Shown piece by piece: positions 1 through 34,092 of a DNA stretch of 34,092 nt (positions are counted from its first letter, which is position 1; each line of letters opens with the position of its first letter). This DNA comes from a virus. Made by a program: the position numbers and the translations under genes. Under the pieces are notes generated by a model that ran no database searches, was not told the origin of the DNA, and was given only the letters and a program-made list of their open reading frames with translations. The stretch is from IMG/VR virus record IMGVR_UViG_3300031857_000714, positions 1 to 34,092 of that record. The stretch is one strand, 5' to 3'.

Positions 1-261
1 ATTGTTGGGAAAGATGGTATCACTTGAAAAATTTACAGTTCCTAAAAAATTAACATCGTTCGAAACTGTACCACCAACATAAAGTTGAACAAGTCCACTT
101 GTTGAATTGTATGATACTCCCACTCCCCCATTGACGGTAAAAGTTACTCCAGAAACAGTTGCTTGATTTAATTTAGCAATTATTTCTGAATTTTCTTTTA
201 TGAACCAATCATAAAATGTAGAAGATCCAGTTAACTGTGAGATTGTATCATTAAATGCCAT
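1..261 (-). CDS. Tail fibre/baseplate structural protein, N-terminal part (cut by window edge)
   Basis: An open frame reads leftward off the window edge from an ATG at 261 and starts MAFNDTISQLTGSSTFYDWF. About 87 codons are present and no stop is reached. A short N-terminal segment of the type 'TFYDWFIKENSEIIAKLN' followed by Gly/Thr/Val-rich beta-type sequence is common at the head of T4-like phage fibre and baseplate-attached proteins. It lies 14 nt downstream of the preceding baseplate-region gene on the same strand, so it probably belongs to the same late operon. Its C-terminal domains, which would give the function, are outside the window. Fibre or adhesin is an inference from position and composition. 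Confidence 0.7.
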   Translation of the reverse strand, partial: MAFNDTISQLTGSSTFYDWFIKENSEIIAKLNQATVSGVTFTVNGGVGVSYNSTSGLVQLYVGGTVSNDVNFLGTVNFSSDTIFPNN

Positions 262-275
262 TGCTTTACCTTATG

Positions 276-1070
276 TTATGGATAATAAATTTGTAGTCCT
301 GTATAATGTAGGAATGATATTGCTGGAGGATCTGCTAATTCTTCTGTTAATGTAACCTTAGCAAATGCAGAAAATGTAGAAGATTCGTCTATATCACCAA
401 GAGTTACATTTGATATACTTAGTTTTAATCTGGCAGCACCACATGTATTATATGTGGATGTTGTTCCTTGTGAGTTGTCTCTTAATTCAGAACATTCTGT
501 ATCATCACCAGTTCCGCAACAAGAAATTTCTTCCTTTGCAACGGTAAATCCAATATATTCTGGTGTTGTAGTATTCGCTGTGGTTGTTTCCAGAGTTTCT
601 GTGAACTCAGTATCATTGTAAATCCAGAAAATTAATCCACTTTCTGGATCGTGCCACGAATACCAACCCGGAGAAACTGTAATGTCAATTATTGCTTTGT
701 CTCTTCCGTTTTCGTTAGTTTGCCTTGCGTTGGTTATTTCTACTTGATCCGGATGAAATGGTATCATTCCAGTATGAACTACATTTGTATTTCCACCAAC
801 AGATTCTTGTGTTGCAAACGGAGGATTTGGTGCTCCTGCTCCACCAGTGTATAAATACCAATTTGCAGGTGCAATTGAACTTAAAGTTTGATTTATAAAA
901 AATAACTCAATCATTTCATTTAATTCGGATGCTTGCAATGCATATCCTGGATTAAATGCAATCATGTAGTAGTTTCTGACAGGACTTGTTAAGAAATTAT
1001 CAGTTGCCCTACTGTAGTATGGGGATTTTTTTAATGGTAAAGGTGACTTTATTTGATTGGCAAATTCCAT
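276..1070 (-). CDS. Baseplate-associated structural protein (DUF4815-like start)
   Basis: This is a 264-residue protein. Near residues 40-57 it carries FNPGYALQASELNEMIELFF, a motif resembling the 'FxPGYALQAxELN' start of phage baseplate/tail proteins in T4-like and related phages. The rest is beta-rich, with a small Cys cluster (CCGTGDDTEC) around residue 185. It follows the gp8-like gene by 3 nt and has AAGGA upstream of its ATG. A TATAAATA late promoter lies inside the end of the preceding gene, so it can also be transcribed on its own. It sits at the gp9/gp10 position of the T4 order, but I cannot assign it to either. A virion protein at the outer baseplate is the likely role. Confidence 0.72.
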   Translation of the reverse strand: MEFANQIKSPLPLKKSPYYSRATDNFLTSPVRNYYMIAFNPGYALQASELNEMIELFFINQTLSSIAPANWYLYTGGAGAPNPPFATQESVGGNTNVVHTGMIPFHPDQVEITNARQTNENGRDKAIIDITVSPGWYSWHDPESGLIFWIYNDTEFTETLETTTANTTTPEYIGFTVAKEEISCCGTGDDTECSELRDNSQGTTSTYNTCGAARLKLSISNVTLGDIDESSTFSAFAKVTLTEELADPPAISFLHYTGLQIYYP

Positions 1071-1073
1071 ACT

Positions 1074-2825
1074 TTACATTCCTTTTACCATATTTATACG
1101 AATAATTACAGAATCTACATCAGAAACTACGATCTGATCTGAGAGTTTTGTTGTTGATAAGTTTTTTCCAGAGTATTGCTTAAAACTTGGTTTATCAACA
1201 ATAGTTGTGATCTGTGAGCCCTTTGCTAAACCAGTTAGTGTTTGATTTACTAAAAAATCACTTTCTTCATATACTACATTTTTTAATTCTGCATTTTCGG
1301 TGGTACTGGTAAGTGCAACAGTACCTCCAATTTTTATATCTTTTGCTGTTTTTGACACAGTTGTATTTTCATAAGGTATTTCATACGCTATCTCATATAA
1401 CTCATCTGTTATTGGGAGTTGAGAAGATGTAGAAGCAGAAACAGTGGCTTTGACTGTGGTTCTAAAAATATAGTCTAATTTTTTATTTAAATTTGATCCA
1501 GATATAACATTAGGAGCTCCACTTATTCCTGATGGATTCTGCACCAAACCAAAGAAATTAATTTCATTTGGCAATTGTATTCCAGCACTTGTAAATGATG
1601 AAGTATCAACTTTGGCATCAATCATTACATGTTGAGCATCCAATACTGTTACTGGATCAAATGCCAATCCATCTATAGTGTCTAAATTTATTTCAATTTT
1701 AGAGACAAATAAAGTTGTATCTAAATTGCCTGTAACATATCCAGAATCTAATGTGACTGAAATATCCTTATATCCAGAACCAACGGATAATAACTCAATT
1801 CCATTTATGATATATTGATCGTCTTGCAATATTGTTTTAAGACGAATTTTTCCCCCTGATCCAGAATTGCTTGATACTGTAAGTTCTGGATTTTCTACCA
1901 ATGCCACTAATTGTTTTCTGCTAAAAGAACTCAAGTCTATGAAAACACTGACAATCGATCCTTCTTCTAAGTTATCGTTTGTGTTTACATCATAAAGGTA
2001 ATAATAAGGTGATGCGCTTGATAATTTATTTTGTGAGATCAGAGAACCAATCTCATCATATTTGTCAATAATATCAATATTTGATTCTACAGTTTCTCCA
2101 TCTGAATAAAAAACACCAACAAAAGAGTCATTATTTTTTGACAGATAAAAGCAATCACTACATTTTATATCATATGCAACTGTAAAAAGTTCTCCCTTTT
2201 CAAATTCAATTGTTCCATCATCTCCATCTGTGCTTATTGCATTTTTTGAATACAAAGCACATTTTCCAACTTCTGTTGTTGTAGAATCATCACAAAATGT
2301 TCTTGTTTGTTGTAGTTGAACTTGCAAGTCATCGCTGTCAAATGTATCAAATGATATTACTGGAATCCATTTTGATGTTATAAATCTTTCAATTGTTGGA
2401 GTAATTTTATAGAGGGGTTTCCAGGAATATCCATCCGAATATCGAACAATTCCAGTTGTGTGTGTTGGTCTTACCTTTGAAACAAAATTTCCAAACAAAT
2501 CAGATCTATTGTCTGTGTTATCTGATATGCAAAGATAAACATATCCATTTTGATTGTTGTATGCGTAGTAATTTTCAGTATTTTGTTTAATTGATGACCA
2601 TGGTCTGTATGGAATTGTTGGTGTCCATTTTATATTAGGAACTACAGGACTTAAACTATTTTGACCAACTCTAACAGAAAAATCAGATTGTCTCCAAACA
2701 TCTATTGTGCTTTGGTTTGAATTTGATGTTGTGTTGGAAGTATCAGATCCTGCAAAAACAAATAATTGATTTTTTGTTCCTGCATCTTTTATAAATGTTT
2801 TTACATTGTTACTTTTTATACTCAT
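1074..2825 (-). CDS. Baseplate wedge protein, gp8-like
   Basis: This 583-residue protein is longer than T4 gp8 (334). The N-terminal third has features seen in gp8-family proteins: 'DVWRQSDFSVRVGQNSLSPV', a 'YVYLCISDN' segment and 'RYSDGYSWKPLYKI' (residues about 128-141), which parallels the GYVWEYLFEI motif of T4 gp8. The remainder is beta-rich and of unknown fold. In T4, gp8 is a wedge component bridging gp10 and the gp6/gp7 core. Here the gene lies 12 nt after the gp7-position gene and 3 nt before the next baseplate gene, in one minus-strand operon. The family call rests on motif resemblance and gene order. The C-terminal half could be a lineage-specific addition. Confidence 0.75.
   Translation of the reverse strand: MSIKSNNVKTFIKDAGTKNQLFVFAGSDTSNTTSNSNQSTIDVWRQSDFSVRVGQNSLSPVVPNIKWTPTIPYRPWSSIKQNTENYYAYNNQNGYVYLCISDNTDNRSDLFGNFVSKVRPTHTTGIVRYSDGYSWKPLYKITPTIERFITSKWIPVISFDTFDSDDLQVQLQQTRTFCDDSTTTEVGKCALYSKNAISTDGDDGTIEFEKGELFTVAYDIKCSDCFYLSKNNDSFVGVFYSDGETVESNIDIIDKYDEIGSLISQNKLSSASPYYYLYDVNTNDNLEEGSIVSVFIDLSSFSRKQLVALVENPELTVSSNSGSGGKIRLKTILQDDQYIINGIELLSVGSGYKDISVTLDSGYVTGNLDTTLFVSKIEINLDTIDGLAFDPVTVLDAQHVMIDAKVDTSSFTSAGIQLPNEINFFGLVQNPSGISGAPNVISGSNLNKKLDYIFRTTVKATVSASTSSQLPITDELYEIAYEIPYENTTVSKTAKDIKIGGTVALTSTTENAELKNVVYEESDFLVNQTLTGLAKGSQITTIVDKPSFKQYSGKNLSTTKLSDQIVVSDVDSVIIRINMVKGM
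1091..1098 (-). promoter_or_regulatory. T4-type late promoter (TATAAATA)
   Basis: TATAAATA on the minus strand, 20 nt upstream of the ATG at 1070 and inside the last codons of the gp8-like gene. The ribosome site AAAAGGA lies between it and the start codon. The octamer matches the T4 late promoter exactly. It would give extra transcription of the fibre-proximal genes. Confidence 0.6.
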
Positions 2826-2837
2826 ATGATATCTCTA

Positions 2838-4001
2838 TTATGAACCAAGGGATGGGCATGAAGGAATTCCTGCATTTGGAGAACCAAGGCCCGGTGGATA
2901 ACACAACTCTAGCATCGTTTCAATATTTATATTAAAAATATCAAAGGTATCATATTGAGAGGTCCAATTTGGAAATAGATGCGTTGGTCCAGAAAACCCA
3001 GTATATCCATTACATCCTGTTGTTTTTGGAAGACCACATAGTGTTATTCCTTCGGTTGCGGCATATGCAGTCCATCCTGCTGCAATGTGAATATTATTTG
3101 AATATGTTCTATAATCGGTGGACAATTTATATGGAGAATATTGTCGCAAAAGACCATATTCACAAATTACAGATGTATTTTCATCATATGTTGGACCTTG
3201 GTAATCACTAAGTCTTCTTTCAAAGACTATTCTCATTCCGGATGGATGAACCATATTTAAATATGTTTCTTTATAATCATATGATGCCAGACCCACACTG
3301 AGCAAATAAGACCAATCTTGAATCCAGTTTCCATCCTGCATTCTAGAACCATTGAGATAACTTCCACTTAGAGTTGCAAGATCATCATAAGTTCCAGTTG
3401 CCCCTGGGAATGTAAAATCAGCACTATAGAATCTTCCACCATTTAATCTTAATATGTTTTTCTTTGGAACATCAATATGAATATCATCTTCATCTACGCC
3501 ATACAAAGTTTGGAAGAAGTATCGAATTCCTTCCTCTGTTGATTTTTTCTGGTAAAATGTTCTTCTTACTTGATTTAAAAATTTTCTAAGATTGCTTTCC
3601 TTGACTATACCTCCATAACGCTCTAAGCTCTCTATAGGAAACCCAGAAGCATATGCTGTGGCAAGTTTTTCCAAAGAATCAGAATCACAATTATCGATAT
3701 CAATAATATCTGTAAATTTTTGACTTAATTTGTATTTTGCTCCAGATGTACTGTCACAATACAACCAATCATAGTATGCTTGTACAAAATCATAGATGGT
3801 TGTGCCATCTATGTTACTTGCTATCTTTTCTGCCTTTTCTTGTCTAACCCACAAAGGTATTTGACTTGTTATGTCATATATTCTGCCACACGAATCTTGA
3901 AATTCCAATTGCAACAATTCAAATGTTATACCAGGAACTACGCTCGCTGCTATAGTTGCATTAATAGTTGCTGTTTGTGGATTGAGTGTAGTTGATAACA
4001 T
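2838..4001 (-). CDS. Baseplate wedge protein in gp7 position
   Basis: This 387-residue protein has a central helical segment typical of phage wedge/tail proteins: 'FLNQVRRTFYQKKSTEEGIR' (residues about 143-162) followed by 'YFFQTLYGVDEDD'. The upstream part (WVRQEKAEKIA, FVQAYYDWLY, LEKLATAYASGFP) resembles the P2 gpI-type tail proteins that pair with gp6/gpJ-family wedge proteins. It starts at the TAATG junction with gp6 (shared A at 4001), so it should be translationally coupled to it. T4 gp7 has 1,032 residues, so this is at most a compact equivalent. The gp7 assignment rests on its place between gp6 and gp8. Confidence 0.68.
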   Translation of the reverse strand: MLSTTLNPQTATINATIAASVVPGITFELLQLEFQDSCGRIYDITSQIPLWVRQEKAEKIASNIDGTTIYDFVQAYYDWLYCDSTSGAKYKLSQKFTDIIDIDNCDSDSLEKLATAYASGFPIESLERYGGIVKESNLRKFLNQVRRTFYQKKSTEEGIRYFFQTLYGVDEDDIHIDVPKKNILRLNGGRFYSADFTFPGATGTYDDLATLSGSYLNGSRMQDGNWIQDWSYLLSVGLASYDYKETYLNMVHPSGMRIVFERRLSDYQGPTYDENTSVICEYGLLRQYSPYKLSTDYRTYSNNIHIAAGWTAYAATEGITLCGLPKTTGCNGYTGFSGPTHLFPNWTSQYDTFDIFNINIETMLELCYPPGLGSPNAGIPSCPSLGS

Positions 4002-5725
4002 TAGATTAGCGTTACATTTCTGTAGTTAAATGATATTAAATTATTTAATCCCATCGCAAAGTTCTTTTTACGAAGTTGTACATTTAAAGTCGCATTTGTC
4101 TTTATTACACCATTCTTGATATAGATTACTCCACTATTTGCAATAAAGTAACCGTGATCTCCTGCAATTTTAGTTTCGTAATCTCCATTTGTAGATTTTG
4201 TCCATAATTCTAGATTTACTTTATTTCCTCTAGAACTATTGCTTGTCAGATACATTACGAGTGCGACATTCGAGTCTGCAACAGGAGAAAGATCGGATGT
4301 AAAATCATTTGTTATATCAATTCTTGTAAAGAGAGGAACATATAGTTCATTTTGTAAATTAAATGCATAATCCGATCCTGCTTGCATGTCTTTTTGGACA
4401 AACAAGAAGAAATCATCAGGACTTATGATTAATGAATTGTTTATTGTAGCATCTGCTTGTAAATCTGCAATAAAATCGGAAGAACTGAACGATACATTGT
4501 ATTGATTTTGTTTTGCGTATGATTGATTAAAAATTGTCTTAACTGTGTTTAATATTAAATTTCTATTTGCAGATCCATTTATTCTGAAAGAAAAATCAAC
4601 ATATACATTAATCGAATTTGCCTGAACATATTCAGGATACACAGTAATTACACTTTTATCTCTCAAGAAATTTATGAATTCTAAAATATTTTCGGCAGAG
4701 GGAGAAACATTTGATGTTATAAAAACTCTACCATATCTTGGAGGAGAAAGATCCTGACCACCAAAAACACTAAATTCGCTTTCAGAATTAAAAAATCCAG
4801 CTTCTAATAATAGTGCCTTATAGTCATTGACTGTAACTGCTCTTTCTTGTGAAGCAAACCACTTTGGTGCAAGATATCTCACCGTGTTGAGATTTGGTCC
4901 ATCAAGTCCACCACTTGACTGTTCTACAAGAGTAACTGTGCCTGTAGTTGCTGTAAAGGTAGATAAGAAATTTGCAGATGTTCCGCTTGCAGTTACATAT
5001 CTTACAGTCAGAATGTCTACAGTTTCGTCTATTTCTTTTCCTAGAGAATTTGCTGGTCCAAATTGAATCTTGAATCCATTATTTGTTCTTTCAATAAAAT
5101 ATATTCTTTGATTTATATCTGAAACATAACCTATGTTGTTAACTCTTGTCCAAACATACTGTATATCATCTTCAACACTGGTTATCTTAATAGAGTCTAA
5201 ATCAAAATTTTCATCAGCAATTACTATGTTTTGTGTGTCAAAGTCAAAATTTGGTATTGCATCAAATGAAACATAACTTTGTGCTTCGTATATGTAAAAT
5301 TCTTCAGATACACCATCTAAAACATTTGCATCTTCTAGATTATAAAAAGTAAATGCAATTCCATTTTCATTTGTTGTTCTAAATGATGTTCCTGCCGTTA
5401 TTTTTGTAGAAGCACCCAAACCACTTACTATAATTTTTGCCCTTGCTGATTTATTTGATGGAACTGTGTATCCTAGAGGTTTGGTCAGAGATATTACAGA
5501 ATCTTCTTTTTGTGCGCTATCTAAAAATGCCTCAGCATTGATCATATTTGCATAATATGCATAATAAAATGTATTATATGCAAGCAAATCGATAATGGAT
5601 TGCATCGCACTACCTTCAAAATTATATCCACTGAAAGTTGATTGATTTTTCAAAAAGTCTGTAAGACTTGTTTTGATATCAAAAAATTCAAGATTTCCAA
5701 GTGTTGTTGGTGTATTTGCTGCCAT
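4001..5725 (-). CDS. 6: Baseplate wedge subunit gp6 (gpJ family)
   Basis: This 574-residue protein is close to the usual length of gp6 (660 in T4). N-terminal features include 'YNFEGSAMQSIIDLLAYNTF' and 'YYAYYANMINAEAFLDSAQ', the helical start typical of gp6/gpJ baseplate proteins. Further on are 'TSFRTTNENGIAFTF' and 'ERAVTVNDYKALLLEAGF' (near residue 290), a family hallmark, then a beta-rich C-terminus. gp6 forms the wedge ring around the hub with gp7, gp25 and gp53. The gene is joined to gp25 by TAATG (stop and start share one base at 5725) and to the next gene in the same way, giving strict stoichiometric coupling. Confidence 0.92.
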   Translation of the reverse strand: MAANTPTTLGNLEFFDIKTSLTDFLKNQSTFSGYNFEGSAMQSIIDLLAYNTFYYAYYANMINAEAFLDSAQKEDSVISLTKPLGYTVPSNKSARAKIIVSGLGASTKITAGTSFRTTNENGIAFTFYNLEDANVLDGVSEEFYIYEAQSYVSFDAIPNFDFDTQNIVIADENFDLDSIKITSVEDDIQYVWTRVNNIGYVSDINQRIYFIERTNNGFKIQFGPANSLGKEIDETVDILTVRYVTASGTSANFLSTFTATTGTVTLVEQSSGGLDGPNLNTVRYLAPKWFASQERAVTVNDYKALLLEAGFFNSESEFSVFGGQDLSPPRYGRVFITSNVSPSAENILEFINFLRDKSVITVYPEYVQANSINVYVDFSFRINGSANRNLILNTVKTIFNQSYAKQNQYNVSFSSSDFIADLQADATINNSLIISPDDFFLFVQKDMQAGSDYAFNLQNELYVPLFTRIDITNDFTSDLSPVADSNVALVMYLTSNSSRGNKVNLELWTKSTNGDYETKIAGDHGYFIANSGVIYIKNGVIKTNATLNVQLRKKNFAMGLNNLISFNYRNVTLI

Positions 5726-6117
5726 TATCTATCCCTTGTGATTGGTATTGTTATTGTGTCTTTTATTCCAAAATCTGGTATAGAGAAATCAACCACAACA
5801 TTTATAGAATAATTCTCAGCATCGTTTACAACTCTAATATCATTAATTGAAACTCTATTTTCGTATGTGCCAATGTTTACAGCAATTCTGCTTTGTAATG
5901 CAACAACCATTTCCATTGTATAATTTTCAAACAAAGAACTTGTGATATTGCATCCAAATCGATTATCAAAAAATCTTTCTCCAGCGTTTGTCAAAATTAT
6001 ATTTTTCAAAGATTGCCTTATTGCACTTAAATCTTTAATCTTATTTAAGTCGTTCGTAAAGGCATTTCTGCTTATGAAAAACGGAATGTCTGTATATGTT
6101 TGCCTAGTTTGTAGCAT
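5725..6117 (-). CDS. 25: Baseplate wedge subunit gp25 (lysozyme-like fold family)
   Basis: This 130-residue protein is almost the same length as T4 gp25 (132). Characteristic sequence includes 'DLSAIRQSLKNIILTNAGER' followed by 'FFDNRFGCNITSSLFE', and 'AVNIGTYENRVSINDIRV' near residue 80. In contractile tails gp25 binds gp6 and the sheath and helps trigger contraction. The ATG at 6117 is preceded by an AT-rich stretch without a clear ribosome site. It lies 12 nt after the stop of the giant hub gene, so translation may depend on coupling. The stop overlaps the gp6 start. Confidence 0.93.
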   Translation of the reverse strand: MLQTRQTYTDIPFFISRNAFTNDLNKIKDLSAIRQSLKNIILTNAGERFFDNRFGCNITSSLFENYTMEMVVALQSRIAVNIGTYENRVSINDIRVVNDAENYSINVVVDFSIPDFGIKDTITIPITRDR

Positions 6118-6129
6118 TATTATTATTTA

Positions 6130-9100
6130 TTATTCTTTTTGTGGTAATTTTCCAAAAATTGCTTTTGGATCTTGAGGTATATCATTTAAATATGGAATTT
6201 CATTTCTTGCAAGAGTTACAACAAACACATGATTCAATTGTCCTATGAAATTGTGTTCTATTTCAGAAACAAACCATTTTCCTGACAATCCCTTGTATTC
6301 TCGGTATGTTAGTTCTGGCAGATCGTTTGGAATGATCAATTCTACGATAGAACCTATGTTAATTTTTTCATTTGGAGCAATGGTTATCTTAATTTTTTGT
6401 GCTTCCAACAAAGTTGTCTGAGAAAGTCTTGCCAGTGGCAATTCTGGAGGAGCTCCCCAGAAAGTTGCATACATTCTATTAATCATTAAATACTCATGAA
6501 ATTTCTTTCCCTGTTCTGGGCAGTTACAACTACACGAAGAGGTGGGATTAGAAAACTCACATCCAAGATAATCTGGACCTAAAACTTCTTCTATTAATGC
6601 ACATTCGCTTATCTTATTATACAACTCATGCAATTCCAAATATGATGGTTCTGGTTCAGATGGCATTAAATATCTTGCTGGACAGTTGCAATATGGATCA
6701 TTTGGTAAAGTACATCCAGAAGATGTAATTAATCCATTTTGAATAGCATTTGGATTTGCACATTTTAATCCAATTTCACTGCACGATCTTAATGTATCTC
6801 TAGAATAAACTGTAAATTGTATTGAGAAGTTGCGATCAAAGAAATCATACTCAGCATCAACTGGTGGAGTCACAAGTCCGTATTCAGTTTCACCGCTTAA
6901 ATCATATTTCCACAAATCCTCAACAACTAGATTTGGTCTATAAAGATTATAACTACCAGCAAGATAATGCATCAGCGATTCTCTAAAATAACCAGTAAAG
7001 GTAGCATTTGTCACATCAACATACTCTGCTGTTTCTTCATTATCCACAAATATTGACATATTTGGTGCTTGTGTTGAAATCAAATCTTTTGTCTGTTGTG
7101 AATTATTTAATCCTAACCAATCTTGGAATTCACTGCCATACCATGTTCTCCAGTAATTTGAAGAAATTGTAAAGATAGCCTTTCCTCCAAACATATCTCT
7201 TGCTTTTGTGTTTGGAGACTTCATAATATTTGCAAATCTTATTGGAATGAATAGATTTCTTGGTACAAAGAAAGACCACCAAGATCTATGTGGTTTCAAT
7301 TTTCTATAACTGTTTGGTAAAATAAACGAACCAAGAACAGAAGATCTATAGAGAGGATCAAATTGTTTTCCTGAACTTACACCATAGTGATATAATGATT
7401 CCATCCAGTCCTGAGAATCATTTTCGAAATAATATCCACCACCCATATGGTAATCCATATCATAACCACCACCATGAAGATCGTTTTGCATTGGATCAAA
7501 TGTGTAATATGGGAATTGTGTTTCAAATACTGCTTCAGGCCATAAGTCCATTCCATTATAATCGGTTGACAAATATTCAGAATTATTTAAGACAGAACCA
7601 GTATCATGATTCCACCACTTATAATAATTGCCCTTATCAACTCCCTGTAATTTTCTATTTGTTGGAATTTCATCCTTTATCTTCTTAACTGCAACATCAA
7701 ATCCAAAAGGGTCCATACCAATTACTGCTGCATTATATTTAACTCCCTGTCTACCCATTGGACCAACAGTTAGATTTACAAGGTATGGCAAGAAATATTC
7801 AGATCCCGCATCACGAACAAATCCATTTGGGAAATCATCTGATCTATCCAGTCCTATTGGTTTTTCAAAATCAACTCGAACATAGGATGTTATTTCTTCT
7901 TTCTTAATATCTGGTGGTTTTTTATCCTTTGTATCGTAAAAATTGTATGTATTTTTGAAATCGCTTGCAGTATTACTTAAAATTTGCAAATCAGACTGAG
8001 CAAATCCATAATAATAAAAGTCTTGATATTTTTCTGGAGTTTTATTTGTAATATAATTTGTATCTAAAACACCGACATGAATTGATGATTCTTGTAGATT
8101 TTCAAAAGCAACATATTTTGGACCAGTTACATTAAATGATGTTTGATCAACAAATGATGATTGAGCATCTGTATCATCTGAATCAGATACAGCAAACCAA
8201 ACATGTGGTTTTCTAGAACTAATATATGATTGTTCTGTTGATCCATATTTTTTGTATCTTTGATTGTAATGTGGATGGAAAGTAGATCCAGTATTTCCTC
8301 CATAATATATCTGATATTTCCAATCAGAATATGATGCTCCAGTTATACCAGAAGATTTAGATAAGAGTTCATATCTACTATTTCTAATTTCTTTTCTTGT
8401 TATCTTTTTAATATTTTGTAAAGAAAGTGGAGATTGAACTGTAGATCTCTCTTGATTCTTAAATACATTCTCTCCTGGTTTTTTCGAAAAGAAAAATGCA
8501 TTTCTATTATACCAGTTTGTATATGAAAGTTCCCATTCGTTTGAGTAAGTTTCAACAATTGCACTTTTTAGATCTTGCAATAACTTCAATTCAATTTTTA
8601 AAATTTGAACTTCTGCTATGGATGTTCTTCTCAATGCTTCTATGGCAGAAGAACTCAAGCATGTTGTGTTATAACAATATCCAACTGACAGACATGCTTT
8701 TGTATTTTGTAAAATTTCTTGACTTGTTATTGCAGGAAATAAATCTTTATCTGTTCCATAATCATAGAATGACCAATCAGACAAAGTATTTGGACTCAAT
8801 GTTCTCCACAAATAAGGAGCAGCATAACTGTATATTGGAGATAATGCACCTTGATTTATAGTTGGAATTTCTTGATTTATATATTTGATGTATCCTCGTA
8901 TGATCGGATCGCGTGAACAGTCTTTTAACGCCACTGGATCTAGAATTCGAATGTCTTCTTCTGTTGGACCAACTCCAGGTCCAGTTGGACCAGTTGGACC
9001 AGTTGGACCGCGAGGTCCGGGTGGACCTGGAGGGCCTGGAGGGCCTTGTGGACCTTGTCCACCACCACCCCCACCACCATCATCGCAACTTTCTCTACAA

Positions 9101-11808
9101 GTTCCGTTACTGCACAATTCATAATCAGAACCACATTCACAACCTTCACATCCATTTGGTTTTACAGTTCCATTATATGCTTCACATTCTGCTGGCGACA
9201 TGCAACCACAACCGGTTGTTGTACAACATGCAACTTGAGTTGAGTTACATCCATTTGCACCCAGAACAGGACCACAATTTGGATTTTGTAAAAGAATACA
9301 AGGATCTCCTTGTGGTAAAGAGTAAAAAGCAGCTTCACATGTCAACTCTTCAAAATTAGAATTGCAGTCTTTTGGAATTCCTTCACATGCTATTCTAGCA
9401 TTTTCTATTCTTTCCAGATAAGTATCAACAGGATCAATCTGAACACAGATTGGACCACTGTATGATATTGTACCACTACACTTTCTACATGCAAATACCG
9501 ATCCTTCACAATTATCATTTGCTCCACCCTGAGAACCACATGGAGTATCACCACCAACAACAGATCTGAATGTTATTTCTTGACCATTAAAACCAGTTAA
9601 TGGTGGTGTGCTAAAAACAACTTGTGCTATACCATAGTTTGGTGGTATTGAATTATATGGGACATGACCAAATTCATATTCTCCGATAGGCCACTCTGGT
9701 ATTTGTTCTCCAGGAACTTCATCGCCAATATATTTAAATCCATCAGTGAGTAATTCTATCGGTCTATATTTTTCAGACTTCTTTGGAATTAATGAAGAAT
9801 AAAATACAAAATCTGCTTTTTGTTTATAAATTGCAGCATTTACATTAATGAATTGCTCTAACTTTGAAATTCTATCCGTGATCTCGGTAATAGCAATATC
9901 ATATAGTTTTGTTGCTCTTTCTATTACATATTTTTTATATGCAGCAGGAGCATTTGGACCTACCAAATTATAGAATTGACCAATTGTTTCATTGTATGGT
10001 TCTTTTGTTAAATCGTATGATTGTGTAAGACCTCTTTCAAATAGTGTGCTTCCAGAATCATAGTTTAATAAATCAGTAAAAGATCCTGCTGCTACAATTC
10101 TATATTCATCATCCTTATCCCCATATATTCCAGTTGCTCCAAACAATGCATTATATGTGTAACCGTTTATTGGACCTGGATTTTGTAAGAGATTGATATC
10201 ATATGTTGAACCAAGAGCACCATCTTGGTGACAACATATCGTGCATCTATACACTTCCCATTTTCTTTTTATAGATTTTAATCTCGCATATTTTGTGCGA
10301 TTAGCAATTAAATTATCTCTTATATCAAAATGAATTTTTTTAAATGTTTCAAAATCCCAACCAACCATATCAAATTGTGGTTGATATGCAACTGAATCCC
10401 ACTGACCAGTTATATCAGTTTGAATATATTTGGTCCATTCTTGACTAAATGGAGAATTTAAAAAGTTTTTATTAAAGAATCCAAAAACATTATCATCATA
10501 ATATGTACTTGATACATTATTACGATACTTAGCTATGCTAAATGCAGAGTAAGTTGAATCATTATATTTTGTAATATTCTTTGGGTTATTATTTAACCCT
10601 AAAGGAACTTTATCATAATAATATTCAACAGCATCATAGATATTTACTAACTGATCCAACAAATCATAATCACTTAATGTAATATTAGTTGTTCTATTAT
10701 TTGTTGTAAAATCTACATACGCTAGATCGCTATTTTGATATGATGTATCATATAACTGAGATCCTGGTCCATAATAAACAGGATTATGTAAAAAATAATG
10801 TGAATATATAGCACCAGAGTCTAGTAATTTTTGAAAGTTATATTGTTGAATTACTTGTAATGATAAAATTCTATTTGGATTTGTTGTATCTACTGTGATT
10901 ATAAATCCATCTACTGGGTCTTTCAACGCGCCTAAAGAATCTCCAGTTACACCACTGTTTTCATGTAACATTTTAGTTACAGATCTAAAGTTCCATCCAT
11001 TTCTATCGATCCATACAAAATAATCAGCAAGTTTTAGTTTTTTATCATAAGCATAATTGCTAAGATAACGAAGTAATTGATTATATTTAAAAGTAGACTT
11101 AGATTTTAACCAAGGATATGCTGAATAATTTGACTTTAACCAAACACCAATATCAGAACTGTCTATTTGGTATATTTTTTCAGCAGTATTTTCTATTATT
11201 CTATTGATTATTCCGTTTGTTCCAAAGGGTTCTGTATCCTGATTTTCACTAACAGACAAAACATCCACCATCCCAAGTGTCGATTCTATCAAGTCTATAT
11301 GGCCAGAATATTGTTCAGAAAATGCTCTGGAATTTACAAATTCTAATTTCCACGCGATGGGTCGTTCATCTGCTTCATTTGTTTCCATCAATGAAGCTTC
11401 ATCGTTTATTTGTTTAGCGTTGTATATGTAAAATTTAAAAGTGACTAGGTCTTCTGATTTTCCTATTTTGAATTGAACTTCTAAGTATTCATTTCCTTGA
11501 AATAAAAATTCATCTACCCAATTTCTTGTATCGTATACGATCATAGATCCAAAAATAAATATATCGTACATAGATTCTTTAAACACCAAAGAAGAAAATG
11601 GTGATTTAACAGTTACTGTTGGATCCCATGGAAATAATAAAAATGAGTTTTCTTTATCTCCACGAAAATCGATTTTATATAATTCAATTTTTTCTATCTT
11701 AGATTCTATATTAAGAATTTTTCCAGATGGTTCAGAACCTGGTGCTTGATTCTCTGCTTGAGCACTTAATACGGAAAGTAATGTCTTAAATTCTATTTCT
11801 TTACTCAT
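6130..11808 (-). CDS. Giant gp27-like baseplate hub protein with Cys-rich and collagen-like insert
   Basis: This protein has 1,892 residues, against 391 for T4 gp27. The N-terminal about 300 residues resemble hub domains: 'FPWDPTVTVKSPFSSLVFKE', then 'WKLEFVNSRAFSEQYSGH', and 'LLRYLSNYAYDKKLKLADYF'. The C-terminus 'LSGKWFVSEIEHNF' (about residues 1840-1853), followed by 'NHVFVVTLARNEIPYLND', is a typical ending of phage hub/spike proteins. In between are a Cys-rich block (about 750-905), a poly-Gly linker (about 907-914), eight GPX collagen-like triplets (about 919-942) and long Tyr/Asn-rich segments. No lysozyme domain was recognised. It follows gp53 by 1 nt. A hub trimer with an externally projecting insert is an inference. 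Confidence 0.82.
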   Translation of the reverse strand: MSKEIEFKTLLSVLSAQAENQAPGSEPSGKILNIESKIEKIELYKIDFRGDKENSFLLFPWDPTVTVKSPFSSLVFKESMYDIFIFGSMIVYDTRNWVDEFLFQGNEYLEVQFKIGKSEDLVTFKFYIYNAKQINDEASLMETNEADERPIAWKLEFVNSRAFSEQYSGHIDLIESTLGMVDVLSVSENQDTEPFGTNGIINRIIENTAEKIYQIDSSDIGVWLKSNYSAYPWLKSKSTFKYNQLLRYLSNYAYDKKLKLADYFVWIDRNGWNFRSVTKMLHENSGVTGDSLGALKDPVDGFIITVDTTNPNRILSLQVIQQYNFQKLLDSGAIYSHYFLHNPVYYGPGSQLYDTSYQNSDLAYVDFTTNNRTTNITLSDYDLLDQLVNIYDAVEYYYDKVPLGLNNNPKNITKYNDSTYSAFSIAKYRNNVSSTYYDDNVFGFFNKNFLNSPFSQEWTKYIQTDITGQWDSVAYQPQFDMVGWDFETFKKIHFDIRDNLIANRTKYARLKSIKRKWEVYRCTICCHQDGALGSTYDINLLQNPGPINGYTYNALFGATGIYGDKDDEYRIVAAGSFTDLLNYDSGSTLFERGLTQSYDLTKEPYNETIGQFYNLVGPNAPAAYKKYVIERATKLYDIAITEITDRISKLEQFINVNAAIYKQKADFVFYSSLIPKKSEKYRPIELLTDGFKYIGDEVPGEQIPEWPIGEYEFGHVPYNSIPPNYGIAQVVFSTPPLTGFNGQEITFRSVVGGDTPCGSQGGANDNCEGSVFACRKCSGTISYSGPICVQIDPVDTYLERIENARIACEGIPKDCNSNFEELTCEAAFYSLPQGDPCILLQNPNCGPVLGANGCNSTQVACCTTTGCGCMSPAECEAYNGTVKPNGCEGCECGSDYELCSNGTCRESCDDGGGGGGGQGPQGPPGPPGPPGPRGPTGPTGPTGPGVGPTEEDIRILDPVALKDCSRDPIIRGYIKYINQEIPTINQGALSPIYSYAAPYLWRTLSPNTLSDWSFYDYGTDKDLFPAITSQEILQNTKACLSVGYCYNTTCLSSSAIEALRRTSIAEVQILKIELKLLQDLKSAIVETYSNEWELSYTNWYNRNAFFFSKKPGENVFKNQERSTVQSPLSLQNIKKITRKEIRNSRYELLSKSSGITGASYSDWKYQIYYGGNTGSTFHPHYNQRYKKYGSTEQSYISSRKPHVWFAVSDSDDTDAQSSFVDQTSFNVTGPKYVAFENLQESSIHVGVLDTNYITNKTPEKYQDFYYYGFAQSDLQILSNTASDFKNTYNFYDTKDKKPPDIKKEEITSYVRVDFEKPIGLDRSDDFPNGFVRDAGSEYFLPYLVNLTVGPMGRQGVKYNAAVIGMDPFGFDVAVKKIKDEIPTNRKLQGVDKGNYYKWWNHDTGSVLNNSEYLSTDYNGMDLWPEAVFETQFPYYTFDPMQNDLHGGGYDMDYHMGGGYYFENDSQDWMESLYHYGVSSGKQFDPLYRSSVLGSFILPNSYRKLKPHRSWWSFFVPRNLFIPIRFANIMKSPNTKARDMFGGKAIFTISSNYWRTWYGSEFQDWLGLNNSQQTKDLISTQAPNMSIFVDNEETAEYVDVTNATFTGYFRESLMHYLAGSYNLYRPNLVVEDLWKYDLSGETEYGLVTPPVDAEYDFFDRNFSIQFTVYSRDTLRSCSEIGLKCANPNAIQNGLITSSGCTLPNDPYCNCPARYLMPSEPEPSYLELHELYNKISECALIEEVLGPDYLGCEFSNPTSSCSCNCPEQGKKFHEYLMINRMYATFWGAPPELPLARLSQTTLLEAQKIKITIAPNEKINIGSIVELIIPNDLPELTYREYKGLSGKWFVSEIEHNFIGQLNHVFVVTLARNEIPYLNDIPQDPKAIFGKLPQKE
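8974..9054 (-). repeat. Collagen-like Gly-Pro-X repeat inside the hub gene
   Basis: The coding strand reads GPQ, three GPP, GPR, three GPT and GPG in a row, preceded by a poly-Gly run (DDGGGGGGGQ). Locally this makes the DNA GC-rich and repetitive compared with the surrounding gene. Such repeats form triple helices in phage fibres and fit a trimeric hub. Confidence 0.9.
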
Positions 11809-11809
11809 T

Positions 11810-12778
11810 TTATATTACCACTCGGAATGTTTTTCCGACTTCTTCTGATGCTAAAGCATTTTTTACAGTCGCTACGACTGATGACAAATATTCAGATCTC
11901 AATACTTTTATTTTTTGTTTAGATATGTATTCTTCAAATTGTGTTTCATCAACAGTCTTTTTGCTATACCCATAATTAACACCACTTAAATTAGAATATT
12001 TGTAAATCAAAGTGTTTGCAAAATTTTCAAGAGTAGTGGTATCTGAACTATCGGTATATATTGTAGATGTGCTTACATTTGGAGCAGTTGCGCCATTGAC
12101 TACATTTTTAAATGGATTGATTATTAATTTTGAATCAGTTGATGAATCTGGTTCTGTATAAAAATAATCAACGCTAGTTTCATATTTTTCTGTAAATAGA
12201 ATAGGTGTATAGTCTGTTGTTTCTGGTTCTAAATCTGTGTTAGAAAATTCTATAGTGCTTACTGCTCCTGTTTCTGGATTATATCTTGCAAATAGAATAT
12301 TATCTCCAGACACAAATGTTCCAACACCATCTGCACCTCTTATTTTTCTCAAATTAAGATCAAAGTCTTTGATGACTCTATAATGTGAGGTACTAACAGT
12401 TGTTGCACTATTTCCAGAGGTAGCAGTAACCTTTACGAGAATATCTCCTCGTCTTATGTCTGGAAGAGTTGCAATATAAAAAGCATCTCCTCCATAATTT
12501 TCTTGTTTTGATTGTGTATATTTTTCTTGTGTCAAAAACCATTCAGAATTTCGATCAGCAATTGCATTAACCATGAGAACTATCCATGAGTATGCTGTCG
12601 AACCGTACATTTTCAAGGAAACACTTTCTGGTGTTTCTCCATCTTGAATATAATAATCATAGAAAGCATTAGAACTTGAATTTTGAACATCAAATGATAT
12701 ATGTTTAAAAATATCAGATACCGTTACAGTTCTTTTACCTATCTTATATGTAATTTGATCGTAATTTTTAAATAACAT
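11810..12778 (-). CDS. 53: Baseplate wedge subunit gp53
   Basis: This 322-residue protein has an N-terminal block characteristic of gp53: 'DVQNSSSNAFYDYYIQDGET', then 'PESVSLKMYGSTAYSWIVLM', a LysM-like peptidoglycan-binding-type segment, and 'NSEWFLTQEKYTQ'. T4 gp53 has 196 residues and links neighbouring wedges during hub-wedge assembly. The extra C-terminal part here is beta-rich, then helical ('LRSEYLSSVVATVKNALASE'). The gene lies 9 nt downstream of gp48 and ends 1 nt before the hub start, so gp48, gp53 and hub are co-translated. An AAGG sits upstream of its ATG. Confidence 0.88.
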   Translation of the reverse strand: MLFKNYDQITYKIGKRTVTVSDIFKHISFDVQNSSSNAFYDYYIQDGETPESVSLKMYGSTAYSWIVLMVNAIADRNSEWFLTQEKYTQSKQENYGGDAFYIATLPDIRRGDILVKVTATSGNSATTVSTSHYRVIKDFDLNLRKIRGADGVGTFVSGDNILFARYNPETGAVSTIEFSNTDLEPETTDYTPILFTEKYETSVDYFYTEPDSSTDSKLIINPFKNVVNGATAPNVSTSTIYTDSSDTTTLENFANTLIYKYSNLSGVNYGYSKKTVDETQFEEYISKQKIKVLRSEYLSSVVATVKNALASEEVGKTFRVVI

Positions 12779-12787
12779 ATATTAACC

Positions 12788-13759
12788 TTAAGTTGTTATT
12801 TTTGGAATTATATTTCCAAAAGTAAGTATTGCCCCTGATCTGTTTGTGATATCTGTTCCGACTTCTCTTCCTGGTTTTGTAACTCTAAATGCTGGTTCAA
12901 GTTCTATGAATTTTAGACCTATAGAATACACTGATGGTTTGATCAAACCATCTTTTGATATTGCAGTCAAAAATGGCACATCAAGTGATGTTCTTTTTAC
13001 CTTTACCGCTGCCAATACAGATAATTGTGGTTGACCAGACCAACTCGTATCAAATCTAAGAGAATCAATCGGTCCAACTCCAAATATCCAAAGAGGAGGA
13101 TGATAAAACTTGCTAGTGCTCAAACTTCCCAATGATCTCATTGTGGGAAGCGCAAGTGATTCAAATGACATTGCAATATCACTCGCACTCTTAGAATCTT
13201 CCAAAGTTAAACATGGCAAAACAAGAGTAACATTAAAACTTCTATGAGGACCAGATGGATAATATACCACATCGTTGATGTCTGGGAGAGTTAGATTTTG
13301 ACCATATCCAAAACTTGCAACTCCTGCTTCTGCTAAAGATATAGCATCTCCTATTTTATTTACAGCTTCTCCTATGGTATCTGCTGTGTATTCAATTTCA
13401 GGACTGATTGATTTTAAAACAGAAAATAAACTCTGAACAACTGCTGGTAATGATGTAATTGCGGATGTGGGTTGACTGCTATAGTTTATGGAAGTATCAG
13501 TTTCAAATCTAACTGGACTTGGCACTATTATTTGTGTCTTTAAATTTGAAAGTGTTGGAAACGATAAATCTCCATTTGACCTAACATTCGCTGCCACGCG
13601 ATTTATGGCACTATTTGCATACTCATAGCAATAAAATTTCATCCAAAGTGGAATAGAAGCTCTTACATCCTCTTTGTTTGGGAATATAAGAGTTCCTGTT
13701 CTTTCCAATATGGATGCAATATTTGCTTGATTGCCAACTGTATTTGGTGCTTGTGCCAT
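12788..13759 (-). CDS. 48: Baseplate tail-tube cap gp48-like
   Basis: This 323-residue protein is near the T4 gp48 length (364). Typical segments are 'DVRASIPLWMKFYCYEYANS' near residue 31, 'SFNVTLVLPCLTLEDSKSAS' near residue 173, and 'KFYHPPLWIFGVGP'. gp48 caps the baseplate hub and is the platform on which the tail tube starts. The ATG has AGGG 9 nt upstream. It is transcribed divergently from the gp4 gene, with only 23 bp between the two start codons. A TATAAAAATA element there is the likely late promoter. Confidence 0.82.
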   Translation of the reverse strand: MAQAPNTVGNQANIASILERTGTLIFPNKEDVRASIPLWMKFYCYEYANSAINRVAANVRSNGDLSFPTLSNLKTQIIVPSPVRFETDTSINYSSQPTSAITSLPAVVQSLFSVLKSISPEIEYTADTIGEAVNKIGDAISLAEAGVASFGYGQNLTLPDINDVVYYPSGPHRSFNVTLVLPCLTLEDSKSASDIAMSFESLALPTMRSLGSLSTSKFYHPPLWIFGVGPIDSLRFDTSWSGQPQLSVLAAVKVKRTSLDVPFLTAISKDGLIKPSVYSIGLKFIELEPAFRVTKPGREVGTDITNRSGAILTFGNIIPKITT

Positions 13760-13782
13760 TATTTTCCCTAAATATTTTTATA

Positions 13783-14229
13783 ATGCCCTATAAAACCAAA
13801 TTTATTCCAAAAAACACTACAAAATATATAGGTGACATAAATAAAATAATTTGTCGTTCCTTGTGGGAAAGAAAGTTTTGTAAGTTTTTAGATGAAAATA
13901 AAAATGTGCTAAGATGGTCGTTTGAGACATTAAAAATACCATATGTCTCCCCAGTAGATAATATGCCTCATCTATATCTTCCCGACTTTATAATCGAAAA
14001 GAAAAATAAAGAAGGAATAGTAGAAACTTTGGTGGTTGAGATAAAACCATACAAACAGACAAAAGAACCAGTTGCTGGAAAAAGAAAAAGTAAAAGATCT
14101 TTAATTAATGAAAATATTACTTTTGCTATAAATAAAAGTAAGTGGGAAGCAGCAAAATCATTCTGCGATAAGCATTCTTGGAAGTTTATAATCTTAACAG
14201 AAAAAGAGTTATTCAATGGCAAGAAATAG
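13783..14229 (+). CDS. 4: Head completion nuclease gp4
   Basis: I chose the ATG at 13783 (MPYKTKFIPKNTTKYIGD), giving 148 residues. An upstream in-frame start would run back through gp48. The protein shows the PD-(D/E)XK/TnsA-like signature of T4 gp4: 'SLWERKFCKFLDENKNVLRW', then 'HLYLPDFIIEKK' and 'VETLVVEIKPYKQT', in which the Asp of LPDF and the Glu and Lys of VEIKP are the expected catalytic residues. In T4, gp4 acts late in head maturation, before tail joining. Its start codon directly follows TTTATA, with no ribosome site. The 3' end overlaps the next gene by 14 nt. Confidence 0.9.
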   Translation: MPYKTKFIPKNTTKYIGDINKIICRSLWERKFCKFLDENKNVLRWSFETLKIPYVSPVDNMPHLYLPDFIIEKKNKEGIVETLVVEIKPYKQTKEPVAGKRKSKRSLINENITFAINKSKWEAAKSFCDKHSWKFIILTEKELFNGKK

Positions 14230-14875
14230 CATAGTAGATACCATAACATCCTTTAGAGAGAATGTAATCTCACGGGGTGGACCTCAAATAGCAGCAATGT
14301 ACGAGGTCACACTTAATAGTGGCAGTGATCCTCTAGTTTGCTATCCATTGACCGTTGTAATTCCTGGTCGTGCCTTTCAGTTTTACGAACATGATATATG
14401 GGGTCCATCAAGAAAGATTCCTGTAAAAAGAACATATACTCAATGTAGTATGACATTTGTTGTGTATCAGGATTGGTTGGAAAGAACATACATTGAAGGA
14501 TGGATGAACAATCTATTAGCATCAAAACTTGTAACTGGTAATTCTGCTCTTGTAGAGTCAGCAGGAAATAACAATCTAGAAGCAACAACGGAAGAACAAC
14601 AAAATATAGGAGTAAGTTTAATTAACTCCTTATCAAATAACTCAGTATCTCGCGATGCTACTTTTGGTGAATATGGAGACTATATTAATTATGTAAATGG
14701 AACTGGAACAATAAATATAAGAGCATTGAACGCCAGTGATAAAAGCACAAACAAAGAAATAGTATTATTTGAAGCATATCCAGCATCAATAACTCCAATG
14801 GCAATGGCAGCAGATGGATCTGGTTACGCTACTTTCAATGTAGGATTTCAATACAACAGCTATGCATATATTTGA
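14216..14875 (+). CDS. Tail-tube fold protein, gp19/gp54-like (probably tube initiator)
   Basis: This 219-residue protein has tube-fold hallmarks: 'CYPLTVVIPGRAFQFYEHDI' near residue 42, 'KIPVKRTYTQCSMTFVVYQD' near residue 66, and the ending 'FEAYPASITPMAMAADGSGY', then 'ATFNVGFQYNSY', a classic C-terminus of gp19-family proteins. It is longer than T4 gp19 (163) and lies among baseplate genes with gp48, gp4 and gp26. I therefore favour gp54, the tube initiator with the same fold, over the main tube protein. Its start overlaps the end of gp4. Its stop overlaps the ribosome site of gp26. Confidence 0.85.
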   Translation: MARNSIVDTITSFRENVISRGGPQIAAMYEVTLNSGSDPLVCYPLTVVIPGRAFQFYEHDIWGPSRKIPVKRTYTQCSMTFVVYQDWLERTYIEGWMNNLLASKLVTGNSALVESAGNNNLEATTEEQQNIGVSLINSLSNNSVSRDATFGEYGDYINYVNGTGTINIRALNASDKSTNKEIVLFEAYPASITPMAMAADGSGYATFNVGFQYNSYAYI

Positions 14876-14883
14876 GGAACATT

Positions 14884-15582
14884 ATGAATTCATTATTTAA
14901 TTTTATGAAAGATTCTTTGCCAAGGTATACCTTAAAACAACCTTCAACTAAGAAAACTATATCGTTTAGACCATTTACCGTAAAAGAAGAAAAAATGTTA
15001 TTAATAGGAAATCAGACTGGTTCAAATGCTGATTTTCTTACAACAATAGGAAAGTTGATTGAAAATTGTTTTGATTATACAGGAGATGTCAAACAACTAC
15101 CGATGTTTGATATTGAATATTTCTTCTTAAAACTAAGAGCAAAATCAGTGGCAGAAATAACCACACCAACAATAGTTTGTCCGGAGACGCAAGAAAAAAT
15201 AAAATTAGAAATTAATTTGGATGAACTTGAACCGACATATAATCAAGAACATAAAACAGAAATAAAATTAGCAAATAATATTTTAGTTAAAATGAAGTAT
15301 CCAACACTTGCTGATTTTATTGAAACGGAAAACTTTGATTATTATGATCTTATTATAAATTGTATCAAAGAAATACAAACACCAAATGATGTAATTGATG
15401 TTTCGTTAGTATCAAAGAATACAGTTCAAGAATTTATAGACTTATTAACAAAAGAGCAATTCTTAAAACTGACAGATTTTATCAAAACGATGCCACGAAT
15501 AGAGTTCAAGGCAAAATACAAAACATCAGATGGTAAAGAGAGAGAAATTGCAATTAAGGGAATCAAAGATTTTTTTCTATAA
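14884..15582 (+). CDS. 26: Baseplate hub chaperone gp26 (T4 baseplate protein family)
   Basis: I took the ATG at 14884 (MNSLFNFMKDSLPRYTLK), preceded by GAGGA with 5 nt spacing. A TTG 12 nt earlier is less likely. The 232 residues show the family signature: 'FRPFTVKEEKMLLIGNQTGS', 'FDIEYFFLKLRAKSVAE', 'TPTIVCPETQEKIKLEINLD' and the end 'MPRIEFKAKYKTSDGKERE', then 'IAIKGIKDFFL'. T4 gp26 (208 residues) functions in hub assembly. The last codons contain a run of Ts forming a slippery heptamer, and the -1 frame beyond it stays open for 66 codons, so a longer frameshifted product is likely. Confidence 0.9.
   Translation: MNSLFNFMKDSLPRYTLKQPSTKKTISFRPFTVKEEKMLLIGNQTGSNADFLTTIGKLIENCFDYTGDVKQLPMFDIEYFFLKLRAKSVAEITTPTIVCPETQEKIKLEINLDELEPTYNQEHKTEIKLANNILVKMKYPTLADFIETENFDYYDLIINCIKEIQTPNDVIDVSLVSKNTVQEFIDLLTKEQFLKLTDFIKTMPRIEFKAKYKTSDGKEREIAIKGIKDFFL
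15570..15576 (+). promoter_or_regulatory. Putative -1 ribosomal frameshift site T TTT TTT
   Basis: In the gp26 frame the sequence reads GAT TTT TTT CTA TAA, so the heptamer T TTT TTT is in the X XXY YYZ register, two codons before the stop. An upstream AAGGGA (15556-15561) lies 8 nt before it, about where an internal Shine-Dalgarno stimulates -1 shifting in E. coli dnaX. No strong 3' hairpin is obvious. Confidence 0.6.
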
Positions 15583-15776
15583 GCCTCAGTCACATAAGTC
15601 TAAACAGTGTTTTCAAAATAAATTTTAATCTCTCACACATTCAAGATAAAAGTTTATTTGATATAGAAAACATGATACCTTGGGAAAGAGACTTATATGT
15701 GGAACAACTGAGGCAGTATATAGAGGAACAGAATCTAAAGACACTACAAGCAAAGGCAGATAAGAGATATGGATGA
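15573..15776 (+). CDS. -1 frame extension of gp26 (gp51-like segment)
   Basis: After a -1 slip the frame continues FF-SISLSHISLNSVFKINF, then NLSHIQDKSLFDIENMIPWE, then RDLYVEQLRQYIEEQNLKTL, ending at TGA 15774-15776 and adding 66 residues (fusion 297). No ATG, GTG or TTG occurs in this frame before the ATG at 15672. The conserved-looking first half therefore could not be made by ordinary initiation. The pattern 'SLSH...NF...IENMIPWERD' resembles short proteins found right after gp26 in T4-like phages, sometimes labelled gp51. The arrangement parallels lambda gpG/gpGT tail chaperones. The last 8 nt overlap the next gene. A minor independent product from 15672 remains possible. Confidence 0.68.
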   Translation, partial: FSISLSHISLNSVFKINFNLSHIQDKSLFDIENMIPWERDLYVEQLRQYIEEQNLKTLQAKADKRYG

Positions 15777-16740
15777 AACAACAGATAAAAGAAAAATAGC
15801 AAATCTTGAATTGAAAGATTATGTAAGTCTGAATGTTTTGCCAACAACATCTGAATCTTCAAATTATGTTGAACTTCCAAAAGAAGAAAGTTCAAACTAT
15901 GTTGAAACTGGTGGAAATTCGAATAACATCAATGTCAATATTAACATTGATGGAAATCAAAGTCCTCAGTTGAATCAACTGAATGAGACAAAAACCATAG
16001 TAAACAATGTATTACAAACAACTACAAATCCAGCAGATATAAAAAAAAACTCACCTCAAGACTCTCAAATGTCTGGAGAAAAGGTATTAGGAGATAGAGA
16101 ATATCTACAAACGGTGTACAGAAAATATGATGATGAGGGATATTCCATTATTCCTGAAATGGTGAGTCAATCTGCAACTATAGGATCTCTGGGTTCTAAC
16201 GAATTCAACAATACCGAAGTTTCTAAATTTCAATATTCTGATATAAGAAAAGAAAATAAATCATTTATTAAAAATTTAAATATTGTCAGAAATATAACAA
16301 ATACGGTATTGGCGGATTTAAACAGAGTTACATACTCTCCACAGAATGCAATTAAAATGTCAATTGCAAATGTTACAAATGTAACACAACAATATTCTTC
16401 TGCAAGATCTCTTGAAGTTTCAAATGAAAGATCTAACATTGATGGTAATGAAAAAAATATAAGAGAAGCAGCAAGAAAACGAGAGATGGAAATTAAAAGA
16501 ATAGATGAAGTGTTACTTCAATTGAAGAAAAATAAAGATACAAATGATGGAGAAGATGGTGAAACTGAGTACGAAATGAAAGAGGGACCATCTTATTTAC
16601 AAGACATTTTTAGTTCTGCAAATCAGTCATTCATACAAAAAAATAAATTATCAAGTCTCAACGACAGTGGAGACAGTACGATAGGAATATTTGTCAATAA
16701 AATGAACAATCCTCCAAACTGGAGGACTGTTCTAGGATAA
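15769..16740 (+). CDS. Unknown structural-type protein downstream of gp26
   Basis: This 323-residue protein starts MDETTDKRKIANLELKDY; its ATG overlaps the end of the frameshift extension. It is Asn/Ser-rich with a 'NNINVNINIDGNQS' stretch, a middle segment 'DREYLQTVYRKYDDEGYSII', a predicted helix 'NEKNIREAARKREMEIKRID' and the C-terminus 'MNNPPNWRTVLG'. There is no recognised domain, signal peptide or membrane segment. By position it could be a hub or tape-measure-associated component (T4 genes 27-29 follow 51/26), but it is far too short and different to be the tape measure. It converges on gp32 with 15 bp between stops. Confidence 0.75.
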   Translation: MDETTDKRKIANLELKDYVSLNVLPTTSESSNYVELPKEESSNYVETGGNSNNINVNINIDGNQSPQLNQLNETKTIVNNVLQTTTNPADIKKNSPQDSQMSGEKVLGDREYLQTVYRKYDDEGYSIIPEMVSQSATIGSLGSNEFNNTEVSKFQYSDIRKENKSFIKNLNIVRNITNTVLADLNRVTYSPQNAIKMSIANVTNVTQQYSSARSLEVSNERSNIDGNEKNIREAARKREMEIKRIDEVLLQLKKNKDTNDGEDGETEYEMKEGPSYLQDIFSSANQSFIQKNKLSSLNDSGDSTIGIFVNKMNNPPNWRTVLG

Positions 16741-16755
16741 GAGAGAATTTTGATA

Positions 16756-17649
16756 TTAGTCTTCTGCTAGTTTCTGAAAATAACTCAGAGCATCTGACTC
16801 TTCGTCAACATCATCTTCTACGGGTTTCTTTGACTTCAAAGATGGTTTCTTTTCCGTCAACTCATCAGCAACATCCTCTGCTGTCTTCTGAGAAGATGGA
16901 GCAGTTCCACGAACATCTCCACCAAGAACCTCATACATACGAGACTTGAGTTCTTCGTATGTTTTAAAGTTTGATGCATCTACAAGAGGAAGAAGTGCAT
17001 GTTGAGATTTCCAAATCTTTTCCAACTTAGCATCGTCATCTGAAAGAACAGATTGAGAATCAAACTCGGACTTATCATAATTGGTAAAACCACCAACCTT
17101 ACGAATCTTGATTCTGAAGTTTGCACCCTTCCAGAAATCAAATGGATTGATTGGTTCCTCATCGTTGAATTCAGGTTTCATTGCTTCCTGAATCTTCTCA
17201 AAGATCTTGGTTCCAAACTTATAAAGGAAAACCTTTCCTTCATTTTGTGGATTTGCTGGATCAGAAACAACATAAATGTTTGCAATATAAGTCAACTTAC
17301 GCTTGCGAATTCGTGCAAGATCCTTATCTGATTCAAGACCAGAATTCCAAAGTTGATTATTTAGTTCTCCAACTGGATCTTTTTGACCAATCGATGTTAG
17401 AGAGTTTTCAATGTACCATCCACCTGGTCCTTGAAATGCATGGTTATACATCTTTACCCAAGGAACATCCTCTCCGTCTACTGGTGGAAGAAAACGAATA
17501 ATTGCAAATCCGTTTCCAGACTTATCTTGCTCTGGTCGCCAAAAGCGATCATCCTTATAATCCTTTGCCTTGGTCTGATCTTCCATCTTCTTAATAAGAT
17601 CTTCAATACCAGACTTTGACTTCTTCTTCAAATCTCCAAATGAACCCAT
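16756..17649 (-). CDS. 32: Single-stranded DNA-binding protein gp32
   Basis: This 297-residue protein is near T4 gp32 (301). Family features: the basic start 'GSFGDLKKKSKSGIEDLIKK', 'DDRFWRPEQDKSGNGFAIIR' with 'FLPP', then 'FDFWKGANFRIKIRKVGG' followed by 'FTNYDKSEFD', and an acidic tail ending 'SDALSYFQKLAED'. The core contains no cysteines, so the zinc site of T4 gp32 is absent, as in several distant relatives. gp32 coats ssDNA in replication, recombination and repair, and its acidic tail recruits partner proteins. AGGAG lies only 2 nt from the ATG, an unusually tight spacing. Two hairpins in the leader and a dedicated promoter suggest translational control. Confidence 0.95.
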   Translation of the reverse strand: MGSFGDLKKKSKSGIEDLIKKMEDQTKAKDYKDDRFWRPEQDKSGNGFAIIRFLPPVDGEDVPWVKMYNHAFQGPGGWYIENSLTSIGQKDPVGELNNQLWNSGLESDKDLARIRKRKLTYIANIYVVSDPANPQNEGKVFLYKFGTKIFEKIQEAMKPEFNDEEPINPFDFWKGANFRIKIRKVGGFTNYDKSEFDSQSVLSDDDAKLEKIWKSQHALLPLVDASNFKTYEELKSRMYEVLGGDVRGTAPSSQKTAEDVADELTEKKPSLKSKKPVEDDVDEESDALSYFQKLAED

Positions 17650-17663
17650 AACTCCTACTTTCC

Positions 17664-17708
17664 CCGAAGATCTCCTTCGGTCTTATTACTCAGTGGGAAC
17701 TCCCCACT
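17664..17708 (-). promoter_or_regulatory. Two stem-loops in the gp32 mRNA leader
   Basis: On the gp32 strand, AGTGGG-gagtt-CCCACT (17708-17692) lies at the very 5' end of the predicted mRNA. CCGAAG-gagat-CTTCGG (17680-17664) follows, ending 14 nt before the ATG. T4 gp32 represses its own translation through a leader structure. These hairpins are candidates for an equivalent operator or for 5'-end stabilisation. Confidence 0.5.
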
Positions 17709-17713
17709 TCTGT

Positions 17714-17741
17714 ATTTTACTATGAAATGCCTCCGTGTCAA
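17714..17741 (-). promoter_or_regulatory. sigma70-type promoter for gp32
   Basis: TTGACA, 16 bp, TAAAAT on the minus strand, about 65 nt upstream of the gp32 ATG. The -35 overlaps the last codons of gp33. Confidence 0.72.
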
Positions 17742-17965
17742 CCGAAAGGCAATTTATTCTTAATTTTAGGTAAAAAATTTAAATCTCTTGCTTCTTGTTC
17801 TATTTTTTCTAAAAGAGGTTGAGACAGCAACTTTGGAGCCATGGAAAAATCATAAGAATATTCTTCAAAATAATGAATAACCGCATCCATGTATGTGCTG
17901 TTCTTTGATTTTACATAATTTTCCACTCTTTTGGAAAATTCTTCTTTTGTGATGTTAAATATCAT
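17738..17965 (-). CDS. 33: Late-transcription accessory protein gp33
   Basis: This 75-residue protein shows the gp33 pattern: 'NSTYMDAVIHYFEEYSYDFS' aligns with T4 'MSYLEATTAFLEENSI', and 'LLEKIEQEARDLNFLPKI' with T4 'IIEKIQSEAIDENLL'. T4 gp33 (112 residues) bridges RNA polymerase (beta flap) and the sliding clamp for late transcription. Here the protein is shorter at the N-terminus and ends 'NKLPFG' rather than T4's hydrophobic 'LDFLL' clamp-binding tail. The ATG is only 8 nt from a consensus -10, so the mRNA should carry at most a couple of leader bases. The gene is followed closely by the gp32 promoter. Confidence 0.8.
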   Translation of the reverse strand: MIFNITKEEFSKRVENYVKSKNSTYMDAVIHYFEEYSYDFSMAPKLLSQPLLEKIEQEARDLNFLPKIKNKLPFG

Positions 17966-17973
17966 ATGGTGTA

Positions 17974-18001
17974 ATTATACACTGATTAAAATTGATGTCA
18001 A
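17974..18001 (-). promoter_or_regulatory. Consensus sigma70 promoter for gp33
   Basis: TTGACA, 16 bp, TATAAT on the minus strand. Eight nt (TACACCAT) separate the -10 from the gp33 ATG, so the expected start site falls about 2 nt before the codon. Confidence 0.82.
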
Positions 18002-18034
18002 TCACTAGTATATATAAAAGTAAAGGAAATAAAT

Positions 18035-19276
18035 ATGCCATATACTGCTGACAATATTGAAATTACGATCTCTAGTGGTACAGCTGTGATCGCAACAGAT
18101 TATGGAACTAGCGGATCTGTAGGATTCAGTGCAGCACACGCTCAAATTTCAAAGATGTCTTGGGGAGATGAGAACTACACTTACAGAGTAAGTGAAGCAT
18201 ACCCAACACCAGTTAAGATTTATGGAATAACAGGAACTACAGTTCCTGTCTCTGGAACTATTGCAGGAACTGGAGAATTCTTAGTCAAAACAAATCCAAC
18301 ATCTTCTGTTATTGTAAAGGGTTCTACTTTTACATCAGATGCTGCTGTTTCAATATCTGGAAGAATTCAAGGAATAACATCAGGAACATCAGTAGGTGTT
18401 ACTGGTTATGTTAATATTTTAAACAATGTCGCAGTATTTGGCATCAGCGGAGCAACAGCAATTGCAGTAACTGGTGGAAGAAGACTTGCAAGTTCTACTG
18501 ACAGTGTAACTGTTGTTGGAAATGTTGGAATCAGTGGTGGATTGCAAATACTTGCAGCGACAGATTCTATTGCAGTATATGGTCCAAACGGTTCAACATA
18601 TGTTGAAACAAATCTAAACATTAATGGAACTCCTCTTGGTATTTCTGGTGACGCACTAAAGGTAGCAGTAACAAACAGCGGATTTACATTTAGTGTTACC
18701 GTTTCTGCAACAACTGGTGTAACAAATACACAAGGACCATTGCAAGTTCAGGGTTATACAGGAACTGGATATCCACTTACGATCAAAGGAAGTCTAGCAG
18801 GAGGAGCAGTAGAAATTGGTGCTCTCACTGCTATTCCAGTAGAAGTAACTGGTCCTGTAGAGATTGATGATGCAGCATTAATTGATGAAATGGATGTATT
18901 AAATTCAAGTATTAATACAGTTGCATCAAATACAAGATATACGCTAGATGTATTGAATCTAATAAATTCATCAGGATCTGGTGCAAAGGTAAATATCAAT
19001 ACAATTACAAGACCTTCAAGAATTATTGCTGGTCAAAAGGTTTTAAGCACAACACCTGCATTAATATCTACAGATACACTTCGTGTTGGTGTTACATTAA
19101 AATCATTGGGAACAAACACAGCAGACATCTATATCGGAAATACACTTACGGTTTCCGATACATCAGGATATGTATTAAGTCCGGGAGAAAGCATTTATAT
19201 AGAAGTTGCCAGCATGGGATCGATCTATGCTAGATCAGCAGCAGGAACACCTACAATATCATACATTGGTAGTTAA
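18035..19276 (+). CDS. Beta-rich probable virion protein (413 aa)
   Basis: The protein starts MPYTADNIEITISSGTAVIA after AAAGGAA with 8 nt spacing. It is made almost entirely of Gly/Thr/Val/Ser-rich beta-type segments with loosely repeated 'V(T/S)G' units (for example 'AIPVEVTGPVEIDD'). A short helix (about 290-310) precedes a C-terminal domain 'NTADIYIGNTLTVSDTSGYV' followed by 'LSPGESIYIEV', a type of ending seen in many phage surface proteins. No enzymatic motif. A TATATAAAAG element upstream may be a variant late promoter. The stop shares a base with the next start (TAATG). A head or tail surface protein or fibre is inferred. Confidence 0.78.
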   Translation: MPYTADNIEITISSGTAVIATDYGTSGSVGFSAAHAQISKMSWGDENYTYRVSEAYPTPVKIYGITGTTVPVSGTIAGTGEFLVKTNPTSSVIVKGSTFTSDAAVSISGRIQGITSGTSVGVTGYVNILNNVAVFGISGATAIAVTGGRRLASSTDSVTVVGNVGISGGLQILAATDSIAVYGPNGSTYVETNLNINGTPLGISGDALKVAVTNSGFTFSVTVSATTGVTNTQGPLQVQGYTGTGYPLTIKGSLAGGAVEIGALTAIPVEVTGPVEIDDAALIDEMDVLNSSINTVASNTRYTLDVLNLINSSGSGAKVNINTITRPSRIIAGQKVLSTTPALISTDTLRVGVTLKSLGTNTADIYIGNTLTVSDTSGYVLSPGESIYIEVASMGSIYARSAAGTPTISYIGS

Positions 19277-20334
19277 TGGGAAATAGACAAAACACAACAT
19301 CGGTTGGTGTAAAAAAACTTAGTAAAGAAAAACTTATACTAGTTCGTAGTGGTGTATTCTATGGATTGGTTATAGAAAATAAAAAGACCGAAGCAAATAG
19401 CATTAATCGTGGTCTAACATCTACTCCAACCATAATATATTACAGTGGAAATACAAAGTGTTTGATTGACTATGGCAATCAAACAAATGCTGATGCAGAA
19501 AAAACAGTTAGTGATTTCTTTACACAAATCGATCCAGGAACAACCATTTACATAATAAATGGTTATTATAAAGATCCTACTTCAGAAAAAACAGCAGATG
19601 TAAGCGGAACCTATACATTCAGAAAGTTTGCAAATGGAGTCGTATCTGCCGATGTAGTTAGTGTTAATGGATTATCTGCTTCTATAAATCGATATGATAA
19701 GTTAAAGTTTGAACAAATTCCATATGTTTTATCTGCATCTTTAAACACTACAGATGAACAAAAAACCATAGTTAAAAACAGATTTGGTGTTAATACAAAA
19801 AACTCATTCAATTATCTTGGTGTTAAAGTTGGCGATTATGTCAAAATAAACACAATGACTAAACCATCTAAAATTACAGAAATAAATATTGATTCTGACG
19901 GAAATGAATATATTATTCTGGAAGACTTATTAGAGAGTTTAGATCTCACAAGCACAGAAACTGTAGTGACCGTATACGCCTCCACAATCGATTCATTTAA
20001 CTATGTTCCAGATGTATTGGAAGACAAAGCGATAGGCGTAGGTGCTTGTATAGAAATACAAAACAATGTTATAATTGCTTGTACTAATAATAATACAATC
20101 ACTCAATGTAGATTAAGATCAAATATTAAGAATCAAATAAACACAGAAGTGACAATAGGTACATTCTGTAGAACACCCGATACAAACTTGTCTGCTGTAC
20201 AAGATACTACCGCCACATTAGCACAAGCTACGAATGCTATTGCAAATAGTCTGTCAACGCTATCAACATCAAATGGAACTGTATTAAGAAACGGTGGAGT
20301 AGTTAAGAATAATTTCTTTGGTAGATCTTTTTAA
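19276..20334 (+). CDS. Unknown protein coupled to the beta-rich virion protein
   Basis: This 352-residue protein starts at the TAATG junction, so it is translationally coupled. The N-terminus is basic ('VGVKKLSKEKLILVRSGVFY'). The middle is beta-rich with 'SDFFTQIDPGTTIYIINGYY' and 'YLGVKVGDYVKINTMTKPSK', which recalls the 'ITRPSRI' of its upstream partner. The C-terminus is helical and Ala/Thr-rich ('TATLAQATNAIANSLSTLST') and ends 'VKNNFFGRSF'. No domain is recognised. Length, composition and coupling suggest a virion or fibre-assembly partner of the upstream protein. It converges on a small minus-strand ORF, with a strong inverted repeat about 90 nt beyond the stop. Confidence 0.75.
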   Translation: MGNRQNTTSVGVKKLSKEKLILVRSGVFYGLVIENKKTEANSINRGLTSTPTIIYYSGNTKCLIDYGNQTNADAEKTVSDFFTQIDPGTTIYIINGYYKDPTSEKTADVSGTYTFRKFANGVVSADVVSVNGLSASINRYDKLKFEQIPYVLSASLNTTDEQKTIVKNRFGVNTKNSFNYLGVKVGDYVKINTMTKPSKITEINIDSDGNEYIILEDLLESLDLTSTETVVTVYASTIDSFNYVPDVLEDKAIGVGACIEIQNNVIIACTNNNTITQCRLRSNIKNQINTEVTIGTFCRTPDTNLSAVQDTTATLAQATNAIANSLSTLSTSNGTVLRNGGVVKNNFFGRSF

Positions 20335-20549
20335 ATTAATTTTTTTCTAGTAGAATCTAAATTAAATTTTGTTTTTAGTTTTTGAGAAATAGATTCATAT
20401 GAACTAGAAGATTCATATAAAACACAAAGGGTTACGGTATCCGTAGAGACACCGTAACCCTTTATTGTACAGTCAGGTTGATTTTCTAAAAATCTTTTAG
20501 GTTTACCACTTAACTCCAAAAAGGAGTAAGTATAGGTAACTTGTATCAT
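20331..20549 (-). CDS. Small hypothetical protein with embedded inverted repeat
   Basis: 72 residues from the ATG at 20549 (MIQVTYTYSFLELSGKPKRF); a TTG one codon earlier is possible. AAAGG lies 3 nt upstream, a tight spacing. The C-terminal half ('SSSSYESISQKLKTKFNLDS') is polar and helical. A perfect 13-bp inverted repeat lies inside the frame and encodes part of 'KGYGVSTDTVTL'. That could mean the ORF is real and the repeat a control element, or that the ORF is chance sequence over a terminator-like structure. The stop overlaps the stop of the converging gene. Confidence 0.5.
   Translation of the reverse strand: MIQVTYTYSFLELSGKPKRFLENQPDCTIKGYGVSTDTVTLCVLYESSSSYESISQKLKTKFNLDSTRKKLI
20426..20463. 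repeat. Perfect 13-bp inverted repeat (strong hairpin)
   Basis: AAAGGGTTACGGT (20426-20438) and ACCGTAACCCTTT (20451-20463) flank a 12-nt loop. It lies about 90 nt past the plus-strand gene stop. The long stem suggests a terminator or mRNA 3'-end stabiliser for the 18035-20334 operon, but neither strand has a long U run after it. An alternative inner pairing TACGG/CCGTA exists. Confidence 0.75.
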
Positions 20550-20568
20550 CAACCTTTATTTATCATTT

Positions 20569-20883
20569 TCACTTCTTAACACAGCACTTATCTGACTTTG
20601 AACAGTCGCGAATGTCATCGCGAATATCTCGCGCGGTATCATCAACATAACGATAGACAGCATCAAAATCACGATAGATTTCGTCACGCTCTGATCGTGC
20701 TTCTGCTTCGCACTTCTGTCCGATAACTGACAGAATAAAACCAAGGGCGAGAGCAACAATTCCAATGTTGCCGAAAAGAGATGCCGTGTTATCTGCGAGA
20801 TTATCTCCCGCAAACGCGACAAAAAGATTTGCGAAGAGCCCTACACTGGCAAGACCAACGATAAGATTACGATTCTTTAGCAT
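20569..20883 (-). CDS. Small protein with two membrane segments
   Basis: The ATG at 20883 (MLKNRNLIVGLASVG) has GGAAG just upstream. Longer versions would run into the tRNA-Arg gene. Of 104 residues, segments of about 7-26 and 35-56 are hydrophobic ('LIVGLASVGLFANLFVAFAG' and 'NIGIVALALGFILSVIG'). A charged cytoplasmic-type tail follows ('RDEIYRDFDAVYRYVDD' and more), ending 'CSKSDKCCVKK'. No family recognised. The gene is richer in G+C than its neighbours. It is downstream of the promoter that serves tRNA-Arg, so it is probably expressed from the same transcript. Membrane-associated; function unknown. Confidence 0.72.
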   Translation of the reverse strand: MLKNRNLIVGLASVGLFANLFVAFAGDNLADNTASLFGNIGIVALALGFILSVIGQKCEAEARSERDEIYRDFDAVYRYVDDTARDIRDDIRDCSKSDKCCVKK

Positions 20884-20977
20884 ATTTCTTCCTTTCATAA
20901 GTTTGAATTCTGGACACCAACGATACAACTTGACAGGCCTGGTGATTCTAAATGTTTTCATTATTTTTGTCATAAGC

Positions 20978-21050
20978 ATTCCCGAGTGGACTCGAACCAC
21001 TGACCAACGGTTTAGAAAACCGTTGCTCTATCCAACTGAGCTACGGGAAT
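20978..21050 (-). tRNA. tRNA-Arg(TCT)
   Basis: Full cloverleaf: acceptor ATTCCCG/CGGGAAT, D-arm GCTCAGTTGGATAGAGC, anticodon arm ACGGT-TTTCTAA-ACCGT (anticodon TCT), T-arm with TTCGAGT loop. No encoded CCA. Reads AGA, a common Arg codon in this AT-rich phage. A consensus promoter ends 8 nt upstream. Confidence 0.95.
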
Positions 21051-21058
21051 ATGCACCT

Positions 21059-21087
21059 ATTATACCACAATAGGTGTCCCGTGTCAA
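21059..21087 (-). promoter_or_regulatory. Perfect consensus sigma70 promoter for tRNA-Arg
   Basis: TTGACA, 17 bp, TATAAT on the minus strand, immediately upstream of tRNA-Arg. The predicted start is within a base or two of the mature tRNA 5' end. Confidence 0.9.
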
Positions 21088-21090
21088 GGG

Positions 21091-21408
21091 TTAAACCGAA
21101 AGTTTGAGATTTGAATTTCCAGTGGGATCTACAATCTTTTTACCCGGTACTACAAGATTATTTACAATTACAGATGTGTAATGATCTCCTAGTTCCTTTT
21201 GTGGATCTACCATGAAAACAATATTTTTCTTTTCGATGATTACGCCACTCTCTGTATTTGCGTATGGAATCCATCGCGCGAGTAGCAACTTTCCTTCTGG
21301 AGACGGAATAAGAACTGCCGCATCCTTAAGAGTTACTGTGTCTTCATTAATTGTTGTATTTGAAATAATTTCTTCACCACTTACCAAACGAATAATCTTC
21401 ACTTCCAT
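21091..21408 (-). CDS. Conserved phage protein, Sm-like beta-barrel type
   Basis: The ATG at 21408 (MEVKIIRLVSGEEIIS) has AAGGAG 8 nt upstream and was chosen over an earlier in-frame start. Of 105 residues, the pattern 'VKIIRLVSGEEIIS...TVTLKDAAVLIPSPEGKL', then 'LLARWIPYANTESGVII' and 'KNIVFMVDPQKELGDHYTSV', matches a small conserved T4-like and cyanophage protein that looks like an Sm/Lsm-type strand barrel. I know of no proven function; RNA binding would be speculation. It lies 5 nt downstream of the next small gene, so the two form a unit. The tRNA-Arg promoter begins at its 3' end. Confidence 0.78.
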   Translation of the reverse strand: MEVKIIRLVSGEEIISNTTINEDTVTLKDAAVLIPSPEGKLLLARWIPYANTESGVIIEKKNIVFMVDPQKELGDHYTSVIVNNLVVPGKKIVDPTGNSNLKLSV

Positions 21409-21413
21409 TATAT

Positions 21414-21650
21414 TTACTCCTTGTTTTCTGAACATCTAAACATTATACGATCCCAAAATGTACACTTTGGGGGTTTATCAATAGGCCAACATGTACAACA
21501 TGTTGATGGCCTAATATTTTCATTTTTTGGATCTATGAATCGATCAATACCTTTTTCAATTTCTTTGAGAGAAAGAAACATATCAATACATCTACCATCT
21601 CTGGTTGTTTGAACATGAATCAATTCTGATCGTTTTACTTCTCTTGGCAT
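21414..21650 (-). CDS. Small Cys-rich hypothetical protein
   Basis: This 78-residue protein starts MPREVKRSELIHVQTTRDGR, with GGAG 7 nt before the ATG. A C-terminal Cys cluster 'STCCTCWPIDKPPKCTFWDR' plus a last Cys at 'FRCSENKE' could bind a metal ion. No family recognised. The -10 of a consensus promoter is 11 nt before the ATG. A transcript from it would start downstream of the ribosome site and carry only about 5 leader bases, while read-through transcripts keep the site. Confidence 0.65.
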   Translation of the reverse strand: MPREVKRSELIHVQTTRDGRCIDMFLSLKEIEKGIDRFIDPKNENIRPSTCCTCWPIDKPPKCTFWDRIMFRCSENKE

Positions 21651-21661
21651 TTTAGATCTCC

Positions 21662-21689
21662 ATTATAGTCAATTACACATTGATGTCAA
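21662..21689 (-). promoter_or_regulatory. Consensus sigma70 promoter
   Basis: TTGACA, 16 bp, TATAAT on the minus strand, overlapping the 3' end of the holin-like gene and serving the Cys-rich small gene at 21650 and the Sm-like gene after it. Confidence 0.82.
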
Positions 21690-22002
21690 TATTTATCTTT
21701 CCTTTTTTTGCTTTTATCTTGTTTGAAACAAAATCATATATCAATTCCAATGATTTTAATCCTATAAATCCCATGACAAATGCAGTTCCATATTTACCAT
21801 TGTTTTGTATATATTCTGGCATAAAATTCAAAACTATTGGTGTAAGGTAATTTGCACATATTGCGCCAGCAAATATAGATGTTATTGCTTTTCCCGGTGT
21901 TTGATTCTTTGTAGTGAGGGCAAGCAACAATGCTCCAAAAAATCCAGCTAAAATTAATCCTAAATCTAGTCCATAATCCGATTGTTGAGAATTTTGTTCC
22001 AT
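21673..22002 (-). CDS. Holin-like small membrane protein
   Basis: The ATG at 22002 (MEQNSQQSDYGLDLGLILAG) is preceded by AAGGA with 6 nt spacing. The ATG two codons earlier directly abuts that site and is less likely. The 109 residues contain three hydrophobic segments: 'LGLILAGFFGALLLALT' (about 13-30), 'AITSIFAGAICANYLTPIVL' (about 40-60) and 'YGTAFVMGFIGLKSLELIYD' (about 72-92). A basic tail 'KIKAKKGK' follows. Size, three segments and charged ends are typical of class I holins. A TATAAATA late promoter upstream fits late expression. Holin is an inference; no endolysin gene was seen in the window. Confidence 0.68.
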   Translation of the reverse strand: MEQNSQQSDYGLDLGLILAGFFGALLLALTTKNQTPGKAITSIFAGAICANYLTPIVLNFMPEYIQNNGKYGTAFVMGFIGLKSLELIYDFVSNKIKAKKGKINIDINV

Positions 22003-22048
22003 TATCATTCCTTATATTTAAACATAGTATATAAGGTACTTACTTACT

Positions 22049-22056
22049 TATTTATA
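22049..22056 (-). promoter_or_regulatory. T4-type late promoter for the holin-like gene
   Basis: TATAAATA on the minus strand, just after the tmRNA terminator and 46 nt upstream of the holin-like start codon. It is the only promoter-like element in this short gap. Confidence 0.7.
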
Positions 22057-22059
22057 AAA

Positions 22060-22087
22060 TAAAAAAACAACCGCCAGTGGCGGTTGT
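22060..22087 (-). terminator. Rho-independent terminator after tmRNA
   Basis: On the minus strand ACAACCGCC-act-GGCGGTTGT is followed by seven U residues and an AU-rich tail, a textbook intrinsic terminator. It closes the tRNA/tmRNA transcript. Confidence 0.93.
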
Positions 22088-22310
22088 AGTCAATTCAGTC
22101 GCGGGATGACCAGTCCCCACTGCTTTAGGCAGCACGACGCATTGGAGCGGCGTTTATAAGTGCCAACTTTGGCATTTAACGAGGGTTGTTGACTACCTCT
22201 CGGATATCTCCCTATTACTTACATCCCCCCGTCGATTCTGTTCGACCCCGTAGGTTTGAATGGAGTCGGGGGGATTCGCACCCCCGTGCAGTTGGGTAGT
22301 TTGTAAAGAT
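22088..22310 (-). ncRNA. ssrA: Circularly permuted (two-piece) tmRNA
   Basis: On the minus strand the acceptor half comes first: T-arm GGGGG-TGCGAAT-CCCCC (22285-22269), acceptor strand CGACTCC and discriminator A at 22261. After an 11-nt spacer (22260-22250) comes the 5' half GGGGTCG (22249-22243), which pairs with CGACTCC including the G-U third pair shared by tmRNA and tRNA-Ala. Then comes AACAGAATCGACGG, the tmRNA D-region (compare E. coli GATTCGACGG). CTTTACA/ACCC upstream of the T-arm can pair with GGG.AT.GTAAG as helix P2. A tag frame GCA CTT ATA AAC ... GCT GCC TAA (22163-22125) gives ALINAAPMRRAA. tmRNA rescues stalled ribosomes. Permuted forms occur in alphaproteobacteria, some cyanobacteria and some betaproteobacteria. 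The exact resume codon is uncertain. Confidence 0.85.
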
Positions 22311-22328
22311 CAACGATATCATTTTTAT

Positions 22329-22592
22329 TTATGGTCTGTCAACTAGATAAATGGATTCTTGATCTACAATATCAAGACCGTTATGAGATCCTTTCATTTT
22401 TGTGATATCCCACAAAACAAGATCTCCGATCTTAATATCTTCAGTTAGATGTGGTCCAATATCAACGACCTTTGACCAAACCATTTTATTTGTTACCTTG
22501 TCATCGTAAATAATTCCTGCTTCGGTAGTCTTTCTGCCACCGAATGTTCGTTTAAGCAGAACTGTCTTTCCCACTGGTTTAATATTTTTCAT
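22329..22592 (-). CDS. GroES-like co-chaperonin
   Basis: This 87-residue protein follows the Cpn10 plan: 'NIKPVGKTVLLKRTFGGRKT' then 'TEAGIIYDD', 'WSKVVDIGPHLTEDIKIGDL' and 'VLWD', ending 'DIVDQESIYLVD'. A Gly-rich mobile-loop-like segment (residues about 17-27) replaces the usual long loop. It is slightly shorter than GroES (97) and T4 gp31 (111). Such proteins cap the host GroEL, in T4 for folding the major capsid protein. Its ATG overlaps the previous stop (ATGA), and its 3' end lies about 20 nt before the tmRNA. No divergent domain was seen. Confidence 0.82.
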   Translation of the reverse strand: MKNIKPVGKTVLLKRTFGGRKTTEAGIIYDDKVTNKMVWSKVVDIGPHLTEDIKIGDLVLWDITKMKGSHNGLDIVDQESIYLVDRP

Positions 22593-22909
22593 TGCGAATC
22601 CTTATTAACAAAATTTTGAAGAGAAGTGGACATTCTGCTCAACGATGATTGTGCGAGAAGAATTTCATTTGCAACTCGTTGAAGTTCCTTATTTGTTTCT
22701 GCAAGAATTATGTTCTTGTCTTTGTGCATATTTGTGTGCATTTTTTCCAAATCATCAATTTCTGGTTTCATTGGAAAATGTTTCAAGCACTCAGATGCTC
22801 TTTTACGAACTTCACTAGGAACTCGCGGAGTCTTTTCTGGATTTAGCAAATCGAAAAGAAATTCACGATTCTTACGCATTGATATGAACCATTCATTTGG
22901 AAGTGTCAT
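22589..22909 (-). CDS. BPSL0761-like protein
   Basis: The ATG at 22909 (MTLPNEWFISMRKNREFLFD) has GGAG 6 nt upstream. The longer frame would enter tRNA-Pro. The N-terminal half of the 106 residues, 'MRKNREFLFDLLNPEKTPRV' then 'PSEVRKRASECLKHFP', matches the 'REFL..LL.P..TPRVP..(V/I)R..A..LLRHYP' signature of small proteobacterial BPSL0761-type proteins of unknown function. The C-terminal half is a helical, coiled-coil-like extension ('NKELQRVANEILLAQSSLSR'). The family is mainly bacterial, so a host-derived gene is plausible. It is coupled by ATGA to the GroES-like gene. Confidence 0.68.
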   Translation of the reverse strand: MTLPNEWFISMRKNREFLFDLLNPEKTPRVPSEVRKRASECLKHFPMKPEIDDLEKMHTNMHKDKNIILAETNKELQRVANEILLAQSSLSRMSTSLQNFVNKDSQ

Positions 22910-22921
22910 AATAATCTCCAA

Positions 22922-22995
22922 TCGGGGTGACTGGATTTGAACCAACGACTTCTTGCTCCCAAAGCAAGCGCACTACCAAGCTGTGCTACACCCCG
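22922..22995 (-). tRNA. tRNA-Pro(TGG)
   Basis: Acceptor CGGGGTG/CACCCCG, D-loop with GG, anticodon arm CTTGC-TTTGGGA-GCAAG (TGG), T-loop TTCAAAT, discriminator A. Reads CCA. The next ORF starts 12 nt after its 3' end with its own ribosome site. Confidence 0.95.
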
Positions 22996-22997
22996 TA

Positions 22998-23069
22998 AGC
23001 CACCTATGAGATTCGAACTCACGACCCATGCTTTACAAAAGCATAGCTCTACCGCTGAGCTAAAGTGGC
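22998..23069 (-). tRNA. tRNA-Thr(TGT)
   Basis: Acceptor GCCACTT/AGGTGGC, D-arm GCTCAGCGGTAGAGC, anticodon arm ATGCT-TTTGTAA-AGCAT (TGT), T-loop TTCGAAT. It lies 2 nt from tRNA-Pro. Reads ACA. Confidence 0.94.
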
Positions 23070-23070
23070 A

Positions 23071-23253
23071 TCATTCATCTTTGCCTCTGCCCCAACCATA
23101 AAGAGTACGATATTCTTCTCTGTTGCGAATATGTTCTTTATTTTGAATTTCTAAAAATTCAATTTTACTTCTTGCTTCTGAAAGAAGATGGGATAGATTC
23201 AAATCATTTGTATTTATTGCTGCTTGATGCAATCTAGTTTTAATGTCTTCCAT
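23071..23253 (-). CDS. Small helical protein starting just after tRNA-Asn
   Basis: 60 residues from the ATG at 23253 (MEDIKTRLHQAAINTNDLNL), mostly helical and charged ('SEARSKIEFLEIQNKEHIRN'), ending 'YGWGRGKDE'. No family recognised. The start codon is only 3 nt beyond the 3' end of tRNA-Asn. The only ribosome-site-like sequence (GAGAG) lies in the tRNA acceptor strand. Translation from the intact precursor and maturation of the tRNA may therefore be mutually exclusive. The stop is 1 nt before tRNA-Thr. Confidence 0.6.
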   Translation of the reverse strand: MEDIKTRLHQAAINTNDLNLSHLLSEARSKIEFLEIQNKEHIRNREEYRTLYGWGRGKDE

Positions 23254-23256
23254 AAA

Positions 23257-23329
23257 CTCTCTGAACTGGGATCGAACCAGTGACATCAAAGTTAACAGCT
23301 TTGCGCTCTACCTGCTGAGCTATCAGAGA
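23257..23329 (-). tRNA. tRNA-Asn(GTT)
   Basis: Acceptor TCTCTGA/TCAGAGA, discriminator G, D-loop with GG, anticodon arm CAAAG-CTGTTAA-CTTTG (GTT), T-loop TTCGATC. Reads AAC/AAU. Confidence 0.95.
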
Positions 23330-23334
23330 ATAAA

Positions 23335-23423
23335 AGCGTAGCGAAGGACTTGAACCTTTTTCTCACTTTGCTTTACAGCAAATCTAGTGTGCCTCTGAGT
23401 GCGCTACTCAACTGATACTACGC
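23335..23423 (-). tRNA. Type II tRNA-like gene, anticodon unclear (degenerate?)
   Basis: About 88 nt with acceptor GCGTAGT/GCTACGC (one G-U) and a T-loop TTCAAGT, in line between tRNA-Asn and tRNA-Glu. The length and a TTTGCT-GTAA-AGCAAA hairpin suggest the long variable arm of Leu/Ser/Tyr tRNAs. The D-loop lacks GG. No clean 5-bp anticodon arm exists: GGCAC-ACTAGAT-TTGCT would give TAG (Leu) with a mismatch and C33, while TTTGC-TGTAAA-GCAAA would give GTA (Tyr) with a 6-nt loop. It may be a decayed or unusual tRNA. Confidence 0.55.
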
Positions 23424-23425
23424 AA

Positions 23426-23499
23426 TACCCTAACGGGGACTCGAACCCCGACTCACTGCCTTGAAAGGGCAGGGATTTAGCCAGTTAATCTATTAGGGC
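23426..23499 (-). tRNA. tRNA-Glu(TTC)
   Basis: Acceptor GCCCTAA/TTAGGGT (G-U first pair), anticodon arm CTGCC-CTTTCAA-GGCAG (TTC), T-loop TTCGAGT, discriminator A. Reads GAA. Confidence 0.93.
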
Positions 23500-23504
23500 G
23501 TTAT

Positions 23505-23648
23505 TCAACCAATGATGCTAAGAATATAAAACCCAACAAAACCCAACACCACACATTGTAACAATAAACTAACAACCAAAAGACCAATCATGGTATTTAG
23601 TGAATAGTTTATATCTTCAAACAACTTATCCTTTTCATCATCTGTCAT
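23505..23648 (-). CDS. 47-residue single-span membrane protein
   Basis: I took the ATG at 23648 (MTDDEKDKLFEDINYSLNTM); a longer frame would run through tRNA-Ile. A charged N-terminus is followed by one hydrophobic span ('MIGLLVVSLLLQCVVLGFVG' then 'FYILSIIG'), to the end of the protein. No family recognised. It begins 2 nt after tRNA-Ile and ends 5 nt before tRNA-Glu, so it is punctuated by tRNAs on both sides. It has no clear ribosome site of its own. Small phage membrane proteins of this shape include superinfection-exclusion and lysis-accessory factors, but nothing here decides that. Confidence 0.58.
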   Translation of the reverse strand: MTDDEKDKLFEDINYSLNTMIGLLVVSLLLQCVVLGFVGFYILSIIG

Positions 23649-23650
23649 AA

Positions 23651-23722
23651 TACGCCGTACAGGTGCTGCCCCTGTGCTTAGACGATTATAAGTCGTCCTG
23701 AGATGCTGACCTCCCACGGCGC
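23651..23722 (-). tRNA. tRNA-Ile(TAT)-like with non-canonical D- and T-loops
   Basis: All arms pair: acceptor GCGCCGT/ACGGCGT, D-stem GAG/CTC, anticodon arm GACGA-CTTATAA-TCGTC (TAT, AUA codons), T-stem ACAGG/CCTGT. The D-loop GTCAGCAT lacks GG and the T-loop is GGCAGCA instead of TTCRANT, so the usual G18-U55/G19-C56 contacts cannot form normally. A perfect promoter sits 9 nt upstream. It is either a functional odd tRNA or a tRNA mimic. Confidence 0.72.
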
Positions 23723-23731
23723 GTTGGTATT

Positions 23732-23760
23732 ATTATACCATGTTAGTTATTGTATGTCAA
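23732..23760 (-). promoter_or_regulatory. Perfect consensus sigma70 promoter of the tRNA/tmRNA operon
   Basis: TTGACA, 17 bp, TATAAT on the minus strand, at the end of the upstream gene. It drives tRNA-Ile and, with no other terminator seen before 22060, the following tRNAs, small ORFs, GroES-like gene and tmRNA. Confidence 0.9.
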
Positions 23761-24055
23761 GCTCTTCATCAAGTTTTGTCAAAGTTTGCAGTGCTTCGAT
23801 TTGATCCATTTTTGGAACAACAATCTTTGACTTTTTGTTGTTTACATGACCATTTTCATTCTTGATTAAATAATTACTCTTTTGACGATCATCATCGTGC
23901 CCAAGACGATAATTGATTTCTTGAATGCCGATAGCATTTAGAATAATCGCCTTGTCATCATGATCTGCGAGAAGTCCTAGAATTTGAATAGAAGCAATGC
24001 GCGCTTCTTCCTCACCCATTTCGAGTGGGATATCAATGTGAAGTCGATACGGCAT
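23747..24055 (-). CDS. Hypothetical phage protein (102 aa)
   Basis: The ATG at 24055 (MPYRLHIDIPLEMGEEEARI) has AGGA 6 nt upstream. The N-terminal half reads 'YRLHIDIPLEMGEEEARIAS', then 'IQILGLLADHDDKAIILNAI', as a compact alpha/beta unit. The C-terminal half is polar ('NNKKSKIVVPKMDQIEALQT'). No domain recognised. It starts 2 nt after the stop of the 51-residue gene upstream, so it is probably coupled to it. The promoter of the tRNA operon is embedded in its last codons. Confidence 0.7.
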   Translation of the reverse strand: MPYRLHIDIPLEMGEEEARIASIQILGLLADHDDKAIILNAIGIQEINYRLGHDDDRQKSNYLIKNENGHVNNKKSKIVVPKMDQIEALQTLTKLDEELDIQ

Positions 24056-24057
24056 AA

Positions 24058-24213
24058 TCAATCCTGTAAAAATTGCACAACATCACTCTTTGCAACTTCT
24101 AAAAGTTGACCAGAGTCTGTTTTAATCTTAATCATTTCATTTCCAAAAAGGTCTGTGAAAGTCTCAACAATCACGCATGTTTCTTTTGTTTCTTTAAGAA
24201 TATACTTGCTCAT
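24058..24213 (-). CDS. Small protein (51 aa), beta-type
   Basis: The frame ATG 24213 to TGA 24058 encodes MSKYILKETKETCVIVETFT, then DLFGNEMIKIKTDSGQLLEV, then AKSDVVQFLQD, with GGAG 6 nt upstream. The alternating hydrophobic pattern suggests a small beta-barrel ('VIVETFTD..GNEMIKIKTDSGQLLEVAKSDV'), like several short phage proteins of unknown role. It lies 3 nt downstream of the deaminase-fold gene and 2 nt upstream of the 102-residue gene, so three genes form one translational unit. Confidence 0.7.
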   Translation of the reverse strand: MSKYILKETKETCVIVETFTDLFGNEMIKIKTDSGQLLEVAKSDVVQFLQD

Positions 24214-24216
24214 AAT

Positions 24217-24585
24217 TTACTCCATTCTCTTAATACCTTCATTATCGGTATAGTATATATCGTCAAACACTTCAAGACACCACGGAGTACACAACTCACA
24301 TGGTCTTGACATACGCAATTCACGAAAACGATTATATCGTACATTCACAAGCGTGAGTTTTAGTCCACGATACTTGTATGGAAGTTTACGATATGCATCA
24401 AGTTCTGAATGCATTTCTTCGTAAGGATAACCAATTTCTTTTGCTTTTGGATGAGTCTTAAAACAATTTCTTCCAATTGAAAGAAGTCTCTTCTTGTGAA
24501 AGATTAAAGATATATGCTTCTTTTGCCTTGGAATCTCCAAGCACAAAGGATAAGCAAAATTTAAAAGATTATCAAAGTCTGTCAT
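24217..24585 (-). CDS. Cytidine-deaminase-superfamily zinc protein
   Basis: 122 residues from ATG 24585 (MTDFDNLLNFAYPLCLEIPR). The zinc/catalytic signature is present: H59-S-E61 in 'YEEMHSELDAYRKLP' and C96-E-L-C99 in 'SRPCELCTPWCLEVFDDIYY', followed by 'TDNEG'. The N-terminal 'RLLSIGRNCFKTHPKAKEIG' matches phage members that act on, or resemble enzymes acting on, dCMP, cytidine or tRNA adenosine. It is short for a dCMP deaminase (T4 Cd 193), so the substrate is unknown. The start codon directly follows the U-run of a terminator and has no ribosome site. An upstream in-frame ATG at 24624 would translate through the hairpin. Confidence 0.8.
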   Translation of the reverse strand: MTDFDNLLNFAYPLCLEIPRQKKHISLIFHKKRLLSIGRNCFKTHPKAKEIGYPYEEMHSELDAYRKLPYKYRGLKLTLVNVRYNRFRELRMSRPCELCTPWCLEVFDDIYYTDNEGIKRME

Positions 24586-24619
24586 AAAAAACAAAGATGT
24601 GGCATTTCTACCACATCTT
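24586..24619 (-). terminator. Intrinsic terminator abutting the deaminase start codon
   Basis: On the minus strand AAGATGTGG-tagaaatg-CCACATCTT is followed by TGTTTTTT and then ATG of the deaminase-fold gene. It would end transcripts of the winged-helix gene and allow regulated read-through. Confidence 0.75.
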
Positions 24620-24640
24620 CGCAAGTATTGAATTGTATGA

Positions 24641-24919
24641 TCAGGCGTTGATCATGAAACGAGAACCGTCCTTGCGGAACCCATAGGTACGACGACCCGG
24701 ATGAGTGTCACGCATGAAGTAACGGGTAGTGTTGCCGTTCTCCACAGTCTCAATCTCCCAGTTACCGTACTGCTCGACCTGTTCGCGAATGTCGCTCATG
24801 GTCGCACGAAGATTCTGAACGCCGTACTTGTTGAGTGCTTCACGCGCATCGATACCCCAACCACGGGCGAGATGATTAATGACCTGACGCTTCTTGCTGA
24901 GAGTGTTGCTGTTTGCCAT
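24641..24919 (-). CDS. Small winged-helix/HTH-type protein
   Basis: This 92-residue protein reads 'NTLSKKRQVINHLARGWGID', then 'AREALNKYGVQNLRATMSDI', then 'REQVEQYGNWEIETVENGNT', ending 'RTYGFRKDGSRFMINA'. The layout (start helix, 'AREALNKYGVQNLRATMSDIR' recognition-helix-like unit, beta wing 'WEIETVENGNTTRYFM') matches small winged-helix proteins common in T4-like phages and cyanophages. They are presumed DNA-binding regulators. It has AAGGA upstream, its own consensus promoter about 80 nt before the ATG, and a terminator 20 nt after the stop, so it is a monocistronic unit. It is richer in G+C than its neighbours. The target is unknown. Confidence 0.78.
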   Translation of the reverse strand: MANSNTLSKKRQVINHLARGWGIDAREALNKYGVQNLRATMSDIREQVEQYGNWEIETVENGNTTRYFMRDTHPGRRTYGFRKDGSRFMINA

Positions 24920-25000
24920 AACGATATAATCCTTTGCCTTTGACTCTTAGAAACCATCCGAACTCAGGTGAGTCATTCCGTCGTTCGGTTAACTGCGTAT

Positions 25001-25028
25001 ATTATAACAGATCCTGATGGGAAGTCAA
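25001..25028 (-). promoter_or_regulatory. sigma70 promoter with extended -10
   Basis: TTGACT, 16 bp, TATAAT with TG two bases before the -10, on the minus strand. The leader downstream can fold CCGAAC/GTTCGG around a smaller ACTC/GAGT hairpin before the ribosome site of the winged-helix gene. The rest of the gap to 25103 holds no gene. Confidence 0.85.
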
Positions 25029-25103
25029 GCCCCTTGACTGCTTTCCTAAAAGTTTTTTAAAGTTCAAAGTTTAAAGTTTTAAAAATAAAAGTGAGCTAAT
25101 AGC

Positions 25104-25400
25104 TCACTCTTTAGGCTGCTTGCGGTAGTTTAGCTTCCACAATGCTTTTGCAATTGTCGTTCCCGTTTCCAGAACTGCTTCTTCAGAAAGTTCCGGTCTT
25201 ACTGCATGAAGAACTTCGTGAATGATTGTATCCATCAAGTCTATTGGTTTTAGACTTCGCTTTACCCATATTTCAGGTTTTGCATATTTTGGATCATCAC
25301 ATTCACCACAAGTATCATGAGATAGTTCTGTAGATTTTACAATCTTAATCTTCCAATTTTTCTTGTTGATTCGAATTGTAATTTCTTCCTCTGGAACCAT
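25104..25400 (-). CDS. Putative zinc metallopeptidase (HEVLH)
   Basis: This 98-residue protein has 'LMDTIIHEVLHAVRPELSEE' at 55-74: H61-E62-x-x-H65 with a downstream Glu (E78 in 'EEAVLETG') as probable third ligand. A CxxC (C31, C34 in 'DTCGECDDP') precedes it. The N-terminal strands 'ITIRINKKNWKIKIVKS' complete a minimal zincin-like fold that recurs in phage genomes next to small regulators. The substrate is unknown and the size is very small for a protease, so a chaperone- or inhibitor-like role is possible. GGAGG lies 6 nt from the ATG. The 5' end overlaps a weaker small ORF. Confidence 0.75.
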   Translation of the reverse strand: MVPEEEITIRINKKNWKIKIVKSTELSHDTCGECDDPKYAKPEIWVKRSLKPIDLMDTIIHEVLHAVRPELSEEAVLETGTTIAKALWKLNYRKQPKE

Positions 25401-25506
25401 CGGATTCCTCCGTCATATTTAGATCATTCTTTTCACTTTCTGCTAATCGTTTTAAAGTTTGATCATATCTGTCAAAAATCTTTTTTATAATTTCTGACAG
25501 AATCAA
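25345..25506 (-). CDS. Possible small helical protein (TTG start)
   Basis: An open frame fills the gap between the metallopeptidase gene and the 55-residue gene: from TTG 25506, 53 residues 'ILSEIIKKIFDRYDQTLKRL' then 'AESEKNDLNMTEES', continuing into the metallopeptidase reading region. The first 30 residues look like a genuine amphipathic helix. There is no ATG or ribosome site, and the last third overlaps a well-supported gene. Weak. Confidence 0.3.
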   Translation of the reverse strand: MILSEIIKKIFDRYDQTLKRLAESEKNDLNMTEESDGSRGRNYNSNQQEKLED

Positions 25507-25670
25507 TCAGCACCACTTTTGGTTGGTTTTGTGTCATCCCAATGTTTAATGGAATTTTTCTTTTTCTTCTTCTTACCAAAGATACGATCCCAGTTGTCTG
25601 ACCACTTTTTGTAGTCAACAGATCTGGGTCTATCTCCTTTTCCCGCAGAATGTTGTCTGTTATCACTCAT
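25503..25670 (-). CDS. Conserved small basic phage protein
   Basis: The ATG 25670 frame encodes MSDNRQHSAGKGDRPRSVDY, then KKWSDNWDRIFGKKKKKK, then NSIKHWDDTKPTKSGAD (55 residues). The 'MSDNRQH.AGKGDR.R.VD..K....W.RIFGKK' pattern is one I recognise from many T4-like phages and cyanophages, where the function is unknown. The basic run suggests nucleic-acid contact. An overlapping 64-residue frame on the same strand is the shadow. The ATG lies 2 nt after the tRNA-Gly 3' end with no ribosome site, so after tRNA processing the message would be leaderless. Confidence 0.8.
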   Translation of the reverse strand: MSDNRQHSAGKGDRPRSVDYKKWSDNWDRIFGKKKKKKNSIKHWDDTKPTKSGAD

Positions 25671-25672
25671 AG

Positions 25673-25743
25673 AGCGGAATGCGGGAATCGAACCCGCCTC
25701 ACTAGATTGGAAATCTAGCGCATTACCGATATGCTAATCCCGC
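25673..25743 (-). tRNA. tRNA-Gly(TCC)
   Basis: Acceptor GCGGGAT/ATTCCGC (one G-U), D-loop with GG, anticodon arm CTAGA-TTTCCAA-TCTAG (TCC), T-loop TTCGATT. Reads GGA, the frequent Gly codon here. Confidence 0.94.
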
Positions 25744-25759
25744 GCTTTCTTATCTATAA

Positions 25760-25832
25760 TGCCCCCGACAGGGATCGAACCTGTGACCGTCGGCTTAAAA
25801 GGCTGCTGCTCTACCAACTGAGCTACAAGGGC
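25760..25832 (-). tRNA. tRNA-Lys(TTT)
   Basis: Acceptor GCCCTTG/CGGGGGC (two G-U), D-arm GCTCAGTTGGTAGAGC, loop CTTTTAA (anticodon TTT), T-arm ACAGG-TTCGATC-CCTGT. The anticodon stem GCAGC/GCCGA has two non-pairs, an unusual weakness. Reads AAA. Confidence 0.88.
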
Positions 25833-25835
25833 GAA

Positions 25836-25955
25836 CTAAACGGAGGTTGGCGAATTCTCCGTGGATTTAACGCCTAGTTTCATTTGTAATTGTGGGGTAG
25901 AAACTATAAGATTCCCACAATCATGATTTTTTTCGAAAATCACAAAAACTCTCAT
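25836..25955 (-). CDS. Possible 39-residue protein upstream of tRNA-Lys
   Basis: The frame ATG 25955 to TAG 25836 encodes MRVFVIFEKNHDCGNLIVST, then PQLQMKLGVKSTENSPTSV. The start resembles the 'KVFVVFE.N' beginning of small phage proteins, and the length fits the gap before tRNA-Lys. No ribosome site is visible and no homologue is recalled. The stretch 25956-26096 before it is AT-rich, with only two 4-5 codon ORFs. Confidence 0.38.
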   Translation of the reverse strand: MRVFVIFEKNHDCGNLIVSTPQLQMKLGVKSTENSPTSV

Positions 25956-26064
25956 AATATAATAATACTTTAAATATAATCTGACATTTTAAATAACAAT
26001 CATAATATATCTCCAGTTATTATAACACAAATTATTTTATACCATCTTGCTTTTAGCGCAGGAA

Positions 26065-26084
26065 CCCCCTCTAGCGCGAGGGGG
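26065..26084 (-). other. GC-rich stem-loop near the 5' end of a predicted transcript
   Basis: CCCCCTC-gcgcta-GAGGGGG on the minus strand, about 13 nt after the expected start from the promoter at 26104-26131. The loop sequence GCGCTA is repeated just downstream (26055-26060). No U run follows, so this is not a terminator. It may stabilise the leader or be part of a small RNA. Confidence 0.55.
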
Positions 26085-26103
26085 AATTCACTTGTGTACG
26101 CAC

Positions 26104-26131
26104 ATTATACCAGAACTGGAGCGTTTGTCAA
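26104..26131 (-). promoter_or_regulatory. Consensus sigma70 promoter for the tRNA-Lys/Gly unit
   Basis: TTGACA, 16 bp, TATAAT on the minus strand, located in the final codons of the gene ending at 26105. Nothing but a short possible ORF separates it from tRNA-Lys and tRNA-Gly. Confidence 0.85.
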
Positions 26132-26623
26132 GCCTTCGGTGTACCAATCTGGAATTTCTGTAAATTTCCATTTTGCGAACCGAGACTTTGCGCCAATATA
26201 ATATTTTCGATATGCCGTTACTGCATCCCCAGGAACTTTAAATTCCTCTGGCATTGCTTGTGCAAATGGTGTTAATTCTCCATCGGGTGTTCTCAATGGA
26301 TAATACTTTGTGAACCACACGGTCATATCGTGTGCCTTGTGAAATTTATTGTAGCGACGAGTATACTCAAGAGACAACTCATGTGTATGCTCTGCCAACC
26401 ACATATAGTTTTCTTTATTTTCTCTTGCCCAAATTGTACAAGGATGATTTTGAAATGATTGCTTGTAAAATACTACAGGAGAAGTATAAACTACATGACT
26501 ACCAGACATGCGATGATTTGTGGAGAGCATTTGACAACCCTCCACGATCATTTTTACCACATGCTTGTCACACATCATATGTGCGGCGATTCGTGGATTT
26601 TCATGCAATACAAAAATATTCAT
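26105..26623 (-). CDS. Conserved phage protein of unknown function ('CDKHVVKM' family)
   Basis: This 172-residue protein starts MNIFVLHENPRIAAHMMCDK, then HVVKMIVEGCQMLSTNHRM, with 'NHPCTIWARENKENYMWLAE', 'LSLEYTRRYNKFHKAHD' and 'LTPFAQAMPEEFKVPGDAVT' followed by 'AYRKYYIGAK'. I recognise this layout from many phage genomes (start 'MNIF.L...P..AA...CDKHVVKM..E..Q.L'). The conserved His, Cys, Trp and Lys suggest an enzyme, but I know of no demonstrated activity. The start overlaps the stop of the upstream 55-residue gene (ATGA). Confidence 0.8.
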   Translation of the reverse strand: MNIFVLHENPRIAAHMMCDKHVVKMIVEGCQMLSTNHRMSGSHVVYTSPVVFYKQSFQNHPCTIWARENKENYMWLAEHTHELSLEYTRRYNKFHKAHDMTVWFTKYYPLRTPDGELTPFAQAMPEEFKVPGDAVTAYRKYYIGAKSRFAKWKFTEIPDWYTEGLTNAPVLV

Positions 26624-26787
26624 AGACCAATTCGGTGATAGAGTGACTTGGGAAGACGACCCAACTTATGAAGATTTTCTAAAGTTTTCTTTTTTGCATT
26701 TGCAAGCGATGCTTGTTGCTTTGCAGTCCACTTACGCTTCTTTACACGATGCTTATGAGCAACTTCACGATCAGTTGTATTTGCCAT
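26620..26787 (-). CDS. Small basic protein (55 aa)
   Basis: The frame ATG 26787 to TGA 26620 encodes MANTTDREVAHKHRVKKRKW, then TAKQQASLANAKKKTLENLH, then KLGRLPKSLYHRIGL. It is strongly basic and helical. AGGT lies 8 nt upstream. It is coupled on both sides: its ATG overlaps the upstream TAA (TAATG) and its TGA overlaps the downstream ATG (ATGA), so three genes form a tight cassette. Nucleic-acid or ribosome binding is a guess from charge alone. Confidence 0.72.
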   Translation of the reverse strand: MANTTDREVAHKHRVKKRKWTAKQQASLANAKKKTLENLHKLGRLPKSLYHRIGL

Positions 26788-26936
26788 TATGATACCTTTC
26801 CATTCACACGAATATTTCTTTCAGTACAACCTTTTTGATTCTGTTTTCTGTTCAAAGTTTTCTTTAGTTTTTCAATTCTATAATCACGCATTGCTTTGCT
26901 ACTAAAACCACGACATGCTGTATTATTTTTACCCAT
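26787..26936 (-). CDS. Small basic protein (49 aa)
   Basis: The frame ATG 26936 to TAA 26787 encodes MGKNNTACRGFSSKAMRDYR, then IEKLKKTLNRKQNQKGCTER, then NIRVNGKVS. Basic and Asn/Lys-rich, with two Cys. GGAG lies 8 nt upstream. It is the first gene of the three-gene cassette ending at 26105 and follows the SH3-like gene by 16 nt. No family recognised. Confidence 0.65.
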   Translation of the reverse strand: MGKNNTACRGFSSKAMRDYRIEKLKKTLNRKQNQKGCTERNIRVNGKVS

Positions 26937-26952
26937 AATATATCTCCATATT

Positions 26953-27513
26953 TTATAATTCAGTATTTTCTGAAATGCCGTATCGTTTTTCTTCTGCTTC
27001 TTTGCGAAGTTTATTAATTATAGATCTTGCTTGATCCATATTTTTTTGCATTTGAATTTTTTGCTTTTCTTCAGAAGTTTCAACAATTTCTTTATTTTTT
27101 CTTTTTATTTCTTCTCTTTGTTCTCTTACGCTTTTTACTCTTTCTTCTGCCTTTGATGTAATTTCTTCTTTATTTTTATCTAATTTTTCTTTTTGTTCTG
27201 ATTCAATATCCTGACCAGATTTATCTTGCTTCTTAAATTCATCTGAGGTTCTAAAGAAATTTACATTTTCAATTTTAAAACTTTTCCATTTTCCCTCTGT
27301 TATATCCCAAACGGGTATAATATCAGTTCTTGATGGATTTGTCAATGTTGTTTCTACGCTTTGTCTATACTTTGACGGAATTAAACCAGATTCTAAAGTG
27401 CAATATATTTTTCTATTTGTTCCATCTACTTTAGTAAAATCAACCTGACACACTCCTTGAATCAGGTGTTTGATAATAATCTCTCTTGATATGTTCTTTT
27501 GTTTGTATAGCAT
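26953..27513 (-). CDS. SH3-barrel/WYL-like phage protein with coiled-coil tail
   Basis: The N-terminal half of the 186 residues, 'IIIKHLIQGVCQVDFTKVDG', then 'TNRKIYCTLESGLIPSKYR', then 'IIPVWDITEGKWKSFKIENV', matches the small beta-barrel proteins ('...V.VTFTK.DGT.R.M.CTL....IP...V.V.D....WRSFR...') common in T4-like phages. The C-terminal half is a long charged coiled coil ('VKSVREQREEIKRKNKEIVE', then 'TSEEKQKIQMQKNM'), which is not part of the usual short form. GGGAG lies 7 nt upstream. The start overlaps the previous gene by 74 nt. Function unknown. Confidence 0.78.
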   Translation of the reverse strand: MLYKQKNISREIIIKHLIQGVCQVDFTKVDGTNRKIYCTLESGLIPSKYRQSVETTLTNPSRTDIIPVWDITEGKWKSFKIENVNFFRTSDEFKKQDKSGQDIESEQKEKLDKNKEEITSKAEERVKSVREQREEIKRKNKEIVETSEEKQKIQMQKNMDQARSIINKLRKEAEEKRYGISENTEL

Positions 27514-27643
27514 TCTTTTCTCCCGGAAGATTCGAAGGTATTCCTACCATATTTCTCAAAAGTTCTCTATAGTATTCAGGTGTTCCGTGAGTCAAATCAC
27601 TTGCTACTCTAAAATCAAATTCTTGCCAATTTGGTTTGTTCAT
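27440..27643 (-). CDS. Small hypothetical protein behind a late promoter
   Basis: 67 residues from ATG 27643 (MNKPNWQEFDFRVASDLTHG), then TPEYYRELLRNMVGIPSNLP, ending 'YYQTPDSRSVSG'. A TATAAATA lies only 5 nt before this ATG, so the late transcript would begin at or next to the start codon. An ATG at 27649 would lie upstream of the expected RNA start. The 3' end overlaps the SH3-like gene by 74 nt. Composition and the promoter suggest a late, possibly virion-related protein. No family recognised. Confidence 0.6.
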   Translation of the reverse strand: MNKPNWQEFDFRVASDLTHGTPEYYRELLRNMVGIPSNLPGEKNAIQTKEHIKRDYYQTPDSRSVSG

Positions 27644-27648
27644 ATACA

Positions 27649-27656
27649 TATTTATA
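27649..27656 (-). promoter_or_regulatory. T4-type late promoter (TATAAATA), ATG 5 nt downstream
   Basis: TATAAATA on the minus strand followed by TGTAT and ATG 27643. T4 late transcripts start about 5-7 nt after this octamer. Confidence 0.62.
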
Positions 27657-27670
27657 TTGGAGAGATTTAA

Positions 27671-27991
27671 ATGAAAAAAGACAAACCAAGATATATGGGA
27701 ACGATTACAATAGCAGGAACAACATATTCGGCAACTCCAAATATCAATAGTGATATTCCACTAACTCAAGGAGTAAATGTTTCTCTTCCTTCATCTACCT
27801 ACACTTTATTTGTTACTTTAGTAGGCCTAACTGCACAAACAAGTTCAGTTACAGGTTCCACATTTGGTTATGCAATAACCTCTTCCACTTCTTCACCTAC
27901 CGTAGAATTTATTCCATGTGGTAATGTCAATCAATTGCTTTTCCGTGGAAGTGTAGTAACAGCAACTAATATTGGAATCATGGGTGTGTAA
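27671..27991 (+). CDS. Small beta-rich probable virion protein, paralogue 1
   Basis: 106 residues with GGAG upstream, starting MKKDKPRYMGTITIAGTTYS. The body is Thr/Ser/Val-rich beta sequence: 'LTQGVNVSLPSSTYTLFVTL', 'TAQTSSVTGSTFGYAIT' and 'PTVEFIPCGNVNQLLFRGSV'. Its second half lines up with the following gene (TLxGxTAQ...TGxTFGY; EFIxCxNxN), so the pair arose by duplication. TAATG couples the two. A head decoration or other outer-surface protein is inferred. No known family identified. Confidence 0.72.
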   Translation: MKKDKPRYMGTITIAGTTYSATPNINSDIPLTQGVNVSLPSSTYTLFVTLVGLTAQTSSVTGSTFGYAITSSTSSPTVEFIPCGNVNQLLFRGSVVTATNIGIMGV

Positions 27992-28413
27992 TGGGAAGAA
28001 AAAGAGCATATAACAAAAATCAAGATAGAAGATACGGAGAAGTTCCTATTGGAAAAGGAAAGAGATGTAAATTTAGCAAAACTGTTTCTGCCATAACAGT
28101 AGCTGCTGACTACGGAACATGGTATAGAGTAACAGACCAAAATATTCCACTTGTAAATGGAATAGAAGTTTATATACACCCAACAACAGATACATTTCCA
28201 TCTGATATATTTTTTACTCTAACAGGGGCAACTGCACAGCAATATACTGGAGCAACTTTTGGTTATAGAATAAATATTGGTACTGTAGCAAACTCCACCA
28301 AAACATTAATGGAATTTATACAATGTGCAAATGCTAATGATTTGTGGTATCAGGTTGTAGACATAACTGGAAATGCTGCTACTGTTGACCGTCTTTCGTT
28401 TTATGGATATTGA
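27991..28413 (+). CDS. Small beta-rich probable virion protein, paralogue 2
   Basis: This 140-residue protein has a basic N-terminal extension 'MGRKRAYNKNQDRRYGEVPI' lacking in its partner, then beta-type sequence 'TVAADYGTWYRVTDQNIPLV', 'IFFTLTGATAQQYTGATFGY' and 'LMEFIQCANANDLWYQVVDI', ending 'DRLSFYGY'. Translationally coupled to paralogue 1. Its stop lies at the edge of a GATCACT/AGTGATC inverted repeat shared with the converging gene's end. A two-component surface decoration is possible. Confidence 0.72.
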   Translation: MGRKRAYNKNQDRRYGEVPIGKGKRCKFSKTVSAITVAADYGTWYRVTDQNIPLVNGIEVYIHPTTDTFPSDIFFTLTGATAQQYTGATFGYRINIGTVANSTKTLMEFIQCANANDLWYQVVDITGNAATVDRLSFYGY

Positions 28414-28788
28414 TCACTTTCTTTTTGACAAAGAGTGATCGATCCAATAATCTTTCCAATCATTTCTTGATCTGTTTTGAAACTTATAAAGATTGTTGTT
28501 CACTGCGACATAAGAATCATCGACATCATGAAAATGACAATAATAATAAGGTCGATGTGAAGTTGGATCTCCTACCTCACGCTGTAAAGAGGTACCAGGA
28601 TTTTTTTCCACATACTCCTTTATTGTTCCCGGAAGAGATTTGATATTAAAATAATACTTGATAAATTCAGATTCTGATAGATTTTGCCACCAAGAGACAA
28701 ATTCTTCCTCATTCATATTTGGTCGCCAAATCCATGTCTTGTATCCATATTCTTCATTTAGAAAAACTTCAATAGTATTGTGATTCAT
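28414..28788 (-). CDS. Conserved phage protein, 'NEEYGY' type
   Basis: 124 residues from ATG 28788 (the adjacent ATG 28791 is equally possible). The start 'MNHNTIEVFLNEEYGYKTWI', then 'WRPNMNEEEFVSWWQNL', and the later 'YYYCHFHDVDDSYVAVNNNL' resemble a recurrent cyanophage/T4-like protein of unknown function that begins 'VFxNEdYGYrtWlW...EEE...WW'. It overlaps the upstream 82-residue gene by about 20 nt. It is the last gene of the operon from the promoter at 29300-29328. Confidence 0.68.
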   Translation of the reverse strand: MNHNTIEVFLNEEYGYKTWIWRPNMNEEEFVSWWQNLSESEFIKYYFNIKSLPGTIKEYVEKNPGTSLQREVGDPTSHRPYYYCHFHDVDDSYVAVNNNLYKFQNRSRNDWKDYWIDHSLSKRK

Positions 28789-29017
28789 CATCTACATCCC
28801 TAAAATGTTTTGCGATTTGTTTTAAAAAGTCGTACTCTTCATCTAAAAATAAACCATGTTCGTGTTTTTGGAGTAAAGTTATTGCTAAACTTGATGCAAG
28901 TTTCCAAAAACGATTACTTTCTTCGAATGCACCATCAAGTGCAGATCTTTCTGCCAATTCAACATACTCATAACAACTAGAAATTTGCTTAGATATTGTC
29001 ACTTTATCTTTGCTCAT
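28769..29017 (-). CDS. Hypothetical helical protein (82 aa)
   Basis: Starts at TAATG shared with the acidic gene's stop: MSKDKVTISKQISSCYEYVE, then LAERSALDGAFEESNRFWKL, then ASSLAITLLQKHEHGLFLDE. Predicted mostly helical, resembling a TPR-like two-helix unit ('AERSALDGAFEESNRFWKLA'). No family recognised. Its obligatory coupling to the extremely acidic protein makes it a candidate partner of that protein. Confidence 0.68.
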   Translation of the reverse strand: MSKDKVTISKQISSCYEYVELAERSALDGAFEESNRFWKLASSLAITLLQKHEHGLFLDEEYDFLKQIAKHFRDVDDESQYY

Positions 29018-29259
29018 TAAAGAGGATCTTCGTCATCTACTTCCTCTTCATATTCTGTATGTTCATCATCATCATAATTTTCATCATCATCAAAGATAAA
29101 ATCGTCATCTTCTTCGTCTTCGTCATCTAGATCTTCGTCTTCATCTTCGTCATCTAGATCTTCGTCTTCTTCGTCCCACTCGTCGTCTTCTTCGTCAACA
29201 TCTTCTTCATCCCATTCTTCAAGATCATCATCCCAATCCTCTTCATATGAATGATTCAT
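29017..29259 (-). CDS. Extremely acidic protein (possible DNA mimic)
   Basis: 80 residues, of which 57 are Asp or Glu and none is Lys or Arg. Regularly spaced Trp, Leu and Phe break the acidic runs ('EEDWDDDLEEWDEEDVDEED'). AAAGGA precedes the ATG with 7 nt spacing, and a consensus promoter lies 40 nt upstream, so it is very likely expressed early. The coding DNA is built of GAT/GAC/GAA repeats and contains an 18-bp direct duplication (ATCTTCGTCTTC type), pointing to expansion. Phage proteins of this kind include DNA mimics that block restriction or nucleoid proteins. That role is inferred from composition only. Confidence 0.75.
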   Translation of the reverse strand: MNHSYEEDWDDDLEEWDEEDVDEEDDEWDEEDEDLDDEDEDEDLDDEDEEDDDFIFDDDENYDDDEHTEYEEEVDDEDPL

Positions 29260-29299
29260 AAAATATCCTTTATTTTAAAGTTTAAAAATTACTCTTTGA

Positions 29300-29328
29300 A
29301 TTATATCAGATACCAGTATATATGTCAA
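29300..29328 (-). promoter_or_regulatory. Perfect consensus sigma70 promoter
   Basis: TTGACA, 17 bp, TATAAT on the minus strand upstream of the acidic-protein operon. Its -35 lies next to the divergent late promoter at 29333. Confidence 0.9.
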
Positions 29329-29332
29329 GTCG

Positions 29333-29340
29333 TATAAATA
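29333..29340 (+). promoter_or_regulatory. T4-type late promoter (TATAAATA), ATG 5 nt downstream
   Basis: TATAAATA then TAATT then ATG 29346. It is back to back with the early-type promoter 29300-29328, so this short gap drives early genes leftward and a late gene rightward. Confidence 0.7.
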
Positions 29341-29345
29341 TAATT

Positions 29346-29921
29346 ATGAAAACAATAAAAAGATTATTAGAAGAAATTAGTATACTTTCAGAAATATTAA
29401 CTCCACCAAATACATCTCAGTCTAACCCAGTCACAGATGCAGACACTTTTGGATTTACACCGAATGAATTTCCTTTGTTTAATTACAAAGTTTTAGGTGC
29501 AGCAGCGCCAGCAACTCAACAACAACAAGAGTATGTACCCGGAGGAAATGGTCTTTCAATTCACAGAGATTCGTATTCATATCTACAACAATTGGGAAAT
29601 ATGTATGGAGTGGAGGTAGCACCAGCACCCGGTACTCCCGAAGCGCAAATGTTACGACAACAATTTCCACAATACAAGCCTAAAAATTTATATGTTTTAA
29701 ATAATATTATAAGACATCGCGAACGAACCAGTGAAATCTATAATAGATTGCAAAAACTTGCAATGACTCCACTTGGAAATGAACACATTAAAGATTACAC
29801 AGATCCATATAATCAAGATCCAATCCAAACCATGGAACCAAATTATGACATGTCTTCGTCACAACAAAATGTAGAAACTCAAGATTATAACGATGCTGCT
29901 GATGTCGGTGGTATAAGTTAA
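29346..29921 (+). CDS. Putative capsid-targeted protein (191 aa)
   Basis: I chose ATG 29346 (MKTIKRLLEEISILSEILTP) because the late promoter lies between it and an earlier in-frame ATG. Residues 1-10, MKTIKRLLEE, have the form of the T4 capsid-targeting peptide (IPIII: MKTYQEFIAE), with Glu at position 10 where the gp21 protease would cut. The rest is Gln/Pro/Asn-rich and low in order ('AAAPATQQQQEYVPGGNGLS'), with a helical segment 'NLYVLNNIIRHRERTSEIYN'. Likely an internal head protein. No enzymatic motif was seen. Confidence 0.68.
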   Translation: MKTIKRLLEEISILSEILTPPNTSQSNPVTDADTFGFTPNEFPLFNYKVLGAAAPATQQQQEYVPGGNGLSIHRDSYSYLQQLGNMYGVEVAPAPGTPEAQMLRQQFPQYKPKNLYVLNNIIRHRERTSEIYNRLQKLAMTPLGNEHIKDYTDPYNQDPIQTMEPNYDMSSSQQNVETQDYNDAADVGGIS

Positions 29922-30028
29922 ATAATATCTCGCTCTAGAATATCCAGAGTCTTGTAATATATTCCATAGAAAAATTTATAGGATGATTCTATCCAATTGG
30001 ATATTTTTGTTTTTCTCTTTTTGCTCAT
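29918..30028 (-). CDS. Possible 36-residue basic protein
   Basis: The frame ATG 30028 to TAA 29918 encodes MSKKRKTKISNWIESSYKFF, then YGIYYKTLDILERDII. It is the only open frame in the 29922-30102 gap, is plausible in composition and ends exactly on the converging gene's stop. There is no ribosome site. The rest of the gap is AT-rich and featureless. Confidence 0.35.
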   Translation of the reverse strand: MSKKRKTKISNWIESSYKFFYGIYYKTLDILERDII

Positions 30029-30102
30029 AGATATGATTATTTATTTTTGAGTAGACAAATTTTAGTTTATTAAAATTTACCTTAACTCAATATTAATATG
30101 TA

Positions 30103-30130
30103 TTGATTCAATCAATCTTCATGGTATACT
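30103..30130 (+). promoter_or_regulatory. Probable promoter for the HNH gene
   Basis: TTGATT, 16 bp, TATACT on the plus strand. A late-like CATAAATA (30135-30142) lies 7 nt before the ATG at 30150. Either gives a very short leader. Confidence 0.5.
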
Positions 30131-30149
30131 GTTTCATAAATAATTTCAA

Positions 30150-30602
30150 ATGCTGAATACTGTTTCACTTTACAATATGTCGTATCAGAAGATCCTTGAA
30201 ATCGACTGGAAACACGCAGTCGTTTTATTGATCAATGGAAAAGTTTCTCCATGCACGGAGGAGGAGTTTTTAGAAATACGCACTGGTAGTGGTATTTTTA
30301 AACTACCCCTCCACATCAGTTTAAAAAAATATGTACATTTACCATACAGAGAGGTAAGTCCATCTCGAAAGAATATTTTTAAGAGAGATGATTATACATG
30401 CCAATATTGTTCTGTCAAAATGAGCGGAGAAGAAGCAACAATTGACCATGTTCTTCCTCGTTGTCGAGGAGGAAAGCATGAATGGAACAATGTTGTCACT
30501 TGTTGTCTTCGATGCAATCGTAAAAAGGGAAATAAGACTCCAAACGAAGCAAACATGCCCCTAAACAAAACACCCAAACCTTTACGATTTGGGTATTTAT
30601 AA
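30150..30602 (+). CDS. HNH endonuclease
   Basis: This 150-residue protein has 'SRKNIFKRDDYTCQYCSVKM', then 'EEATIDHVLPRCRGGKHEWN', then 'NVVTCCLRCNRKKGNKTPNE': the HNH core with His of 'IDHV', Asn of 'EWNNV', two CxxC zinc pairs ('CQYC', 'CLRC') and a trailing 'GNKTPNEANM'. The N-terminal 'YQKILEIDWKHAVVLLINGK' is the usual lead of this HNH_5-type family. It is freestanding, not in an intron, and orphan on its strand between minus-strand genes, typical of a homing-type endonuclease. A start at M10 (30177) is possible. Confidence 0.88.
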   Translation: MLNTVSLYNMSYQKILEIDWKHAVVLLINGKVSPCTEEEFLEIRTGSGIFKLPLHISLKKYVHLPYREVSPSRKNIFKRDDYTCQYCSVKMSGEEATIDHVLPRCRGGKHEWNNVVTCCLRCNRKKGNKTPNEANMPLNKTPKPLRFGYL

Positions 30603-31220
30603 AAGTCCAGTATTGATAACTTTTCTTGCAAGTTTTTCAGACATTACATTGTCTGAGGGAAAATGAAGTCCAACATCTAGTCTTGAATCTCTCATTCTTT
30701 GAGTAAAGTCTTCGATCTCTGGTTTCATATCTGGTCTTAGTTTCGAAAAGATATGATTCATTATGTAAGAATCAAATGCATGACCAGACGGATATGATGG
30801 ATGATGTGCATCATTTTTTATTGTAACATCAAATGGAATTCCCATTGCATCTGCATATTGTTTTGGTCTTCCACGATTATAATGTTTCTTGAGATAAAAT
30901 AAAATAGGATCTGTCTTATCCATTATACTGTCTATAAAGTCTTTCGAAACATTCAACCCAAGAGTGTTTCTTGCAAAGTCAGCATACATTTGCTGTTCTT
31001 CATTTTCTGATTTTTTTGCAAATTCATATTCTTCGTCTGTAACATTATCCATACGATCTTTAAGAGAATATATTTCTCTTTTTGTCTCTTCATCTGATGG
31101 AAATGGAATATTTTCTAGCTCGGACAATCCACCAACTTTGCGTAAAAACTTCAAGATTGAATTATTTGGATCAATCTTTCTCTCATGAACTGGTTTTAGA
31201 TTTCCGTATGGAACTGGCAT
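30597..31220 (-). CDS. PAP2-type (class A acid) phosphatase
   Basis: 207 residues from ATG 31220, 1 nt after the upstream stop (TGATATG). An ATG at 31253 with AGGA upstream is the alternative. All three phosphatase motifs are intact: K111-x6-R118-P119 ('KKHYNRGRPKQ'), P144-S145-G146-H147 ('YPSGHAFD') and S179-R180-x5-H186-x3-D190 ('SRLDVGLHFPSD'). The catalytic His are therefore present. No signal peptide or membrane spans, so it is a soluble haloperoxidase-like type. It sits directly behind a putative capsid-targeted gene. Substrate (lipid phosphate, nucleotide) unknown. Confidence 0.85.
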   Translation of the reverse strand: MPVPYGNLKPVHERKIDPNNSILKFLRKVGGLSELENIPFPSDEETKREIYSLKDRMDNVTDEEYEFAKKSENEEQQMYADFARNTLGLNVSKDFIDSIMDKTDPILFYLKKHYNRGRPKQYADAMGIPFDVTIKNDAHHPSYPSGHAFDSYIMNHIFSKLRPDMKPEIEDFTQRMRDSRLDVGLHFPSDNVMSEKLARKVINTGLL

Positions 31221-31221
31221 A

Positions 31222-31542
31222 TCACAGTCTGTACTTTTCGAGTTCTTCCACATTAATTCCTAGAGGTTGAGAAAAATTCCAACCTTCTGGTGTTGGAATC
31301 TTATTTGCATCAATTCCAAGATTTCTTAGTTTATTTGTTGATCTTTCAATACCAGCTGCATCACCTTGAGTTCGTGCATGATGTAAAAATTTAACATGAT
31401 GCATTATGGCATCGCTCTTGTCAAGAATATCCCCATGTGATATAAATTGACCTTTTTCTAATCTTGTGGGATCAAGAGCATAGTTCTTTGGATGTCTCAT
31501 ACTTTCCATTATTTGCTTGAATATTCTTTGCTTTATATTCAT
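31222..31542 (-). CDS. Putative capsid-targeted protein (106 aa)
   Basis: ATG 31542 (MNIKQRIFKQIMESMRHPKN) has AGAGGA 7 nt upstream, and a TATAAATA late promoter 19 nt upstream. Residues 1-13 form a short amphipathic peptide ending I-M-E, a gp21-type cleavage motif ([L/I]-x-E), as in capsid-targeting peptides. The body is helical and His-rich ('DAIMHHVKFLHHARTQGDAA'). No family recognised. The phosphatase gene follows immediately and may be coupled. Co-packaging of the two products is speculative. Confidence 0.62.
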   Translation of the reverse strand: MNIKQRIFKQIMESMRHPKNYALDPTRLEKGQFISHGDILDKSDAIMHHVKFLHHARTQGDAAGIERSTNKLRNLGIDANKIPTPEGWNFSQPLGINVEELEKYRL

Positions 31543-31561
31543 AATTATTCCTCTAATCAAT

Positions 31562-31569
31562 TATTTATA
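31562..31569 (-). promoter_or_regulatory. T4-type late promoter (TATAAATA)
   Basis: TATAAATA on the minus strand upstream of the 106-residue gene and phosphatase. It lies in the 67-bp gap after the 361-residue gene. Confidence 0.7.
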
Positions 31570-31609
31570 TAAAAAAATTACATTTGATATCAGATTGAAC
31601 CACATGGAC

Positions 31610-32695
31610 TTAGGTCGCTTTACCAAAATTTGGATTCTTTATCCATTCATTTTCTCCATGATCTCTCTGGACCAATTTATCTAACTGATAATCTTCCTCA
31701 TGGGGATCCATTGGGAAATGTGTTTCGGTGAATTTTGTAACAGCATCTCTAAAATGATCCATTAATGGATTTCTAGCAAGTTCTTGTAAAATATAGGTTC
31801 TACCAATAGGTCGAAGAATTGTATGTCTTGGTTTTATATCTTTCCAAGGTATATCTTTGACAGGAGTACTCCACATTCTCCCGTAAGTGGGATATAAATG
31901 TTTGCGTCTGTATAACCAATTATTTGTTTTGGTCATTATGTCTCTACTATGATATGGTTTTAATGATATTCGTCCTAAAGGTCTTTTTAAATTATAATCT
32001 CCTTTAGGAATCAAATATGCCATATGAGCTCCACCAAGAATATCGTCTGGAACTTTATCAGCATGTTCACCCGCTGCTTGATTTGCTCTTCCTAGTCGTC
32101 TTGCTTGTTCCATTCCTCGCTCATTGCTTCTTATAGCTTCTGAGTGTTCCATATCACCTATGAATCCACGATCTTCATCTGGACAAACTCCAAGTGCCAT
32201 GCAACTTCTCCATCCTTTATTAGTTGACTGCTCTGCCACATGATATGGATGGCGAGTTATCATGATTTCTAAACCTTTTTCGAGATGCCGTGCAATATCA
32301 TCATGTTCATTTAATCTTCTTGCAGCAGCATAATATCCATCAGACCCTTCTGTTGCTTGCAAAACTTTTCGAATTCGAATTGGTCTTGCCCTTGCACCGG
32401 GAGCAATATTTGTAGCTACAGCAAGTCGATTATTCCAATCATGAATTTTATATCCATGTTTATCTAAATGTGAAACTAATTCCTCCGGTGGATTTTGAAA
32501 ATGACTCATATCAAAGGGAATTATTTTAACATCATGATCGTCATGTCTTCCCAATCCAGAACTTGGTCCACCAAAGACATGATCGGAGAATTCCGTGTCT
32601 CTGGCATAGTCACCAGCATTGTTAATCTCACGATCAATATAATATTCTTGTCTTCTGTTTAATGCTTCTACAAAGTAAGATTTGAAGGATTTCAT
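31610..32695 (-). CDS. Putative capsid-targeted protein with 'HPYxVAxxST..W.SCM' domain
   Basis: This 361-residue protein starts MKSFKSYFVEALNRRQEYYI; F-V-E at 8-10 fits prohead protease cleavage as in T4 internal proteins. The central domain has 'LEIMITRHPYHVAEQSTNKG' followed by 'WRSCMALGVCPDEDRG', then 'HADKVPDDILGGAHMAYLIP' and 'LGRISLKPY', and later 'GRMWSTPVKDIPW'. I have seen this motif set in hypothetical virion proteins of several phages, but no activity is known to me. Conserved His, Cys and Arg suggest an enzyme or toxin-like domain. The ATG overlaps the upstream stop (ATGA). Confidence 0.7.
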   Translation of the reverse strand: MKSFKSYFVEALNRRQEYYIDREINNAGDYARDTEFSDHVFGGPSSGLGRHDDHDVKIIPFDMSHFQNPPEELVSHLDKHGYKIHDWNNRLAVATNIAPGARARPIRIRKVLQATEGSDGYYAAARRLNEHDDIARHLEKGLEIMITRHPYHVAEQSTNKGWRSCMALGVCPDEDRGFIGDMEHSEAIRSNERGMEQARRLGRANQAAGEHADKVPDDILGGAHMAYLIPKGDYNLKRPLGRISLKPYHSRDIMTKTNNWLYRRKHLYPTYGRMWSTPVKDIPWKDIKPRHTILRPIGRTYILQELARNPLMDHFRDAVTKFTETHFPMDPHEEDYQLDKLVQRDHGENEWIKNPNFGKAT

Positions 32696-33177
32696 TTTGT
32701 TAAATTTCCTGTTTGTCTTCTGGGTATGGATCTTCTTCCACCAGGAACTGGAGGTCCGAGTCTTCTTGCTTTCTTGAGTCTTGGTTCTCTTGTATCTGCT
32801 GGTGGTTGATCGTCTTCTCTTTTTTCTGGTGTATATGTCATCAACATAATACCCTTATACCCGAGTCCTCTTCCACCACCTTCTGTAAAGATATCATGTC
32901 TGAATTCTCTTCCATGATGATCCTGCAATTCAGCAACTCCAACATTCCTACCACCAATCCTAAGAAACCCTTTTTTAGCATTCGCATCTCGAGCTGCTTG
33001 CGTAAAGTCATAGCGAATTTTTCCATCCTTTAATTCGCTATGAAAGGGTGCTTGGTGTATTCTTCCCAACGAATCTTGAACTTCAACGAATGGAAGGTGT
33101 GGTTTTCCGGAAAGGCGATATACGGGCATTTCCGAATCTTCACTCTCCTCTAGAATGTATTGCTTAAAACTTTTCAT
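32692..33177 (-). CDS. Putative capsid-targeted protein (161 aa)
   Basis: Starts MKSFKQYILEESEDSEMPVY; I-L-E at 8-10 matches the gp21 cleavage pattern and the peptide is nearly identical to that of the 361-residue neighbour. The body is charged and beta/coil ('FLRIGGRNVGVAELQDHHGR'), with a basic Pro/Arg-rich tail ('LKKARRLGPPVPGGRRSIPR') suited to DNA contact. A TATAAATA late promoter lies 16 nt upstream, so the leader is about 10 nt and has no ribosome site. It is coupled by ATGA to the 361-residue gene. Confidence 0.68.
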   Translation of the reverse strand: MKSFKQYILEESEDSEMPVYRLSGKPHLPFVEVQDSLGRIHQAPFHSELKDGKIRYDFTQAARDANAKKGFLRIGGRNVGVAELQDHHGREFRHDIFTEGGGRGLGYKGIMLMTYTPEKREDDQPPADTREPRLKKARRLGPPVPGGRRSIPRRQTGNLTK

Positions 33178-33192
33178 GCGACTTATAGGAAG

Positions 33193-33200
33193 TATTTATA
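33193..33200 (-). promoter_or_regulatory. T4-type late promoter (TATAAATA)
   Basis: TATAAATA on the minus strand 15 nt before ATG 33177, the first gene of the capsid-targeted pair. Confidence 0.7.
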
Positions 33201-33341
33201 TACCGCGAAAATTTTTGAGGTCGGGGGGATTTTACTTGACAAGGATTTGAGGGTGTGTGTATAATATTTGTGTGGAATGAAAAGGAGATCTAGGATTCGA
33301 CTTATATTCATTGTAAGCTATACCGGGAAAATTTTTGAGGT
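33199..33341. repeat. 23-bp direct repeat pair
   Basis: TATACCGCGAAAATTTTTGA (33199 onward, running to 33221) recurs at 33319-33341 with one change (CGCG to CGGG). The copies flank a plus-strand promoter and a tiny ORF, with exactly 120 bp between copy starts. Possible regulator-binding sites or remnants of a duplication. Confidence 0.8.
33236..33265 (+). promoter_or_regulatory. sigma70 promoter, plus strand
   Basis: TTGACA, 18 bp, TATAAT between the two direct repeats. It points toward the GC-rich right end. Confidence 0.78.
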
Positions 33342-33378
33342 TAGGTACTTAAACATTTTTGCTGGGGAAATTTGCTAG
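33277..33378 (+). CDS. Possible 33-residue basic peptide
   Basis: The frame ATG 33277 to TAG 33378 encodes MKRRSRIRLIFIVSYTGKIF, then EVRYLNIFAGEIC. It is the first ORF after the promoter at 33236-33265, 11 nt past its -10. It has no separated ribosome site and runs through the second direct repeat. The region 33379-33554 contains no other gene. Confidence 0.3.
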   Translation: MKRRSRIRLIFIVSYTGKIFEVRYLNIFAGEIC

Positions 33379-33444
33379 CCCCTGACACCCCTAACATCCC
33401 CCGAACGCATTTCTAGTGTGTGATGACCGATCCATTTCCACAAG

Positions 33445-33453
33445 TTATCCACA
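33445..33453 (+). other. Single DnaA-box-like nonamer
   Basis: TTATCCACA, a perfect match to the DnaA box consensus, in the non-coding, C-rich stretch where base composition changes. One copy alone does not define an origin. Confidence 0.25.
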
Positions 33454-33554
33454 ATCCCCCTGGCATCCCCCGTTATCGCCCCCATTCGTAACCCCTTACA
33501 CCACAACGACTTACGAAATGTCGAGAATATTTCCAGTTTCATCGGTCGAAGGGG

Positions 33555-33582
33555 TTGACGGCATCGACCAGCTTGATATAAT
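33555..33582 (+). promoter_or_regulatory. sigma70 promoter giving a leaderless message
   Basis: TTGACG, 16 bp, TATAAT, then 6 nt, then ATG 33589. The expected start site coincides with the start codon. Confidence 0.8.
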
Positions 33583-33588
33583 GATCGC

Positions 33589-33852
33589 ATGAGCAACAAG
33601 AGCAACAACGGAACGAACAAGGTCGCCTCCAACAAGGGTCGCAAGGGTCCGCGCACGATCCTGTCGGTCGCCCAGCTGCGCGAGAAGATGCTGCGCGAGA
33701 TGATGGTGAAGGAAGTCCGCAAGATTGAGCGCAAGATCGGGAAGCTCATCAAGCGCGAGGTGCAGCTGCAGGACAAGCTCCACACGACGCAGACGCAGCT
33801 CGACCAGCTGAAGATCATGCGCGCGGAGTACAGCGCGGAGGTGGGCAAGTGA
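33589..33852 (+). CDS. Coiled-coil protein, GC-rich end region
   Basis: This 87-residue protein starts MSNKSNNGTNKVASNKGRKG. A basic, disordered N-terminus is followed by a continuous helix ('REKMLREMMVKEVRKIERKI', then 'GKLIKREVQLQDKLHTTQTQ'), a probable coiled coil. Codons end mostly in G or C (CTG, CGC, AAG, ATC), unlike the AT-rich genes to the left. Large opposite-strand ORFs here are by-products of that composition. The -10 is 6 nt from the ATG and no ribosome site exists, so translation should be leaderless. No family recognised. Confidence 0.72.
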   Translation: MSNKSNNGTNKVASNKGRKGPRTILSVAQLREKMLREMMVKEVRKIERKIGKLIKREVQLQDKLHTTQTQLDQLKIMRAEYSAEVGK

Positions 33853-33917
33853 ACACCGATCCGAACCCCGCAATCGACATCGACTTCCTGAACATCAACG
33901 ACCAAGCGAGCATCTGA
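33849..33917 (+). CDS. 22-residue coupled mini-ORF (GTG start)
   Basis: GTG 33849 overlaps the upstream TGA (GTGA) and has GGAGG upstream. It encodes (M)NTDPNPAIDIDFLNINDQ, then ASI. The good ribosome site and overlap make translation likely. Whether the product matters, or only passes ribosomes to the next gene 2 nt later, is open. Confidence 0.45.
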   Translation: MNTDPNPAIDIDFLNINDQASI

Positions 33918-33919
33918 AC

Positions 33920-34090
33920 ATGACCAACGAACAACTCATCGACGAAGCCATCGCCATTCTTCAGATGTCGAACATGGAAGACTGCGCTGCGGCTGTGCAG
34001 ACTCTTCAATCGGAGCTCGAGCGCGTGAAGCAGATCGCGCGGGATCGACTCGACACGATTCAGAATCTTCGACAACCGCTTCGCGGTTGA
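33920..34090 (+). CDS. Small helical protein at the window edge
   Basis: The frame ATG 33920 to TGA 34090 encodes MTNEQLIDEAIAILQMSNME, then DCAAAVQTLQSELERVKQIA, then RDRLDTIQNLRQPLRG (56 residues), predicted helical. It follows the mini-ORF by 2 nt and has no strong ribosome site, consistent with termination-reinitiation. Its codon use is GC-rich like the preceding gene. No family recognised. Confidence 0.65.
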   Translation: MTNEQLIDEAIAILQMSNMEDCAAAVQTLQSELERVKQIARDRLDTIQNLRQPLRG

Positions 34091-34092
34091 TA

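Follow-up and report, generated by a model that had tools for sequence, protein, structure and literature searches.

A probable two-piece tmRNA with an eight-residue tag in an uncultured T4-like phage, and its permuted relatives in viral contigs

The DNA analysed here (the window), a virus record of 34,092 bases from an uncultured T4-like phage, carries on its minus strand a permuted tmRNA gene that runs from about 22320 to about 22088, as placed by ARAGORN, Rfam and covariation. We put the probability that this gene provides a functional, phage-encoded two-piece tmRNA at about 85%. ARAGORN called the minus strand as a permuted tmRNA (tmRNA*) with the tag AAPMRRAA, and the Rfam model RF04321 (tmRNA_permuted) matched positions 22320-22125, minus strand, with 64.2 bits against a cut-off of 47 (E = 2.4e-10 for the window), so that the circularly permuted two-piece phage tmRNA proposed in the original prediction, together with the covariance-model search that it called for, was borne out. 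Model score and structure both place the gene in the permuted tmRNA class. The second-best model, beta_tmRNA (RF01850), matched over its full length including the region of the downstream pseudoknot, but its score of 34.8 bits lies below the cut-off of 84, and the gene is not a member of that family as curated. The novelty implied at the outset was too strong: phage tmRNAs of one and of two pieces are known (PMC9004378, PMC11915505, PMC4131195), permuted ones among them, and 53 candidates among 18,146 phage genomes were reported with phage Melnitz (PMC9004378).

All parts of the gene lie on the minus strand and are given here in the direction of transcription. The acceptor half (22261..22320; RF04321 match and covariation) contains the 5' strand of P2, the T-arm, the acceptor strand CGACTCC and the discriminator A, and CCA is not encoded. 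By sequence the T-arm reads GGGGG-TGCGAAT-CCCCC and stands before CGACTCC and the discriminator; its loop TGCGAAT (22274..22280; sequence and structure scan) has G at position 55 (22279) in place of U. An 11-nt spacer, TTCAAACCTAC (22250..22260; sequence and structure scan), follows, its counterparts in other loci measuring 5-205 nt, and the coding half then starts with the 5' acceptor strand GGGGTCG (22243..22249; sequence and covariation), which forms with CGACTCC an acceptor of 7 bp whose third pair is G3-U70. The 3' half thus precedes the 5' half, and this order, the spacer length and the acceptor with its G-U third pair all agree with the first description of the locus. Downstream lie a D-loop-like segment AACAGAATCGAC (22231..22242; structure scan) with A at position 18 (22239), the P2 strand GATATC (22203..22208; covariation), which pairs with 22315-22320, pseudoknot 1 (22162..22202; CGAGaGG/CCCUCG and GUCAAC/GUUGGC; covariation), the tag frame (22125..22151) and a downstream pseudoknot (22088..22120; GUGGG/CCCGC and GGUCA/UGACU; covariation). 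Of the extent first proposed, 22088-22310, the lower end was kept at about 22088, while the RNA was found to reach about 22320 at the other end and to be followed by a terminator (22087-22067).

An alignment of 20 distinct short-spacer phage tmRNA genes was used to count a hand-written structure of 51 pairs. Across pairs and genes 95.1% of cells paired, compared with 40-53% when one strand was slid, a percentage that is flattered since the structure was derived from the same 20 sequences. The count of pairs that change on both sides (15 of the 51), which none of 500 shuffles matched, is less affected by this. In the acceptor, the compensatory changes looked for in GGGGTCG/CGACTCC were found in relatives at three pairs, each 100% paired (56-82: GC/AU/GU; 57-81: AU/UA/GC/UG; 58-80: CG/UA). 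The outer part of P2 paired in 99.2% of cells with a compensatory change from UA to CG, and its inner parts in 82-89%; pseudoknot 1 was 95-100% paired with four double-change pairs, and the downstream pseudoknot 98-100% with three. G3-U70 was present in each of the 92 tmRNA loci that a structure-only scan identified among all the loci fetched. Over the tag codons, helix 8 of the hand-written structure paired in only 68% of cells and showed no covariation, and it is not claimed. A hairpin in the tag codons, examined as a possible reason for the odd RR in the tag, formed in every tag tested, but when the window's tag was recoded at random with synonymous codons the hairpin formed about equally well (fraction 0.33).

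The tag frame called by ARAGORN encodes AAPMRRAA followed by a stop, starting at the resume codon GCC (22151). Every locus with a complete frame (65 of 65, window included) has exactly eight codons and a stop and ends in AA-stop: AAPMRMAA in 23, AAPMAMAA in 10, AAPMRRAA in nine including the window, ANQLAMAA in nine, ANELAMAA in seven, AANMRMAA in three and four single tags. The tag of 12 residues first proposed was therefore wrong; relatives do not keep its upstream ALIN codons in frame, as with a 1-base deletion in locus L176. The -RRAA end emphasised at the same time is real in the window, but it is a minority state (9/65) in a clade ending mostly in -MAA. Among relatives the tag codons vary synonymously and the stops swap between TAA and TGA, which supports translation of the tag. 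Upstream of the resume codon, the window and most of its relatives have U(-5)A(-4), like the determinant of E. coli. Tags recognised in the ClpX manner do not usually have Arg three residues before the end, and the window's tag may therefore be no strong degradation signal. A literature search with five of these tags matched no paper.

The tRNA elbow also deviates from the usual form, as A18-G55 replaces G18-U55 while G19-C56 is retained. In the structure-only scan, which left positions 18, 54 and 55 unrestricted and restricted position 58 in part, the 92 loci had G/U at 18/55 in 58 cases and A/G in 34 (32 and 21 distinct, respectively), and U/A at 54/58 in 83 cases and G/G in nine, with zero mixed combinations at either pair. 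On a tree of the coding half, sites 18 and 55 changed eight times each, and their changes went together in four of four independent pairs on supported branches, too few for significance (sign test, p = 0.125). The published gene of phage Melnitz likewise has A18/G55 (GGCAGTA with CTAGGTTCGAC), so the swap is not special to the window's phage group. Because Melnitz and 34 of the 92 sampled loci have it, A18-G55 does not exclude membership, the G18-U55/G19-C56 contacts being usual and not defining. In the literature searched, most subscription journals lying outside it, no paper naming the swap was found. The paired elbow switch offers a natural experiment on how the L-shape of a tmRNA is maintained when the near-universal U55 is missing.

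Within the permuted class the gene differs in tag, spacer, CCA and elbow. With RF04321 it shares the order of the halves, the G3-U70 acceptor, the T-arm, the P2 pairing, the UCGAC motif and a tag frame, and it differs in the missing CCA, the very short spacer, the eight-residue RRAA tag and A18-G55. Methylophilales phage Melnitz (MZ577097, PMC9004378) is also a T4-like phage with a permuted tmRNA of the A18-G55 type; unlike the window, Melnitz has an encoded CCA, a long spacer, a 14-residue tag ending in ALAA and a glutamine riboswitch, and no recognisable nucleotide similarity was found between the two.

Upstream of the acceptor half, and ending 5 nt before it, is a T4-late-promoter-like box, CATAAATA (22326..22333, minus), which overlaps the GroES stop codon and differs by one base from the T4 late promoter consensus, TATAAATA. 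Of 32 distinct relatives, 23 have TAAATA within 30 nt upstream, compared with 1.3% of random 30-mers drawn from these loci, and seven have a perfect TATAAATA (random background: 0.19%). The motif keeps a near-constant distance, usually 5-6 nt, from the base at which pairing of the acceptor half begins, and this enrichment and spacing suggest that late transcription starts at the acceptor half or beside it. At the other end lies a putative intrinsic terminator, ACAACCGCC-ACT-GGCGGTTGT with a T-run (22067..22087, minus). The upstream neighbour on the same strand is an 87-aa GroES/Cpn10-like protein (22329..22592, minus; PF00166, 31 bits, cut-off 21.1; phrog_3188, co-chaperonin GroES), and the downstream neighbour is a 111-aa holin-like protein (21673..22008, minus; phrog_2359, holin, E = 5.5e-13), which sits behind a perfect TATAAATA at 22049-22056, minus. 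A common transcript with tRNAs and the GroES-like gene, as originally proposed, is thus only partly supported: the Cpn10/GroES gene is indeed just upstream on the same strand, but the tmRNA has a late-promoter-like box and a terminator of its own. In the whole window TATAAATA occurs 10 times (4.1 expected; none of 100 shuffles reached 10), the copy near the holin-like gene being one of these, and T4-type late promoters are likely, judging from these motifs, to be in use in this phage. Protein-family searches also identified a pyrimidine dimer DNA glycosylase at 26105-26623, minus (PF03013, 39.6 bits), resembling T4 DenV.

Pattern scans of viral contigs found the pseudoknot 1 motif in 24 loci and the downstream pseudoknot motif in 65 contigs. 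Among 84,980 species genomes of bacteria and archaea the latter motif had a single match, put down to chance, in a MAG without any permuted tmRNA, and the branch therefore looks phage-specific within the genomes sampled; the exact spacer pattern, used there in a search for a bacterial donor, had no match. Among isolated phages, blastn with the window's tmRNA gave no close relatives, and with a relative's tmRNA as query only short matches to the tRNA-like domain. As far as genomes were sampled, a whole branch of permuted tmRNAs with its own short tag is kept by phages and not by bacteria, by which it becomes testable whether phages use trans-translation for themselves.

A different use of the RNA would be as a mimic or decoy, which would bind SmpB or AlaRS through its tRNA-like part and so block trans-translation in the host, with the tag mattering little. 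A phage-borne tmRNA-derived RNA of this host-tmRNA-inhibiting type, consisting of the tRNA-like domain only, is published for mycobacteriophage DS6A (PMC11915505, PMC4131195), and two of our contigs (L198 and L201, 92.8 and 81.5 kb) retain an acceptor half, followed by the cloverleaf RNA described below and then a terminator, with no coding half found elsewhere in the contig. The RNA of these two is possibly a tag-less tmRNA like that of DS6A, and this branch shows that the gene can decay. A decoy, however, needs no tag frame, stop codon or pseudoknots, all of which are conserved across about 65 loci, and the window gene has the full tag frame that DS6A lacks; we consider this explanation unlikely. 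It is still less probable that a host tmRNA gene was captured recently and that this gene is its non-functional remnant. Phages do often integrate at ssrA and carry fragments of it (PMC9004378), but the gene is complete, shows compensatory changes, belongs to a phage-only clade and has a terminator and a promoter-like box, and there is no integrase among the protein families identified in the window. Least probable of all is a bacterial or chimeric contig with the tmRNA of a host, which a metagenomic 34-kb fragment might suggest, as T4-like baseplate, tail-tube, gp32-like SSB and holin genes were found on it by protein-family searches, and independent viral contigs also carry the tmRNA, flanked by the same box and terminator.

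For a functional two-piece tmRNA, which we prefer, we infer the timing of transcription, the processing, the charging and the tagging as follows. A precursor would start, probably from a T4-type late promoter, at or beside the 5' end of the acceptor half and end at the tmRNA's own terminator. RNase P and 3'-end processing would cut out the 11-nt spacer, a host nucleotidyltransferase would supply the missing CCA, and the acceptor and P2 helices would keep the two pieces together. Host AlaRS would charge the RNA via G3-U70 and host SmpB would deliver it to stalled ribosomes, where translation would resume at GCC and add Ala-AAPMRRAA. No SmpB gene was found in 30 phage records, most of them fragments, which makes this absence weak evidence, while the same search found SmpB in 10 of 14 control genomes; because none was found in these records, the protein must presumably be supplied by the host. 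The most likely benefit would be that ribosomes and tagging are kept going late in infection, during cleavage of host RNA and mRNA.

Many of the longer spacers share one conserved element, and in 19 relatives the spacer between the permuted halves contains it, a covarying, tRNA-like cloverleaf typically of about 115 nt (L178:3977-4106; L179, L182, L183, L187, L191, L193, L196, L197, L199, L200, L202, L231, L232, L239, L242, L244, L253, L254), and it is absent from the window. Its parts are an acceptor-like and a D-like arm, an anticodon-like arm with a GACAA loop, a long variable-like arm with a GUAAAA/ACAAA internal loop, and a T-arm. When 18 distinct copies were aligned, 96.6% of cells paired compared with 29-45% when slid, and 18 of 33 pairs changed on both sides; the copies also folded better than shuffles (z = -2.6 to -3.5). 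Of 49 phage records searched with a covariance model, 16 contained the element, each in a single copy. In three further loci it lies not within the gene but ahead of a tRNA-Pro and the tmRNA (L233:5712-5838; L268; L270), and the L233 copy has TTCAAAT as a canonical T-loop and a D-loop-like GUGGGAA. In L269 (IMGVR_UViG_3300042945_002100, 35542-35671, minus) it directly precedes a tmRNA with the tag ANRRLALAA; a split gene was rejected for this locus, whose tmRNA is in one piece behind the cloverleaf. The insert had no match to Rfam up to E = 10, and none in isolated phages or in plasmids. Identity with YrlA was rejected, since a score of 20.7 bits (cut-off 69) over a neighbouring stretch vanished when the element was searched alone, and so was a group I intron, for which the insert is too short and Rfam gave no match. 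The cloverleaf is probably an undescribed tRNA-shaped RNA belonging to phage tmRNA genes. It might signal processing by RNase P/Z, or mimic a tRNA and be expressed together with the rescue RNA. As a candidate for a new RNA family it comes with a clear context in which to test it.

Other insertions were seen in single loci or small groups. The spacer of one relative holds, after the cloverleaf, a complete tRNA-Pro gene (L202:651-856, minus). In two others a 183-aa ORF interrupts the acceptor half (L180:2693-3244, minus; L191:7758-8309, plus), with a weak HNH match in L180 only (E = 0.0085), and beyond the ORF the gene is restored by another acceptor half and D-arm, which differ from the first (T-loop GGCAGTA/GGCAGTT), an arrangement like that of a homing element bringing a replacement half. 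Six loci with spacers of 97-99 nt (L233, L234, L248, L249, L255 and L258) contain a second, unrelated insert of structured appearance (GCCTAACCGAA ... TTCTGCAA ... GAGATGGCGAGT ...).
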